From an uncultured Verrucomicrobia subdivision 3 bacterium (GTDB lineage: Bacteria > Verrucomicrobiota > Verrucomicrobiia > Limisphaerales > UBA11358), in NCBI GenBank assembly GCA_903850425.1, contig CAINLR010000165.1, forward strand, positions 1 through 64,000: 64,000 nt of DNA, given 5' to 3'. Under the pieces are notes generated by a model. It did no database searches. It saw only the letters and a list, made by a program, of their open reading frames with translations, and was not told the DNA's origin. Positions 1 through 64,000 of this stretch are shown in pieces. Each line of letters begins with the position of its first letter. Position 1 is the first letter of the stretch. Position numbers and translations under genes: made by a program.

Positions 1-413
1 ATGATGACGTCGGCCTTGCTGGTCTCGGCGAGCAGGTCAATGCGGCGCTTGATTTCGTCGGTGACGTGCGGGATGACCTGCACGGTCTTGCCGAGATAAA
101 CGCCTTCGCGCTCATTGTTCAGCACCTTCTGATACACCTGCCCGCTGGTCAGGTTGTTCATGCGCGTGAGCTTGACGTTGGTGAACCGCTCGTAATGGCC
201 GAGGTCGAGGTCGGTCTCCGCGCCGTCGTCGAGCACATAAACCTCGCCGTGCTGATACGGCGACATCGTGCCCGGATCCACGTTGAGATACGGATCGAAC
301 TTTTGCAGCGCGACCTTGAGGCCGCGATTTTCGAGGAGCGTGCCGAGCGCGGCCGCGGTCAAACCTTTGCCGAGCGAACTCACCACACCGCCGGTTACAA
401 ATATGAATTTCAT
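1..413 (-). CDS. pyrG: CTP synthase, N-terminal part (cut by window edge)
   Basis: Catalyses the ATP- and glutamine-dependent amination of UTP to CTP, the last step of pyrimidine nucleotide synthesis, in the cytoplasm. Only about 137 N-terminal residues are inside the window; the gene runs off the left edge. The protein begins [17 protein letters not shown], the nearly invariant start of CTP synthases with the P-loop-like [10 protein letters not shown]. Further on are [20 protein letters not shown] and the [16 protein letters not shown] segment, both characteristic of the synthase domain. The ATG at 413 is the only sensible start. kdsB lies upstream on the same strand, 89 bases away, with an inverted CACGGAT repeat between them. 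PyrG and KdsB are linked functionally because KdsB consumes CTP. Confidence 0.96.
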
Positions 414-436
414 TTCAAATTAAGAATTATTTTTCA

Positions 437-523
437 ACCACGGATGGACACGGATGAACACGGATAAAATTTATTGTCCAAACGGTTTTAAGCAATCCGT
501 GTTTATCTGTGTTTATCCGTGGT
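437..523. repeat. Inverted CACGGAT-type repeat between pyrG and kdsB
   Basis: Two 29-base arms (437-465 and 495-523) are inverted copies of each other with about 25 of 29 positions matching. Each arm has a 10-base internal periodicity of the form CACGGATGGA / CACGGATGAA / CACGGAT. A third, diverged copy lies at 1264-1295 just upstream of kdsB, in the same orientation as the left arm. The right arm contains the last codons and stop of kdsB. The arms could form a long hairpin in RNA and might act as a processing site or bidirectional terminator, but there is no clear U-tract. I recall similar CACGGAT strings as dispersed intergenic repeats in related genomes; this could not be searched. Confidence 0.8.
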
Positions 524-1261
524 TAAAATTGCTTCTACCCGTTTCACATCTTCCGGCAGGTCCACGCCGATGCTGTCGTAATCCACTTTCACCACCGCGA
601 TGCCGATGCCGTTTTCCAGCGCGCGAAGCTGTTCCAGTTTCTCGGCATTTTCCAAAGGCGACACCGGGAACCTCACCAGCCGCAACAAAGTCTCCCGGCG
701 AAATCCGTAAATACCGAGATGCTTCAAAAAAGGAAATGCCGCCAACTGCTCCGGCACTGGACGGCTGGCGGCCTCGCGCAGATACGGAATCGTGCGCCGT
801 GAAAAATATAGCGCGCGACCGGCAGCATTGACAACGACTTTTACAACGTTCGGATTATCGAGTTCGGAAATATTCTTGATGGGCGTAGCGGCCGTGGACA
901 TTTCGTTTTGCCCCAGCGCATTCGCCACGGCGTCAATCACGTTCGGATCAATCAGCGGTTCGTCGCCTTGAATGTTGAGGACCGCGTCGCCGCCGCAGCG
1001 CTCCGCGACTTCTGCGATGCGGTCCGAGCCGCTCGGATGATCCGGGCGCGTCATCTCCACACGGCAGAAATCCTGCGCCACTTCCCAGATGCGCGTGTCA
1101 TCCGTGGCCACAATGACTTCGCTGAGCGACTTCGCGCGCTGGCATTGCTCAACAACATGCTGAATGAGCGGCTTGCCCGCGATGAGCGCCAGCGGCTTGC
1201 CGGGAAAGCGGGTCGAAGCAAAGCGCGCGGGGATGATGCCAAGAATTTTCACGCGGCACAT
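503..1261 (-). CDS. kdsB: 3-deoxy-manno-octulosonate cytidylyltransferase
   Basis: Activates KDO as CMP-KDO for lipopolysaccharide inner-core synthesis in the cytoplasm, which implies an LPS outer membrane. 252 residues, normal for KdsB. Recognisable motifs are the nucleotide-binding IPARFASTRFPGKPL near the N-terminus, IVATDD, the RPDHPSGSDRIAEV segment, QGDEPLI and a C-terminal HLGIYGFRRETLLR stretch. The start is ATG at 1261; a GTG three codons later (before KILGIIPARF) is an equally good start. The C-terminal residues TTDKHR and the stop are encoded inside the inverted repeat at 437-523, so the native C-terminus seems to have been replaced or trimmed by repeat insertion. Same strand as pyrG. 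Confidence 0.95.
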   Translation of the reverse strand: MCRVKILGIIPARFASTRFPGKPLALIAGKPLIQHVVEQCQRAKSLSEVIVATDDTRIWEVAQDFCRVEMTRPDHPSGSDRIAEVAERCGGDAVLNIQGDEPLIDPNVIDAVANALGQNEMSTAATPIKNISELDNPNVVKVVVNAAGRALYFSRRTIPYLREAASRPVPEQLAAFPFLKHLGIYGFRRETLLRLVRFPVSPLENAEKLEQLRALENGIGIAVVKVDYDSIGVDLPEDVKRVEAILTTDKHR

Positions 1262-3330
<2,069 letters not shown>

Positions 3331-3440
3331 CTTTCCAGACCCTCTGGGCGTGACTTCAAAGTGACGTTGGCGAACAAATAAACCTGAGTTCCGAAATAGA
3401 AACGAGAGCGCTCCCCCCCGGGCGCTGTCTCCCGCAGTGC

Positions 3441-3523
3441 AGTGGCACGGGCGGGACGCTTGTGATTTACAACCGGAGGGATGAAATTCGGTAGAAATAC
3501 ACGGGCTGGACGCCTGTGCCACT
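3441..3523. repeat. AGTGGCAC-bounded inverted repeat
   Basis: An intergenic element bounded by AGTGGCAC (3441-3448) and its inverse GTGCCACT (3516-3523). Inside it, GGGCGGGACGCTTGTG and GGGCTGGACGCCTGTG are related half-elements. The same architecture recurs at 11876-11939 with AGTGGGACAGGC ends, so these are two members of one family. It lies between the convergent malic enzyme and GspC-like genes and may serve as a terminator or binding site for a nucleoid protein; no coding potential. Confidence 0.7.
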
Positions 3524-3586
3524 AAGATTTGGTTGCGGCCCCGCCGCGCTATGCTTTTGCGTTAAAATTTCTCTGCGTGGTTACGG

Positions 3587-4381
3587 CTAAGGGTGTATTG
3601 GATTTCCGCCGCCGGATTGTCCGTTCTCGTCGTTAAGTTGCTTTGTAATCGGTGTGGGCGGTAAAATACTGGCCGCAGGGTTTCCGTCGGCTTGGAATTT
3701 CATTCGCTGTGCTTCAATCATCAGAACTTGCCCTTCGAGTGAGACACTTTCTTGGGATTGAGGGTTATTAGCATTATTACCACCACCTCCCGGAGCGCCC
3801 AAGTTCGGGTTACTACCAGCATTGGGTAAGCCGGGATCGCCAAGATTCCCTTTCGGGGCATTAGGATTGCGTCCAAACCGATTCGCGATCGGGTTGAATC
3901 CCGATGGCTGGCCCGGCGGTGGGGAACCGATGCCAGAGCCGCCACCAGGGGCCCCACCGGCCGGGGCCGCACCGCCAGAAGCAACGCCAGCCACCAAAGG
4001 CAATTCTTGGGACGTGCCATGATTGTTGAACGTAATCAGGCCAGCTTTCTTATCAATTTTTACGACTCCAATTTCATCCTGCTCTTCCCCCACACTCAGA
4101 ACATAAGATTCATCATGCGCCGGCTGTGTTCCCTTCGCAGGTAAGGCCACTTTGAACAGCGCCTGCAGTTTGCCGAAGATGTCCATGATGCCGTTGGGCG
4201 TGATTTTGGGCGGCGGCGTCACCGGCGTCGGATCCACGGGCGGATTGGTGGGAATGGGCACAAGGCCGAATGCATTGCGTGTGATGATGGCCCCATACGG
4301 GTGCTCCGTCTGCGCCCGCGCCGCGGTGATCAATAGCACCGTGCTTAAAAATCCGGGAAGGATGTGCCGCGTGAATTTCAT
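3587..4381 (-). CDS. Secreted/periplasmic GspC-like hypothetical protein
   Basis: About 264 residues from the ATG at 4381, which gives a clean signal peptide (MKFTRHILPGFLSTVLLITAARA, cleaved before QTEHPYG); an upstream in-frame start at 4405 would add an unlikely 8-residue extension. After the signal comes ITRNAFGLVPIP, a proline-rich spacer, GIMDIFGKLQALFKV and YVLSVGEEQDEIGVVKIDKKAG. This order (RNAFGL, then a beta-rich domain with a GE..DGI.V..ID pattern) resembles the homology region of the type II secretion protein GspC. The second half is low-complexity Gly/Pro/Asn. No other type II secretion gene is adjacent, so the assignment is by pattern only. Confidence 0.6.
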   Translation of the reverse strand: MKFTRHILPGFLSTVLLITAARAQTEHPYGAIITRNAFGLVPIPTNPPVDPTPVTPPPKITPNGIMDIFGKLQALFKVALPAKGTQPAHDESYVLSVGEEQDEIGVVKIDKKAGLITFNNHGTSQELPLVAGVASGGAAPAGGAPGGGSGIGSPPPGQPSGFNPIANRFGRNPNAPKGNLGDPGLPNAGSNPNLGAPGGGGNNANNPQSQESVSLEGQVLMIEAQRMKFQADGNPAASILPPTPITKQLNDENGQSGGGNPIHP

Positions 4382-4540
4382 GGTTTGAATATAATCGCTT
4401 GTCAAGTGAACACCAATCGGAATTCAAAGTTTCAGGCCGATTTCGAAATGCTTCTGATTTCAACCGCAGAACTCGTAGATTTCGCAGAAAGTTGAACGGG
4501 AGATTGTGAGCCGGCGTATGCCGAGCTGTTACACAAATCA

Positions 4541-4571
4541 AAAAACCCCGCTCGCGGACGAGCGGGGTTGT
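4541..4571 (-). terminator. Rho-independent terminator of the PEP-CTERM gene
   Basis: AACCCCGCTCG (4544-4554) and CGAGCGGGGTT (4559-4569) form an 11-bp perfect stem with a short loop. Read on the minus strand the stem is followed by a T-run (TTTTTTG), so it terminates minus-strand transcription from the PEP-CTERM gene that stops at 4609. Confidence 0.85.
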
Positions 4572-4608
4572 GAAGTTAATTTAGAGCGGACTCACGCCCG
4601 CAGCTATG

Positions 4609-5280
4609 TTATTTGCGGCGGCGGAAGAGCAGCAGCGAAGCGCCGCTCAAACCAGCCAAGGCCAGCGTGGTCGGTTCCGGAACCGGGGTCGCCATCAACT
4701 GGAAACCAGTGCTCAATCCAGCACCATTAATGCCAGACGGATTGCCCAGCAGGTTAACAGCATTCAAGCTCTGGGCCGGATTGCCACCCACCTGAAACGA
4801 GACGGGTGAATATCCGAAGTAACCAGGCGCATTCCAAACACCACTTGATGCTTGAGCGGAAACTTGGGCCCAAGTTGTGCCCAAGTTAGCAGACCATCCC
4901 ACCAGCATGTAGTATTCGGGAGTGCTCAACGTGTAAGCACCATCGGCCAGAGGCCAACCCGCTTGGGCGAAGCCGGCAGCCGCGCCTGCAGCGCGAATAC
5001 CACCGCTGTTCAAGTAGTTGGTTGCGTAGGCACCAGAGAACGTCCAAGCAGCGGACGTCGGGCTGTTACCCGGAACGGCACCGCCGTAGGTAGTCATCAA
5101 AAGCGCAAAATAATAATTATTTGCACCCGCGAGTGCTCCAGTGCCGGCACCGATGCTGGCACCATTGGTAGAAATGGCGTATTGCGCCGTTGCCGCATTG
5201 TAAATGGCAATCGTGCCTTGGCCGTATGAAGCAATGGAGCTTACGGCCACAGCCGCTGCTAGTGTTAGTATTTTTTTCAT
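4609..5280 (-). CDS. PEP-CTERM sorting-domain secreted protein
   Basis: 223 residues with a signal peptide (MKKILTLAAAVAVSSIASYG, cleaved before QGTIAIYN) and a C-terminal PEP-CTERM signal: VPEPTTLALAGL, a short hydrophobic stretch and a terminal RRRK. Such proteins are exported, processed by an exosortase at the PEP motif and typically end up in extracellular polysaccharide or at the cell surface. The middle is rich in Ala, Gly, Asn, Ser and Tyr and has no catalytic domain I recognise. No exosortase gene is in this window. The 33-base leader before the ATG contains no G. A strong terminator follows at 4541-4571. It lies 51 bases downstream of the duplicated-module protein and may be co-transcribed. 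Confidence 0.88.
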   Translation of the reverse strand: MKKILTLAAAVAVSSIASYGQGTIAIYNAATAQYAISTNGASIGAGTGALAGANNYYFALLMTTYGGAVPGNSPTSAAWTFSGAYATNYLNSGGIRAAGAAAGFAQAGWPLADGAYTLSTPEYYMLVGWSANLGTTWAQVSAQASSGVWNAPGYFGYSPVSFQVGGNPAQSLNAVNLLGNPSGINGAGLSTGFQLMATPVPEPTTLALAGLSGASLLLFRRRK

Positions 5281-5331
5281 GTTGGTTTTTGTTTTTATTT
5301 ATTGGTTGTTTTTACTAGGGTCTGTTGCAAA

Positions 5332-6087
5332 TTACTGAACCAAATTCTGGGTCCAGTTTGCCGCTGTGGCAGTGGTGTAGAAGAAACCTTGGCCAACCGA
5401 TAATACTGGCGGCGGGACAGATGTGTCAGCAGCAGCTCCAGGAATGACATCGCTGCCAGCATCAACCCAATCGTAGGTCAAGCCTGAGCCAGCGCCGAGG
5501 TAGTTGTAGATGTAATATCCACCTTTGACAGTATCCCAGATATACACGGAGTCACCAGCCAACAGCACGCAATTCAAGTTGGTGCTGGTAATGACGCCAC
5601 CGACGGGAAGGATGGAACCAACCATGTTAATCTTATTGCCGCCTTGGAGGACGTTTGTGCTCGTAGTGATAGCCGTTCCGGTCCAAGTATTCGTTTTGGC
5701 AGTAGCCGTGAGCAGGAAGAAACCAGTGCCCGGCGGAATATTCGGCGGCGGCACGGAAGTATCAGCTGCAGCTCCCGGAATCACGTCGTTACCGGCATCC
5801 ACCCAGTTATACGTCAGACCAGAACCGGCACCGAGATAGTTATAAATGTAGAAACCGCCTTTTACTTTATCCCAGAGATAGATTGTGTCACCAGCGGTCA
5901 AGCCAGCACAGGCGACTTCAGCATTGTCGGACGTGGCCTGCAACGGGTTGCAAATCATATTGAATTTGCCACCGCCTTGAAGCGGCTGATTCACATAGCC
6001 CACAATATTCAGGGAGTAAACCTGCGCTTGGGAGGAAATGACGCCAGCAGCAAGCGCGGCTGCGGCAATCAGTAGTGTTTTTTTCAT
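5332..6087 (-). CDS. Secreted protein with two duplicated ~100-residue modules
   Basis: 251 residues: signal peptide (MKKTLLIAAAALAAGVISSQAQ) followed by VYSLNIVGYVN, an N-terminal block I associate with Verrucomicrobiota secreted proteins. The mature part is a tandem duplication. Both copies contain GDTIYLWD or GDSVYIWD, a KGG(F/Y)YIYNYLGAGSGLTY string, WVDAG.DVIPGAAADTSVPPP and a GFF..TATA ending. The copies are also alike at DNA level, pointing to a fairly recent duplication. No enzyme motif is visible; a surface or matrix role is inference. The leader before ATG 6087 is free of G for 22 bases and has no Shine-Dalgarno site. Confidence 0.8.
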   Translation of the reverse strand: MKKTLLIAAAALAAGVISSQAQVYSLNIVGYVNQPLQGGGKFNMICNPLQATSDNAEVACAGLTAGDTIYLWDKVKGGFYIYNYLGAGSGLTYNWVDAGNDVIPGAAADTSVPPPNIPPGTGFFLLTATAKTNTWTGTAITTSTNVLQGGNKINMVGSILPVGGVITSTNLNCVLLAGDSVYIWDTVKGGYYIYNYLGAGSGLTYDWVDAGSDVIPGAAADTSVPPPVLSVGQGFFYTTATAANWTQNLVQ

Positions 6088-6214
6088 ATGTAGTGTTGTT
6101 GTTTATTTACCGTGTGCGGGTCAAACTTCGCAGAAAGGCCAAACCGGGTCAATCATTTATTTAATTTTTTTTTGAACGCATCCGAAGGCCACCAGCCGCC
6201 GTTTTTGCCGGTCA

Positions 6215-7084
6215 CTATGGGTTCTCGGCTTGCTCCTGCACGAATGCGGCAAAATCAGGTTCGGGCGAAGTGATAAACTGCCAAACTTGGCCCCGCCACT
6301 CAAATTGCAGTCGACTGGCGTGCAGGGCGTGGTTTGGCAGGATAAGCCGGGCGCGCTGTTCGGCAGTGAGCCGATTTTCCACCAAGGCCAGATATAAATC
6401 GGAATCTCCGCCATATATCTTATCCCCCACGATGGGATGGCCGAGATGCGCAAGGTGGATGCGGATCTGATGTTTACGACCGGTGAGGGGACGCAGGCGC
6501 AAGAGCGAGAATGGAAACAGATCGGCGGCGGATGGCGGGATGGATTGGTGGATGACGGAATGGTTGAAACGTGATGCCGGATGCGTAAAGCGTTTCTCCA
6601 CATAGAATTCAGTTTGGGCGGAGGAACCGTCGGGGCGGACACAATCTTTGATGGCCACCACGCTCTGCATGTCCTTGCCCAGCGGAGCGTCAATGATCCC
6701 CTGCTCTGCCGTTACGTGGCCGTGGACGATGGCAAGGTATTCTTTGACGACGGTGCGGGTTTCCCAGAGTTTGCCCAGTTCGCCGGCCGTTACGGCGTTT
6801 TTGGCAAGGAGGACGATACCGCTGGTTTCGCGGTCGAGCCGGTGAATGAGATGCGGGGTGGGTGACTGGATAGATGGATGGGTCGGAGCAGCGCCGGGAC
6901 TGCTCAAAGGTGCCGACGACGATGATGGGGCCTCCTCACGCCGTTGGCTTAATAAATAGAGGCGGGCGCGGCTGATGAGGCTGGAGTATTGATCGCCCTT
7001 GGTGGGATGACAGACGAGGCCGGCGGGTTTGTGGACCACCAGCAGGTCGGCGTCTTCGTAGAGGATGCTTAATAATTCTTCCAA
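6215..7084 (-). CDS. RluD-family pseudouridine synthase
   Basis: Converts uridine to pseudouridine in a structured RNA, most likely 23S rRNA. 289 residues. The catalytic motif HRLDRETSG is present with Asp at about residue 84. LLAKN, VVKEYLAIVHGHV, the PLTGRKHQIRIHLAHLGHPIVGDKIYGG core and a C-terminal LHASRLQFE segment are all typical of the RluA/RluC/RluD family. There is no S4 domain before the catalytic domain. A Ser/Ala/Pro-rich insertion of about 25 residues (50-75) precedes the catalytic motif. Which RNA position is modified cannot be told from sequence. It is divergent from the TMTC-like gene. Confidence 0.9.
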   Translation of the reverse strand: MEELLSILYEDADLLVVHKPAGLVCHPTKGDQYSSLISRARLYLLSQRREEAPSSSSAPLSSPGAAPTHPSIQSPTPHLIHRLDRETSGIVLLAKNAVTAGELGKLWETRTVVKEYLAIVHGHVTAEQGIIDAPLGKDMQSVVAIKDCVRPDGSSAQTEFYVEKRFTHPASRFNHSVIHQSIPPSAADLFPFSLLRLRPLTGRKHQIRIHLAHLGHPIVGDKIYGGDSDLYLALVENRLTAEQRARLILPNHALHASRLQFEWRGQVWQFITSPEPDFAAFVQEQAENP

Positions 7085-7321
7085 ACGCGGTGATCATTTC
7101 ATAAAGCCGGCCGGAAGGCAGGTAGTTTTTGACCGCCGACGGAACCGGATAATCGAGAAGAACGAACCGGGAGCCAAATGGTTCAATTCCAACCAGGCCG
7201 CGCCGTTGGAAAAGGTTCGCAGCCGTGAAGCCCCAGGCGTGGAATCCGCGGTTGGCATTTTTGGAATTCAGGCTTAACACGGTTGACTTTCCCGGTCGGC
7301 GTTCTTCATGCTTGATGGAAA

Positions 7322-9217
7322 ATGCGCCGCCCAGTTTTCACCACCGTCTTGGTCAGCCTTTTGCTCGCCGGCCTCACGCTGGGGCTTTACTGGCCGGCGG
7401 CGCGGTTCGATTTGATCTACTTCGACGATCCGCTGTTCGTAACGGACGGAGCGGAATTCAATTGCGGCGTGACCTGGGCCAGCTTGGCATGGGCCTGCCG
7501 GAGCGTGGTGGTGGCGAATTGGCATCCGCTGACGAACCTGTCCTTTCTGGTGACGCATCAGTTTTTCGGCGTGAACCCCGGGGCCGAACATCTGGTGAAC
7601 GCGCTGTTTCACGCGGCGAACGCCGCGCTGGTTTTCCTGTGGCTGCGACGCCTGACCCGAGCGACGTGGCGGAGCGCGTTGGTGGCCGCCATTTTCGCGT
7701 GGCATCCGCTGCGGGTGGAATCGGTGGCATGGATCGCGGAGCGCAAGGACGTGCTGTGCGCGTTTTTCTTTTTGCTAACGCTGCTGGCGTGGGCGCGCTG
7801 GGCGCAAACGCCAAGCGAGGCTGGCAGCAAGACCCCGGAGGCGGGGAGCAAAAGCAGCCCGCAGCCCGCAGCGAGTTATTGGCTCGCGCTTGTTTTCTTT
7901 GCGCTGGCGTTGTTAAGCAAGCCGATGGCCGTAACGCTGCCGTTTGTGTTGCTGCTGCTGGATATTTGGCCGCTGGGGCGACTTCGAAACCCAACATTGA
8001 ACATTCGCAACCTGAAACCGCTGATCGCGGAGAAACTGCCGTTCTTCGGCCTGATGGTGTTATTTTGCGTCGTGACGTATTGGGTGCAGCACGATTACGC
8101 CGCCATGACGCCGTGGGATAAACTCAGTCTGGCTCCGCGCGTGGCGAACGCCATTGCCAGTTATCTCAATTATCCTGCGCAACTGTTCTGGCCGGCGAAT
8201 CTGGCGGCGATGTATCCCTTCCCCAAAGATTACGATGTGATGGCAACGTTTTTGAAAGCCGCGCTGCTGCTCGCCATTTCCGCAGGTTGCTGGCAACAAC
8301 GCGCGCGGCGTCCGTGGCTCGCGGTCGGCTGGTGCTGGTTTCTTGGAACGGCCGTGCCCATCATCGGCATCATTCAGGTGGGCGAACAGGCGATGGCGGA
8401 TCGTTACACTTATCTGCCGCTCATCGGCCCGGTCGTGGCGCTGGTGTGGACGGCGGCGGAAATAAGTCCGCGCGAGCGCGGCGGGAAAATTCTTTTTGCC
8501 ACCATGACCCTTTTAATATTGGCGGGGCTCCTCGTTTTGTCGGCCCGGCAATTGCAGTTTTGGCGCAACACCATTGCCTTATTCGAACACAACGTCGCCG
8601 TCACGCCGACCAATGGCTCGGCGCATTTCACACTCGGCATTGGCTATGAACATGCCGGTGATACGAACCGCGCCCTAGCCTGCTACCGCGTGGCGAAAAC
8701 GCTTTCGCCGAATGACCTCCAACCCCGGCGCAGTCTCGCCAGCCGGCTCGCCAGCCAAGGCGAGTTCGCCGCCGCTGAAGTTGAATACACCGAAATCCTG
8801 GCATTGAATCCCAACGATTTCTCCGATCATGGTAGTCTGGCCAGCGTGCTGGCGGCGGAAGGCCGGGTGGACGAGGAAATGTTTCAGCTCAATGAAGCCG
8901 TGCGACTGAATCCCAATTCCGCCGCGACGCTCAACAATCTGGCCTGGGAACTCGCCGTCAACCCACGCATGGAAATCCGCGATCGTCCGCGCGCCGTCCA
9001 ACTGGCGCAACGCGCCTGTGAATTGACACACTCTGAGCAAGCGGTTTTTCTCGGCACGCTGGCCGCGGCGCAGGCCGAAACCGGAGAATTCGATGCTGCC
9101 ATCGCCACCGCCCAACGCGCCTGCGACCGCGCCGCAAAACATGGGGAGACGAATTTACTCACGAGAAATCTGGAATTGTTGGAGCGGTATCGCCAGCATC
9201 AAACGGCGCGAGAATGA
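7322..9217 (+). CDS. TMTC-like multi-pass membrane protein with C-terminal TPRs
   Basis: 631 residues. The first ~410 residues hold about ten hydrophobic segments, with an acidic YFDDP motif in the first extracytoplasmic loop and the signature FAWHPLRVESVAWIAERKDVLCA in the second half of the loop region. This combination is typical of bacterial relatives of TMTC/PMT-type GT-C glycosyltransferases. From about residue 430 there are at least three TPR units (HFTLGIGYEHAGDTNRALACY, EVEYTEILALNPN, LNEAVRLNPN). By analogy it could transfer a sugar from a polyprenyl carrier to an exported protein, with the TPRs binding the acceptor; substrate unknown. Neighbours are uppS (polyprenyl carrier synthesis) on the opposite strand. 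Confidence 0.72.
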   Translation: MRRPVFTTVLVSLLLAGLTLGLYWPAARFDLIYFDDPLFVTDGAEFNCGVTWASLAWACRSVVVANWHPLTNLSFLVTHQFFGVNPGAEHLVNALFHAANAALVFLWLRRLTRATWRSALVAAIFAWHPLRVESVAWIAERKDVLCAFFFLLTLLAWARWAQTPSEAGSKTPEAGSKSSPQPAASYWLALVFFALALLSKPMAVTLPFVLLLLDIWPLGRLRNPTLNIRNLKPLIAEKLPFFGLMVLFCVVTYWVQHDYAAMTPWDKLSLAPRVANAIASYLNYPAQLFWPANLAAMYPFPKDYDVMATFLKAALLLAISAGCWQQRARRPWLAVGWCWFLGTAVPIIGIIQVGEQAMADRYTYLPLIGPVVALVWTAAEISPRERGGKILFATMTLLILAGLLVLSARQLQFWRNTIALFEHNVAVTPTNGSAHFTLGIGYEHAGDTNRALACYRVAKTLSPNDLQPRRSLASRLASQGEFAAAEVEYTEILALNPNDFSDHGSLASVLAAEGRVDEEMFQLNEAVRLNPNSAATLNNLAWELAVNPRMEIRDRPRAVQLAQRACELTHSEQAVFLGTLAAAQAETGEFDAAIATAQRACDRAAKHGETNLLTRNLELLERYRQHQTARE

Positions 9218-9331
9218 AAATGAACCATCCAAAACCCAAGGATCAGGCTCCAGAGAAACTGCGCGTAGCCAAGTTCAAAGCACGCGGCCAAGTTTTGCTT
9301 GGTCTTTGGAAGTTGGAGTTTGGAGCGTTTT

Positions 9332-10069
9332 TCAAACGCCACCAAACCGGCGATTGCGGCGGGCGTATTCCTCCAGCGCGGCGAAGAACTGCGGCTTCTT
9401 GAAATCCGGCCAGAGTGTCGGCGTGATGACCAGTTCGGCGTAACTGATCTGCCACAAGAGAAAGTTGCTCACGCGCATCTCCCCACTGGTGCGGATCAGC
9501 AGATCGGGATCAGGAACGTTGCGCGTCCAGAGATGATCGGAGATGACTTTCTCGGTGATGTCGGCCGGATCGAGTTTGCCGGCTTTGACTTTCTCGGCGA
9601 TCTGCCGCACGGCGTCCACGATCTCGATGCGGCTGCCGTAGCTCAACGCCATGATGAGCGTCAGACCGTTGTTCTTGGACAGCGTGGCGATGGATTTGGC
9701 AAGGTGTTCCTGCACGTTGTCCGGCAGCCGATGAATCTGCCCGATGACTTCGAGCCGCACGTTATTTTTGTTCAGGTCTTTCGTCTCGGTCTTAAGATAA
9801 TGAACGAGATATTTCATCAGCGCGTCCACCTCGTCCTTGGGCCGGTTCCAGTTCTCGGCGGAAAACGCGTAGAGCGTGAGATACTTGATGCCAAGCTCGC
9901 CCGCCGTGCGGATGATTTCGCGTGCGGAATCGGCGCCGCGTCGGTGGCCCTCGATGCGCGGCAGATGGCGCGACTTCGCCCAGCGCCCGTTGCCGTCCAT
10001 GATCACCGCGACATGGCGCGGAAGGTTCGCGGCGGCTTCGGCGCTCAAATTGGAAGTGGCGGAACTCAT
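9332..10069 (-). CDS. uppS: Undecaprenyl diphosphate synthase
   Basis: Condenses isopentenyl diphosphate onto farnesyl diphosphate to make C55 undecaprenyl diphosphate, the lipid carrier for peptidoglycan and LPS sugars. 245 residues from ATG 10069 (MSSATSNL), the usual length; in-frame starts further upstream exist but would add a non-conserved extension. Motifs: VAVIMDGNGRWAK with the catalytic Asp, EGHRRGAD, LYAFSAENWNRP, MALSYGSR and RTSGEMRVSNFLLWQ. Cytoplasmic face of the membrane. It is divergent from the pilin-like gene with 111 bases between starts. Confidence 0.95.
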   Translation of the reverse strand: MSSATSNLSAEAAANLPRHVAVIMDGNGRWAKSRHLPRIEGHRRGADSAREIIRTAGELGIKYLTLYAFSAENWNRPKDEVDALMKYLVHYLKTETKDLNKNNVRLEVIGQIHRLPDNVQEHLAKSIATLSKNNGLTLIMALSYGSRIEIVDAVRQIAEKVKAGKLDPADITEKVISDHLWTRNVPDPDLLIRTSGEMRVSNFLLWQISYAELVITPTLWPDFKKPQFFAALEEYARRNRRFGGV

Positions 10070-10180
10070 GCCCGGCAGATTACGAAATTGAACAAATTCC
10101 GAAACCAAAATTTGTGCAGACTTCCCAGCCAAGCCGTCAAATCGGCCGTGACGAAATGGCCGTCAGTCAATCCAACTGGC

Positions 10181-10579
10181 ATGAAAAGGCGTGCCTATAC
10201 TTTGGTAGAACTGCTGTTGGTCCTCGGAATCATTGCGATTTTGGCGTCGCTGTTGCTCGGGGCGGTGCTCAAGGCCAAACGCTATGCCCAGCACAAAACC
10301 TTTCAAATCACCGGTCACGATGCGTTTGAGCACGTCGAACAGCAGCTTGGCCGCTATTATGAAAACCGGACCAATTTCCCCGCCTTGACGGCCGATCAGT
10401 TAAATCGCAGCGGGGTCTTTGATTTCCACACGATGAATTTCCTGAACAATCCGGAAGTGGCTTTCCACCCCTTTGCCTCAACCGACGCCGACAACAAAAT
10501 CATTTTGTGGGTCGCGTTTCACACGAATGAGATTTGGGTGCTGGTGAAAACCAACGCCACGCATCCACGCGCAGAATAG
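10181..10579 (+). CDS. Type IV pilin-like / pseudopilin protein
   Basis: 132 residues starting at ATG 10181. A short basic leader MKRRA is followed by YTLVELLLVLGIIAILASLLLGAV, the class III prepilin signal with Glu at position +5 of the mature protein and a single long N-terminal helix. The residue before the cleavage point is Ala, not the usual Gly, so cleavage by a standard prepilin peptidase is less certain. The rest is a small alpha/beta domain with no known motif. Proteins of this shape are very numerous in planctomycetes and verrucomicrobia and most have no known function. No pilus or secretion genes are adjacent. Confidence 0.75.
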   Translation: MKRRAYTLVELLLVLGIIAILASLLLGAVLKAKRYAQHKTFQITGHDAFEHVEQQLGRYYENRTNFPALTADQLNRSGVFDFHTMNFLNNPEVAFHPFASTDADNKIILWVAFHTNEIWVLVKTNATHPRAE

Positions 10580-10594
10580 CCGGCGGCTTGCGGC

Positions 10595-11872
<1,278 letters not shown>

Positions 11873-11875
11873 TTA

Positions 11876-11939
11876 AGTGGGACAGGCATCTTGCCTGTCG
11901 TGTTTGCTTTTGACTGACAGGCGGGACGCCTGTCCCACT
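11876..11939. repeat. AGTGGGACAGGC-bounded inverted repeat upstream of purA
   Basis: Perfect 12-bp inverted ends, AGTGGGACAGGC (11876-11887) and GCCTGTCCCACT (11928-11939). Inside are two self-complementary hairpins: GACAGGC-ATCTT-GCCTGTC (11881-11899) and GACAGGC-GGGAC-GCCTGTC (11916-11934). Same family as 3441-3523. Its place immediately before the purA start codon means it would be in the purA leader if transcription starts further upstream, or would overlap the purA promoter otherwise. Confidence 0.8.
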
Positions 11940-11942
11940 ACA

Positions 11943-11970
11943 ATAAAAATCCCCGGACAGATATCCGGGG
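11943..11970 (-). terminator. Rho-independent terminator of a minus-strand transcript upstream of purA
   Basis: CCCCGGA (11951-11957) and TCCGGGG (11964-11970) form a 7-bp GC-rich stem with a 6-base loop, followed on the minus strand by ATTTTTATT. It closes a transcript that comes from the gene-free stretch above 11970, which supports a small RNA there. Confidence 0.7.
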
Positions 11971-12124
11971 CAAAGCAGTGGGGTCTTTGCACGAAGAAGC
12001 TAGGGATGCGGTCTGCGGATGTCAATTCTGGAGCGACCCAGCCGCAAGGACCAGGAACATCTGCCCACGGGCTAGATGGGGCACATACTCCTGGGTGTTT
12101 AGGCGCAGGGCAGGGTTGTCACGA
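11943..12124 (-). ncRNA. Candidate structured small RNA
   Basis: Minus-strand stretch of about 180 bases with no convincing reading frame, ending in the terminator at 11943-11970. Folding by eye gives a long hairpin: ACCCUGCC pairs with GGCUGGGU (one U-U mismatch), then after an internal loop ACCCAGGA pairs with UCCUGGU (one bulge), then CAUCU with AGAUG. Next comes a separate hairpin GCAAAG...CUUUGC (11970-11990), then the terminator. The minus strand has TATGAT (12136-12131), a -10-like string, about 7 bases upstream of the proposed 5' end; no clear -35. Size and shape would fit a 6S-like RNA, but no family signature is recognised. Confidence 0.35.
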
Positions 12125-12143
12125 GGATAAATCATACGCCAAG

Positions 12144-12230
12144 TTAGCGCCGATTCAGCAGATAAAGGCCAACGCCGACCACAGCAGCGCAGAACCCAAC
12201 CACCATCGCAGTGGCAATCAATGTGTTCAT
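12144..12230 (-). CDS. Possible 28-residue single-span membrane peptide
   Basis: A short frame starting at ATG 12230 encodes MNTLIATAMVVGFCAAVVG and ends VGLYLLNRR: a complete hydrophobic helix with a basic cytoplasmic end. It could be a real small membrane protein just upstream of the candidate RNA. No Shine-Dalgarno site is visible and chance cannot be excluded, since the frame extends upstream with unconvincing sequence. Confidence 0.2.
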   Translation of the reverse strand: MNTLIATAMVVGFCAAVVGVGLYLLNRR

Positions 12231-12239
12231 TTGTCGCCG

Positions 12240-13100
12240 CTGCTGGTCGCGGTCAATTGTTGGAAAGAAAATTTTGCCGAAATATCGCATCATAAAAAAT
12301 CGCGGTTCGAGTTGCCGATGCGTCGCAGGGTGTTTGGCTTGCTGGGTTGAGCCACGACGACGCACCGGCTGGCGCGGGGTTGGGGGGCACGCTGGTCCAT
12401 TTGCTCACATGTGGGGCATGAAATCCAAACAAATACAGTGTGTGCGGCGGTATTTGCAGTAAGCGCAGTGGGAGTGACCACATTCTCCCCGCTGGCCGAG
12501 GACGAACACCAGCACGATTCCATCCATACTCGAAACGGCGTGACCGCCTTTACGAGCGCCATGCGTTTGCCGGTTACGATGAAACCACCAGCTTAAAGGC
12601 ACAGCTTGCCTGCAAGCTCCGATCGTTCCATTTCGGCGTGTCGCTGTAGTCGTCCGCGCTTGGCGGATCGGCATCCGTATTCGCTAATCAGGTCAGGATC
12701 GGCCTGGCTGAGCGCTAGTGACCGCTGGCCCGCCGGTTCAATTGCAGATGATCTTGTGCCAGTCCGGATATTCAGGAAGTTTATCTTTCGCTGCCGAGTT
12801 GATCATCAGGGTTTGTAACCCAGCCAGGTTTCTGGCTGGAGCTTGAATTACCGCAGCTTGGGCTTCGGACTTTAATTTCGCGCGCTAGGCTGGGATCGCC
12901 GCATGCGCCACGCGGCCTTCGCGCATTCCGAAGTTGGGACTATCTTCCAATCCGAAAGCCCCTTGAAATCCTGCGCCAGCGGACCCGAGGCGGCACGTCC
13001 CGGCGAACCCACTGGGAGCACCTGCGCTTACTGCAAATAAACATGCGATCACTGAATACAAGTTGTTTCGGCCTAAACATGATCCATAAATACAAAGATA
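12240..13100. other. Gene-poor stretch
   Basis: About 860 bases without a gene I can support. Several short overlapping frames are open on both strands. One on the minus strand (12674-12405) has a Cys/His-rich end (GECGHSHCAYCKYRRTHCIC) that could be the remnant of a zinc-binding protein, but neither its start nor its context supports an intact gene. No tRNA, rRNA or clear repeat seen. Confidence 0.4.
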
Positions 13101-13106
13101 AATTTT

Positions 13107-13352
13107 ATGATGCTTAACTTTGCGTGGTGGTTGATGATTGGATACGCAAGTGCCTGTCCAATCGTTTTCTTATTGCTAATGGCTGTCTTGCTCGTCGCCA
13201 AACAAACCACCCCAGAACCTTTTGATGAAGATCTAAAGGCAGACTTCGTTCAGGCAATCTCGGCGGCAAACCGGCCGGACGGCGGGTTTGAAAATCGAGC
13301 GGGAGGGTTAAGCCATCCACCCCGCCTGTCCATGAGCCATAAAACATCCTGA
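13107..13352 (+). CDS. Possible small membrane protein upstream of the signalling locus
   Basis: 81 residues: an N-terminal hydrophobic segment (FAWWLMIGYASACPIVF followed by LLLMAVLLVA) and a polar tail with no known motif. It precedes the response regulator by about 85 bases on the same strand. The tail is compositionally ordinary. No Shine-Dalgarno site or homologue is recognised, so this may be a chance frame. Confidence 0.3.
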   Translation: MMLNFAWWLMIGYASACPIVFLLLMAVLLVAKQTTPEPFDEDLKADFVQAISAANRPDGGFENRAGGLSHPPRLSMSHKTS

Positions 13353-13437
13353 CCTCGACAAAGAAAGGGAAAAAAAGACCAGCAAAAAACAAATAAGGGA
13401 GAAACCTTGGCACTAGAAATCATTTAAGGTCATATTT

Positions 13438-14379
13438 ATTATTCAAGACGCCAAAATTTTAATCATCGAGGACGACCATCAGGCCAGTCAAATGATTGGT
13501 GAATATCTCCGGCGCAAAGGCGGCAAGGTGGTTTATGCGGCCGACGGAGAGAAAGGCCTAGTCGTGGCAACGGCGGAACACCCCGACTTGATTTTATGTG
13601 ATTTGGACATGCCTGCCTTGGATGGTTTGGGTGTTATTGTGAGATTGCGCGAAGATGCGGCCTTGAACGAAACCCCTGTCATTTTCATCAGTGGCAGCAA
13701 GGATTCTCATCAGATCCGGCAAAGCATGAATCTTGGGGGAGATGATTTTCTGGCCAAGCCTGCTCAATTGCAAGATATCTTCGCGGCGGTCAAGGCTCGG
13801 CTTGAGCGTAGTCAACAGCAACGCCAGCGGCAGGTTGGGCGCGTAAAAAAAGCGGTCGAACTCTTTTCCGGGATCGTGGATGACCTCGGCAGCAAGACCG
13901 CTGGATTCCAATGGCTGGCCCAAATGGCCCGGACCAGTGAAACCAAAACCGAGCGCGAACGCCCGTCACCAAACAACCCACCCACCGGCATGTTGACACC
14001 TACCGCAGCCCTCCATTCCCCCTCTTTATTGGTCAAGAACGCAGGTCGGTGCGGGTTCATCCAGCTTTCTGAGATCAAGGTTTTTCTGGCTTGCGGTGAA
14101 TACAGCAAAGCGTTTTGGAGCAAAACCGAAAGCATGATGTTCCGCAAATCCTTAAATAAATGGCAGCAAGAACTGCCGAATACTTGCTTTGTCCGGGTCC
14201 ATCGGCAGGCGATCATCAATCTCAATTTTCTAAATTTCGTCAGTAACACCGCCCGCCAACAAACGCAGGTGCATCTGCGTGAATTCCTGGATGCCATTCC
14301 GGTCAGCCAGCGCCGTAAGGCTGAACTCAATCGGCGGCTGAAAACTTTTCAACCCTTGACAACTTCTTCCACCCCATGA
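13438..14379 (+). CDS. LytTR-family response regulator
   Basis: About 313 residues: an N-terminal receiver domain (residues ~5-125) and a C-terminal LytTR DNA-binding domain (~205-300). The receiver has the acidic pair in LIIEDD, phospho-acceptor Asp in LCDLDMPALDG, and the conserved Lys in FLAKP. The LytTR part shows FIQLSEIKVFLACGEYSK and FVRVHRQAIINLNFL. The first ATG in frame, 13492, would delete beta-strand 1 and the acidic pair. Upstream in frame back to a stop at 13414 there is no ATG, GTG or TTG; an ATT at 13438 (or 13441) has AAGG 8 bases before it and restores the whole domain, so I place the start there. The stop overlaps the next gene's start as ATGA (14376-14379), suggesting translational coupling. 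Confidence 0.85.
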   Translation: MIQDAKILIIEDDHQASQMIGEYLRRKGGKVVYAADGEKGLVVATAEHPDLILCDLDMPALDGLGVIVRLREDAALNETPVIFISGSKDSHQIRQSMNLGGDDFLAKPAQLQDIFAAVKARLERSQQQRQRQVGRVKKAVELFSGIVDDLGSKTAGFQWLAQMARTSETKTERERPSPNNPPTGMLTPTAALHSPSLLVKNAGRCGFIQLSEIKVFLACGEYSKAFWSKTESMMFRKSLNKWQQELPNTCFVRVHRQAIINLNFLNFVSNTARQQTQVHLREFLDAIPVSQRRKAELNRRLKTFQPLTTSSTP

Positions 14380-15566
14380 ATTTTCCCAATCAAAACCGGG
14401 CAAACATTTTAGTTGTGGATGACACGCCTGAAAACCTGCGGATGATGGTCCAATTATTGAGTGAGCTTTATGGCAACGTGCGTCCGACCACCAGCGGCAA
14501 GGCGGCGTTGATCGCCGTTGCAAAGAAGCTGCCGGATTTGATTTTACTCGATGCCCGGATGCCGGAAATGGACGGCTACGAAGTTTGCCGCCGCCTGAAG
14601 CAGCAAGCCGAATCCAAGGATATTCCTGTGATCTTCATCAGCTCGCTCGACGAAACCGAGGACAAAGTGAAGGCCTTTCAGGCGGGGGGTGTAGATTACG
14701 TCACCAAACCCTTCCAAATTGATGAGGTGCTGGCGCGCGTGAGTGCCCATTTGCAGATCCACCGGCTGCAGCAGGCGTTGGTTGGCCAAAATGAACAATT
14801 GGAGAAAATGGTGGACAAACGCACGCAGCAACTCAGCGAAGCCAACAGCAAACTGTCCGTGCTGAGCGAGGCTAAGAGTGATTTCTTGAACTTGATTTCC
14901 CATGAACTGCGCACGCCGTTAAACGGCCTGCTGGGCGCGATGGACCTGGCTCTCGCGGAGATTGAAAATCATACGCTCGCCGCCGATTTGAAAGGAATTT
15001 ATGAAGCCTCCCGGCAACGCCTGCTCGCCCTGTTGGAAAACGCGCTGTTGCTTTCGCAAATGCAGGTCCAAAGCGGGCATTTCTCCAGCAATACCAGCTC
15101 GCTGGATGATGTGCTGCAAGCGGCATGTCAAGAAGCCACCAACCTTGCCGACCCCCATGTGGTCAAGCTAACCCAGATTCCTTCCGGCCTGGGCCAGGTC
15201 GTTGGCGACTGGGTATTCTTGAACAAGGCGTTGCTTTGTCTAATTGAAACTGTGGTGAAATTCGCCAAACCCGGTGAGGAAATTCAGATTCAAGGACACC
15301 CCTTCGCCACGGGAGTTTGTCTGGTGATGGAATGCCGTGGCCATTCCCTACCCGAAGCCGAATTGCCGCACTTTTTTGAGGCGCTTTCGGTTTCCAAAAC
15401 TTTGAAACAAGGCGGCGATCTGGGATTAGCCCCCTCGGTAGCGGCCCGCATCATCAGCCTGCTGGGTGGCCGGATTCAGATCCGCAACCGCCAGCCTTGT
15501 GGCATCCAGCTCGAAGCATGGCTTGCCCGGCGAATCGGCCCCGATCCAAGATTACACCTTGGTTAA
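14376..15566 (+). CDS. Receiver-histidine kinase protein with degenerate ATPase domain
   Basis: 396 residues: receiver (1-125; ILVVDD, LLDARMPEMDG, VTKPF all intact), a coiled-coil linker, HisKA (~165-235; DFLNLISHELRTPLNGLLG with the phospho-acceptor His intact) and a HATPase-like region (~265-390). The ATPase part has lost its key boxes: where NLLxNAxKF is expected it reads CLIETVVKFAK, the DxGxG box is replaced by ECRGHSLPEAEL, and the last Gly box reads GGDLGLAPS. ATP binding is therefore unlikely; it may act as a phosphotransfer intermediate or scaffold. It overlaps the LytTR regulator by four bases and precedes the large hybrid kinase. Confidence 0.85.
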   Translation: MNFPNQNRANILVVDDTPENLRMMVQLLSELYGNVRPTTSGKAALIAVAKKLPDLILLDARMPEMDGYEVCRRLKQQAESKDIPVIFISSLDETEDKVKAFQAGGVDYVTKPFQIDEVLARVSAHLQIHRLQQALVGQNEQLEKMVDKRTQQLSEANSKLSVLSEAKSDFLNLISHELRTPLNGLLGAMDLALAEIENHTLAADLKGIYEASRQRLLALLENALLLSQMQVQSGHFSSNTSSLDDVLQAACQEATNLADPHVVKLTQIPSGLGQVVGDWVFLNKALLCLIETVVKFAKPGEEIQIQGHPFATGVCLVMECRGHSLPEAELPHFFEALSVSKTLKQGGDLGLAPSVAARIISLLGGRIQIRNRQPCGIQLEAWLARRIGPDPRLHLG

Positions 15567-15639
15567 TCGTAACCGCATGACCTGCTCTGACCCTCCGTTT
15601 GTTTGGCTGCGGGCTAGAACCGGGCGGTTAGGCAAGCGC

Positions 15640-15653
15640 GGGATGCGCATCCC
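15640..15653. promoter_or_regulatory. 14-bp perfect palindrome upstream of the hybrid kinase
   Basis: GGGATGCGCATCCC is a perfect palindrome in the 243-base gap between the two kinase genes. It could be an operator, possibly for the LytTR regulator, although LytTR sites are usually direct repeats. Nothing else is evident in this gap. Confidence 0.25.
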
Positions 15654-15809
15654 GAACATGGCGCGTGGGAGACCCGCGCTGCTACTAGATACGTCCAATC
15701 AGATGCCGTTTGGTCAATCACAATTATTCTTGCCGGACCAGTGGCACCATTGGCGGCTTATGCCAGTCCCTTAATTCAGTGTGCCTGATTTAGCCAGCTA
15801 AGAAATCGC

Positions 15810-18800
15810 ATGAACCAACCGAATTTCAACGAGCCTCCGGCCACTTCCGGTCACCGCTGGTTTTGGCAGGTTTGGGTCATTCTATTAGCGGGACTCCTGA
15901 GCGCGGCTTTGGCGGCCCAATCCATAAAAACCCAGGCGGAGGAAACGGCCAGACGCGAGTTTGATTCCGTCTGCAATGAAATTCTGAGCAAAATTCACGA
16001 GCGGCTTGGCGCGCACGAACAAATTCTGCGCAGCGGGGCGTCGTTCTTTGCGCGTTCCAATGCCGTCACGCGCCTGGAATGGCACGAATTCACTGAGCGC
16101 CAAAAACCAGGCCAGCAGCTGCCCGGCATTCAGGGCCTCGGTTTTGCCTTGCTGGTGTCGCCGGAGCAGTTGGCTCAACATACCCAGCAAATTCGCGCGG
16201 AAGGGTTCCCGACCTACCAAGTGCGACCCGCAGGCAAACGGGAACTTTACTCCAGCATCATCTACCTTGAGCCGTTTACGAATCGCAACTTGCGCGCTTT
16301 CGGCTACGACATGCTCTCGGAGACGGTGCGCCAGACGGCGATGGAACAGGCTCGCGATCAGGATGCGCCCACCCTCACCGGCAAGGTCGTGCTGGTGCAA
16401 GAGACCGATCAGGACGTGCAGGCCGGCACGTTAATGTATGTGCCCGTGTATCGGTGGAGTGCCCGCCATGAAACCGTGGCCGAGCGCCGGGACGCGCTGC
16501 TGGGCTGGGTCTACAGCCCCTACCGGATGAATGACCTGATGGCGGGAGTGTTGGGCCGATGGGGATTGCGGGGACAGGTGCAAATGGATCTGCAAATATT
16601 TGATGGCGCGGCCGCCTTGCCCGCGGCCCTCCTGTTTGACAGCCGCAGCCGCTCCGATCGCGGGCCCATCGCCGCCGGAGCCCTGGCCAAACAGGTAAAG
16701 ATTGAAACCGCCGGGCGGCATTGGCTTTTGCGAATGGTCCAGACGGTTCGAGCGATCGAAATCAGAAGTAACGCTTCATTTTGGCTGGTGTTGATCGGCG
16801 GAGCAGTGATCTCGTTGTTGGTATCCGGTTTGACGTTTTCAATTTTGAATACCGGCTACAAGGCCCAGCGCATCGCGAAGCAGCTCACCGCTCAATTAAA
16901 GCAAAGCGAGGAACGCTGGTCCTTTGCTATCCAAGGCTCCGGCTTGGGGGTGTGGGATTGGAATGTGGCGACCGGCTTGGTGGTTTTTTCCCCGCGCTGG
17001 AAACAAATCTTAGGCTATGCCGAAAATGCGGGCGATTTGAACTGCTTGGATTGGCTCCAGCGGATTCACCCCGAGGACCGGCCCCTGATGCAGTCCGGCG
17101 TGGACGCCCACCTGACGGGACAGAGCGACCACTATTACAGCGAATTCCGCATTCACAGTCCCGACAACGGTTGGAAATGGATCGCCGATAGCCGCATGGC
17201 GGTGAGCCGTAATGCCGCAGGAAAACCACTGCGAATCATCGGCACGATCGCCGACATCACCGATCGCAAGCTGGCGGCAGCGAAGTTGCTCGCGGCTAGC
17301 CAATCTCAGCAGCAAACCGAGCTGATCAAACGTCAGGATGTCGAGTCCGAACTGCAGAGTCTGGTGGAAGCCATCCCAGACAATGTGATTTTCAAGGATG
17401 GCCAAGGCCGGTGGCTGCACGCCAATAGTCCGGCCAAGCAATTTTTCCACTTGGATGAGGGGGACTGGCGGGGCAGCACGGATGCGGAACTGGGGAACGC
17501 GCATCCATTGCTCAAGCCGTTGCACGACGCGTGCATTCTCAGTGATGAGAACGCGTGGACCGTGGGCAAGCTCTCCGTGGGCACGGAATGCGGTCCGGGC
17601 CTGGATGGGTCAACGCAAGAACATGAAGTGCTCAAGGTGCCGCTGTTTTATCCCGACGGACGGCGCAAAGGCCTCGTCATCATCGGGCGGGACGTGACCG
17701 AGCGCAAGCGTGTGGAAAGAGCGCTTCAGTTCTCCGAACTCATGACCAGCGGGAGCCGTGATATCACCCTGCGCATTCGGATGGCCGATGGCCGGATCCT
17801 GGACGCCAACGCTGCGGCTGAAAAGTCTTATGGCTATTCCCGCCCTGAATTGCTGGAGTTGACCATTTACCGATTAAGGGCGGAGGCGACGCAGTCGCAA
17901 TCCTTCCAACAACTGGCCGAAGCCTTAAGGAAAGGGATTCTTTTTGAAGCCATCCATCGCCGTAAAGATGGATCCTGCTTTCAGGTAGAAGTCAGTTCGC
18001 AAGCAATTACCATAGCTGGCGAGATCTCTATGATCAGTGTGATTCGTGACATCACTGAACGCAAAAAGGCCGAAAGTCATACCGCGCTGTTGCAAACGGC
18101 CATGGAGTCGGCGGCCAACGGCCTGGCCATTTACGCGCTTGACGGGACGATCACCTGGGTAAATGACGCTTTCACCCGGCTGACCGGTTACAGCAAGTCC
18201 GAAGCGGTTGGGGCCCATTCCAGTCTGCTTAAATCTGGATGCCAAACCCCGGAGTTTTACGCCGGAATGTGGCAGACCGTGCTGGGTGGACACGTCTGGC
18301 AAGGCGAACTGGTGAACCGACGCCGCGACGGCACGCTCTACCACGAGAGGAAGACTATCACTCCCGTGCGTAGTGGCGGCAATGCGATCACTCATTGCAT
18401 TGGGGTTCAGGAAGACATCACCGAGCAGAAGCAGTTCCTGGCTCGCATCACGCAAGCCAGAGATTTTCACCTGCACCTGCTGCAAAATGCTCCGGCGATG
18501 ATTTGTCGTGCCGAAACCGATGGCCGTTGCAACTGGTTTAACCGAACCTGGCTCAATTTTACGGGACGCACTGCGGCGCAGGAGACGGATGATGGTTGGA
18601 TCGCTGGGATTCACCCTCAGGATCGATCCGGCTTCCTCGCAGAATATCAAAAGGCAGTTACCCGAAAGGAACCGTTCCTGCAGGAATTTCGCATGCGCCT
18701 GCATGATGGTGAATACCGGTGGGTCATTTTGCATGGCCGCCCTTTTGAGCTGATGGGCGAGGACTTTGCAGGTTTCATTGCCTACGGCTATGACATCCAT

Positions 18801-21497
18801 GACGCCAAGCTGTCGGCGCACCAACTGCGAGAAAGCGAATTCCGGCAGCGGGCCATCTTGGACAACATCTCGGACCCCGCCTGGCTGCTGGATGCTACCG
18901 GCCGCTTTCAAGCGGTCAACAAGGCTTGGTGTGAATTCCACCATCAAACGGCGGCGGCGGCTTTGGGAAGGACGACCTTCGAAGTCCTGCCCCTAAATGT
19001 TGCCAGCCGACTCACCTTGGCAGCGACCCAGGTGATGGCGCGGGGCCAACCACTCGAACTGGAGGAAAATGTGATCTTGCCCGACGGGACGGTGGGCTGG
19101 CTTTCCGTTTTCCATGGCCCGCTGAAACCAGACCTGAAGGAATCCGTCGGCACGGTGGGGATCGCCCGAAACATCACAGCCCGAAAACTAACCGAACTGG
19201 AGCTCATCGACGCCAAATTGGAACTGGAAAAGGCGAATCTCCAACTGGAGGATCGGGTGGCCGAACGCACTCGCGAACTTAGCTTGCTCGCCGAAGTGAT
19301 TGAACACTCCGCCGTCCCATTTGTGATGCAGAACAAAACCGGTGGCTTGATCATGTTCAACCAGGCGTTTGCCGAGTTGACCGGCTATCTGCGCCCGGAA
19401 CTGGAAGACAAACAAATCAATTGGGGATTGCTTTTGACGCCGCCCGAATGGCGCGCCAGTGAAGCCGCCCAGCTCGCGAAATGCATCCGCACGCGCCAAC
19501 CGGTGCGCTACGAGATGGAACGCATTCGCAAGGATGGCCGGCGCGTTCCCATTGAGCTGTTCGTGCAGCCGGTTTTTGAGCAAGGTGGCGAGTTTCTCCA
19601 TTACCGCGTTTTCTTGTCGGATATCACCGAACGCCAGCAAACGGCGGCATTATTGCAAAAGGTGACCGACCGGTTGTCGCTGGCCACAAGCGCAGGCGGG
19701 GTGGGGATTTGGGACTACGACGTCGTCAATAATCGGCTGGATTGGGACGACCAGATGTTTCGGCTTTACGGTATCACGGGCGACCAGTTTGGAGGCGCTT
19801 ACGCGGCCTGGCAGAAAGGGGTGCACCCGGATGATCGGTCGGATAGCGACGCCGCGATGCAGCATGCGCTGCGCGGCGAACATGAATTCAACACTGAATT
19901 TCGCGTGTGCTGGCCTGACGGAACCATCCGCTATATCCGCGCGCTAGCCCAAGTAGCGCGAGATAAAGATGGTCGCCCCACGCGCGCGATCGGCACCAAT
20001 TGGGATATCACCAAGCAAAAACAAGCGGAGTTAGCGTTGCACGAAACCAACCACCGACTGGAACAAGCCAATCGCCGCGCCCAAGAGCTGACGGCGGAGT
20101 CCAACTCGGCCAATGCGGCCAAGAGCGACTTCCTGGGGCATATGTCGCACGAAATCCGCACGCCGATGAACATCATTCTGGGTAACACACAACTGCTGCA
20201 GCGCGACCCGACCTTGACCCAGGACGTGAAGCGCAAACTAACCACCATCAACCGCAGCGGTGAAAACCTCCTGACCATCCTTAATGATATTCTGGATTTG
20301 GCAAAAATCGAGGCTGGCCGGGTGGCCATGCAACTCGGGAACTTTAATTTAATCGAGTTTGCGAATGAACTCATCGTGTTCTTCCGCCTGCCGGCCGAAG
20401 CTAAGCATTTGACTTTGACCCTGACTCCATCCGTCGGCCAGCAGGCATCAATTAGAGCGGACCAAGGCAAGCTCCGGCAGGTGTTGGTAAACCTGTTGGG
20501 CAACGCCATCAAATTCACCCAGGTGGGCGGCATCGAATTGGATATTACCGTCGTGCAGCATGTGACCGCTGGAACACGGCTAATCGCGGCAGTAACGGAC
20601 ACGGGGCCAGGCATTGCCCCGGCAGATCTGAATCGTATCTTTGAAAAGTTCGAACAGACCACCGGTGGCCGACAAACGCCGGGCGGCACCGGCCTGGGGC
20701 TGTCCATCTGCCGCCAGATTGTCCGCCTGCTCGGTGGCGAGCTCAGCGTCCAAAGCCAGCCGGGGCAAGGGAGCACCTTCCGGGTGGAAGTGCCGGTCGA
20801 AGTGCTCTTCGACACCAGCCATTCCCATCAGATGGACATGGTCGCCGCCCTGCATCTACCGCCGGATCAACCAGCTTGCCGCATCTTGATTGTGGATGAT
20901 GTGGCTGAGAACCTGCACTTCTTGCAGGAGTTGCTCCGCTCGACCGGGTTCGATGCGCGCGGGGTCACGAGCGGGGCGGAGGCGCTGGAAATCTGCCCGC
21001 AATGGCTGCCGCACTTGATCCTGATGGACACCCGCATGCCAGAGCTGGACGGTAATGAAACGATTCGCCGGCTGCGCGCTGATGCCCGGTGCGGTGCACC
21101 CAAAATCATTAGTGTAAGTGCCATGGCCTACGCGAAAGATCTCACGGCTGCGCGGTTGGCGGGAGCGGACGACTTTGTGCCCAAGCCGGTGCAAGTGCAT
21201 GAGCTGCTGGTAAAAATCAGCGAGTTATTGGGATTAGACTACCTCGAAACCAAGGTGCCCGGCGGCGGCGAATCTTCCACTGCCAGCCAGTTGGATGGAA
21301 AATCTCTGGCCAACTTGCCCGAGGCTTGGCACCACCAATTGCGCGAAGCCGTGAACATTGCTGATTTTAATGCGGTTTTAACCTTGATTCATCAAATCGA
21401 AGGTGTGGATAGCATTACGGCTAAGCACTTGCTGAAACTGGCCGATCAGTATGACAGCGAAAGTCTCCTTCAACTCTTAGATGAAGCCTCAAAGTAA
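15810..21497 (+). CDS. CHASE / eight-PAS hybrid sensor histidine kinase
   Basis: 1895 residues, far larger than ordinary kinases. Order: TM1 (~18-38); extracytoplasmic CHASE-type sensor (~45-310, including LPGIQGLGFALLVSP and YEP-like YLEPFTNRNLRAFGYDM); TM2 (~323-346); eight PAS domains beginning near residues 366, 510, 636, 757, 886, 1012, 1157 and 1289; a coiled coil before the seventh; HisKA (~1437-1505, DFLGHMSHEIRTPMN with the His); HATPase_c (~1550-1670) with intact NLLGNAIKF, DTGPGIAP and GTGLGLSICRQIV; receiver (~1690-1805, LMDTRMPELDG); and an ~80-residue helical tail. CHASE implies sensing a small ligand in the periplasm. It is a complete kinase plus receiver, and the next gene overlaps its end by 17 bases. 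Confidence 0.93.
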   Translation: MNQPNFNEPPATSGHRWFWQVWVILLAGLLSAALAAQSIKTQAEETARREFDSVCNEILSKIHERLGAHEQILRSGASFFARSNAVTRLEWHEFTERQKPGQQLPGIQGLGFALLVSPEQLAQHTQQIRAEGFPTYQVRPAGKRELYSSIIYLEPFTNRNLRAFGYDMLSETVRQTAMEQARDQDAPTLTGKVVLVQETDQDVQAGTLMYVPVYRWSARHETVAERRDALLGWVYSPYRMNDLMAGVLGRWGLRGQVQMDLQIFDGAAALPAALLFDSRSRSDRGPIAAGALAKQVKIETAGRHWLLRMVQTVRAIEIRSNASFWLVLIGGAVISLLVSGLTFSILNTGYKAQRIAKQLTAQLKQSEERWSFAIQGSGLGVWDWNVATGLVVFSPRWKQILGYAENAGDLNCLDWLQRIHPEDRPLMQSGVDAHLTGQSDHYYSEFRIHSPDNGWKWIADSRMAVSRNAAGKPLRIIGTIADITDRKLAAAKLLAASQSQQQTELIKRQDVESELQSLVEAIPDNVIFKDGQGRWLHANSPAKQFFHLDEGDWRGSTDAELGNAHPLLKPLHDACILSDENAWTVGKLSVGTECGPGLDGSTQEHEVLKVPLFYPDGRRKGLVIIGRDVTERKRVERALQFSELMTSGSRDITLRIRMADGRILDANAAAEKSYGYSRPELLELTIYRLRAEATQSQSFQQLAEALRKGILFEAIHRRKDGSCFQVEVSSQAITIAGEISMISVIRDITERKKAESHTALLQTAMESAANGLAIYALDGTITWVNDAFTRLTGYSKSEAVGAHSSLLKSGCQTPEFYAGMWQTVLGGHVWQGELVNRRRDGTLYHERKTITPVRSGGNAITHCIGVQEDITEQKQFLARITQARDFHLHLLQNAPAMICRAETDGRCNWFNRTWLNFTGRTAAQETDDGWIAGIHPQDRSGFLAEYQKAVTRKEPFLQEFRMRLHDGEYRWVILHGRPFELMGEDFAGFIAYGYDIHDAKLSAHQLRESEFRQRAILDNISDPAWLLDATGRFQAVNKAWCEFHHQTAAAALGRTTFEVLPLNVASRLTLAATQVMARGQPLELEENVILPDGTVGWLSVFHGPLKPDLKESVGTVGIARNITARKLTELELIDAKLELEKANLQLEDRVAERTRELSLLAEVIEHSAVPFVMQNKTGGLIMFNQAFAELTGYLRPELEDKQINWGLLLTPPEWRASEAAQLAKCIRTRQPVRYEMERIRKDGRRVPIELFVQPVFEQGGEFLHYRVFLSDITERQQTAALLQKVTDRLSLATSAGGVGIWDYDVVNNRLDWDDQMFRLYGITGDQFGGAYAAWQKGVHPDDRSDSDAAMQHALRGEHEFNTEFRVCWPDGTIRYIRALAQVARDKDGRPTRAIGTNWDITKQKQAELALHETNHRLEQANRRAQELTAESNSANAAKSDFLGHMSHEIRTPMNIILGNTQLLQRDPTLTQDVKRKLTTINRSGENLLTILNDILDLAKIEAGRVAMQLGNFNLIEFANELIVFFRLPAEAKHLTLTLTPSVGQQASIRADQGKLRQVLVNLLGNAIKFTQVGGIELDITVVQHVTAGTRLIAAVTDTGPGIAPADLNRIFEKFEQTTGGRQTPGGTGLGLSICRQIVRLLGGELSVQSQPGQGSTFRVEVPVEVLFDTSHSHQMDMVAALHLPPDQPACRILIVDDVAENLHFLQELLRSTGFDARGVTSGAEALEICPQWLPHLILMDTRMPELDGNETIRRLRADARCGAPKIISVSAMAYAKDLTAARLAGADDFVPKPVQVHELLVKISELLGLDYLETKVPGGGESSTASQLDGKSLANLPEAWHHQLREAVNIADFNAVLTLIHQIEGVDSITAKHLLKLADQYDSESLLQLLDEASK

Positions 21498-22581
21498 GAT
21501 GACCGTGGCAGACCAACCCGCCATCCTCATTGTGGACGATGTGCCGGAGAATCTCCGGTTGTTGACGGCCATGCTGCAACAAGCCGGCTGCATGGTGCGG
21601 GCGGCCATCAGCGGTAAGCGTGCGTTGTCCGCCATTAAGCGGGCCCCACCAAGTCTGATTTTGCTGGATATCCGGATGCCGGATATGGACGGATTCGAGG
21701 TCTGCGAACAGTTGAAACGCGACATAACCACGCAGGATATTCCGGTCATTTTCATCAGCGCCCTCAACGAGACCGACGATAAAATCCACGCCTTCGCCGC
21801 TGGCGGGGTGGACTTTGTCACCAAACCGTTCCACGAACAGGAAGTGCTGGCGCGAGTGAAAACCCACCTTGAACTTCGCCGGCAAAAACTGGAGCTGGTG
21901 GACAACTACCGACGACTGAAAGAACTCGAACAACTGCGCGACAGTCTCACCCACATGCTGGTTCACGACATGGCCACCCCCCTCTGGGCGCTTGATGGCC
22001 ATCTGCAAATGTTGGAAATGGATTCTGCCAAATCACTTTCAAGGGCTGAAAGAAACAATCTAGCCGAAGCCCGCGCCGGCACCAAGCGACTGAGACAAAT
22101 GACTGACGAGATGCTCTTGGTCAGCAAGTTGGAGGCCGGCAAACTGACCCTGAACCTGGAAGCGTGCGACCTTGTGGCGCTGGCTCGAAAAGCCATCGCC
22201 CCAAGCGGGCGAGTCGAACTGGCCGTCGCTGCCCCCACGATGATCGTCAAACTAGACCGGGAACTCATTGCGCGGGTGCTTCAGAACTTGCTGGGCAATG
22301 CCTGCAAATTTTCCCCAGAGAATGGCCGGGCTCAGCTGTCCCTGACCCTGGCTGAAGGACAGCTCCGTGTGGCCGTTACCGATGCCGGTCCGGGCATCGC
22401 TCCGGAATTTCACCAGCGGATTTTTGAAAAATATGGTCAGGTCACCATCGGCAGTGGATGCCGTGGAACCGGTCTGGGGCTCCCGTTTTGCAAGCTTGCG
22501 GTAGAGGCGCATGGTGGCCGCATCGGGGTGGACAGCCAACTCGGCCGGGGAAGCACTTTTTGGTTCACCCTGAAGGGCTGA
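21481..22581 (+). CDS. Receiver-histidine kinase protein (intact)
   Basis: 366 residues: receiver (~12-130; ILIVDDVPEN, LLDIRMPDMDG, VTKPF), coiled-coil linker, HisKA (~155-220; HMLVHDMATPLWAL with the HDxxxP-type His) and HATPase_c (~250-365) with all boxes present (NLLGNACKFSP, DAGPGIAPE, GTGLGLPFCKLAV). It is the same layout as the gene at 14376 but with a functional ATPase. Cytoplasmic; no membrane segment. The start overlaps the hybrid kinase stop region by 17 bases, so the two are almost certainly translated from one message. It could be phosphorylated through its receiver and pass or modulate signal in a relay. Confidence 0.9.
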   Translation: MKPQSKMTVADQPAILIVDDVPENLRLLTAMLQQAGCMVRAAISGKRALSAIKRAPPSLILLDIRMPDMDGFEVCEQLKRDITTQDIPVIFISALNETDDKIHAFAAGGVDFVTKPFHEQEVLARVKTHLELRRQKLELVDNYRRLKELEQLRDSLTHMLVHDMATPLWALDGHLQMLEMDSAKSLSRAERNNLAEARAGTKRLRQMTDEMLLVSKLEAGKLTLNLEACDLVALARKAIAPSGRVELAVAAPTMIVKLDRELIARVLQNLLGNACKFSPENGRAQLSLTLAEGQLRVAVTDAGPGIAPEFHQRIFEKYGQVTIGSGCRGTGLGLPFCKLAVEAHGGRIGVDSQLGRGSTFWFTLKG

Positions 22582-23118
22582 GTCGCGAAAGGAGTTCCCC
22601 CTGACCGAGTCGGCGTATGCCTTTACCTACTCAGGCCTGCCACTCCGGATGGTGGTAATCCAAGCCTTCCGGCCTGGGATATAATTGACGTTCGTCCGCT
22701 ACTTTTTCAATGACGTCATGCCAGCCGTCCGTGCTGTGCTCCCTAAAAAAAGACCGAGACAAATTGGAATTGTGGTCCGACAGCCGCCGGAATATGCATA
22801 AGCATTTCATACTCTAAGCAAATAACCAACCGTCTTCCAACGACCCGACCGGCTGGATTTGGCCGATGAGTGTAAGTCGTTCAAACTTCCAGAATTCTTG
22901 CAATCCAGTTTGCTATGGGCCATCGGGCTAGGGCGCGGCGTTGTCGCCGACCAGCCGCAGCAACCTCGCACCGAGTGACGGTTGGAATGGTCCTGATACC
23001 CCAACTTTTTCGAACTGCTGCGGCTGGTCTCCGCAACACAGCCGCAGTCTGGTTCCGTGCCGGTCAAGTCCGCGAAGATCCTGCTGCATGATTGACTCTT
23101 TGAATTGATTAACCAAAG
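22582..23118. other. Intergenic region with a spaced 14-bp inverted repeat
   Basis: 537 bases between the kinase gene and apbE. The clearest structure is a perfect inverted repeat, GACCAGCCGCAGCA (22949-22962) and TGCTGCGGCTGGTC (23016-23029), separated by 53 bases. Frames in this stretch have no recognisable product. The apbE promoter must lie at the right end; I see no clear consensus. Confidence 0.5.
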
Positions 23119-24120
23119 ATGCCCGCGATGGCCAATCTCAGTTCCGCCCAAGAAGTATTCGCCCGCGTCTCGCAATCCGCGCAGGCCACGGTTGACGGCA
23201 GCCTGCACAAGCTGGAGTTTCGCGCCATGAGCACGCGCTGCCAGGTGAATTGCCACGGTATCGCCGCTGAAGTCGCCCGCGACTTTCAGCGCGAAGTCGT
23301 CGCCTGGGTCGCGCAGTTTGAGGCGCGCTACTCCCGCTTCATCCCCGACAGTTTGATCGGACGGATCAACGCCGCCGCCGGTGAACATTGGGTGGAAACC
23401 GATCCGGACACGGACCGGCTGTTCGCGCTCTGCCACGAATTGTTTTTCTTCACGCGCGGCTCGTTTGACCCGACCGCACTGCCGCTGATCAAACTGTGGA
23501 ATTGGAAGGCGAATCCGCCCGTGCTGCCGAATGAAGCAGCCATTCGCGCGGCGTTGGAATTGGTCGGCTGGAAAAAAGTTCAGCGCAAGCCGGGCGGCAT
23601 TTTTCTACCGCAACGCGGCATGGCGCTGGATCTCGGCGGCATCGGCAAGGAATACGCCGTGGATTGCGTCATGAACCTGGCCAGCCAACGCGGCATCCCA
23701 AACGTGCTGGTGGATTTCGGCCAGGACGTGCGCGTGCGCGGCGTTTCGCCCGGCAAGAACTTTTGGTGGATCGGCCTCGACGATGCGACGACGCCCGGCA
23801 AATGCTGGGTCGGCGTCGCGGTCACCGACCACGCCGTCGCCACGTCCGGTGATTATCTGCGCCACTTCGTGGTCAACGGCCGGCGCTACGGCCACATCCT
23901 TGATCCGCGCACGGGCTATCCCGCCCTCAACGATTGCCGGGCCGTGTCCATCATCGCGCCGAGCTGCACCATCGCGGGGTTATTGTCCACGAGCGTTTGC
24001 ATTTTGGGCGCGAAGGAAGGGCTGCAACTGGTCGAACTGCACCCGGGTGCCGCCGGGGCCGTGACCACGGACAGCGGCAGATTGTATTCGCGGAAATTTC
24101 CTGAATACATTCCAGCCTGA
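23119..24120 (+). CDS. apbE: FAD:protein FMN transferase (ApbE family)
   Basis: 333 residues. Family members covalently attach FMN to Thr/Ser of flavoproteins such as NqrB/NqrC or RnfD/RnfG, using FAD as donor. Visible features: an N-terminal FRAMSTRCQV, RYSRFIPDSLIGRINAAAG, GSFDPTALPLIKLW, the ALDLGGIGKEYAVD block (FAD binding), NVLVDFGQDV, VATSGDYLRHF, and the metal-binding GHILDPRTGYP. A typical Thr/Ser-Asp metal site near the C-terminus is replaced by a less standard STSVCILGAKEG. There is no obvious signal peptide or lipobox at the annotated start, unlike many ApbE proteins. No Nqr/Rnf genes are nearby, so its target is unknown. Confidence 0.9.
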   Translation: MPAMANLSSAQEVFARVSQSAQATVDGSLHKLEFRAMSTRCQVNCHGIAAEVARDFQREVVAWVAQFEARYSRFIPDSLIGRINAAAGEHWVETDPDTDRLFALCHELFFFTRGSFDPTALPLIKLWNWKANPPVLPNEAAIRAALELVGWKKVQRKPGGIFLPQRGMALDLGGIGKEYAVDCVMNLASQRGIPNVLVDFGQDVRVRGVSPGKNFWWIGLDDATTPGKCWVGVAVTDHAVATSGDYLRHFVVNGRRYGHILDPRTGYPALNDCRAVSIIAPSCTIAGLLSTSVCILGAKEGLQLVELHPGAAGAVTTDSGRLYSRKFPEYIPA

Positions 24121-24197
24121 ATCGTCGCGCGCAGGAACGCCGAGATTTTCGAGTGACGCACCATCGGCCTCGCCACGCTCAATGCGGGGCTAACGCT

Positions 24198-24450
24198 AAT
24201 GCCTTTCGGGAATTCGGTTCCTCCGTCCCGGAGGGACCGGGTGAGCATAGCCCAGCGTTTTAACGCTGGGTGGTCCGGTTCAAGGCCAGCGAGTCCCGGA
24301 GGGACGGCAGAAAGCCAACGCCGTAACCAGATGTTCTTTCGTCCCGCCGGGACTTGCCTGCCCTTTCGCAGTAACCCAGCGTTGAAACGCTGGGCTTATT
24401 GTCGGATGTCCCGCCGGGACAAACGCCCGCCTGAATTCCCGAAAGGCATT
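24198..24450. repeat. 253-bp composite palindromic element
   Basis: Bounded by a perfect 18-bp inverted repeat, AATGCCTTTCGGGAATTC (24198-24215) and GAATTCCCGAAAGGCATT (24433-24450). Within it lie two CCCAGCG(TTTTAA or TTGAAA)CGCTGGG hairpins (24251-24270, 24375-24394) and four GTCCCGSMGGGAC palindromes (24225-24237, 24293-24305, 24341-24353, 24408-24420) arranged nearly symmetrically. No protein is encoded. The structure suggests a non-autonomous mobile or REP-like element. It fills most of the apbE to M42 peptidase gap (24121-24651); the remaining bases show nothing else. Confidence 0.8.
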
Positions 24451-24651
24451 ACGGCTAAAGCCACCGCAATCCAGACGCTCCGCGAGTGATGGAAGCTTTG
24501 GCGTGCGCGAAGCGTTTGGACTGCGGACGGTTCACCGCCGCTCTCGCCCGCCAACAGACGTGGCCCAGTGGTAACCAAGCGTTGTTTGTCAATCAACCCA
24601 TCCGTGAAATTTTCACTTTCGATTTTCGAGCGCGCGGACTAGCCTGCCGCC

Positions 24652-25722
24652 ATGCGCGAAGCCTCATTGAATTTCCTCAAAACCCTCGTCAACACTCCCA
24701 GCCCGGTCGGGCACGAAACGCGCGGCCAGCGCGTGTGGCTCGACTATGCCAAACAATTCGCCGACGAAACGTTTTCCGACGCCTACGGTAATTGCGTCGC
24801 CGTGCTGAACAAGGGCGGCGGTCCGCGCATCATGCTCGCGGCGCACGCGGACGAGATCGCGATGGCGGTGAATTACATTGATGACAACGGCTTCATTTAC
24901 GTCCGCAAGATGGGCGGCATTGACGCGGCCATCACGAAGGCGCAGCGCATCGTCATCCACACGCGCGGCGGCGCGGTCAAGGGCGTGGTCGGCAACGTCG
25001 CGCCGCATTTGATGAAGCTGGAAGGCGAACCGAAAGCGCCAAAAATTCACGACCTGTTCATTGACATCGGTGTGAGCAGCCGCAAGGAGGCGGAGAAGCT
25101 GGTGCGCGTCGGCGATCCGATCACATTGGCGGATGAATTTGACATTTTGCGTGGCGATCTTGCCGTGGCTCGGGCGTTTGATAATCGCATCGGCACGTTC
25201 GCCGTCGCGGAAACGCTGCGGCTGCTGAAGGAATCCAAGGTGAAGCTCAACGCGGAAGTCTGCGCCGTCTCGAATGTGCAGGAAGAAGTGGGCCTGCTCG
25301 GCGCGCGACAGATCGCGTATTCGCTCCAGCCGGACATCGCGCTCGTTGTGGATGTGACGCACGCCACGGATTATCCCACCGTGAGCAAGGCCCAGCATGG
25401 CGATATCAAGATTGGCAAGGGCCCGGCGCTCACCCACGGCGGTTGCAATCATCCGGAAGTTGTCAAGCGGCTGGAAGAACTTGCGGCGGCGAAAAAAATC
25501 CCCCTGCAACATGAGGCGATGTCGGCCTCCAGCGGCACGGACACGGACGTGATTTTCTGGACGCGCGGCGGCATCGCCAGCGCGCTGATCAGTTTGCCCA
25601 ACCGCTACATGCACTCGCCCGTCGAAGTGGTGAGTCTGAAGGATCTGGAACTGATTCCGCAACTGATGGCGGCCTTTGTGCAGTCGGTGAAAAAGGATGA
25701 GGCGTTCAAAGTCAAAATTTGA
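24652..25722 (+). CDS. M42-family metallo-aminopeptidase
   Basis: 356 residues. M42 enzymes are cytoplasmic, usually tetrahedral dodecameric aminopeptidases with two metal ions. The ligand pattern is visible: His-x-Asp in LAAHADEIAM, bridging Asp in ARAFDNRIG, the Glu-Glu pair in NVQEEVGLLGAR (catalytic base and ligand), Asp in LVVDVTHATD and His in LPNRYMHSPVEVV. The start ATG 24652 gives the typical N-terminus (LNFLKTLVNTPSPVGHE). Not in an obvious operon; the composite repeat lies upstream. Natural substrate is probably small peptides, inferred from the family. Confidence 0.93.
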   Translation: MREASLNFLKTLVNTPSPVGHETRGQRVWLDYAKQFADETFSDAYGNCVAVLNKGGGPRIMLAAHADEIAMAVNYIDDNGFIYVRKMGGIDAAITKAQRIVIHTRGGAVKGVVGNVAPHLMKLEGEPKAPKIHDLFIDIGVSSRKEAEKLVRVGDPITLADEFDILRGDLAVARAFDNRIGTFAVAETLRLLKESKVKLNAEVCAVSNVQEEVGLLGARQIAYSLQPDIALVVDVTHATDYPTVSKAQHGDIKIGKGPALTHGGCNHPEVVKRLEELAAAKKIPLQHEAMSASSGTDTDVIFWTRGGIASALISLPNRYMHSPVEVVSLKDLELIPQLMAAFVQSVKKDEAFKVKI

Positions 25723-25859
25723 AACGGCCGGGTTGGCCAAAGTGGCCTGGGGCGCGCTGTGGCCAATACCGTCGCCGGGCGCAGCCTCAGGCGACGACCT
25801 CATCGCTCGCTCCAGGCGGTCCAAGCGGCGCGAGTTCGGTTGGAAGACGCCTCCCCCCC

Positions 25860-25893
25860 AAAAAAAAGTGCCGCCTGAATTTCTCCAGGCGGC
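25860..25893 (-). terminator. Rho-independent terminator of the papain-like peptidase gene
   Basis: GCCGCCTG (25870-25877) and CAGGCGGC (25886-25893) form an 8-bp stem; on the minus strand it is followed by CACTTTTTTTT (the A-run at 25860-25867 on the plus strand). It lies 20 bases past the stop of the peptidase gene. Confidence 0.8.
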
Positions 25894-25913
25894 GTGCGGG
25901 TAAGTCGCTTGGT

Positions 25914-26732
25914 TTATTCCATGACTCGAATCGTCCAGAAGTCGCTCGATAGGTTTTGCGAGAGCAGATACGCATAAGGCATGGTGAAATAACCTTTCAG
26001 GCCCCAGCCCGTGCCCCAGGAATTGCGGATGATGAAGCGCTGGGCCGCGTCGTCGTAGCCAACCGCCAGCACTGCGTGGCCACCCAGGACCTGTTCCGCC
26101 GAAGTCGGCAGGTTCAACACGCCGGTCTGCGCCACCTGCGAACTTTCAAACGCGGAATACACGGTGAACCCCAGCACGAACGGATAGCCCGCCGCCAGGC
26201 AGCCCCGGAACTGCGCGAGGTCGCGCGACACACTTTGGTAGTTGAGCGCCTGATGGTTCAAGGCGTCGGTGTAGCAGTTGGGCGTCGGCTTTTGCGCCGG
26301 CTTGGCGCCGGGCGGCCAGACATTCGTGTTCGGGTCGGCGGGCGTCGCGACGTAAGGCCATTCCGTCTCCGGGCAGACGCCGAGATGGTTGACGCTCTTT
26401 ACCCCGTCACGGATCTGCGCGCCGCTGTCGGTGGCGACGGTATGTTCCATGGCGCGTTCGTTGTAGTAGATGAACAGCCGCGAGGGGACAAAGTCCGGTT
26501 TGCTCTGTTTCAACAGGTCGAACTCGATGGCGGCCGCAATCGCATTCGCCGTGCAGGAACCGATCTGGCCCTGGTCGTAAACCTTGGGACATTGCTTGCG
26601 CAAATCCACCTTGCTCGGCAACGGGCCGAGTTTCAGCAGCGGCGCAGCGAATTGATGATCGCGATGATCCGGCAGATCCGGCATCCAGCCGTAACAACCG
26701 ACTTTATGTTTGTTTGGTTTTGGTGTGCTCAT
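25914..26732 (-). CDS. Papain-like (C1A) cysteine peptidase without prosegment
   Basis: 272 residues. The catalytic set of papain-family enzymes is complete: Gln54 and Cys60 in DQGQIGSCTANA, His in LGGHAVLAVGYDD and Asn in IRNSWGTGWGLKGYF. The mature-type domain starts almost at residue 15 (CYGWMPDLPDHRD); there is neither a signal peptide nor an inhibitory propeptide, so the protein is expected in the cytoplasm in active form. LPSKVDLRKQCP is the usual start of the peptidase domain. The leader before ATG 26732 is a remarkable AAACC/AAAACC low-complexity run without G. Substrate unknown. Confidence 0.9.
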   Translation of the reverse strand: MSTPKPNKHKVGCYGWMPDLPDHRDHQFAAPLLKLGPLPSKVDLRKQCPKVYDQGQIGSCTANAIAAAIEFDLLKQSKPDFVPSRLFIYYNERAMEHTVATDSGAQIRDGVKSVNHLGVCPETEWPYVATPADPNTNVWPPGAKPAQKPTPNCYTDALNHQALNYQSVSRDLAQFRGCLAAGYPFVLGFTVYSAFESSQVAQTGVLNLPTSAEQVLGGHAVLAVGYDDAAQRFIIRNSWGTGWGLKGYFTMPYAYLLSQNLSSDFWTIRVME

Positions 26733-27153
26733 GGTTTGTTTTAGTTTTGGTTTTGGTTTGGTTTACTGCAAGGAGCCAGTTTGGTTTAACCGGCCACTTA
26801 AACTGAGGTTGAATGGGGTGGTGGTGGCGACCAGACAAGCGTTCGGGAGGTGCCGGCCGGGCGACGAGAAATCCGCCAAGGCAGGGAACATTCCACCCCT
26901 GCGAGGGAAACGCACAAACTCCCCCGGCTCGCGACAACTTATTTTGAGGATGAACCGTCATACGTCACCCTTTGCTGGTCAGATCCTGTGCGAGCGATCT
27001 TGTGCAAATGCAGTTACTTGCTCGTTTGTCGCACAGCAAAATTTTCCTGTCAACTAAGTTTCCCATGAGTTTTCAAATTAGAATCCTGGCGGCGGCCCAC
27101 CCACGGCACCGGTTTGTGTCGCGCGGCGCGGCCTTTTCAATAGACTTTCGCGC
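26733..27153. other. Intergenic region, divergent promoters
   Basis: About 420 bases between divergent peptidase and antiporter genes. The part next to the peptidase start (26733-26766) is a T/G-rich (on the minus strand A/C-rich) low-complexity run. The rest has no repeat, RNA or convincing frame. Promoters for both genes must be here, but no strong sigma70 match stands out. Confidence 0.4.
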
Positions 27154-28167
27154 GTGGCGACCTCGCTCATTCACTGGCTCGAAGCCCACGGACCAACGGC
27201 GCCGTGGTGGTTCCTGGCGTTGTTCCTCCTCGCTTCCAGCCTGATGATCTGGCGGCTGGAGGCGTTGAGCGCGCGCGGCTTTGAAGGCACCATTCTGGGC
27301 ACACTCGTGATGCCGTATTGCTCCGGCATGGGCAATCTGATCTTCGCCTTCATCCTCGGGCGCAACGCTGGCAGCGGCGCGGACGTGATGATCAATTCGC
27401 TCGTCAATAACGTCACCAACCTCACGCTCATCCTCGGCCTGCCCGCCTTGGTCTGGGGCTTGAACGTCGTGCCGAAAAAAACTCCCGCCGCCGGCAAAAA
27501 GAAAAAGCCGGACGCCGGCGACGCCTCCCAATTAAACCGCCTCTCCCTGCTGCTCACGCTGACCGCCGTCCTGTTTTTCACCGGCGCGGTCTGGGCGCTC
27601 GGTCGCAAGGGCAGTTTGAATTTCAACGACGGCCTCGTGCTGATCGGACTGTTCTTGTTCTGGCAATGCTTCCACGTCTTCGAAGTCTTGAAAGGCAACG
27701 TGCGCCAGGGCAAATCGGCTTTCAGCCTGATGCTGCTGGTGGATCTGGCGCTGCTGGCCATCGGCGCCTATGCCATTTACCTGAGCACCGACTGGCTCGT
27801 CGCGTGGCTCTCGCAGCTGCACGCCGGCTTCGTCAGCGCGAAACATCTCGGCTGGCTCAGCGGCTGGCTGATGGTGCTGCCCAACGCCCTGCTGGCTGTC
27901 TATTACGGCTGGCGCAAACAGCCGGAGGTCGTTTACACCTCCCAAGTCGGCGACGCGCATATCTCCATCCCGCTCTGCCTGGGGATTTACGCGCTGTTTC
28001 ACCCGCTGACCATGCCGCCATTCTTTCACACCGGCATGATGCTGCTGCTCGGTGCGACGGGCCTGCACTTTTTGCTGGTGGCCCTGTTTGGGCGGCTGCC
28101 GCGCCTTGCCGGCTTGGTGCTGGTGGTGGGCTACGGCTATTTTCTGTGGAAAGGGCTGTGGAGCTGA
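27154..28167 (+). CDS. Ca2+/cation antiporter (CaCA)-like membrane protein
   Basis: 337 residues starting at GTG 27154, about ten membrane segments. The first alpha-repeat-like stretch is GMGNLIFAFILGRNAGSGADVMINSLVNNVTNLTLILG, close to the G-S-N and N...LG patterns of Na+/Ca2+ exchangers; a weaker second repeat is around SGWLMVLPNALLAVYYGW with HISIPLCLGIYAL. A basic loop (KKTPAAGKKKKPDAG) lies between the halves. This suggests exchange of a cation against Na+ or H+, but ion choice cannot be read. The frame stays open past its TGA stop into a 21-bp tandem repeat. Confidence 0.75.
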   Translation: MATSLIHWLEAHGPTAPWWFLALFLLASSLMIWRLEALSARGFEGTILGTLVMPYCSGMGNLIFAFILGRNAGSGADVMINSLVNNVTNLTLILGLPALVWGLNVVPKKTPAAGKKKKPDAGDASQLNRLSLLLTLTAVLFFTGAVWALGRKGSLNFNDGLVLIGLFLFWQCFHVFEVLKGNVRQGKSAFSLMLLVDLALLAIGAYAIYLSTDWLVAWLSQLHAGFVSAKHLGWLSGWLMVLPNALLAVYYGWRKQPEVVYTSQVGDAHISIPLCLGIYALFHPLTMPPFFHTGMMLLLGATGLHFLLVALFGRLPRLAGLVLVVGYGYFLWKGLWS

Positions 28168-28227
28168 AAAGCTGCCCTCCCAACCCATCCACACCGACCG
28201 TCCGATAACCAAACTGGGCTGTTTGGC

Positions 28228-28458
28228 AACATTGCCGAGCTGTTCAGCAACATAGCCAAGCCGTTCGACAACATAGCCAAGCCATCCGGCAACGTAGCCA
28301 AGTCGTCCGGCAACGTAGCCAAGCCATCCGGCAACGTAGCCAGGCCATCCGGCAGCCTAGCCAAGCCATCCGGCAACCTAGCCAAGCCGTGCGGCAACGT
28401 AGCCGAGCCGTTCGACAACGTAGGCGGGCTGTCCGGGAACATAGCCGGGCTGTCAGCC
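28228..28458. repeat. 21-bp tandem repeat, 11 units
   Basis: Eleven contiguous 21-base units of consensus AACGTAGCCAAGCCATCCGG + C, with a partial unit before. In the plus-strand frame continuing from the antiporter gene they encode heptads such as NVAKPSG, NIAKPFD and NIAELFS; on the minus strand an ATG-initiated frame (28442-28137) encodes LATLPDG-type heptads. The period is a multiple of three and variation is mostly substitutions without indels, so a reading frame may be under selection, or the array is simply slippage-grown. Confidence 0.85.
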
Positions 28459-28534
28459 TACTTGCCGGCACTGGCCGGCGATTTCGCCGCCGTCATCCGG
28501 CTTCGGGGGTGCGGCTTGTGACACTTAGCTTGGA

Positions 28535-28614
28535 ACGGGTGGCTGGAAGCCACCCGAACCCGCCGCCAAGCTGGCGGCGCTACATAGCGCCGGCTTCCAG
28601 CCGGCGGGTTCGGG
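28535..28614. repeat. CCCGAACCCGCCG inverted repeat with nested hairpins
   Basis: Perfect 13-bp inverted arms, CCCGAACCCGCCG (28553-28565) and CGGCGGGTTCGGG (28602-28614), with GGCTGGAAGCCA to the left and CCGGCTTCCAGCCGG inside the right half. It lies between convergent antiporter and acpS genes and could act as a bidirectional terminator. It is another intergenic structured-repeat family in this window. Confidence 0.65.
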
Positions 28615-28648
28615 CAGCTAATATAGTGATAGGCTGCAAGCCCGCTCA

Positions 28649-29029
28649 CTATTCCCCTTCCAAAATCGCCGTGGCCGCCGCGTAGTTTTCCGTGTGGGTC
28701 AGGCTGAGGTGCAGACTTTTTCCGCCGCGCGCCGCGAATAGTTCCCGTCCCTTGCCGTGCAGCACCACATAAGGTTCGCCGGATTCCTTGCGCCGGATTT
28801 CCACGTCCAGCCAGCCGAGTTGCGCGCCGATGCCCGTGCCAAACGCCTTGGAAATCGCCTCTTTCGCCGCGAACCGCACGGCCAGAAAGGACGCGGGCTT
28901 CCGGTGTTGGAGGCAATAGGCGATTTCATCCGGCAGCAAAATCCGATTCACAAACCGGTCGCCGAATTTTTCATAAGAGGACGCGATGCGCGCCACTTCG
29001 ATAAGGTCTATGCCAGTGCCCAGGATCAT
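28649..29029 (-). CDS. acpS: Holo-[acyl-carrier-protein] synthase
   Basis: Transfers phosphopantetheine from CoA to apo-ACP, enabling fatty acid synthesis. 126 residues, the family's length. Motifs: MILGTGIDLIEVARI with the Mg-binding Asp, FVNRILLPDE, and the FAAKEAISKAFGTGIG block with Glu and Lys. It is the third gene of a minus-strand set after a secreted protein and pdxJ, with a 78-base gap from pdxJ. The pdxJ-acpS pairing is common in bacteria. Confidence 0.95.
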   Translation of the reverse strand: MILGTGIDLIEVARIASSYEKFGDRFVNRILLPDEIAYCLQHRKPASFLAVRFAAKEAISKAFGTGIGAQLGWLDVEIRRKESGEPYVVLHGKGRELFAARGGKSLHLSLTHTENYAAATAILEGE

Positions 29030-29107
29030 TTGCGATGGACGTTCGAGGATTTACGATTGGCGTGCAAGGAAACTCGCGACCCCGCGCGGCCATGTCGGGC
29101 GCATAGG

Positions 29108-29929
29108 CTAAACCGTGAACGCCAACGAATGATAGCCCTTCATCAGCGCCAGCATCTCTTGGACGGCAGTTGCCAGCCCCACGGTCACGGCGCGGCTGAC
29201 CAGGCTGTGGCCGATGTTCAATTCCACCAGGTGCGGCACGCGGAACAGCGCGGATAGATTCGCATAATTCAAGCCGTGCCCGGCATTCACCTGCAAGCCG
29301 AGCGCGTGCGCCTGCTGCGCGCCGGCGATCAACCGCTGCAATTCATTTTCATAGTCCGTGGCCGCCGACACCTGGAGGCTCTGGCTCGGCCCCGCCGGTT
29401 TAGAATGAGCCTCCGCACCTCGGCAGCTACCCGAAAACTCCTCCGCAAACTTGCCGGTGTGCAACTCGATGAACTGGGCGCCGGTGCGGGCGCTGGCGGC
29501 AATCTGCTGTTCGTCCGGCGCGATGAAGAGGCTCACCTCGATACCCGCGTCGTTCAACTTTTTGCGCGTCTCGGTCAAAGCGATTTCAGCGGCGACTACG
29601 TCGAGACCACCTTCGGTCGTCACCTCCAGCCGGTGTTCCGGCACGAGGCAGACGATGTGCGGTTTGAGTTTCAGGGCAATGGCCACGATCTCCGGCGCAT
29701 TCGCCATTTCCAGATTCAGCCGCGTTTTAATCTGCTCGCGCAAGGCCCAGATATCGCGGTCTTGAATATGCCGCCGGTCCTCGCGCAAATGCGCGGTGAT
29801 GCCGTGCGCGCCCGCCGCTTCGCATCCGAGCGCCGCCGCGACCGGATCCGGTTCACCGTGGCCGAGCCCGCGATACCGCGCCTCCCGCAGGGTGGCGACG
29901 TGGTCAATGTTGACGCCGAGTTTGAGCAT
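29108..29929 (-). CDS. pdxJ: Pyridoxine 5'-phosphate synthase
   Basis: Closes the ring of pyridoxine 5'-phosphate from 1-deoxyxylulose 5-phosphate and 3-amino-1-hydroxyacetone phosphate in the DXP-dependent vitamin B6 route. 273 residues from ATG 29929; a TTG three codons upstream is less likely. Motifs: [56 protein letters not shown] and NAGHGLNY. It is longer than the usual ~240 residues because of an insertion of about 25 residues after HTGKFAEEF. Between the upstream secreted-protein gene and acpS. Confidence 0.95.
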
Positions 29930-29934
29930 GAAAG

Positions 29935-31437
29935 TCAATGTGGCGCGGGGATGGAGATGACTTGGGGCGTCGGTTGCGGCGACGGCCGTTTCGGCCGGAT
30001 CGGCCGCGGGGGCAGTTTGAGATTGCAGCCGGGGAAGTCATCCGCGCCCAGCCAGGTGGCCAGCGCGAATAGTTCCACGGCCGTCAAACCGCCCGGCGCT
30101 TTCCGGTTGAACGACAATTCCGCCGGGCCAGACTGCGTGATGCGCGTGGTGGTGTTGCCCAGCGTCGGACTGATTTTCAGCATCCATTTCCCGGCGGGAG
30201 AATCGGCATCGAGCTGTTTATGCGACGTGAGCACAAAGCCCAGTTGGGCCATGTTCAGCACCTGCGGCATCCGTTCGGCGGTAATTTCCCAGTGGTAAAA
30301 CACGAGCTGTTTTTCCGCCAGCACCGTGAATAATTCCGGCGGCAGCGGCTGGGAACGCGGCGTGTTCGGAAACGCGCCCGCAAACAGAAATTGGCCCGTC
30401 GGCTCCACCTTCGCCCGCATGAACGGGGCGATGAACGGCACGCCGCCCAAAGTGATTTCGTTGTTCGTCAGCTCCAGCGTGAACGGCATCATCAGGGCGT
30501 TCGGCGTCGTATAATCAAATTGCGGCTGCAACCGGGCGTAAGCTTGCTGCACGGCGGCGGCGGCATCCGGCACCGGCAGGGCGGCGAAGGTTTGATACGG
30601 GATACTGGGCAGCGCCCACGTGAACAGTTGATTCGGCACGGGCGAAAGCTGGAACGGCTGCGCCCACGGCTGCGACCGCCACCAGTTGGCGAAACCGCGC
30701 CCGGCGGTGAAGCTGATGAATGGCTGGTGCAACGCATTGGTCGGCACGCGCCACGGCTCCAGCGTCCACGCCAGGTTTTCCGCGAAAAGAAATTTTCCGG
30801 CGAGGTGCAGATTGGCGCCGGCCGCAGTGACCGTGAGTTGCGTCTCCGGCAGCGCCAGTTCTTTCAACTTGGGAAACCACTGCGCCAGTCGCGGCCAGTT
30901 CACGTCGAGCGCCAGCCAGCCGGGTGGCGGCGCGGAAATTTTCAGCCGGTCGCCCAGCTTCGGCGCGTCCGGCCCGGTATCAACCACCAGCCAGCCGCCG
31001 GTGGTCTTGAAGGTGGCCGTCGGAAAAAACGGCTTGAGATTCATCCGCCAAAGCTGGGCGCGGCTGTCGGCCAGCTTGATCGCCACCGCCACCGCGGGTT
31101 TGCCATTCGCGGCGACGCGGGCTTCCAGCAACCATTCCGCCTGCTGCAAATCATCGAACAGCGGGCGCAACTTGGCCGCGCCGTCGGGCACATTGACGCC
31201 AGTGCTTGATTGCAGCCAGCCGGGGAGCCACGCCGCCAGCCGGGCAGCCGTGTGCGCCCGCATCGCCAGCGCCTCGGCGGAACAAAACTCGTTTGTAAAG
31301 GCCGCCACATTGGTATCGGCGAACAGTTTTTGCGCGCCGGCAAAATGAATTTGCGCGAGCAGATCCGGCTGCGGCAGGGCGGCCCGCGCCCCCGCGGCCA
31401 CCGCCAGCGTCATCATCAGAACAAAAATCTTCTTCAT
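29935..31437 (-). CDS. Secreted hypothetical protein, 500 residues
   Basis: Starts at ATG 31437, giving a signal peptide ([19 protein letters not shown], cleaved before ALPQPD); an upstream in-frame start adds 15 unlikely residues. The mature protein begins [18 protein letters not shown] and is otherwise a mixed alpha/beta sequence ending in a Pro/Arg-rich tail. I associate this kind of protein with verrucomicrobia but know no function and see no catalytic motif. It is 5 bases upstream of pdxJ, so co-transcription with pdxJ and acpS is likely although no metabolic link is apparent. Confidence 0.75.
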
Positions 31438-31527
31438 CGGGGGCATTTCTGTGCCAAAACCGGGTCGACTTGGCAAATCCAATCATTATTCAATTGCCCC
31501 GCGCGGCGGACTTTGTTTTCTATCCGC

Positions 31528-31992
31528 GTGCCGACGCTGCGTTCATTTTGGAAATTCTGGCTGCCCGCGCTGGTGTGGATGCTGATCATTTTCACCGCCT
31601 CCGGCGACACCCATTCCTCCCAGCATTCCTCCCGCTTTTTTGAACCCTTGCTGCGCTGGCTATTTCCACAGATGCCGCCGGACCGCGTGGAAGCCCTCCA
31701 CTTTGTCTTCCGCAAAGGCTGTCACTTGACCGAATATGCGATTCTCGCGCTGCTGTTCTGGCGCGGCCTCCGGCAGCCGGTGCGCCACGATTCCCGCGCG
31801 TGGAACTGGCCTGAAGCCGGCCTCGCCCTCGCGCTGGTGTTCCTCTTCGCCGCCAGCGACGAAATCCATCAAGCCTTCGTTCCGTCGCGCACCGCACAAG
31901 TCTCGGACGTGTTCATTGACACCACCGGCGGGGCGCTCGGGTTGCTGGCGCTGCGAGCCGGCCACAAATTTCTCAACCGCCGGCGAACATGA
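31528..31992 (+). CDS. VanZ-like family membrane protein
   Basis: About 154 residues, four membrane segments. The signature is GCHLTEYAILALLF followed by SDEIHQAFVPSRTAQVSDVFIDTTGGALG, which defines the VanZ-like family. VanZ gives low-level teicoplanin resistance in enterococci, but most family members have no known role. The start is uncertain: GTG at 31528 (VPTLRSFWKFW) fits the first membrane helix; a TTG at 31513 is possible. The stop overlaps the comEC start by four bases (ATGA). Confidence 0.85.
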   Translation: MPTLRSFWKFWLPALVWMLIIFTASGDTHSSQHSSRFFEPLLRWLFPQMPPDRVEALHFVFRKGCHLTEYAILALLFWRGLRQPVRHDSRAWNWPEAGLALALVFLFAASDEIHQAFVPSRTAQVSDVFIDTTGGALGLLALRAGHKFLNRRRT

Positions 31993-34406
31993 AACGCCCG
32001 CTCGTCGCCGTCGTCTTCGCCTACGCCGCCGGCCTGCTGCTCGCGCCACTCTGCCAACCCCCGCCCCTCGCGCTGCTTGCCACCACGTTGGCCGTTCTCG
32101 CCGGCGCCCTCGCTTTGGGAAAATGTCGCCCGTTCCTGCTCTGGCCGTTGTTCGCACTGACCGGCTGGACCAATTACACCATCCACACCGCCGTCCTTTC
32201 ACCGGACGATCTGCGTTCCTGGCTCGGGAACCAGGCTGCGGTTGCCACCGTGCGCGGCCAGCTGGCCGAAACGCCGCGCCTGAAAATTGCCGAGCGCGAC
32301 GGCGAGGAAAGCTGGCGCAGCGTCGCCCGGGTTCGCGTCCGCGAAATCTGCCGCGCCGGATCTTTTGTTCCCGCCACCGGTGAAATCATCACCACCACGC
32401 CTAGCCGGCTCGGCACAAATTACTTTGCGGGCCAGAACGTGGAAATTTCCGGCGTCCTCGCACCGCCGGAGCCGCCCTTGGCCGAAGGGCTTTTTGACTA
32501 CCGCCACTATCTCGCCACGCGCGGTATTTTCTACGAGTTGAAAACCGAATCCACCAACGACTGGCAATTGCGCGCGCCGCTGGTGGCCACGCCGCCGCTG
32601 ACCGGCCGTTTTCTCAACTGGTCGCAACACACGCTCGCCCTGGGTTTGCCCAATGAAGACGAGCCGTTGCGCCTGCTCTGGGCCATGACGCTGGGCTGGC
32701 GCACGGCTTTCACCGGTGACATTGGCGATCCTTTTTTGCGCGCCGGCACCATGCACATGTTCGCGATTGATGGCCTCCGGATTGCCCTTTTGTCCGGCAT
32801 CATTGTCACGCTGCTCCGCGTGCTGCGGCTTTCGCGCGCGTGGTGCGGAGCGCTGGCCATTCCCCTGATCTGGTTTTACACCGCCGCGACCGGCTGGGAA
32901 TCCTCCGCCGTGCGCGCCTCGGTGATGCTGACCATCGTCCTCGGCGGCTGGGCGTTGAAACGTCCTGGCGACCTGCTCAACTCGCTCGCCGCCGCCGCGC
33001 TCGTCATTTTGCTCTGGGAACCGCGCCAGATTTTTGAAGCCAGTTTTCAACTTTCCTTTTTCGTCATGCTCGTCATCGCGCTCATGCTGCCGCCGCTGAA
33101 CGCCTTCACCGACCGGTGGCTGCGCCACGATCCGTTGCTGCCGGAGGAATTGCTGTCCGGCTGGCGCAGAACCTCGTTGTGGCTCGGGCGCAAACTGGCG
33201 CGTTACACCGCTTTGTCCTTCGCGGCGTGGATCGGCTCGCTGCCGCTCTCGGCCAAATATTTTCACCTGTTCAGCCCGGTCTCCACGCCCGCCAACCTCC
33301 TCGCCGTGCCGCTCGGCACGCTCGCGCTCATGGCCAATCTGGGCGCGCTCCTGTGCGGTCACTGGCTGCCGTGGGCCACGGAATTATTCAATCAGGCCGC
33401 GTGGTTTTTCATGGTCGCCATGACCTGGGTGAGCGAAGCCGCCACCAAAATTCCCGGCGCCTATTTTTATGTGCCGGAACCCTCGTGGCTGAGCATCGCC
33501 ATATTTTATGCCGCGGTCATCCTGGTTTGCAGCGGCTGGCTGAACTCCGCGCGGAAAAAGTTTTCCGCCGCCACCCTTTTCATGTTCCTCGCCGCCATGT
33601 ATTTCTGGCAGTGGGAAAAATCCCGATCCGAAACCGATTTAACCGTGTTGCCGCTGAACGGTGGCCATGCCGTTTACGTGGACGCCGCTGGCCGCGCCAA
33701 TGACTGGCTGATCAACTGCGGCAACGAAAACGCCGTCCATTACACGCTCAAAAATTATCTCCGCGCCCAGGGCGTGAACGCGCTGCCGCACCTTGTGCTG
33801 GCCGATGGCAACCTGCGCAACAGCGGCGGGGCCGTGGCGCTCGACGAATTATTTGACGTGCGCGAGCTGTGGACGAGCCGCGCCAAATTCCGTTCCCCCG
33901 CGTATCGCGACGCGGTCGCCCGTTTTGAAAAACCACCCGCGCGTCACAACATATTGAACCGGGGTGAAACCACGGGTTGCTGGCAGGTTTTGTTTCCGCC
34001 GACGGCGACCAACTTCGCCAAGGCGGATGACCGTCCGCTCGTGCTGCGCGGAGATTTTTGCGGCACCAAAATACTGTTGCTCGCCGATTTGAGCCGCGCC
34101 AGTCAAAGCGAGTTGCTGACCACGACGAGTGCCAATGATTTGCGCGCCGACATTGTGGTTGCCGGCCTGCCGACCGAGGGCGAACCGCTGTGCGATGCGT
34201 TGATTGACGCGGTGAAGCCGCACGTCATCGTGATTGCCGATTCGGAATTTCCCGCCACGCGCCGCGCGAGCCGCGCCGTGCACGAACGGTTGACGCCAAA
34301 GAACATCCCCGTGATTTACACGCGGATCGCCGGGGCGGTGAAAATTGTCACGGACAAACACGGCTGGAAATTGCAGACGATGGACGGATTGCAGCTTGGT
34401 TATTAA
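31989..34406 (+). CDS. comEC: ComEC/Rec2-family DNA-uptake protein with degenerate C-terminal domain
   Basis: 805 residues: two N-terminal helices, a DUF4131-like OB domain (~75-200), the ComEC competence domain of about eight helices (~215-540) with MHMFAIDGLRIALLSGI in place of the usual LAISGLHV, and a C-terminal metallo-beta-lactamase-like domain (~545-800). ComEC forms the inner-membrane channel for transforming DNA. In the C-terminal domain the expected HxHxDH metal motif reads VLADGNLRNSGG, the GHHGS-like site reads AGLPTEGEP and the TGD site reads LADLS, so all metal ligands seem lost. The overlap with VanZ suggests coupling. No other competence genes are close. Confidence 0.88.
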   Translation: MKRPLVAVVFAYAAGLLLAPLCQPPPLALLATTLAVLAGALALGKCRPFLLWPLFALTGWTNYTIHTAVLSPDDLRSWLGNQAAVATVRGQLAETPRLKIAERDGEESWRSVARVRVREICRAGSFVPATGEIITTTPSRLGTNYFAGQNVEISGVLAPPEPPLAEGLFDYRHYLATRGIFYELKTESTNDWQLRAPLVATPPLTGRFLNWSQHTLALGLPNEDEPLRLLWAMTLGWRTAFTGDIGDPFLRAGTMHMFAIDGLRIALLSGIIVTLLRVLRLSRAWCGALAIPLIWFYTAATGWESSAVRASVMLTIVLGGWALKRPGDLLNSLAAAALVILLWEPRQIFEASFQLSFFVMLVIALMLPPLNAFTDRWLRHDPLLPEELLSGWRRTSLWLGRKLARYTALSFAAWIGSLPLSAKYFHLFSPVSTPANLLAVPLGTLALMANLGALLCGHWLPWATELFNQAAWFFMVAMTWVSEAATKIPGAYFYVPEPSWLSIAIFYAAVILVCSGWLNSARKKFSAATLFMFLAAMYFWQWEKSRSETDLTVLPLNGGHAVYVDAAGRANDWLINCGNENAVHYTLKNYLRAQGVNALPHLVLADGNLRNSGGAVALDELFDVRELWTSRAKFRSPAYRDAVARFEKPPARHNILNRGETTGCWQVLFPPTATNFAKADDRPLVLRGDFCGTKILLLADLSRASQSELLTTTSANDLRADIVVAGLPTEGEPLCDALIDAVKPHVIVIADSEFPATRRASRAVHERLTPKNIPVIYTRIAGAVKIVTDKHGWKLQTMDGLQLGY

Positions 34407-34509
34407 GCTCCACATGCCAACCTTCCAGCGCCAATCATCGCACCGCTGTTCGGCGCGGGCTTGGACCTTTGGTTCTTGGCGCGTTGCGGAGGTTGGGGCT
34501 TGGAGCGTT

Positions 34510-34857
34510 TCAGCGGCTGATGCGAACGGAGACGTGCCGCGCCTGCGGGATGATATACTTTTTCACCTCGACCATGACGGCTTGCGGTTTGAACTCGGAC
34601 AAGATCACGTCCGCGATGTCGGCCGCGAGCTTTTCAATCAGCTTCCAATCGCGGCCTTCGCCAAAGTTGAGCAACCGCTGCGTGATGGCGAAGTAATTGA
34701 TCGTGTCCGCGAGGGCATCCGTTTTGGCGGCGACGGAAAAATTTGATTCCAACTCGACCGTCAGCAGCAAGCGCTGCGGCTGGGCGCGTTCCTCGTCCGG
34801 CACGCCGACGCGGTAAAACACTTCGAGCTCAACAATGGAGATGCTACCGGACTTCAT
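34510..34857 (-). CDS. folB: Dihydroneopterin aldolase
   Basis: Cleaves 7,8-dihydroneopterin to 6-hydroxymethyl-dihydropterin and glycolaldehyde in folate synthesis. 115 residues, normal. It shows IVELEVFYRVGVPDEER, RLLLTVELE, a TINYFAIT segment, LIEKLAADIADVIL and VEVKKYIIPQA; the catalytic Glu of the GxxxEE region and the Lys of the C-terminal strand fit. It is the last gene of the minus-strand run NUDIX, MFS, pepP, folB, but separated from pepP by 220 bases containing a palindromic repeat. Confidence 0.9.
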   Translation of the reverse strand: MKSGSISIVELEVFYRVGVPDEERAQPQRLLLTVELESNFSVAAKTDALADTINYFAITQRLLNFGEGRDWKLIEKLAADIADVILSEFKPQAVMVEVKKYIIPQARHVSVRISR

Positions 34858-34895
34858 TCAAGTAAGATGGTTTCGGTTGGCGCGGCGGCTCGGCC

Positions 34896-35035
34896 GCACC
34901 CTGCCGTTCCCACTGGGCGAGGGCGCCGGGAGTTGCCGCTGATCGAGTCATTCAACGCGGATTGGATGCAGAGCGCCTTCAAGCCATCAAGCCGCGCGCT
35001 GGCGGTTCCTTCTCCCGGCGGGAGAAGGTTAGGAT
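34896..35035. repeat. Intergenic repeat with CTTCTCCCGG palindrome
   Basis: The pepP-folB gap holds CTTCTCCCGGCGGGAGAAG (35009-35027, palindromic apart from its centre), preceded by CTGCCGTTCCCACTGGGCGAG and followed by TTAGGATGAG. I associate CTTCTCCC...GGGAGAAGG-TTAGGATGAG strings with dispersed repeats in this phylum. It contains no reading frame and could form a strong RNA hairpin between two genes. Confidence 0.5.
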
Positions 35036-35077
35036 GAGTGGGAACACTTGTGACAAACATGCGATGAAGAAAATGAT

Positions 35078-36367
35078 TCAACGGTGATGCATCCGGCTCT
35101 CAATCTCCTCGGCCTCAATCGGAATGCCGCTCATCAAATCAAGTTGGCCATTCTCGGTCACCACGACGGTGTTCTCGATGCGCACGCCAAAACCCTCTTC
35201 TTTAATGTAAATCGCCGGCTCAACGGTCAGCACCCAGCCGGGTTCGATCTTGAAATGGTTGTAAGTCACATCATGCACGTCCAGGCCGATGGGATGCGAG
35301 ACGCCGTGCATGAAAAACTTTTTCACCGCCGGCTCGTCGGGCTTCTGCTTCTTAATGTCTGCCAGTTTGAGCAGGCCGAGGTCAACACACTCCTTCGCGG
35401 TAATCGCCTCACATTCGGTGCGCAAATCTTTCGTGGTCTTGCCGGCCACCAGCGCGGCCACCTGTGCGCGGAAGATGCGCAGCACGGCGTTATAGACCTG
35501 CTTCTGGCGGCGGGTGAATTTGCCGCTCACCGGAATCGTGCGGGTCAGGTCGCTCATGTAATTGCCCAAGCCGGCCGCGACATCGAGCAGCAGCAATTCG
35601 CCCTGCTTGCAAACCTGGTCGTTCTGGCCGTAATGCAAAATGTTGTTGTTCGCGCCGCTGGCGATGATGGGCGGATAGGCGAATTGGCCCTTGTGCCGGA
35701 TGAATTCATGCGCGAACTCGGCCTCGACTTCAGCCTCGTTCACACCGGGCTTCACCAATTTGAGCACGCGCTGAAAGCCGCGGCCGGTCAGGTCGCAGGC
35801 CGCTTGGATGGCGTCAATTTCGTAGGCCGACTTCACGGACCGCAGTTCGTGCATGAGCGGCGCGAGGCGATGATAGTGGTGCAGCGGAAACCGCTTCCGG
35901 CAATCGCGGATGAAACGGGTGTCGCGGGTTTCCACGGTGACATCGGCACGCTGATGCTCGTTGGTGTTGAGGTAAATATTTTCCATCTCGCAGACGAGCG
36001 ACCGGAAAATCACCGGAAAATCGGTGAGCCATTTGACGTTTTTGATACCGGAGATCGCCGTCGCCTGATCCTTGGTGAGCTTGTGCCCTTCCCAGATGGC
36101 GAGGTGCTCGTTCGGCTGGCGCACAAACAGAACTTCGCGCTGGTTCGGATCGAAGGCGTGCGGCGCAAGCAACAGGATCGTCTCCTCCTGATGCACGCCG
36201 GTGAGATGGAACAAATCGGCGTTTTGCAAATGGCCCATCGAACCGTCGGCGTTCGTGGGCATGATGTCGTTGGCGTTCAGAACTGCCAGCGAGCGCGGCA
36301 GCAGTTTTTTGACGAGGCGCTCACGGTTTAGCGTGAACAGCGCGGAGGGAAGTGGCACGGCTTTCAT
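35078..36367 (-). CDS. pepP: Xaa-Pro aminopeptidase
   Basis: 429 residues. Removes N-terminal residues preceding proline; cytoplasmic di-manganese enzyme of the M24B family. The N-terminal domain (1-170) has FHLTGVHQEETILLL. The catalytic pita-bread domain shows the ligands Asp (LLLLDVAAGLG), Asp (MSDLTRTIPVSG), His (MHGVSHPIGLDVHD), Glu (LTVEPAIYI) and Glu (VRIENTVVV). ATG 36367 gives the standard length. Downstream in a run after the MFS gene. Confidence 0.93.
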   Translation of the reverse strand: MKAVPLPSALFTLNRERLVKKLLPRSLAVLNANDIMPTNADGSMGHLQNADLFHLTGVHQEETILLLAPHAFDPNQREVLFVRQPNEHLAIWEGHKLTKDQATAISGIKNVKWLTDFPVIFRSLVCEMENIYLNTNEHQRADVTVETRDTRFIRDCRKRFPLHHYHRLAPLMHELRSVKSAYEIDAIQAACDLTGRGFQRVLKLVKPGVNEAEVEAEFAHEFIRHKGQFAYPPIIASGANNNILHYGQNDQVCKQGELLLLDVAAGLGNYMSDLTRTIPVSGKFTRRQKQVYNAVLRIFRAQVAALVAGKTTKDLRTECEAITAKECVDLGLLKLADIKKQKPDEPAVKKFFMHGVSHPIGLDVHDVTYNHFKIEPGWVLTVEPAIYIKEEGFGVRIENTVVVTENGQLDLMSGIPIEAEEIESRMHHR

Positions 36368-36412
36368 TTGTAGGCGCAGTCTAAAGCGGATGCCGCCAAA
36401 AATTAAGCGAAT

Positions 36413-37612
36413 TTAACTCGCTTTTTTATGGGAGTGCTGCCGCAGCCAGACGAGTCCGCCCAAGCCAAGGGTCAGCAAGCCGGACACCGCCCAGGTCGCG
36501 GCGTTGGGCGATTGCGGCACCAGCGTGAGCGCCGCCGCGCCGGTGGCGGGCCCGAGAAAAATTCCCGCGCCGATGAAGGCTTCATGCAGGCCGCCGTGTT
36601 CACTGCTGGCCTCGCCGACGTCCATTGAATAGAACAGCGACGAATAATAAATCAGTCCCGTGGCTAGGCCGAAAAAAATCTGCGCCACCACCACGAGCCA
36701 GAGTTGGGTGGCCAGCAGGATCGCCGCGAGACTGCCAATGAGCAGGAGGAAAGCGGCCAGCAGCCAGCGGAAACGGTAATGCCAGCCGCGCCATTGCCAC
36801 AGCAGCGCAAACGCCGCGAGGCGCCCGAACAACCACACGGAGCAGAACAGCCCCACGCGCGTGGGCGAGAGCGCGAGCTTCTCCGCGACGCCCGGCATCA
36901 CGGCAAAGAGCGTGTTGATGGCGACGTAGGCAAACGGATTGGCCAGCCACGCCATTTTCAAAAAGGTCTGCGGACTGACGGGCTGGTCTGGGGCGGAAAG
37001 TTCCGGAGCCTGATGATTTTCTCTCGGTGGTTCCGGCGTGGCCGCAAGCACTGCGTCGTGATATTTCTCCAGCCAGAGCAAGAGGAGGAATTGCACGCCG
37101 AAAATTCCCGCCGGCAGCCAGAACACGGCGCCGGCGCCGAGCGCATCGTAGAGTGTGCCGCCGGTGAAATATGCCAGCGCCGCCGCGCCGGCCCAGGTGC
37201 AGTTGTAAATGCCCACCATTTCCTGCACGCCCGATTGCGTTTCGCGTTCGCTCACCAGCGCCTCGAGCGCGGGCCAGGTGAGCAGCAGAACGACGTTGTA
37301 AACCGCCACCGCCACCAGTTGCGCGGCCAGGCTGTGAGCGCCCAGTCCGCCCGCCACCATCACGGCTGCCAGCGACAAGAAACCAATCTTAAGGCTCAAC
37401 ACACGACCGAATTTGGCGGCGAACTTGCCGCACTGCCACGCGGCGAAAATGTAAATGAAACCCGAGAGCGCCGTGACCGAGAGATTGCCCCGATTGCCAA
37501 AACCAAAATGGTCGCGGAGAAAGAAGAACAGGTAGTTGAAATAATACGACGTGGCGATGGTGTTCAAACCCGCGAGTGTAAAATATCCGGCCTTAAGCTG
37601 ACGATGCGTCAT
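36413..37612 (-). CDS. Major facilitator superfamily transporter
   Basis: 399 residues, about twelve membrane helices in two groups of six with a polar central loop (residues ~195-225, Pro/Glu rich). The loop between helices 2 and 3 holds GKFAAKFGRVLSLKIGF, a variant of the MFS A-motif. Substrate not identifiable; it resembles the group annotated as generic MFS in verrucomicrobia. The start overlaps the NUDIX gene stop by four bases (37609-37612), so the two are likely translationally coupled. Confidence 0.85.
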   Translation of the reverse strand: MTHRQLKAGYFTLAGLNTIATSYYFNYLFFFLRDHFGFGNRGNLSVTALSGFIYIFAAWQCGKFAAKFGRVLSLKIGFLSLAAVMVAGGLGAHSLAAQLVAVAVYNVVLLLTWPALEALVSERETQSGVQEMVGIYNCTWAGAAALAYFTGGTLYDALGAGAVFWLPAGIFGVQFLLLLWLEKYHDAVLAATPEPPRENHQAPELSAPDQPVSPQTFLKMAWLANPFAYVAINTLFAVMPGVAEKLALSPTRVGLFCSVWLFGRLAAFALLWQWRGWHYRFRWLLAAFLLLIGSLAAILLATQLWLVVVAQIFFGLATGLIYYSSLFYSMDVGEASSEHGGLHEAFIGAGIFLGPATGAAALTLVPQSPNAATWAVSGLLTLGLGGLVWLRQHSHKKAS

Positions 37613-38067
37613 CGGGACATTTCCTCGATGGCTTTATGGCAATACCACTTCACCGCGTCGGTCATCGGCGGCGTGAGCGTTTCCAAATCCGCAAGCGAGC
37701 ACCAGCGGATGTCGTGATGCTCCGCCGTGGCGAGCGTCACCTTGCCGTCCCTGGGTCGCGCCCAGTAAATCATCCCGATGTGCTCATGCGTGTCGCTGAT
37801 GCGATGGATGTCGAGAAAGCGCGGCGCAAGGAGCGCGCGGGTGCCGGGCGAAGTGGTGGGCGGACGTTCGCCGAGCAATTCCACGTCGAGACCGCTTTCT
37901 TCCTTGGCCTCGCGCAGCGCGGCCTGCTCGGGGTCTTCGTCCAATTCGATGTGGCCGCCAAGCGGCAGCCATTTGTCGAGCTTGCGATGGTGGATGAGCA
38001 GAATCTTGGCGTCGTGAACGATGAAGATCGCGACGGTGAAATCAATTTTTTCGTGGATGTGCGCCAT
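37609..38067 (-). CDS. NUDIX hydrolase
   Basis: 152 residues. Carries a complete Nudix box, GGHIELDEDPEQAALREAKEESGL (G-x5-E-x7-REUxEExGU), so it should cleave a nucleoside diphosphate linked to another moiety with Mg2+. The FTVAIFIVHDAKILLIHHRKLDKWLPLGGH lead-in is typical of sanitising or cofactor-directed Nudix enzymes. Substrate unknown. First gene of the minus-strand run towards pepP and folB. Confidence 0.9.
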   Translation of the reverse strand: MAHIHEKIDFTVAIFIVHDAKILLIHHRKLDKWLPLGGHIELDEDPEQAALREAKEESGLDVELLGERPPTTSPGTRALLAPRFLDIHRISDTHEHIGMIYWARPRDGKVTLATAEHHDIRWCSLADLETLTPPMTDAVKWYCHKAIEEMSR

Positions 38068-38262
38068 GCGTTACCAGAAAAATTTAACCACAAAGCCGCT
38101 CCGGCGCGAAGGAAGAATTTTTGAAACTGCCGGGCGGCCCACCGTGTCAGGGGCACCGGCGGATGCGGGCGGTTGCAAAAATTGGATTTCAAAAATTCGA
38201 TTGAGACGGCGCGTTTTGCTGCTAGCATCCTGCCGGTTGGAAGAATCCCCCCCGACAGAACA

Positions 38263-39066
38263 ATGGATACGATTGAAGCTTTAATTTCCGAAGACACTGG
38301 TTCCGCTCCGGCACTGGAGCCGCTGGCCATGGTGGCGCTGGACGCCGGCCGGATGCTGATGGAGTCCGGTGCCAGCGCGAACAGCGTGGACGAGATCGTG
38401 GCGCAGGTTGCGCGCGGCCTCGGGGCGGACCGCGTGGACCTGCGCATCGGTTACGCATCGCTGGCCATCACCATCGGCATCGGCGCGAACGGCATCACGC
38501 GGATGCGCGAGGTCGGGCATCTTGGCGTGAACCAGCGGCTGGACCAGGAGTTGTGGCATCTGGCGGAGCGGGTGGCGCAGGGTAAATTGACGACCGCGCA
38601 GACGCGCGCGGAACTCAGCCGGCTGGCGGCCAAGACGCCGCGCCATGCCGCGTGGGTCATGGCGCTGGCGGTGGGCCTGGCGTGCGCGGCCTTCGGACGG
38701 TTGCTGAAAGTGGACTGGCTCGGCACCGGGCCGGTTTTTCTGGCGGCCGCCATTGGCCAGTTGGTCCGGCGCGAACTGCTGACCCGCCATGTCAATGTGT
38801 TCATCTGCGCCTCACTGGTGTCATTTCTGGCCTCGCTGCTCGGCGGCCTGGGGGCGCACTGGGCCGGGAGCGGGAAAATTGACATGGCCATGATCGCCTC
38901 GATTTTACTGCTCGTTCCCGGCGTTCCTTCGGTCAATGCCTTGAGCGACATTCTTGAAGGCCACCCCACGCTGGGCAGCGCGCGGGCGGTGACGGTGGCG
39001 GTGATCTTAATTTTTGTGGCCGCCGGCCTCTGGTTCGGCCAGGTGCTGCTGGCTCATTTGATTTGA
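38263..39066 (+). CDS. Threonine/serine exporter, ThrE N-terminal-type subunit (YjjP-like)
   Basis: 267 residues from ATG 38263; a TTG 30 codons earlier is in frame but its segment lacks conservation. The soluble N-terminal part shows AGRMLMESGASANSVDEIV and a VDLRIGYASLAITIG segment, the hallmark of the DUF1212/ThrE family, followed by about five helices including MASILLLVPGVPSVNALSD. In many bacteria this half pairs with a DUF3815 subunit, which is exactly the next gene, 3 bases downstream. Together they should export threonine/serine or dicarboxylate-like compounds. Confidence 0.88.
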   Translation: MDTIEALISEDTGSAPALEPLAMVALDAGRMLMESGASANSVDEIVAQVARGLGADRVDLRIGYASLAITIGIGANGITRMREVGHLGVNQRLDQELWHLAERVAQGKLTTAQTRAELSRLAAKTPRHAAWVMALAVGLACAAFGRLLKVDWLGTGPVFLAAAIGQLVRRELLTRHVNVFICASLVSFLASLLGGLGAHWAGSGKIDMAMIASILLLVPGVPSVNALSDILEGHPTLGSARAVTVAVILIFVAAGLWFGQVLLAHLI

Positions 39067-39069
39067 AAC

Positions 39070-39540
39070 ATGAACATTGACCCTGTTTTTCTCCTGCATC
39101 AAACGTTGTGCGGGGCGCTGGCCGCCGCCGGCTTCGGCGTGTTGTTCAATATCGGCTTTCGTTCGCTGCCGTGGTGCGCGGCGAGTGGGGCGCTGGCGTT
39201 GGCGGTGCGCACTTATTGCCTCGGACTGGGCTGGAATCTGGAGGCGGCTTCGTTCGCCGCCGCGCTTACGGTGGGTGCCGCCGTGCAGGTGCTGCGAGCG
39301 CGGGCGGACATTTCGCAAAACGCGCTGGACGTGGTCGGCTGCATCCCGATGGTGCCGGGCAGCTTTGCCGCCAAGGCCATTCTGGGCATGTTCGCGCTCA
39401 CCTCGACGAGCACCACGGACGCCTCCGAAACGCTCATCACCGCCGTCCAGTTTGCCTTGCGCGTGACCTTCACGGTCGGCGCCATTGGCACTGGCCTGGC
39501 CATTCCCACCCTGCTGCTGCGCGTGCGGGTAACCCGGTAG
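39070..39540 (+). CDS. Threonine/serine exporter, ThrE C-terminal-type subunit (YjjB-like, DUF3815)
   Basis: 156 residues, about five helices. ISQNALDVVGCIPMVPGSFAAKAILGMF is the conserved core of DUF3815 proteins and matches the PGVP motif of its partner. Complements the preceding ThrE N-terminal-type subunit, only 3 bases away. No terminator clearly follows. Confidence 0.87.
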   Translation: MNIDPVFLLHQTLCGALAAAGFGVLFNIGFRSLPWCAASGALALAVRTYCLGLGWNLEAASFAAALTVGAAVQVLRARADISQNALDVVGCIPMVPGSFAAKAILGMFALTSTSTTDASETLITAVQFALRVTFTVGAIGTGLAIPTLLLRVRVTR

Positions 39541-39964
39541 CCGGCCGAGACATGCAGTCAGAAAAGCTGCCCGCCCGGGAGCCGCCGCTGTTTTTCGTTC
39601 GTTTTCAGGTTGAAGCCCTTTTTATTTGCGCGATAAAAGAGTCCCCTTTTTCCCCGGTGCGGATACCGATCATCATACGGCGCGCAGGAAGCGGGCGTCT
39701 CGCCTACAAAACTCAAACTGACGGAGCGGTCGGGTTCAACGTGGATGCCGCACACGCGGAGCGGTGCGTAACTCGAAACCACCCGCCGCGGGCCGCTTCG
39801 CCGGCGGCTTCCGGCCGTGAGCCGGAGCCGGCCGGAATCGCCATCGAGAAAAGCATTTAATTGTATTGTAAGCACCAGCCAAACTTTGTAAGAGTTGATA
39901 AGGCAGCGGAAAGGATATTAGATGGAATAGAAGCAATATTAACTTCGTTAACAGCCCCAATACC
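39541..39964. other. Intergenic region before the repeat protein
   Basis: 424 bases with no gene I can support. The middle has GC-rich inverted strings (for example CCGCCGCGGGCCGCTTCGCC). The last 100 bases are AT-rich and must carry the promoter of the next gene: TTGATA (near 39895) is a -35 candidate, but no good -10 follows. A short TAACTTCGTTAAC palindrome lies about 20 bases before the ATG. Confidence 0.35.
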
Positions 39965-42900
39965 ATGAAAACCATCCATTCATTGAAATCACTCGTCACC
40001 GCAGCGGCCATCGTCGGCTTGGCTATGGCCGGTCCGAGGCTTCATGCGGCCACCGTCAGCTGGACCAACGGCGTTAGCGGTGGCTGGAACAACCCTGCGA
40101 ATTGGAATCCCAACATCGTGCCCGGCACGAATGACACCGCCACCATCGGCAACGCCGGAGTGACGGTATCGCTCAACAGTGCCACCGGGGTCGGCGGGAT
40201 CAACCTTGGCTCCGGCGGCGGGGGCACGGTGACGATCGCGCTCAACGGCCAGACGCTCTCGCTTTACGGCCCGTTGACCGTCAACCCCAGCGGCTCGTTC
40301 ACGGTGGACGGCAGCAGCACCTTGATGGGCAACACCAATGCGGTGTTGAGCGGAACGATTGGCTGGACCGGCGGTTACTTGCGCGGCGCCCTGACGCTGG
40401 CTACGGGGAGCACGCTCAATATTACCACCGCGAACAACCACTATATCGGCTATTGTATGCTCACCAATTCCGGCACGGTGAACTGGAGCGGCAGTGGCTT
40501 GTTTGCCGGTGGCGGCACGGTTATTTACAACTACGGTTTGTGGAACGCGCAGGACGACCAGTATCTTTTCAATTATTCTGGCGCGCCCGGCACCGTGTTC
40601 AACAATTATGGCACGTTTCGCAAATCGGGCGGGGCCAGTGAGTTTGCCTCGGCCACAGTATTTCCCAGCGGCGTGGTGTTCAACCAGCTGGCCGGTGTGA
40701 TTGACGTTCAGAATGGGACCAATGGGTTGCAGGTGGCTTTTCAAAACGGCGGACAATTTACCGGCGGCTACATCACGACCAATCAGTTCGGCCTGACGGT
40801 TCTGGCCGGCGGCAGTTTCAACTTAAACGGCACCGTGACGGGCACCAACACTTGGGAGACCGGGAATCTGGTCGGGACGAACGTCATCAACGGCGCTCTG
40901 ACCTGGGAGGCCGGCTCGTGGGACAGCACGCTGGTCACCGTGCCCGCCAGCAGCGTGGTGAACATCACTACCGCAAACAATCACTATATCGGTTATTGCA
41001 TTCTCACCAATTCCGGCACGGTGAACTGGAGCGGCAGCGGCTTGTTTGCCGGTGGCGGCACGGTTATTTACAACTACGGTTTATGGAATGCGCAGGACGA
41101 CCAAACCTTGAGCAATTATCGCGGTGCTCCCGGCACGGTCTTCAACAATTTTGGCACCTGCCGTAAATCGGGGGGAATGAATGCCGGTCAGACTTTAATC
41201 GGGAACCCCGTGACTTTTAACAGCACGGGTGTTGTGGACGTGCAGAATGGCAATCTGACTCTGCAAGGCATTGGCAACTTCACCGGCGGCTACATCACCA
41301 CCAACAGCACCGGGACGACGTATTTCTCCAGCGGCAATTTCAACCTCAACGGCACGGCCACGGGCACCAACGTGATTGAAAGCGCCAATGCCAATCTGGT
41401 CGGGACGAATGTCATCAACGGTGCTTTGAACTGGCAGGGCGGCTTCTGGGATAACACGGTGGTCACCGTGCCCGCCAGCAGCGTTTTGAACATCACCACG
41501 CCGAACAATCACTATATCGGTTATTGCCTTTTAACCAATTTCGGCACTGTGAACTGGAGCGGCGGTGGCTTGTTTGCCGGCGGCGGCACGGTCGTTGCCA
41601 ATTACGGTTTGTGGAATGCGCAGGATGACCAAACCTTGAGCAATTATCGCGGCGCGCCCGGCACCATTTTCAATAACTTCGGCACCTGCCGCAAATCGGG
41701 GGGAATGAATGCCAGTCAGACGCTAATCGGAAACCCGGTGAGTTTTAACAACACGGGTGTGGTGGATGTGCAGCAGGGGAATTTGACATTGCAGGGAGAC
41801 GACACTTTCAGCGGCGGCTACATCACCACCAACGGCACCGGAATGACGTATTTCTCCAGCGGCAATTTCAACCTCAACGGCACCGCCACCGGCACGAATG
41901 TGATTGAGAACGGTGCCAATCTGGTGGGGACCATTTTCATCAAGGGCGCTTTGAACTGGCAAAACGGCTCGTGGAACAACACGGTGGTCACGGTGCCCGC
42001 CAGCAGCGTTTTGAACATCACCACGCCGAACAATCACTATATCGGCTACTGTCTCATCACCAATTTCGGCATCGTGAACTGGAGTGGTGCGGGCTTGTTT
42101 GCCGGCGGCGGCACGACCATTAACAACTACGGTTTGTGGAACGCGCAGGACAACCAAACGCTGAGCGATTATTACGGCAGTCCCAATACCACCTTCTTTA
42201 ACAATTTCGGCACCTTCCGCAAATCGGGGGGAATTAATGCCGGTCAGACATTAATCGGGAACCCGGTGACTTTTAATAGCACCGGCATCGTGGACGTGCC
42301 GCAAGGTAATTTGGTGTTCCAAGGAAACGACAGTTTCACCGGCGGCTATCTGAACACGAACAGCACGGGGACGACTTATCTTTCTGCGGGCAATTTCAAC
42401 CTCAACGGCGCCGTCACCGGCAACAACGTGATTGAGAGCGCCGGCAATCTGGTGGGGACGAATGTCATCAACGGCGCTTTGACCTGGCAGAACGGCTCGT
42501 GGAACAACACCGTGGTCACGGTGCTCAGCAACAGCGTGGTGAACATCACCACGGCGAACAATCACTATCTCGGTTATTGTCTCCTCACCAATTTCGGCAC
42601 GGTGAACTGGAGCGGCGGTGGCTTGTTTGCCGGCGGCGGCACGGTCATTGACAACCATGGTTTGTGGGACGCGCAGGCGGACCTAACCTTGAGCGATTAT
42701 TATGGCAGCCCCAACACCACGGTCTTCAACAATTTCGGCACCTTCCGCAAGGAATTCACCAGCGGCACCACCGCGCTGGCCAATGGTGTCACCTTTAACA
42801 ATTCCGGCAAGCTGGATGCGCAGGACGGCAACATCGCGTTGCAAGGCGCTTATACTCTGGACAACGGCACGAAGATGGGCTTCGGTCTCGGCGGTGCGGC

Positions 42901-43363
42901 TGGCAATGGCTCAATCTCGCTGTCCGGCGCGGCGTCATTCGCCGGTAGCGCCAGTGTCAATCTCAACGGTTTCTTCTGGCCGGGTGTGGGCGGCTCCTTC
43001 AATCTGCTCAACTATACTTCCGAGTCCGGCGTGCTGTTCACCAATCTCGCATTGCCAGCGGCGGGATTCATCACTTGGCAGACGAATTACAACACCACGG
43101 CGTTCGCGCTCTCGGTTGTGGCGCATATTGCCACCAATATGACGCCCACCAATCTGTTCATTTCAACCCTGAACAGCAGCAACCTTTTCCTCCAGTGGCC
43201 CGGCGACCATACCGGTTGGAGGGTTCAGGCACAGACGAATCCAGTGACGGTGGGTATCAGTTCAAATTGGGTCATCCTGGCTGGGGCTTCACTCACCAAC
43301 CAGTTGGTCATGCCGATGGCCCAAACCAACGGCACGGTGTTCTTCCGCATGTTGAACCCGTAG
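39965..43363 (+). CDS. Secreted beta-rich protein with five tandem ~175-residue repeats
   Basis: 1132 residues with a signal peptide (MKTIHSLKSLVTAAAIVGLAMAGPRLHA). The N-terminal block WTNGVSGGWNNPANWNPNIVPG resembles autotransporter/passenger-type repeat starts. The body holds five copies of a ~175-residue unit, each with NITTANNHYIGYC, LTN.GTVNWSG.GLFAGGGT, YGLWNAQDDQ and FNNFGT.RKSGG; copies 2-4 repeat every 525 bases with near-identical DNA. The C-terminal ~75 residues (LFLQWPGDHTGWRVQAQTN and NGTVFFRMLNP) match a C-terminal module I associate with Verrucomicrobiota secreted proteins. A surface-exposed right-handed beta-helix is likely; no enzymatic motif. Confidence 0.85.
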   Translation: MKTIHSLKSLVTAAAIVGLAMAGPRLHAATVSWTNGVSGGWNNPANWNPNIVPGTNDTATIGNAGVTVSLNSATGVGGINLGSGGGGTVTIALNGQTLSLYGPLTVNPSGSFTVDGSSTLMGNTNAVLSGTIGWTGGYLRGALTLATGSTLNITTANNHYIGYCMLTNSGTVNWSGSGLFAGGGTVIYNYGLWNAQDDQYLFNYSGAPGTVFNNYGTFRKSGGASEFASATVFPSGVVFNQLAGVIDVQNGTNGLQVAFQNGGQFTGGYITTNQFGLTVLAGGSFNLNGTVTGTNTWETGNLVGTNVINGALTWEAGSWDSTLVTVPASSVVNITTANNHYIGYCILTNSGTVNWSGSGLFAGGGTVIYNYGLWNAQDDQTLSNYRGAPGTVFNNFGTCRKSGGMNAGQTLIGNPVTFNSTGVVDVQNGNLTLQGIGNFTGGYITTNSTGTTYFSSGNFNLNGTATGTNVIESANANLVGTNVINGALNWQGGFWDNTVVTVPASSVLNITTPNNHYIGYCLLTNFGTVNWSGGGLFAGGGTVVANYGLWNAQDDQTLSNYRGAPGTIFNNFGTCRKSGGMNASQTLIGNPVSFNNTGVVDVQQGNLTLQGDDTFSGGYITTNGTGMTYFSSGNFNLNGTATGTNVIENGANLVGTIFIKGALNWQNGSWNNTVVTVPASSVLNITTPNNHYIGYCLITNFGIVNWSGAGLFAGGGTTINNYGLWNAQDNQTLSDYYGSPNTTFFNNFGTFRKSGGINAGQTLIGNPVTFNSTGIVDVPQGNLVFQGNDSFTGGYLNTNSTGTTYLSAGNFNLNGAVTGNNVIESAGNLVGTNVINGALTWQNGSWNNTVVTVLSNSVVNITTANNHYLGYCLLTNFGTVNWSGGGLFAGGGTVIDNHGLWDAQADLTLSDYYGSPNTTVFNNFGTFRKEFTSGTTALANGVTFNNSGKLDAQDGNIALQGAYTLDNGTKMGFGLGGAAGNGSISLSGAASFAGSASVNLNGFFWPGVGGSFNLLNYTSESGVLFTNLALPAAGFITWQTNYNTTAFALSVVAHIATNMTPTNLFISTLNSSNLFLQWPGDHTGWRVQAQTNPVTVGISSNWVILAGASLTNQLVMPMAQTNGTVFFRMLNP

Positions 43364-43558
43364 CCGGATCATTACAGCAAAAGTGGCCGCGCCCCATCGC
43401 ACTGGCTGCACCGCAAGACTAGCTATCGAGATCGTGGTAAAAAACAAAGACAGACCCGCCCAGAGCAATTCAGCCACACGCAGCGGCGGTCACCACGCAG
43501 CCGAAGCGCTGTTTGCGGCATGAGGTGCATGACGCAAAATCTCTCGGTGAGTTGAAGT

Positions 43559-45280
43559 CTAAATTCGCCCGAGATAGCGATCGGCGTTGGCCAAACACCG
43601 CCGGCGAATTCCCCACATAAGCGCGGCGGCCAATCCGAGGTGGCTGGCCGCCAGGACCAGCATGTCCGCCGTCACCGCCGAACCGGCAGCGTTCCGCCCG
43701 AGCGCCTCCGCCGTGCGGATTACCGTGACCGGGCTGATAAAGCTCAGCGGTTCGCTCCACTCCGAGCGCAAGAGTCCGGTTTCAACCAAGTAACTGGCGC
43801 CGGCCAACGGCAGCAGGCACCAGCCCACCACCAGCAAGAGCGACGTCATCAGCGCCCGAATCTGATTGCGGACGCGTAAGCCAATCCACAGGCACGACCA
43901 TTGGACCAGCGTGAGATAAATCCAAACGGTCAGCACGGAAATGCCCAGATAGAACACCACATTCATCAAGCGCGGTTCGCTCGGATCCTGAGTTTTGAAT
44001 TTCACCACTGCTTCCACCGCAAAGATAACAATCAGCGGCCGGGCGAGAAACTGGATCCACCGTCGGAGTGGAGCGAGCCATTCGTCCAGAATCTCCCGAG
44101 CCGTCAGGGGGGTGGTCAGAATCGGCCCGAGCCGCTCGTTCATTCGCTCGCTCGCCACGGCGTTGGCACTTTGAATCGGGACGGTCAACAACGCCAAAAT
44201 CCAGAGCCCGCCGACCGCGACAACGAAAGCCCCTCCCGACTTGGGATCCAGCACCAGATTGGCCGTCAAGGCAATGAGCACGATGACGCCGAAGATGATC
44301 GCGAATGCCAGCACGTTGGGGATCTGCATCTTTGCCAGCAGGAACCCTTCGAGCGACCAGATGCGCTCATCGCCCTTGACGCCCAGTCCGCGCTGGACGA
44401 CCTGAGCGGCGATGGCATGGGCTTCGCGGTCGCGCTTGCGCAAAATCGCGCGGAGCAGTTTTCGTAAATCTTTCCAGTATTGATCCAGTTGTTTGAACTG
44501 TTGACCAAATGGATTCCGGCGCTGAATAAAGGCGCGTGCTTCGAGAATTTGTTTCGCCCGCAGGAGAAACAGCCACGTCATCACCAAATCCACGATCGCC
44601 TTGAAGCCGATTGGGAAAAGAAAATAAACGCCGCTGGGCGACGGCCCGTAAGTTCTGGGCATGGATAACAAGAATGGCATTGGCCCCAGTGAGCAGAACA
44701 CGCTCAACGCGAGGCAGAATCCCCAGCAACGCACCAAGGCTTGAAACGTGCTCGCTTCATGCGCCGAGCATTCCAGCGCCAGGGCGCCGACCCACAGGCA
44801 GGTAAGAAACAGGGTCGCCGCGCTGGCATACAACATGCCGACGGAAACGCCACCCAAAGAATACGCAATCGCCAGCAGCGGCAGCGACAAGAACAGGAGC
44901 GTCAACATGGGGATGAGCCGCCCGACATATTTCTGCAGGATGAGTTCCCACGGTGTCAGGTCGGTCAGAAACAAAAGTCCCAACGTGTCGCGCTCTTTCT
45001 CCTCCGCGAGAGCCCCCGCCATCAGCGGCGGCAAGAACAAGTAGATCGTGACCAACTGCGCCGACACCAGAAATTGGAACGGCCCCATCCCACGGCCGAG
45101 CGCCAGGACCGGCCCTTCAGCGAGGTGCCGCAGGTAATAAAAGCAAAAGGCGCCGAACAGCACGAGCGCATAGACGACGCGGATGACATACATCTGTTTG
45201 CGCGAGGCCTGCTCGAGCAATTCCTTGCCGAGCAAAGGCCAGTCCAGGCGCAAACGGGTGAGGAATTTTCGGCGCGGCAT
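43559..45280 (-). CDS. ABC-2-type transporter permease
   Basis: 573 residues from ATG 45280; a TTG two codons earlier overlaps the previous stop. About 12 membrane helices in two blocks separated by a ~170-residue cytoplasmic linker (KDLRKLLRAILRKRDREAHA and neighbours). The GALAEEKERDTLGLLFLTDLTPWELILQKY segment is characteristic of ABC-2 permeases of the gliding/NatB-like type. Directly downstream of its ATPase (2-base gap), it is the last gene of the long minus-strand train. Substrate unknown. Confidence 0.88.
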   Translation of the reverse strand: MPRRKFLTRLRLDWPLLGKELLEQASRKQMYVIRVVYALVLFGAFCFYYLRHLAEGPVLALGRGMGPFQFLVSAQLVTIYLFLPPLMAGALAEEKERDTLGLLFLTDLTPWELILQKYVGRLIPMLTLLFLSLPLLAIAYSLGGVSVGMLYASAATLFLTCLWVGALALECSAHEASTFQALVRCWGFCLALSVFCSLGPMPFLLSMPRTYGPSPSGVYFLFPIGFKAIVDLVMTWLFLLRAKQILEARAFIQRRNPFGQQFKQLDQYWKDLRKLLRAILRKRDREAHAIAAQVVQRGLGVKGDERIWSLEGFLLAKMQIPNVLAFAIIFGVIVLIALTANLVLDPKSGGAFVVAVGGLWILALLTVPIQSANAVASERMNERLGPILTTPLTAREILDEWLAPLRRWIQFLARPLIVIFAVEAVVKFKTQDPSEPRLMNVVFYLGISVLTVWIYLTLVQWSCLWIGLRVRNQIRALMTSLLLVVGWCLLPLAGASYLVETGLLRSEWSEPLSFISPVTVIRTAEALGRNAAGSAVTADMLVLAASHLGLAAALMWGIRRRCLANADRYLGRI

Positions 45281-45282
45281 GT

Positions 45283-46248
45283 TCAACTCACCTTTCCTTC
45301 GGTCAGTTTCATGAAGGCCGTTTCCATGTCCATCGCCTCGGGTTGGAACATGCGGATGCGGGCGCCCAGGCCGTGCAGCGTGCCCAGCAAATCCTCCATC
45401 GCGAGTTCATCTTCGCGCACGCGAATGGCCACGCGGTCGGTGAGTTCTTCCACCGAGGTGATGCCGGGCACGCGCTGGATGGCGGCGATCAGCGGCGGCG
45501 CCAGATTGGAAATCTGCACATGCACGGTCCGCTTCAAATCCAGTTTGCGGTAAATATCCAGGAGCGAACCTTCGGCGACCATCTGCCCCGCTTCGATGAT
45601 GCCGATGCGGGTGCAAAACTGCGCCAGCTCATGCAGAATGTGGCTGGAAATCAGGATCGTCTTGCCCATGCGTTGCAGCTCCTTCAGCAGTTCGCGCAAC
45701 TCAATCCGCGCGCGCGGATCCAGTCCGCTGGCGGGTTCATCCAACAATAACAATTGCGGATCGTGCAACAAAATGCGCGCGATGCCCAATCGCTGTTTCA
45801 TGCCGCGCGAGAGCGCGTCCACCTGCGCCTCCGCCTTGTTGCTCAAGTCCGTCAGCGCCAGCACATCCCTGACTGTCCCCGCCCGCTTATCCCACTCGAT
45901 GCGATAGGCTGCGGCAAAAAAAAGCAAATACTCGACGACGGATAAATCCTCATAAACACCGAAGGAATCCGGGACATAGCCGATGTTGCGGCGAACGATT
46001 TGCGGCGCGTGCTTCACATCGGTGCCAAGCACGCGCACGGACCCTGCAGTCGGTCTCAACAGCGTCGCCAGCACTCGGATCGTGGTGGTCTTGCCGGCGC
46101 CGTTCGGACCGATGAAGCCGAAGATTTCCCCGCGCGGAATGCTGAGCGACAGATTTCGCACCGCCATTTGCCGTCCATAGACGACGCATAAACCTTGGAT
46201 GTCAACGACGGGTATTGGAGGCGCTGGAATGGGTGCTTTAATTTCCAT
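45283..46248 (-). CDS. ABC transporter ATP-binding protein
   Basis: 321 residues from ATG 46248, which overlaps the preceding gene by 11 bases. Complete nucleotide-binding domain: Walker A GPNGAGKTT, Q-loop YVPDSFGVYEDLSV, signature LSRGMKQRL, Walker B LLLLDEPASGLD and the switch His in SSHILHEL. The ~90-residue C-terminal extension is typical of ABC-2 exporter ATPases (NatA/GldA-like). Partner of the permease at 43559. Confidence 0.95.
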   Translation of the reverse strand: MEIKAPIPAPPIPVVDIQGLCVVYGRQMAVRNLSLSIPRGEIFGFIGPNGAGKTTTIRVLATLLRPTAGSVRVLGTDVKHAPQIVRRNIGYVPDSFGVYEDLSVVEYLLFFAAAYRIEWDKRAGTVRDVLALTDLSNKAEAQVDALSRGMKQRLGIARILLHDPQLLLLDEPASGLDPRARIELRELLKELQRMGKTILISSHILHELAQFCTRIGIIEAGQMVAEGSLLDIYRKLDLKRTVHVQISNLAPPLIAAIQRVPGITSVEELTDRVAIRVREDELAMEDLLGTLHGLGARIRMFQPEAMDMETAFMKLTEGKVS

Positions 46249-48262
46249 AAAAACATCTTCGGTAAACCACAATGTCCTCACCGATCTGCGTTACGAGAGC
46301 CAGAACCGAATCATTGCTTTCCGGGTCCATGGCTTGCACGTCTTCAAAGTTGCTGCCGCCGGTCGGAGAAATTTGTGAAACCACCGACAGCAGACCGTGG
46401 TTGTCCCCCAGGCACAAGGCTTCCAAAATGGCCGCGGGGAGAATTCCGGTGGAGTCCGGCGGCGGCGGGGAATGAGGCTTGGAGAATACATGCAGCTCGC
46501 CGCTGAAAGATTTTGTTTCAGCCAGTTTCGCGCGCAGGGTTTGCAAATCGGGCCAGGCTTCTTCGATGGCTCGCCAGTTTTTAATTGGCGGCACCGGTGG
46601 CGGCTCGAAGGAAAAAAAACGATTCAATTCCGGCCGCCACTGGCGAATCGTTTCGCTCGTCTGGAAGTGGACCGGCAGCGTGCCGGCATACAGCGGTGGC
46701 GCAGCCGCGCGTTCCGTATCTGCACGATAACCGTAGCTGCGGTTATAGGCCCGATTGTATGGATTATAGAGATCGACCGGCGCGGCTTGAATATCCAACT
46801 GCGCCCAGAGCGTGTCCTTGAGTTCCGTCACCGCCTGCTTGTCGCGGGCGGCAAAGACCAGCTCGTAGCGGTTCCAACGCAGCGTCGTTCCGTCCTTGGC
46901 CAGATCCACGACGGTCAACGAACGTCGCTGATCGCGCAGGCCGAGGTAATGATTGGCCATCAGCACCGTCCCGAGGGTGAAGGCGATGCTCGCGGCCGGA
47001 AACAGCAGCCAGGTGAACCGTCGCCGCCGGAAAAATCCCAGGATGAAATAGTCGGCCGGCCCAATCACGATCAGGAACACCAACAGCATTCCGATCAGCG
47101 CGGAAAACGGGATGAGCCGGACCGTCCTGGGCATTAACCGATTCATCAACTCGGCGCCAAGGTCGGTCGGTTGCACCCCGTAGGATAACGGGGCGGCGTA
47201 TTGTGGCCGGTTCTGGAAAAAGAATGGCTGCCCGCGCGCAACCGGAGGGTTTCCCGTTGAAGGCTTCTCCGGCAATTCCCAATGGCCCGAATCAGCGATG
47301 GCCCGCGCCTGGCCGCTCCGCAACTTCCACAAAAACATTGCGGCAGTTCGCCAGGTAGGATCGTTTAAACTGGTCTCCGATTCGTTCTTTGAGGAGACGA
47401 GGACGCTTCTGCCAACGCCCGTGTGCCGGCACAACATGTCCCTTTGCGGCGGCAGCAGATTCCCCGCACTGTCGCATATGAATGCTGGGCCGTTGGCGGA
47501 AGATTCGGCCAGTTGATTTAAAAACCGAACGTGATGGGCTTGAAGTCCTCCGCCCAGGAATACGCATACGCTGCCGCCCCCATTAACCCAACGAACCAAG
47601 GCCTGAAGCTGCCGTTCACTGGCGGCTTTGAATGCTGCCTCCTTCAGGACCATGACGTCGAAGGAGGTGTAAGCGAGTGGTTGCGCGGGCAAATCTTCCG
47701 GCGTCAGCCGCACCATGCTCGTCGTCAACAATCTTTGCGCGATGGTGTCCAATGGCGGCGCGAAGTGTTCCAGCCGCAAGTTTCGCACGAGGTCCGATGA
47801 CAGCTCAACCCCGGTGGTGGCAGCATCGCACCATCCCACAACCAATGACCGTTCGCGCGCCGTCGGCAAAGACAACATGGACGGCTCGATTTCCATCTTG
47901 TTTCCGGCCGTCACAAATTTCATGAGCACTTCCACCTGCGAATCCGAAAATGGCGCCGAAGTTGGCGGCAATAACATCCGGAACCGTTGCTCGCCGCCCG
48001 TCAACGCTAGGTCGCCGCTCCGGTATCGGCCGAGCACCTGATTCCCTTCGCGGAATTCCATCTCGAGCCGGCCTTCGAGAATGCGCGTCGAGTCCCATTT
48101 GAATCGCGCCTCGACCGGAATCAGCGAATGGTTTCGCGGACGAGGTCCCTGCGGAATCAGATCCACCTGGAGTTTTTCGGCGGCAAGTGCGACCGTCGCC
48201 AGTAGTTGGAGCGTAACCCAGACCCATGAAATATTTCTGACCCCGCGCGCCACCAGCTTCAT
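46238..48262 (-). CDS. GATase-like/DUF4350-type membrane protein
   Basis: 674 residues from ATG 48262, overlapping the previous stop by four bases. Signal or anchor helix at the N-terminus; a beta-sandwich region; a GATase1-like module around DLPAQPLAYTSFDVMVLKEA and LQALVRWVNGGGSVCVFLGGG without a catalytic triad; then two membrane helices with IGPADYFILGFFRRRRFTWLL and a final periplasmic part ending near the C-terminus. Proteins of this build occur with MoxR/VWA and ABC-2 genes in planctomycetes and verrucomicrobia. Function unknown. Confidence 0.75.
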   Translation of the reverse strand: MKLVARGVRNISWVWVTLQLLATVALAAEKLQVDLIPQGPRPRNHSLIPVEARFKWDSTRILEGRLEMEFREGNQVLGRYRSGDLALTGGEQRFRMLLPPTSAPFSDSQVEVLMKFVTAGNKMEIEPSMLSLPTARERSLVVGWCDAATTGVELSSDLVRNLRLEHFAPPLDTIAQRLLTTSMVRLTPEDLPAQPLAYTSFDVMVLKEAAFKAASERQLQALVRWVNGGGSVCVFLGGGLQAHHVRFLNQLAESSANGPAFICDSAGNLLPPQRDMLCRHTGVGRSVLVSSKNESETSLNDPTWRTAAMFLWKLRSGQARAIADSGHWELPEKPSTGNPPVARGQPFFFQNRPQYAAPLSYGVQPTDLGAELMNRLMPRTVRLIPFSALIGMLLVFLIVIGPADYFILGFFRRRRFTWLLFPAASIAFTLGTVLMANHYLGLRDQRRSLTVVDLAKDGTTLRWNRYELVFAARDKQAVTELKDTLWAQLDIQAAPVDLYNPYNRAYNRSYGYRADTERAAAPPLYAGTLPVHFQTSETIRQWRPELNRFFSFEPPPVPPIKNWRAIEEAWPDLQTLRAKLAETKSFSGELHVFSKPHSPPPPDSTGILPAAILEALCLGDNHGLLSVVSQISPTGGSNFEDVQAMDPESNDSVLALVTQIGEDIVVYRRCFYGN

Positions 48263-50139
48263 TTCCAACCTCCCGGCTTCTTTTGAAAGAACCACCATTC
48301 AACCATGAGCACGCCCAGCGCAACCAGCAGCAAAGCCGGCCATAAAGGCCAGTCCGTTTTCACCAGCGTCGTGGCGGCGGCAACTTGCAGACGTTCGTTG
48401 AACTCGATTTGCGCGACGCCCGCCAGCGTGGTTTCGCTCGGCGAAAGCAGACACGCACCCACGCGCCGGCGTTGCGTGCCGTTTTCCAAAACGGAATAGT
48501 AGCCCGCTTGGGCGGCGGCTACGCCGGAAACAAATCCATGATCGTCGGCCGTCATCGCTTCGACAGTTTGCTTCGGGGTTTGAATTTGATAGTGACCATG
48601 CGGCGTAAGCGTCAACGGCGGCAGCACGCCGGTGCGATAAGCCAGCGCTTCCGCCAAACCGGCCTGCTCCAGCGCTGCTTGCACAACGTTTGCAACGAAG
48701 ATCGGAAACCCGACGCGATACGGCAGCGTCGAGCGGTCCGTGTGAAACAGAAGCTCGAACCGCAATGCGTCGGAATCTATTTTCCGCAGCAGCAGCGGTC
48801 CGCGCTGACCATGGATCAGCACTTCGTAACCGAGATTTTCCAAATCGGCTTCACCGGCGTTCGCGGCGAAGCGCGGCTGGTCGAGCACGACCAGATCGGC
48901 CAGTTGCACATGTTGCAGCACAGACGCGTCGCGCCGCCAATCCACCACCGCCGATCCATTCGTGCCGAGCTCTATGAAGCGTTGCAATTCGGAGGGAATA
49001 AAACCGACAGTCAACTTTGTTCGCGCCACAAGATCCATATCCTGCGGGCGATCACTCATCACCAGATCGAACGCGCCGCTGGCTTCATCGCTGGTTTCCT
49101 GCGGGAACAACTGGATGCCTTGAATGCCCTGCAACGCGCGCCGATACGAGAACAACGTTTTGGGAACAAACACGCGCAGCGGCCGCGATTCCGGCAACTC
49201 CAGATACGCCTGGTTGTCCGTTGCGAGCGAATCGAATCCGTCCGGCCTCAACTGGACGCGCAATGACGACGCGCGATTATCTTTGGTTTGAAACACCAGG
49301 CGCTGCGCATGACTGCGCGCGAGGGTGATGCGTTCGTTGGCAATACTGTTTCCGTCTTGAAATAATTCCACCGTTGCGTTGCCTTCGGCGTCAGCCGAGC
49401 CTTCAATCTGCACGAACACATCCCAGCCGCCGCTCACCGCGCGCCGGGCGCTCAGCGCGGTGATGCCCAGGTTCGGCCCCGCTGGCGACAGCCGTTGATA
49501 ATTCAATTTGAACGACAGATCGAAATTCACGCGCGGCGGAAAATTGCCGTCGGAAAACAACAGCACTTCATCGAACGGTTCGCTGCGCCCCAGCGCCTGC
49601 ACGAGGCGCAACGCCTGCTCGAGATCGCTGGCGACATCGGCGACTTCGATCTGGCCGAGCGCGTCGCGCAACAGCCGCTTGTTGTTCGTGAACCCGGTGA
49701 GCTTGCGCGGCGTGCTATCGAAGGAAACCAGACACAATTCCTGGCCCGAGGACAGGCCGTCAATCATCTCGCGCACGCGACGCTTGGCTTCGGCGAGACG
49801 GCTGGTGCCGCCCGGTTTGTCCAGCGCCCCCATGCTCGCGGAACAATCAACGATGACTGGCAGGCGACGATTTTTGCCCGGACCGCCGCGCCAGAACGGC
49901 TGCAGTGCGGCCAAAATCAAAAACAACAAAATCAACATTTGCAGCAGCAGCAGCAGGTTGCGTTTGAATTTCTGGAACGGCGAGTTGACGCGATGGTCTT
50001 GCAACACTTGCCGCCACAAAACAAGCGAAGGAATTTCCGCCCGTGGCCGCTTCAATTTCAAAAAATAAAACAGCACCAGCGGCACCAGCAGCGTGAGCAG
50101 CCAGAGCTGACTGAGTGATTGGAAGCCGCCCCAGTTCAT
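48259..50139 (-). CDS. BatA-like VWA membrane protein
   Basis: 626 residues from ATG 50139, whose ATGA overlaps the stop of the DUF58 frame. N-terminal BatA-type region (LWLLTLLVPLVLFYFLKLKRP) with a second helix (LLLLLQMLILLFLILAALQPF), then a von Willebrand A domain with intact MIDAS (VIVDCSASMGALDK and a later SDG), a long beta-rich part and a C-terminal helix (LWPALLLVALGVLMVEWWFF). VWA proteins next to MoxR are thought to be assembled or remodelled by it. Part of the same train. Confidence 0.85.
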   Translation of the reverse strand: MNWGGFQSLSQLWLLTLLVPLVLFYFLKLKRPRAEIPSLVLWRQVLQDHRVNSPFQKFKRNLLLLLQMLILLFLILAALQPFWRGGPGKNRRLPVIVDCSASMGALDKPGGTSRLAEAKRRVREMIDGLSSGQELCLVSFDSTPRKLTGFTNNKRLLRDALGQIEVADVASDLEQALRLVQALGRSEPFDEVLLFSDGNFPPRVNFDLSFKLNYQRLSPAGPNLGITALSARRAVSGGWDVFVQIEGSADAEGNATVELFQDGNSIANERITLARSHAQRLVFQTKDNRASSLRVQLRPDGFDSLATDNQAYLELPESRPLRVFVPKTLFSYRRALQGIQGIQLFPQETSDEASGAFDLVMSDRPQDMDLVARTKLTVGFIPSELQRFIELGTNGSAVVDWRRDASVLQHVQLADLVVLDQPRFAANAGEADLENLGYEVLIHGQRGPLLLRKIDSDALRFELLFHTDRSTLPYRVGFPIFVANVVQAALEQAGLAEALAYRTGVLPPLTLTPHGHYQIQTPKQTVEAMTADDHGFVSGVAAAQAGYYSVLENGTQRRRVGACLLSPSETTLAGVAQIEFNERLQVAAATTLVKTDWPLWPALLLVALGVLMVEWWFFQKKPGGWK

Positions 50140-51040
50140 GCGAGCCACCCCCGTCGCCGCATTTGATCGAACAGCACGGATTCCACCGGAGTCGCCGAGC
50201 TGACCGGCAGAAACCGGCCCGACCGTCGCTGGCACAACAGCGCGAGATCGTCCTCCAACCGCTGCCGATATTCCTGGTAAAGATTGAAAAGATCTGCGCC
50301 CGAAGAAACGTCCAGCGTCTCCTGGGTTTCGGAATCCACCAAACGCAAATCATTCGCCACGTCTGGCTCGAGCTCGCGCGGACTCAAAATTTGAATCCCC
50401 AGCGGTTCGAGGCCGGCGGCGGAGAGCAAATTAAATCCGCGCTTGAGATCACCAAAGTGAGGAAGTCCGAAACAATCACGCAAACGCCGCGGCCCCGGTG
50501 ATGCAGCAGGAGCGATTCCACCGCGCGATCCAGCGGAGCGTCGCCGTGGCCTTCCAGATTTTCGATGAATTGAAACAGCGTTCGCATGTTCGCGCGGCCA
50601 CGGCACGGCGGCAAACGACCCGGCGCACCGCCGGCTTGATGCGAAGCGTAGGCGCTGACGCGTTCGTTGCTCAACAAGCCCATCACACCAAACGCCGCCG
50701 CCAGCGGTTTGGCGAGGTTCAGCTTGTCTTCAAATTTCATCGAAGCCGAGGCGTCAATCAGCAACACGACATGACGTTCCTCTTCCTTGTGAAATTGTTT
50801 CAGGTAAGGCCGGTGCAGCCGCGCAAAAATATTCCAGTCCACAAACCGAGTGTCGTCGCCGGGCGCATAGTCCCGGTAATCGCAGAACTCGGTGCTCGTG
50901 CCGCCCTTGCCAGCAAGATGTTCCCCGCGGCTACGGCTAGTGCGCCGGCCGACCGGATTAATCCGCAATCGTTCCAAGCGATCGAGCACGCCGTTGGTCA
51001 ACAGCGGGGTCATTTGCGGTCGTGGCGCGAGCGGTTGCAT
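50136..51040 (-). pseudogene. DUF58 protein split by a one-base frameshift
   Basis: The first frame, from ATG 51040, encodes a normal DUF58 N-terminus: RRTSRSRGEHLAGKGGTS.EFCDYRDYAPGDDTRFVDWN and a VWA-like LLIDASASM, up to VCVIVSDFL, then drifts into TLVISSADLICS and stops at 50384. The -1 frame picks up exactly there with HFGDLKRGFNLLSAAGLEPLGIQIL and continues to FDQMRRRGWLA, stopping at 50136. Adding one base around 50452-50466 (CTCACTTTGG) would restore one ~300-residue DUF58 protein. The distal stop still overlaps the next start as ATGA. There is no good slippery heptamer, so a mutation or sequencing error is more likely than programmed frameshifting. Confidence 0.85.
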
Positions 51041-51041
51041 T

Positions 51042-52040
51042 TCAAGCCTCCACCGGAACTTGTTCGACCAGTTCTTTCACCAAATCGAGCACACGGATGT
51101 TGTCGGCCTGGCCGTCGTAGCTCAACAACAGACGATGGCCGAGCACTTCCGGCGCGAAAATGCGAAGATCCTCCATGGCAACATGCGCCCGGCCGGCCGC
51201 CAGCGCGTGCACCCGGCCACCGCGAATCAGCGCCTGACAACCACGCGGACTCGCGCCCAATTTGATGTAGCGCTTGATCCGCTCCGGCGCAAACTCGGAA
51301 TCGGGATGCGTCGCAAGCACCAAGCGCACGGCGTAATCGCGAATGGGGTCCGCCACGACCACTTTGTCCAGCACCTGCCGCAATTGCTGGATGCGCGCGG
51401 CATCAATAATCTTCGCGACGGTTGCCGTTTGCCGGATGATGGTGCGCGTGACCATCTCGTTCAATTCAGCGCGGCTCAAGCTGGCAACGTTGATCTTGAA
51501 CATGAACCGGTCCAGTTGCGCTTCCGGCAGCGGATACGTGCCTTCCTGCTCGATCGGATTTTGCGTGGCCAGCACGAAGAATGGCGGCTTGAGTTGGTGC
51601 GTGACGCCGCCGGTGGTGACGGACCCTTCCTGCATGGTTTCAAGCAAGGCGGATTGCGTTTTCGGCGTCGCGCGATTGATTTCGTCGGCCAGCAACAGTT
51701 GCGTAAAAATCGGTCCACGCCGAAATTCAAAACGATACGCACCGTCGGGACCGGCGGTCATGATGTTTGTTCCGATGATGTCGGCCGGCATCAAGTCGGG
51801 TGTGAATTGGATGCGGCGGAATTCGAGATCCAGCACGTGCCCCAAAGTTTTGACGAGTTCCGTCTTACCGAGTCCGGGCACACCTTCGAGCAGGACGTTG
51901 CCGCCGGCCAATAGTGCGGTGACCGCACATTCCACCACGCGCTCCTGGCCCACGATAACCTTGTGGACTTCCTGAAGAATTCGCTGGAAGTCGTTTTTGA
52001 ATTGGCTGGCCTCAGCCTGCAATGTTTCCAAGTCGCTCAT
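51042..52040 (-). CDS. MoxR-family AAA+ ATPase
   Basis: 332 residues. Walker A LEGVPGLGKTELVK, Walker B LLLADEINRATPKTQSALLE, sensor-1 LATQNPIEQEGTYPLPEAQLDRF and the C-terminal lid with SPRGCQALIRGGRVHAL. MoxR ATPases act as chaperones for VWA proteins and for maturation of partner complexes. The gene ends one base before the DUF58 start, and the VWA partner genes flank it on both sides. Confidence 0.95.
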   Translation of the reverse strand: MSDLETLQAEASQFKNDFQRILQEVHKVIVGQERVVECAVTALLAGGNVLLEGVPGLGKTELVKTLGHVLDLEFRRIQFTPDLMPADIIGTNIMTAGPDGAYRFEFRRGPIFTQLLLADEINRATPKTQSALLETMQEGSVTTGGVTHQLKPPFFVLATQNPIEQEGTYPLPEAQLDRFMFKINVASLSRAELNEMVTRTIIRQTATVAKIIDAARIQQLRQVLDKVVVADPIRDYAVRLVLATHPDSEFAPERIKRYIKLGASPRGCQALIRGGRVHALAAGRAHVAMEDLRIFAPEVLGHRLLLSYDGQADNIRVLDLVKELVEQVPVEA

Positions 52041-52064
52041 GATTTGTTCCTTTCGACAGTTGTT

Positions 52065-55058
52065 TTATGGTTTCGTGTCATTGTTTTTGTCTCCCTCTTG
52101 CCGTTTCCGTTTCATCGCCAGCAATCGCTCGGTGGTGGAAGTCGCGGATTCCTGCGGCTGCGTGGGCTCCGTCACAACCGATTTTCTGGCTGGCTCAGAT
52201 TGCGCCGGTCGCGGCGAAACCGATGGCGAAACTACCGACACCGACTTGCGGCCTGCCTCGGTGGTCTCGCGAACTTTTTCTTTGAGCCGCAACAACGCGC
52301 CCAGCGTTTCGGTTGATTCAGTCTTGCGTCCGGCTCCAAACCAGCCGCGCACAACGTTCCAGTCCAGTTGCACGCGTCGCACACCGACATCCAGCGGAAT
52401 CATGCACGCGAGCAAAATCAGTAACAGGTTCACGATGGATTTGGAGGTTTCCTTCGGCTCGCGCGGAATGGCGAACAACTCCTTGCCGCTTTCCTGTCCG
52501 GAGAGAATCCGTCCGCCGGTGCGTTCGGCGATTTGGCGCAGCATGATGGGATCGGAGCGGAACCGGAGATACTCAGGCGAATAGGCGAGCACAAATCCGC
52601 CCAGCGTCTGCTCGTTGCGCCCTGCGCCAACGCCCGCGATGGCGATCTGGTAGCGCCCCTTTCCCCACAGCGGGAAGCGGGCTTCATAGCGGCGCGGTGC
52701 AACCTGCTTCAGCGACAGGCTGGTCTGGCGATCGCGCGGCCCGTTGATCTGTGCTTGAATTTCCAACATCGATTCCTGCGAATGGTAATCCTCAACCAGA
52801 ATCACGCCTTCGTCGCCCGAAGCAAACGTTTGCAAATTCAAATCGGAATGCTGCTCCACGCGCGAGATTTCAATCATGAGTTGCTTGACGAAGGATTCGT
52901 ATTGGCTCCATTGCACCCAATCCGAACCCCAGTTGGGCGACAGGTCCGAAGTGAACGCCGCCGTTTTGCCCAGCCCAAATCGCCACGTCGATAACACTGG
53001 ATTAACTTCATCCTTCGCCGGTCCTTTGAGAATGGTGACCGAGCGGGCTTTGGGCGTGGTCAACACATAAGCATGCAATGGCGGCATCACATCAATCCCT
53101 TTGAGCGCGGGCGAAAAAAACTCGACCTTCGGCACAAACGTGCCGTTCTGAATCATGCTTCGCTTCAGCGTCTTGGCCTCCTTGATGAAAATGGAGGGCA
53201 ATGCGTGGGGATCCATCACGAAGTAATGTCGGCCGCCGGTGACGCCGGCCAGCGCCTGCATTCCCGAAATATCCATGCCGCCATGCGGATTGATCACCAC
53301 GGTCGAAACGCTGATTTTTTCGGCGAGAAATTGGTTCACGAGTTCCGGCGTTGGCGGCGAAGGATCGCCGTCGCTGATGATGATCATGTGCCTGGCTGCG
53401 GCATCGCTGGCTTTGAGGCCGTTCAAACCCATCTGCATGATGCTTTGAAAACTGGGCATGTCGCTCGGCTCGCATTGATTGATCAAAGTGACGAGGTGAT
53501 CGTATTCGCTCGCAGGCGTCAGCGGAAAAACCCATTGGTCGCCCCAGCCCCCACCACCGCTGTTCCCATAAATCAACACGCCCACTTCATCCTGCGCGCC
53601 GAGCACGCGAATCGCTTCTTTGGCAATGCGCTTGGCCCAGACGTTGCCCTCGGGAAATTCGCACGTGTGCAACACAATCGCCAGCGCGCCTTTCGGCAGA
53701 ACTTTTTTCTGCGAAACATCCATGTCCACCGGCAACGCTTCCTCGATGGGAGTGCGATGATAGCCGCCCGGACCGAAACTGTTCTTGCCGCCGACCATCA
53801 GAAATCCGATGCCCTGATTGTAAACGGCTTCGCGCAACGCTTGCATCTGCACCGGATCGAAACTGTCTGCTGCAACATTCACAAACACCACGCAGTCGTA
53901 GGGCATGAGCGACATCGCATCGCGCGGAAATTCGAAAGCAGGCCTCGTTTCGACCAGGCGTTTGCCCGCCCGGAGCGCCTTGACCAACGTTTCATAATCA
54001 CGCGGATCGCCTTGCGGATCGGTCACCAACAGCACTTTGCCTTCGCCTTTGAGGTAGAGGAAATTGATCGCTGTGTTGTTCTCCTGCCAGCCGTCCTGAC
54101 CCGTCGGCGGTTCAATCGTGGCGACGTATTGGTAATAACCGGGTTCGCGGAGATAGAGCGGCAGGGCATAACGATTCTTGCCGCGATCATAATGCACGCT
54201 TTGTTCGGCGATGACTTTGTCGTTCTCGCGCAGGACCAATTTGCCATCGCCCGCTTGCAGTGAATTCAAAAGGACACTCGCCTCGTAAGTTTCCCCGATC
54301 TTGACCTGGCGCGGCAGATCAAGGCGTTCGAGCCAGACTTCGTGCTGATATTCATATTGGATGGGCAACACGTCCACGGCGACGTGGCGCGACTTGAGAT
54401 CGTCCAAAATTCCGGCGACGTTGCCTTCCGTTTCCACGCCGTCGCTGGCGAGCACGATGCGGCCTTGTTTGTCTTCGGGCACCACCGCCGCCGCCAGCGA
54501 AAGCGCTTTGGCCAGATCGGTCCCATCTTTGGCGACGCGCGCGTTGATGACCTCAAACGGGAAGCTCAGCCGAGGCGGAAGTTCCACCGCCGCGTCGCGA
54601 CCGAAAACCACGAGGCCCGCTGCGTCCTTTTCCGGTTTTGCGCCAGCCGTTTTGAGAATGTAGCTCAACGATTGATCGGAGACTTTTTCACCCATCGAGT
54701 CCGACACGTCGAACGCGTAGATGAGCGCCAGGCCGTCGTTTCGCTTGACCACGCGAGGCTCCGTTAGCGCGAGAATAAAAAGTCCCAGCAGGGACAACCG
54801 CACCAGCAGCGCGAGGGTTGAGCGAAATCCGCTCAAGCCGCTGTAGCCCGCCAGTTGCAGCCACCACACCCAGAGGCTCAAGCTCAACAAAGCGAACGGC
54901 GTGAGATTGGAAAATTGCACCCGATGCCGGAGGCTGACAAACAAACAGCCACCGACGAACCCAATCAAAAAAATCAGCAGCGGCAAACCGGCACCGATCG
55001 TCAACCGCTTGCGCGGCGGCGGCACGAGGTTCAACAGCCATTGGCGCGCGTTCAACAT
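52065..55058 (-). CDS. Large membrane protein with two VWA-like domains
   Basis: 997 residues. Helices near 20-40, 55-75 and 85-105 precede a VWA domain with MIDAS (YAFDVSDSMG and LASDGVETEG). After beta-sandwich regions comes a GATase-like module (YDCVVFVNVAADSF) and a second VWA-type domain whose MIDAS DxSxS is replaced by AIVLHTCEFPEG although IIISDGDPSPP is kept. A third beta part, a C-terminal helix (VNLLLILLACMIPLDVGVR) and a charged, Ser/Thr-rich tail follow. It begins inside the end of the preceding gene (7-base overlap) and is 24 bases from MoxR. Confidence 0.88.
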   Translation of the reverse strand: MLNARQWLLNLVPPPRKRLTIGAGLPLLIFLIGFVGGCLFVSLRHRVQFSNLTPFALLSLSLWVWWLQLAGYSGLSGFRSTLALLVRLSLLGLFILALTEPRVVKRNDGLALIYAFDVSDSMGEKVSDQSLSYILKTAGAKPEKDAAGLVVFGRDAAVELPPRLSFPFEVINARVAKDGTDLAKALSLAAAVVPEDKQGRIVLASDGVETEGNVAGILDDLKSRHVAVDVLPIQYEYQHEVWLERLDLPRQVKIGETYEASVLLNSLQAGDGKLVLRENDKVIAEQSVHYDRGKNRYALPLYLREPGYYQYVATIEPPTGQDGWQENNTAINFLYLKGEGKVLLVTDPQGDPRDYETLVKALRAGKRLVETRPAFEFPRDAMSLMPYDCVVFVNVAADSFDPVQMQALREAVYNQGIGFLMVGGKNSFGPGGYHRTPIEEALPVDMDVSQKKVLPKGALAIVLHTCEFPEGNVWAKRIAKEAIRVLGAQDEVGVLIYGNSGGGGWGDQWVFPLTPASEYDHLVTLINQCEPSDMPSFQSIMQMGLNGLKASDAAARHMIIISDGDPSPPTPELVNQFLAEKISVSTVVINPHGGMDISGMQALAGVTGGRHYFVMDPHALPSIFIKEAKTLKRSMIQNGTFVPKVEFFSPALKGIDVMPPLHAYVLTTPKARSVTILKGPAKDEVNPVLSTWRFGLGKTAAFTSDLSPNWGSDWVQWSQYESFVKQLMIEISRVEQHSDLNLQTFASGDEGVILVEDYHSQESMLEIQAQINGPRDRQTSLSLKQVAPRRYEARFPLWGKGRYQIAIAGVGAGRNEQTLGGFVLAYSPEYLRFRSDPIMLRQIAERTGGRILSGQESGKELFAIPREPKETSKSIVNLLLILLACMIPLDVGVRRVQLDWNVVRGWFGAGRKTESTETLGALLRLKEKVRETTEAGRKSVSVVSPSVSPRPAQSEPARKSVVTEPTQPQESATSTTERLLAMKRKRQEGDKNNDTKP

Positions 55059-55699
55059 TTGGCCAACCCTTTCTCCAGTCGAATGCTCGCCAACACCATC
55101 GCAACACCAAAAACCAGATGCGCCATTAGCGTGACCATCACGAACGTCTCCGTGATGCGAATACCGAATGTCGCCGGATAAGGCGTGAACAGCATGGCGA
55201 GTTCAAGCCCCACCGCGAACACGATCGCTACTGGCCAGCGGCGACGCCATTGTCCGTTTATCAGCGCGCCATACATGACGCCAAACGTGGCGCCATTGCT
55301 GAAATGATATAACCAGCCGGTCACGTTCGCCGCGAGCGAATGGCCGTCCGCCTGACCAAGAATCATCGCGCCGAACACCGGAAATACTTTGAACAAGGGC
55401 AGCGCGGGAATGACGCGGGTGAGTCCGAAGCTTTTTGAAAACACAAATGGCAGGCGGAAAATATCGTAAGCCACGGCCGCCAATAGACCGGCGATTAAGC
55501 CGATGAAAATTATCCGGAACGCCTGACCATTGCCGCGGCTGCGGTCGTGAAGCGCGAAGGCGAGCAACGCGATGCCGGCCGGTGCAAACACTGCAAACGT
55601 GCAGTCGCGCATCGGCCACAGGCGATACATCTCGCCCAGCAAACTCGCGATCGAAGTCGCGGCCAGCAGGAAAACCATGATGCGTGGCAGTGGTTTCAT
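55052..55699 (-). CDS. Hypothetical membrane protein, 215 residues
   Basis: Seven or so hydrophobic segments: MVFLLAATSIASLLGEMY, CTFAVFAPAGIALLAFAL, IIFIGLIAGLLAAVAYDIF and several more. Between them lie VFSKSFGLTRVIPALP and WLYHFSNGATFGVMYG. No family recognised. It overlaps the VWA gene start by 7 bases and so belongs to the train. A structured repeat (55736-55852) lies just upstream, between it and the NHL part of the ATPase fusion. Confidence 0.75.
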   Translation of the reverse strand: MKPLPRIMVFLLAATSIASLLGEMYRLWPMRDCTFAVFAPAGIALLAFALHDRSRGNGQAFRIIFIGLIAGLLAAVAYDIFRLPFVFSKSFGLTRVIPALPLFKVFPVFGAMILGQADGHSLAANVTGWLYHFSNGATFGVMYGALINGQWRRRWPVAIVFAVGLELAMLFTPYPATFGIRITETFVMVTLMAHLVFGVAMVLASIRLEKGLAKC

Positions 55700-55735
55700 T
55701 TTGCCTTTTGTCTCAATTCACCGGCGGCGAAAACA

Positions 55736-55852
55736 TCTCATTAACACCCAGCTTCGGCCGGGTGTTCACTGCAGACCCGGAGAACAACCGTTTAAACGGT
55801 TTTACTTTTGCGTCGCCGACCTTCACCGCGTTGAAACGCGGTGCTAATGAGA
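55736..55852. repeat. TCTCATTA-bounded inverted repeat with nested palindromes
   Basis: Outer arms TCTCATTAACACC (55736-55748) and GGTGCTAATGAGA (55840-55852) are inverted with one mismatch. Inside are ACACCC...GGGTGT (55744-55765), AACCGTTTAAACGGTT (55786-55801) and ACCGCGTTGAAACGCGGT (55825-55842). It shares the TTGAAA-loop hairpin design with the composite element at 24198-24450. It breaks the minus-strand train between the ABC importer fusion and the 215-residue membrane protein. Confidence 0.75.
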
Positions 55853-55873
55853 AGCGTTGCATACCGGCTGTTT

Positions 55874-57700
55874 TCATCGCGTTTGCAATTCCACGACGCG
55901 GCGGTTGCCGGTGTCGGCCACATAGATATTTTTTTGCGAATCCACCGCAATACCCCAGGGCGTGGCAAATTGCCCGAGGCCGGTGCCGGGCGTGCCATAG
56001 CGCGCCCGCACGCGCCCACTCAAATCGCATCGGGTCACGCGGCTGGCACCATACTCGACGGCATACAACGTGTCGTCGGCACCCAGTTTCAAATCGTAGG
56101 GGAGTTTCAACGCCAGCGACTGCTCGCTCGAACCAAGAATGTTTAGGAATTTCCCATCATCCGTGAAGACCTGGATGCGATTGTTGAAGGCGTCGGCGGC
56201 ATAAATTTTTCCGTCGCGCCAAACGAGACCGGACGGGCGCTGAAATTCGCCGGGCTTGGTTCCAAACGCGCCGAACGCCAAAAGAAATTTTCCGTCGGAA
56301 GTAAATTTCTGCACACGATCATTGGAGCCGTATTCGGCGATGTAGAGATTCTCCTGCGCATCTTTCGCCACGGCCACGGGATAAATAAATTCGCCCGGCC
56401 CCTGCCCTTCTTTGCCGAAAGTTTTAAACGTCTTGCCGTCCGCATCGAAAATTACGACGCGATGATAATGCGTGTCGCCCACGACGACGCGGCCGTCGCG
56501 CAGCACACAGACGCCTTCCGGTTTGCCAATTTTACAGTCGGGCATGCGCCACTGGCGCGCGATGGAACCATCGGCCGCGTAAACCAGCACGCGACCGGCT
56601 GTGTCCAAAGCGATGACTTCGCCGTGGTTCCCAATGGTCAGACTGCGCGCGGCCGGTTGCAACGATCCTTCCGGCGGCACCGACCACAAATGAACCGCTG
56701 CGACGGGAATCGTGGGGCCGGTGGCGGACGGGCGGCAGCCGGCGACGTGCAGGCAAAGTAGCAAGCACAGCAACGTCTTCAAAACGATGCGCGTGCCGCG
56801 CGCAAGCTGATTGGAGGAGGGCCGATGAAAAAATGTGCGGACGGCTCCGGTCGGTTCGTGCCGCACTTCCAGTTCGGCCACCGCGCCTTGAAAGCGCGAT
56901 GACTCAACTACGAGTGGCGATCGATGGTCAGGCTGGACTGTGATTTGTTCCGGACGAACACAGCGCGCCGCCAGTTCTTCGCGGCGCAACCAGAGTCGAG
57001 CGGCTTCTGGCTCCAGCCAATTGGCTTCGCCGAGACAGCCGGCCAATTCTGGTGTCGCCGCGCGCCAATATAAAGTTTCAACCTCGCCATTGAAATGCAC
57101 GCAGCCGTCGCGCAGACAAATCACGCGCCGCGCCTCGGCCAGGACGGGCCGCGGCGAGTGGGTTGCGAAGATGAGCGAAGTATTTTTCTCCGCCAGATGG
57201 CGGCGGATGATCTGCCAATATTTGCCGACGCGGCTGGGGTCCACATGTTCGAGCGGTTCGTCCATCACCAGCACCGCCGCGTTGGCGGCCAGCGCGCGCG
57301 CGACCGATAGCCGCGACTGTTCACCCGCCGACAGGGTGGCGGGGCGACTGTCGCAGCGAGTTGTAAGATCAAATTTATCCAGCCACTGTTTGGCCTCGGC
57401 TTCCTGGCCGGCGATCTCTTCAGTGACCGCTGTGATGTGTTCCAGAACCGTCAGGTGCGGCCATAAACCGCCATCAGCCGGCACCCAGAACAAGGGAATC
57501 GGATGCGATCCGCGCTTGAATTCGGCAGTAATTTTTCCCGCATCGGGCCGCTCAAAGCCGACCAACAAGTTTAGCAGTGAAGTTTTGCCGGCGCCTGAAT
57601 GTCCGAGCACCGCCGTGACGCCGGGTTCGATTTGCAGCGTGAGGTCGCGCAAACGCAGCCCCAGACCGACGCTCTCGAGTTGCCACAACGTGTTTTTCAT
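55874..57700 (-). CDS. Ferric-type ABC ATPase fused in frame to an NHL-repeat lipoprotein-like domain
   Basis: 608 residues from ATG 57700, overlapping the permease stop as ATGA. Residues 1-~300: ABC ATPase of the FbpC/PotA kind with Walker A GHSGAGKTS, signature LSAGEQSRL, Walker B VLVMDEPLEHVD, switch His in FATHSPRP and a TOBE-like end at GTRIV. From residue 307 the frame runs on without a stop into LKTLLCLLLCLHVAGC, a textbook lipoprotein signal with lipobox, and then about six NHL/beta-propeller repeats (YPVAVAKDAQENLYIAEYG, RPSGLVWRDGKIYAADAF, TPWGIAVDSQKNIYVADTG). A TTG at 56782 could initiate the lipoprotein separately (302 residues). Either an internal start or a true fusion; the sequence does not decide. 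Confidence 0.85.
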   Translation of the reverse strand: MKNTLWQLESVGLGLRLRDLTLQIEPGVTAVLGHSGAGKTSLLNLLVGFERPDAGKITAEFKRGSHPIPLFWVPADGGLWPHLTVLEHITAVTEEIAGQEAEAKQWLDKFDLTTRCDSRPATLSAGEQSRLSVARALAANAAVLVMDEPLEHVDPSRVGKYWQIIRRHLAEKNTSLIFATHSPRPVLAEARRVICLRDGCVHFNGEVETLYWRAATPELAGCLGEANWLEPEAARLWLRREELAARCVRPEQITVQPDHRSPLVVESSRFQGAVAELEVRHEPTGAVRTFFHRPSSNQLARGTRIVLKTLLCLLLCLHVAGCRPSATGPTIPVAAVHLWSVPPEGSLQPAARSLTIGNHGEVIALDTAGRVLVYAADGSIARQWRMPDCKIGKPEGVCVLRDGRVVVGDTHYHRVVIFDADGKTFKTFGKEGQGPGEFIYPVAVAKDAQENLYIAEYGSNDRVQKFTSDGKFLLAFGAFGTKPGEFQRPSGLVWRDGKIYAADAFNNRIQVFTDDGKFLNILGSSEQSLALKLPYDLKLGADDTLYAVEYGASRVTRCDLSGRVRARYGTPGTGLGQFATPWGIAVDSQKNIYVADTGNRRVVELQTR

Positions 57701-59061
57701 CGCGGTGCCCACCAACGCCTGGTTCCCAAGGCCAGCAAAAAAATGCTGATCGGGGCGGCGAACGCCGCACAGGTCATCGCGGACAACGCGGCGATCTGGC
57801 CGTAGTGCATGAGATTGTAAAGTCGCACCGTCACCGGCGTCATGCCGATGGGCGCGAGAATCGAGGACACCGTCAAATCCCAATAGGCCCAAGTGAACAG
57901 AAGAACCAGGGCCCAGAATTGTCCGCTCGTGCTGAGTGTCCAGGTAAGCTCGCGCACCGCCCGCGATTTTTTCATCAGCGTGGTCATATGAAAAGCGCTT
58001 CGATGCGCGGACATTTCCAACACCCGTTTCAATACCAGCGCCATTGGAAGCAAAACCATACCCAGTGTCAACACCAGTGGCACCGGCGTGCTGCGCAGCC
58101 AGATCAGGCCCGGCAGTTGAACCGCCGCCAGCACGGCGAGCGACAACACCAACGGGCCAAGCAGTCCGGCAAAGACGCCTGCGAGCAAAATCATTTTGCC
58201 ACCCGTTGCAGCCAGCCGGCGACCGCGAGCGGCGGCACCTAGTCCGAATGCCGCCAGTCCGGCCAGCGTGCTGGCACCGGCGGCGAACAAAAGGCTGGCG
58301 ACGATTTCACGGCTCAACACAAAATTTTCCAAGAGCAGACCGAATCCGCGAAGCGTTCCCCACAGCACCATCGCAGCGGGAATCAGCAGGACGAAAATAA
58401 ACGCGAGCGACAGATGGCACCAGCCAAACCATTGGTGCGATCGCGGTCCAGTGCTGCGCCGCGCGGGAATGATTTTTGGCCGACCCAACACGACGAATGC
58501 CGTCGCGATCGCCGCAGTTTCGCATAACAACGGACCGAGCATCCGGCGCAAGGATTCACCCAACGCCAGCCCGCCGGCATGCGCGTCGAACAGCGCGACG
58601 GTCCAGGATTTCACAACCATCAGCGAAGCCATTTCGAACTCGGCGAACGCGCACAGAAACACGACGGTAAAAGCTGCGATGGGTCCCCGCGCGCAGCCGG
58701 CGCGGAGGAGAAATGCCCAGTCGCCGAATTTGGAACTCGCCGAAGTGAGCCGGCGACAATGCATGGCTTCGGCAGAAATGGGCGACGGCGTGAAATGGAG
58801 AATGACGGCGGCAATCGGCGTGAATTTCCACCAGAGCAGCGCCGAATAAAAAACGGTGTTGACGGCGGGATGATGAATGAGCGACAGCGAGAAACTCGCG
58901 TAGGCGTAACCGGTGAGGAGAACAGGCGTGAAATACGGCGCGAGCAACAGAATCCAAACCCTGCGCCGAACCGATTGTCGGCGGTCGGCAAGCAAGGTCG
59001 TTACCAGTCGCGCGGCGGCAACCGCGAGCAACCCGACGATCATGCTCCGCAGTAAAGTCAT
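57697..59061 (-). CDS. Ferric/2-aminoethylphosphonate-type ABC importer permease
   Basis: 454 residues with two blocks of about six helices, the double-permease build of FbpB-like proteins, though shorter than usual because the N-terminal block starts late. The EAA-like loops include AEFEMASLMVVKSWT and MSAHRSAFHMTTLMKKS. Overlaps the binding protein gene by four bases (ATGA at 59061-59058) and its stop overlaps the ATPase start. With these neighbours it forms a complete importer. Confidence 0.85.
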   Translation of the reverse strand: MTLLRSMIVGLLAVAAARLVTTLLADRRQSVRRRVWILLLAPYFTPVLLTGYAYASFSLSLIHHPAVNTVFYSALLWWKFTPIAAVILHFTPSPISAEAMHCRRLTSASSKFGDWAFLLRAGCARGPIAAFTVVFLCAFAEFEMASLMVVKSWTVALFDAHAGGLALGESLRRMLGPLLCETAAIATAFVVLGRPKIIPARRSTGPRSHQWFGWCHLSLAFIFVLLIPAAMVLWGTLRGFGLLLENFVLSREIVASLLFAAGASTLAGLAAFGLGAAARGRRLAATGGKMILLAGVFAGLLGPLVLSLAVLAAVQLPGLIWLRSTPVPLVLTLGMVLLPMALVLKRVLEMSAHRSAFHMTTLMKKSRAVRELTWTLSTSGQFWALVLLFTWAYWDLTVSSILAPIGMTPVTVRLYNLMHYGQIAALSAMTCAAFAAPISIFLLALGTRRWWAPR

Positions 59062-60110
59062 TGGAGATATTCCGATTTAAGCCACGCCAGACATTCGGCG
59101 TTCGCTCCGCCAAGATCGGCGAGCGACACCCCGTCGGCGGCCCAGCGTTGCAGTTGCTTCACGTCATCGGGCAGGCGGGCATTTCCCACCGGGCCAAGCG
59201 GAATCTGGCGTGATTTGGCGGACGCGAGCGCCATTTCACTTTTTTCCGAAAGGAGAAAATTCACGAGCTTTTGCGCTTCAGTTAAGTGTCGCGTGCCCCG
59301 AATTATTGAAACCGTGTTTGGAATGCAAATGGTTTTTCCGTTCTCCAATCGCACGGGCAGCATTGCCACCGGTTTGCCTTCATCGCGCGCCTCAAAAAAA
59401 TCATCGGTGTCGCTCCAACCGAGATCGCACACGCCGGCGGACACCAAATCTTTTACCACGGAATTCCCGTCAACCTCGCGCAGATGCCGCGCGCGGCGGT
59501 CGCGATCCCAGGCGAGCAGTTTGGCGCGGCCCCACAATTTCCAGAGGAGGGTGTATTGCGTGCGGGTCGTGCCGTAGAGCGGTTTGGCAATGACCATGCG
59601 GTCCAGGTCTCGGCTTGAGGCTTGTTGAATCGCTTCCTCCGTCGGCGCGAGGTGATTCGTGTTGACGATCCACAGGCGCAATCGCGCGGCGAATCCGGCC
59701 CAGCGCCCATCCGCATCTTTGAACGCGGCGGGAATTCTCTCGTAGCCGCTGCCTCGATAAGGGAGCAACAGTCCTTCGTCAACGAGTTGCAACGTGCCGA
59801 GCACTTCGTTGTTCCAAAACACATCGCAGCGCGGATTCGCTTTTTCCTGCAATAACAATTCCACCAATCCGAGAGACTTCGTCGCCTCGGTATCATAGCG
59901 CACCGCAACGGAAATTCCGGTTTGCCGCTCGAAGTCGCGCAGGATTTGATCCGCGTAAATGGAATCGTGAGCGCAGTAAACCACCAATGATTTTTGCGAC
60001 GGCGACCAGAGCAACCAATAAGCGCCAAACAAAAGCGCCACGCCGGCGGCCAGCGCCGCCAGCCGACGGATGAACCCGCGATCAAGGTTTGGCGTGTGCG
60101 CGGGAGCCAT
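59058..60110 (-). CDS. Extracytoplasmic solute-binding protein (FbpA-like)
   Basis: 350 residues: an uncleaved-looking N-terminal membrane segment (LAALAAGVALLFGAYWLLW) after a basic start, no lipobox, then a periplasmic binding fold starting SLVVYCAHDSIYADQILRDFERQTGI, with CDVFWNNEVLGTLQLVDEGLL, GRWAGFAARLRLWIVNTN and NTVSIIRGTRHLTEAQKLVNFLLS. This is the ferric-iron/thiamine/phosphonate class. The iron-binding tyrosine pair is not obvious, so the ligand is left open. The first 29 bases overlap the coiled-coil gene. Confidence 0.87.
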   Translation of the reverse strand: MAPAHTPNLDRGFIRRLAALAAGVALLFGAYWLLWSPSQKSLVVYCAHDSIYADQILRDFERQTGISVAVRYDTEATKSLGLVELLLQEKANPRCDVFWNNEVLGTLQLVDEGLLLPYRGSGYERIPAAFKDADGRWAGFAARLRLWIVNTNHLAPTEEAIQQASSRDLDRMVIAKPLYGTTRTQYTLLWKLWGRAKLLAWDRDRRARHLREVDGNSVVKDLVSAGVCDLGWSDTDDFFEARDEGKPVAMLPVRLENGKTICIPNTVSIIRGTRHLTEAQKLVNFLLSEKSEMALASAKSRQIPLGPVGNARLPDDVKQLQRWAADGVSLADLGGANAECLAWLKSEYLQ

Positions 60111-61683
60111 TGGGCAGCGTGTCGAAGTATTGCTTGATGGACGTTTGGTATCCCGGCGGAATTTGTTCCTGCACCACCGCCTCGCTGGCTTGCTGACGAA
60201 CGTCCTGAAGCGCCCGCAAATATTCCTCCCGCGCAGGGCCGGCCTCGGAGACTTCCCGTGTCTTCCATTCCATCAGCATCCGGCCCGGCTGCAGCAGCGA
60301 CGCGGATTTCTCCGGCTTGAAACCGCTCGCCGCAGTGTCATCGCCGTAAGGACGCGGACCGTAACCGTAGCCCGCATTCATGCCCATCCCGGCACAAAGC
60401 GATTTACACTGGCCTTCGCAAAATGCCGCATAGGCGGCGAGATCGCCGAGTTGCATAAAATTTTGCCCATCCAATGGCTTCAAGTTGTGCAGCGTCTTCG
60501 CCAACTGCAATGCCTTGAGCGCGTCTTCGATATTCTTTATGTCTGCCATGGCCTTGGCCAATTGCTGAAGCTCTGCCTGCGTCAGCTTCAAGGAGTCGGA
60601 CATCCCTTTCATGGATTCACCCGAAAGCTCCGGCAAATTGGACAAGGCAAGCTGCTCCAAAGCACGCTGCAAATCCGTGTCCACCGCTTGCGAATTCAAC
60701 TGCTGATCCAGCGTGTCCTTGAAACTTTGCAGGCGATCCATGAGCTCCTGGCGGAGCTTTTCGCGCTCCACGGGATCTTTGGACGCGGCCAGTTCCTGCG
60801 CCTTCTGTTTGAGTTCATCCAACTCCTTGCTGGCGCTGGAGACATCGCCTTTCTGCAAATCATTGCGCAATTGCTGCGTCTTGGTCGGATCGGCCAACCC
60901 AAAACTTTGCGACGGCGGCGGCAGGTTCAGCGCGTTCTTGAGTTTTTCTTCGCTGGTTTGTTTCCAGAGCTGGCCCAGGATTTTTTGTTGTTCGTTGAGC
61001 CGCGCCAGCGTGCCGGCTTTGTCGTTTGGCTTGGCGTCCTGAAATATTTTTTCGAGACTGGCCACGGCTTGCTTCACGGCTTCGGTTTGTTCGCCAGCGC
61101 GTTTCTGCTCGAGGAGCGCAGCCCGCGTGTCGGTGGCTTTGCTGATTTGACGCACCCGCTCGCGTGGTTCGGCCAATTGCTTTTGCCGTTGGTGCAAGTG
61201 GAACGGATCGCATTGCGGCAACCCGTAAACGGCCAGACTCAAAACGGCCAGCGCCGCGCAGAGTCGGAAGGTGTCGCGCTGCCATTGGTAAGGCACAATA
61301 TTTTGAGGAAGCACGTTCGCAGCGCGCTGATCAGCATCGTTCAATACCAAGTCTTGATAGGCACCGAGGGAATTCTCGATCAGCGCAGCGGTCAGAAACA
61401 AATCCTGCGTGGCCATCTGGGTGTCCGCCCATCGCGCGGCGTCCTTAACTCCCGTGCGAGGATAAAAAATCCACGCCAGAACCAAAGCGCCAACGGGTAA
61501 AACCACCAGCGTGACCGGCGTAAACCATGCGGGCAGCAGCCCAAACAAACGGGAGACCAGCAGGGCCGAAGCGTAAAAGCCCATCGCCAACCGGAAAAAT
61601 AATCTCCACCGTCGGGCAAGCGATACGACCTGTTGCCGCCGACTGACTCGCCGAAGAAAATGTTGCACGACGATTGAACTCAT
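60082..61683 (-). CDS. Membrane-anchored coiled-coil hypothetical protein
   Basis: 533 residues from ATG 61683 (a GTG at 61698 is possible). Two N-terminal helices (MGFYASALLVSRLFGLLPAW and VLPVGALVLAWIFY), a third at FRLCAALAVLSLAVYGL, then a long Gln/Lys/Glu/Leu-rich periplasmic or cytoplasmic coiled coil (~190-400), a short Cys-Gly-Tyr segment (FCEGQCKSLCAGMGMNAGYGYG) and a conserved-looking end (REEYLRALQDVRQQASEAVVQEQIPPGYQ). The last motif and the layout resemble DUF4175-like proteins of planctomycetes. It overlaps the binding-protein start by 29 bases. Confidence 0.75.
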   Translation of the reverse strand: MSSIVVQHFLRRVSRRQQVVSLARRWRLFFRLAMGFYASALLVSRLFGLLPAWFTPVTLVVLPVGALVLAWIFYPRTGVKDAARWADTQMATQDLFLTAALIENSLGAYQDLVLNDADQRAANVLPQNIVPYQWQRDTFRLCAALAVLSLAVYGLPQCDPFHLHQRQKQLAEPRERVRQISKATDTRAALLEQKRAGEQTEAVKQAVASLEKIFQDAKPNDKAGTLARLNEQQKILGQLWKQTSEEKLKNALNLPPPSQSFGLADPTKTQQLRNDLQKGDVSSASKELDELKQKAQELAASKDPVEREKLRQELMDRLQSFKDTLDQQLNSQAVDTDLQRALEQLALSNLPELSGESMKGMSDSLKLTQAELQQLAKAMADIKNIEDALKALQLAKTLHNLKPLDGQNFMQLGDLAAYAAFCEGQCKSLCAGMGMNAGYGYGPRPYGDDTAASGFKPEKSASLLQPGRMLMEWKTREVSEAGPAREEYLRALQDVRQQASEAVVQEQIPPGYQTSIKQYFDTLPNGSRAHAKP

Positions 61684-61708
61684 TCTCTCAATCCCCACTC
61701 AGACGACC

Positions 61709-62053
61709 CTAGCGATAACGCTTCACCGAAAGACATTCAACGACAAAGTTATGAACTGGGTGCCTGGGTTTACAGATTAGCCAAGAATAGCGGTCGTGTT
61801 CCGCCAAAAGTCGCCGGGCGTTGTTGAATACTTCAGGATCGCCGTGGTCGATGAATCTGCATAAACCTGCATGACGCCTAACGTCGAGAGCAAACAAATT
61901 CGGGTCATCACGGGACGACGCGGACTCAGCCACAACGCAACCCATCGCTCCGGCACGGTCTGGGAGGCTCGTCACGACGCAACCGCCCACCGCTGGCGCT
62001 GGCGGCCGGTAGAAAACCGCGAACGGAGTTGACAGCACCGGTGATTTTAACAT
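61709..62053 (-). CDS. Possible small hypothetical protein heading the minus-strand train
   Basis: Up to 114 residues. The C-terminal half (HAGLCRFIDHGDPEVFNN, ARRLLAEHDRYSWLICK, HNFVVECLSVKRYR) has protein-like composition; the N-terminal 30 residues are less convincing and a later start such as the ATG before GCVVAES is possible. It stops 26 bases before the coiled-coil gene start on the same strand. No family recognised. The longest version would overlap the plus-strand promoter at 62029-62058. Confidence 0.35.
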   Translation of the reverse strand: MLKSPVLSTPFAVFYRPPAPAVGGCVVTSLPDRAGAMGCVVAESASSRDDPNLFALDVRRHAGLCRFIDHGDPEVFNNARRLLAEHDRYSWLICKPRHPVHNFVVECLSVKRYR

Positions 62054-62058
62054 TTAAT
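62029..62058 (+). promoter_or_regulatory. Sigma70-type promoter of the SGNH-hydrolase gene
   Basis: TTGACA (62029-62034), perfect -35, then an 18-base spacer and TTTAAT (62053-62058), five of six matches to the -10 consensus. Transcription should start near 62065, in front of or at the ATG at 62065. Confidence 0.6.
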
Positions 62059-62064
62059 ACGCAC

Positions 62065-63807
62065 ATGACTATTGGGAAATGGCGGTTAATATTGATCACC
62101 GGGCAAAGGGCGAAGCGAAACTCCCAAATTTTAATCAGCTGCGCAAGAACCGACCGCGAACGTAGCGTGGTTTGCTGGCAGGCTGCCAGCGCTCCACCAG
62201 CGCGCAAAAATACTTTGAGCCGCTGGTTCTCCGCGCTGCAATTTGCGGTTTGGATGGCCATCGCCACCGCTTCCACGTTCGCTCACAGCACGGCCTTCAC
62301 CTATCAAGGCCGTTTAAACGACGGTGCCAAGCCGGCCGAGGGGAGTTACGATCTTGTCTTTTCGCTCACCGACGCCAGCACCAGTGGCACGGGGTTGGGT
62401 GCCCAGACCAACGCGGCCACCGTGGTAAGCAATGGACTCTTCTGCGTCTCGCTGGATTTTGGCAATCAGTTTGCCGGCGGAAACCGGTGGTTGGAAATCG
62501 CCGTTCGCACTAATGGCGGCAGTTCGTTCACGACGTTGATTCCGCGCCAACTCATCAATCCCACGCCTTATGCGATCACCGCCCAATCCCTTTGCGAACC
62601 AATTTCCAACGCGCTGCTGCCGTCGAACCTGGTCACCAACGGCGCCTGCGGCGTGAGCATCGCCGGGGCATTTTCTGGCAATGGCGCCGGCCTGACCAAT
62701 GTGCCGGGCATGTTAAGCACCGGCCAACAAGATTCCCTGGCCAACACGATTACCAATCTTTTCAGCACGAATTGGAATGTGGTTGTGCTCGCCGACTCGA
62801 TTGGAGCAGCGACAAATTCGGTGATCGGCAATCTGGTCACCTGGCCTTACTGGTTTGCCAACACGCCCGTTTTTAACGGAGCGACCCTGCATAATTATGC
62901 GCAATCCGGCCAAGGCTTGGCGTATGTGCAAAACGCCATTCCCGGCGTCATGGCCCTCTGGTCGCCAAGAGTCACGGGCAAACCATTGGCGGTGCTGATT
63001 GAAATCGGCGCGAACGACTTTTCGAGCTTCACCAATGTCGCCGGGGCGAACGCCTATTTTGCCAGTCTTGACGCTATCTACCACGGTTTGAAAACCAACG
63101 AGGTGACAAAAGTCTATGGCTTCACCGTCCCCATGCGCAGCGACTCGGTCAACGCGGCATCGCTCACGGGCACCTACGCATTGAACCGGCAGATTTTGAA
63201 TGATACCAACCTCGATGGCGTGGTTGATTTCGCCTCGGCTTTTCCCGACCCCTCCAACACAAATGATTTTGCCGACGGCCTGCATCCCAGCCTGACCGGG
63301 AGCATCCGACTTGGAAAACTCGTGGCCGCCACCGTTCGCGGCAATATTTCAACGCCGTCCAGCTTTCAGAATCCGATGAATGCCTTCATCGGTGGCGGCC
63401 GGGTGCAGGCCACGCTCATTTCTGATTCCGGCAACTATGTCCTGTCCGGCAATAATCTCACGGCGGGTGGGGCCATCATTCTGCGGACCGATGGCAACAA
63501 TGTGATTGGCAACCCCCAGACCGGCGGCGGAAGTTATTATGTGTGTCTGGACCGTGGCTTCGCGCTGGTAATCGGTGACGGGGCGGGCGGTTTGGCGGGG
63601 CAATTCAACACCTCCGGCAGCGCCAGCCTCGCCAAAGGCAATGTCACTTTTGATGCCACGGGAAATCTGACCGTGCGTTCCCTGTCCGTGACGGCGACGA
63701 ACGCCAACCCGTCCAACGTGACGATTGGGGTCACCACCCCAGATGCCTGGATTGCAGTCACCAACAATAATACGCGTTACCTAATGCCCGCTTGGAAAAA
63801 TCATTGA
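62065..63807 (+). CDS. Secreted SGNH-hydrolase-like protein
   Basis: Up to 580 residues. An export signal (LSRWFSALQFAVWMAIATASTFA) precedes FTYQGRLNDGAKPAEGSYDLVFSL, a module I associate with the N-terminus of secreted verrucomicrobial proteins. The middle is an SGNH/GDSL hydrolase: block I VVLADSIG (Ser), block II AQSGQG, block III IEIGANDFSS (Gly-x-Asn-Asp) and block V FADGLHPS (Asp-x-x-His). The C-terminal ~150 residues are Gly/Asn/Thr-rich beta repeats. Esterase or carbohydrate deacetylase activity is plausible. Start uncertain: ATG 62065 lies at the predicted transcription start and adds 50 polar residues before the signal; TTG 62215 gives a standard signal peptide. Nothing is seen after the stop up to the window end. 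Confidence 0.8.
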   Translation: MTIGKWRLILITGQRAKRNSQILISCARTDRERSVVCWQAASAPPARKNTLSRWFSALQFAVWMAIATASTFAHSTAFTYQGRLNDGAKPAEGSYDLVFSLTDASTSGTGLGAQTNAATVVSNGLFCVSLDFGNQFAGGNRWLEIAVRTNGGSSFTTLIPRQLINPTPYAITAQSLCEPISNALLPSNLVTNGACGVSIAGAFSGNGAGLTNVPGMLSTGQQDSLANTITNLFSTNWNVVVLADSIGAATNSVIGNLVTWPYWFANTPVFNGATLHNYAQSGQGLAYVQNAIPGVMALWSPRVTGKPLAVLIEIGANDFSSFTNVAGANAYFASLDAIYHGLKTNEVTKVYGFTVPMRSDSVNAASLTGTYALNRQILNDTNLDGVVDFASAFPDPSNTNDFADGLHPSLTGSIRLGKLVAATVRGNISTPSSFQNPMNAFIGGGRVQATLISDSGNYVLSGNNLTAGGAIILRTDGNNVIGNPQTGGGSYYVCLDRGFALVIGDGAGGLAGQFNTSGSASLAKGNVTFDATGNLTVRSLSVTATNANPSNVTIGVTTPDAWIAVTNNNTRYLMPAWKNH

Positions 63808-64000
63808 TCGCATTATTCGACAAGGACCCTGCGCCGCGGCATCCGTGAATTGTTCATTGGCCGACGTTTGTAACACCTCACGCTGCCAGTGCAGCCGGAT
63901 ACCGAACGTTCGAACGTCACAACGACCATCCCAGCCAGACCCTACTGGTCAGCAATTGTCGGTCATTGCCCTTGCCACACCTGCCGCCCGACTTCGACCC

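Follow-up and report, generated by a model that had tools for sequence, protein, structure and literature searches.

On the minus strand of the window (the whole stretch of 64,000 nucleotides that was analysed) a frame of 608 residues runs from an ATG at 57700 to a stop at 55874 and is stop-free throughout. This ORF (55874..57700, −) encodes an ABC ATPase, a TOBE domain, an internal lipoprotein signal and an NHL propeller. The preliminary description had placed an ATPase, a lipoprotein signal and a propeller in one frame beside genes for a binding protein and a permease, and both statements hold.

Domains and neighbours of the fused gene

The ATPase part comprises residues 1-246 (56963..57700, −; Pfam and alignment A2), with ABC_tran matched at residues 17-150 (85.1 bits, cut-off 25). 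The segments GHSGAGKT, LSAGEQ and VLVMDEP and a histidine are present, which we take to be Walker A, the signature, Walker B and the H-loop. At what is presumably the Q-loop (motif PADGGLW, residues 74-80) the Gln is replaced by Ala; alignment A2 has Ala or Ser at this position in the four window-clade ATPases, as against Gln in eight ATPases of family f90. Replacement of the Q-loop Gln in ABC ATPases usually weakens coupling. The TOBE domain, residues 247-307 (56780..56962, −), was matched by Pfam TOBE_2 with 22.5 bits (cut-off 21). Its last strand lies at residues 304-309 in the predicted full-length model (mc3f47cf63705), which is of medium quality (pTM 0.54); the fold search was run with the model of the mature part. 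Judged by its domains, the ATPase is a TOBE-type ABC importer ATPase (PotA/PhnT-like), except for the Q-loop Gln. The PhnT equivalog (2-aminoethylphosphonate) was rejected for it, at 95 bits against an NCBIfam cut-off of 499.

The propeller, a predicted mature lipoprotein of 287 aa (55877..56737, −), was assigned from Pfam, predicted structure and fold matches. NHL repeats were matched with 77.3 bits (cut-off 20), the best stretch being residues 578-603, and the mature part was modelled with confidence as a propeller (mean pLDDT 94.4). The best solved structural matches were the NHL domains of Thin and TRIM71, followed at lower rank by peptidyl-alpha-hydroxyglycine amidating lyase, virginiamycin B lyase and PknD (1rwi). 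These matches indicate fold, not function. The ScyF equivalog was rejected for the propeller (142.5 bits, NCBIfam cut-off 350).

The junction of the ORF reads GTRIVLKTLLCLLLCLHVAGC, and up to the predicted lipidation site GTRIVLKTLLCLLLCLHVAG, followed by C (Cys322). A short hydrophobic segment ending in VAG directly before this Cys precedes the propeller. The internal lipoprotein signal, residues 305-321 (56738..56788, −), was assigned from the sequence and from its alignment in 12 ATPase fusions; the lipobox Cys322 (56735..56737, −), the predicted lipidation site and first mature residue, is invariant among these. The lipobox had been put at about residue 320, in agreement with this position. 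Because the TOBE domain ends at about residue 307 and its last strand spans the same point, the signal starts at the ATPase end without a spacer. The signal described earlier was confirmed, with the correction that the TOBE domain abuts it directly. A lipoprotein-type hydrophobic stretch and lipobox Cys are thus present, but at residue 322 of the frame and not at an N-terminus, barring a start at the TTG codon of Leu307 (56780..56782, −).

The genes in the window are ordered 538-aa protein, binding protein, permease, ATPase::NHL, 215-aa protein, VWA/GATase1-like protein, MoxR, DUF58 and BatA. The permease gene (57697..59061, −) shares 4 bases (ATGA) with the start of the ATPase gene. It was assigned from its position beside the binding protein and the ATPase and from its conservation there, and matched no Pfam family at E 0.1. 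The solute-binding protein (59058..60110, −) is PhnS-like by SBP_bac_8 (26.7 bits, marginally below the cut-off of 27) and NCBIfam PhnS; the PhnS equivalog itself was rejected (E 8.3e-14; 51 bits, cut-off 395). The scores for both PhnT and PhnS thus fall below their equivalog cut-offs and assign no substrate. Upstream of the binding protein lies the 538-aa protein (60082..61698, −), with coiled-coil and membrane character by eye only, no Pfam family above cut-off, and relatives at the same place in the split loci L039 and L040.

Downstream of the fused gene, the 215-aa protein (55052..55699, −) has membrane character by eye. Its sole relative was found in L173, also between the fused and VWA genes, and none was found in L037, L038 or L039. 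The 997-aa VWA/GATase1-like protein (52065..55058, −) is the usual downstream neighbour of the propeller. It is followed by a MoxR-type AAA ATPase (51042..52040, −; AAA_3 207 bits, bpMoxR 47.4 bits against a cut-off of 27), a DUF58 gene (50136..51040, −) and a BatA-like VWA protein (48259..50235, −). The DUF58 gene is in two frames in the assembly, with a break near 50,500; it is whole in L037 and L038, and the break is either an assembly error or a real frameshift.

Fused and split relatives

The protein was found in 4 of the 49 genus genomes (the window's included; E up to 1e-60) and is fused in all four. The three homologues, in G026, G023 and G020, share 84, 79 and 76% identity with the window protein and are likewise stop-free, which rules out chance and a local sequencing error as the source of the fusion. 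L037 and L038 (Verrucomicrobia MAG) are two of these three. The residue is identical in all four genes at 188 of 286 ATPase, 16 of 27 junction and 186 of 269 NHL codons, and most of these kept codons show synonymous change. In a phylum-wide sample of 387 genomes, five other than the window's matched; the open frame surrounding the propeller is 318-411 aa long in these, and in one the match contains a TGA.

Split ATPase and NHL relatives were found in L039 and in L040 (Chthoniobacteraceae; identical in sequence to G617 of family f90). Family f90 belongs to the same class as the window's genome, and 15 of its 40 genomes matched: eight fused, six split and one cut by a contig end (G641). G649 was counted as split; its listed open frame is 718 aa long, but four stops lie between its two parts. 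Fused and split forms coexist inside the single genera g177 and g221. On a 19-row tree of ATPase plus NHL, which cannot separate gain of the fusion from its loss and in which 5 of 16 inner branches are unresolved, at least five changes of state between fused and split were counted. The fusion is dispensable on this distribution, with 6 of the 15 f90 matches and L039 split. It had been suggested that relatives always split, or a sequencing error removing the stop, would speak against the fusion; both fused and split relatives exist, and the fusion recurs in the three genus genomes and in f90. In the six split junctions read (L199, L200, L201, L220, L221 and L039) an ATGA stands at the ATPase end, and L201, L220 and L039 likely have their own lipoprotein start further downstream.

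Elsewhere in the window's order, in other families, the propeller is fused to an ABC permease instead. The L012 protein, a permease-NHL fusion, was searched against 320 genomes of the order and gave 166 matches, four of them of the window's own type; 128 of the other 162 (L045-L172), all outside the window genus, were inspected. Because these loci came from a score-ranked hit list, fused ones are favoured among them. A single stop-free frame holds permease, linker, lipobox and NHL in 112 of the 128, two of these coming from single-contig genomes (G128 and G104). Four contain both parts without a shared open frame: in L100 the frame is broken inside NHL, L146 has a gap of N, in L147 the parts are ∼2.7 kb apart and in L164 they are split, side by side. 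In the remaining 12 the stretch holds the propeller but no permease; one of these, L153, is cut off by the contig end. The earlier view of the fusion as a one-gene oddity was accordingly too narrow, since permease-lipoprotein fusions are common in the order's other families and ATPase fusions recur in f90.

The f2 loci (L155-L162, L171 and L172) carry a free propeller lipoprotein, with no binding protein or permease found alongside; in G049, of the same family, the permease is on another contig than the propeller. In an NHL tree of 84 rows, built by a quick method with 56 of the 112 permease fusions and with 37 of 81 inner branches open, the f2 free propellers nest within the permease-fused set, which suggests that they were released from a fused ancestor. 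In this tree long stems separate the ATPase-type from the permease-type propellers (1.99 and 1.22 changes per column). With two long stems and different partners, the ATPase and permease fusions are independent, and the transporter-lipoprotein fusion arose more than once.

The usual order at permease-type loci is MoxR, DUF58, BatA, binding protein, permease::NHL and VWA. Among 82 fused loci (L075-L172), many of whose stretches end before the outer genes, relatives were found of VWA in 72, the binding protein in 70, BatA in 63, DUF58 in 47 and MoxR in 28. A motif scan found no ABC ATPase in the fetched stretches of these 82 loci; the ABC ATPase must lie elsewhere or be missing. The VWA gene adjoins the propeller in 9 of the 10 f2 loci, which are without a nearby transporter gene, and was not seen in L156, where the contig ends soon after. 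No VWA relative was found in the stretch of L040. Because the f2 propellers keep the VWA gene without a transporter, the VWA-MoxR module may be the propeller's closest partner, with the transporter as carrier or client.

Linker, lipobox and internal start codons

All 112 permease fusions have a Cys in the linker, preceded by G in 100, A in 7 and S in 5. In 110, a Cys following G, A or S stands 7-20 residues before NHL, as against 0-8 in eight shifted control windows. A loose lipobox pattern was matched by 111 of the 112 and the strict lipobox consensus, [LVI][ASTVI][GAS]C, by 52. Between the permease match and the Cys, K+R exceeds D+E in 110 of 112 (means 4.0 and 0.45; after the Cys 0.97 and 1.73), a charge bias that fits a crossing from inside to outside. 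The hydrophobic peak has a median of 2.25 and is weak, under 1.5, in five. The distance from permease match to Cys is 21-201 residues, over 50 in 12 of 112, and all are in frame. The long in-frame linkers of L148, L149, L150, L163, L165 and L169 (up to 201 residues) are repeat-like by eye.

In the non-fused loci (16, with L100 left out) the Cys lies 9-13 residues before the propeller in 15 of 15. As the distance from Cys to propeller is alike, free and fused forms would yield much the same mature protein. A start codon is present at −25 in 7 of the 10 f2 loci.

Start codons (ATG, GTG and TTG) upstream of the signal were counted in the 112 permease fusions, with permease bodies as the null. Within codons −35 to −13 relative to the Cys, ATG was present in 35 (null mean 35.3), ATG or GTG in 68 (null 82.9) and any of the three in 90 (null mean 100.7), leaving 22 with none; in the wider stretch from −40 to −10 some start codon occurs in 102 (null mean 106.9). 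No start-codon position is plainly enriched upstream of the signal, and a start with a four-base Shine-Dalgarno core is present in eight. Internal starts as a general rule were rejected, as codon frequency, codon position and Shine-Dalgarno cores all lack support against background. Start codons do not exceed the permease-body background, and the 22 fusions and the ATPase fusion L213 have none; an internal start is thus not the general explanation.

Proposed processing and known systems

The reading we favour, with reasonable but limited confidence, is that the ORF encodes a polyprotein, the internal lipoprotein signal of which would be Sec-inserted, lipidated by Lgt and cut by LspA to give a transporter subunit and a free propeller lipoprotein. 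From the sequence, a ribosome translating the ATPase meets no stop until the end of the propeller. The ATPase-TOBE part would fold in the cytoplasm and the hydrophobic segment would act as an internal signal for the Sec translocon, with its N-terminal side in and its C-terminal side out. The propeller would then cross the membrane, Lgt would add diacylglycerol to Cys322 and LspA would cut before it. This would leave the ATPase with a short hydrophobic tail and release the NHL propeller as a free lipoprotein, made 1:1 with the transporter and delivered to the same place. The C-terminus of a permease of this type would lie inside, so in the permease fusions the signal would act as one more membrane segment. 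Within the cluster of binding protein, transporter, MoxR and VWA genes, the propeller probably binds a ligand or partner as an extracytoplasmic lipoprotein. That the fusions form a polyprotein class, in which LspA serves as processing protease and an ABC subunit (ATPase or permease, by independent fusions) carries lipoprotein cargo behind an internal lipobox, is given a little over an even chance.

An uncut chain would leave the cytoplasmic ATPase (or permease) tethered through one membrane segment to an outside propeller, as in the sensor kinase PknD or in binding-domain-fused permeases. The fused frame and the domain order would agree with this, and PknD, with its outside propeller, is among the structural matches. 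A plain membrane segment needs no Cys preceded by G, A or S, yet every one of the 112 permease fusions has it, and homologues in their own frame carry such a Cys at a like distance. The f2 propeller, moreover, is free of a permease, as is that of G049 with its permease on a separate contig. The permanent tether raised in the preliminary description is disfavoured on these grounds and rated improbable. An error of assembly or sequencing, or a decaying gene, joining two ordinary genes has a parallel in the frameshifted DUF58 gene nearby, but the same fusion is present in other assemblies and another family, permease fusions occur in single-contig genomes, and amino acids are kept across ATPase, junction and NHL codons, mostly with synonymous change; its probability is put close to nil.

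The lipoprotein could also be made mainly from the TTG at 56782, as had been proposed, or from a like codon, with the missing stop merely giving some of the ATPase a propeller tail. TTG AAR is kept in 4 of 4 genus sequences, and ATG or GTG is found near the joint in seven of the eight f90 fusions. As evidence of a start, conservation of the TTG is weak because 4 of the 50 all-leucine columns of the four window-clade genes are entirely TTG; TTG makes up 86 of 252 Leu codons. Against an internal start, the 32 codons of L213 between its FFHRP motif and the lipobox Cys contain no ATG, GTG or TTG, the permease fusions show the 22 empty stretches and no enriched position, and a ribosome that has begun on the ATPase has no stop codon before the end of the propeller. 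This explanation is considered unlikely. For the window protein itself, a permanent tether or a start at TTG 56782 is possible.

PMC7159879 describes MoxR-vWA-beta-propeller ternary conflict systems, in which MoxR, vWA and propeller are co-encoded, verrucomicrobia included; the propeller is fused C-terminally to the vWA protein and the MoxR P-loop is often GXXXTAKS. The window MoxR resembles these in passing bpMoxR (Pfam PF20030; 47.4 against 27 bits), though AAA_3 scores 207. The window's gene set differs in that the propeller, a lipoprotein, is joined to an ABC subunit, and in that the MoxR P-loop is an ordinary GVPGLGKT. No propeller family was found at E 0.01 (Pfam) in the window VWA proteins at 55058-52065 and 50235-48259. 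Membership in the conflict systems was rejected: the bpMoxR score is above its cut-off, with neither the vWA-propeller fusion nor the GXXXTAKS motif found.

A literature search returned no title on an internal lipobox, FbcH or a permease-NHL fusion; subscription papers were mostly outside it, so this is no proof of novelty. Lipoprotein signals are taken as N-terminal and signal prediction looks there, so genes with an internal lipobox would be missed or annotated as odd fusions. The fused and split forms in single genera would serve as natural experiments on why a cell locks two membrane proteins into one chain.

In ABC importers of the OpuA and GlnPQ type the substrate-binding domain is permanently tethered to a transporter subunit. 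The window gene likewise joins an extracytoplasmic domain genetically to a transporter subunit, but here a lipobox marks the joint and the binding protein has its own gene. In mycobacterial PknD (1rwi), too, a cytoplasmic enzyme, in its case a kinase, is followed by one membrane segment and, outside, by a propeller with this fold; the window protein has an ABC ATPase, not a kinase, and a lipobox Cys at the joint. Bradyrhizobium FbcH is reportedly a cytochrome b/c1 polyprotein with an internal Sec signal, cut by signal peptidase I, with a haem protein as cargo. The window ORF is like it in being one chain with an internal signal between membrane and outside subunits, cleavage here being only predicted. 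It differs in having a lipobox in its signal and a propeller as cargo, carried by an ABC ATPase or, in the permease fusions, by a permease. Were the predicted cut to occur, the lipoprotein machinery would also serve to process polyproteins.
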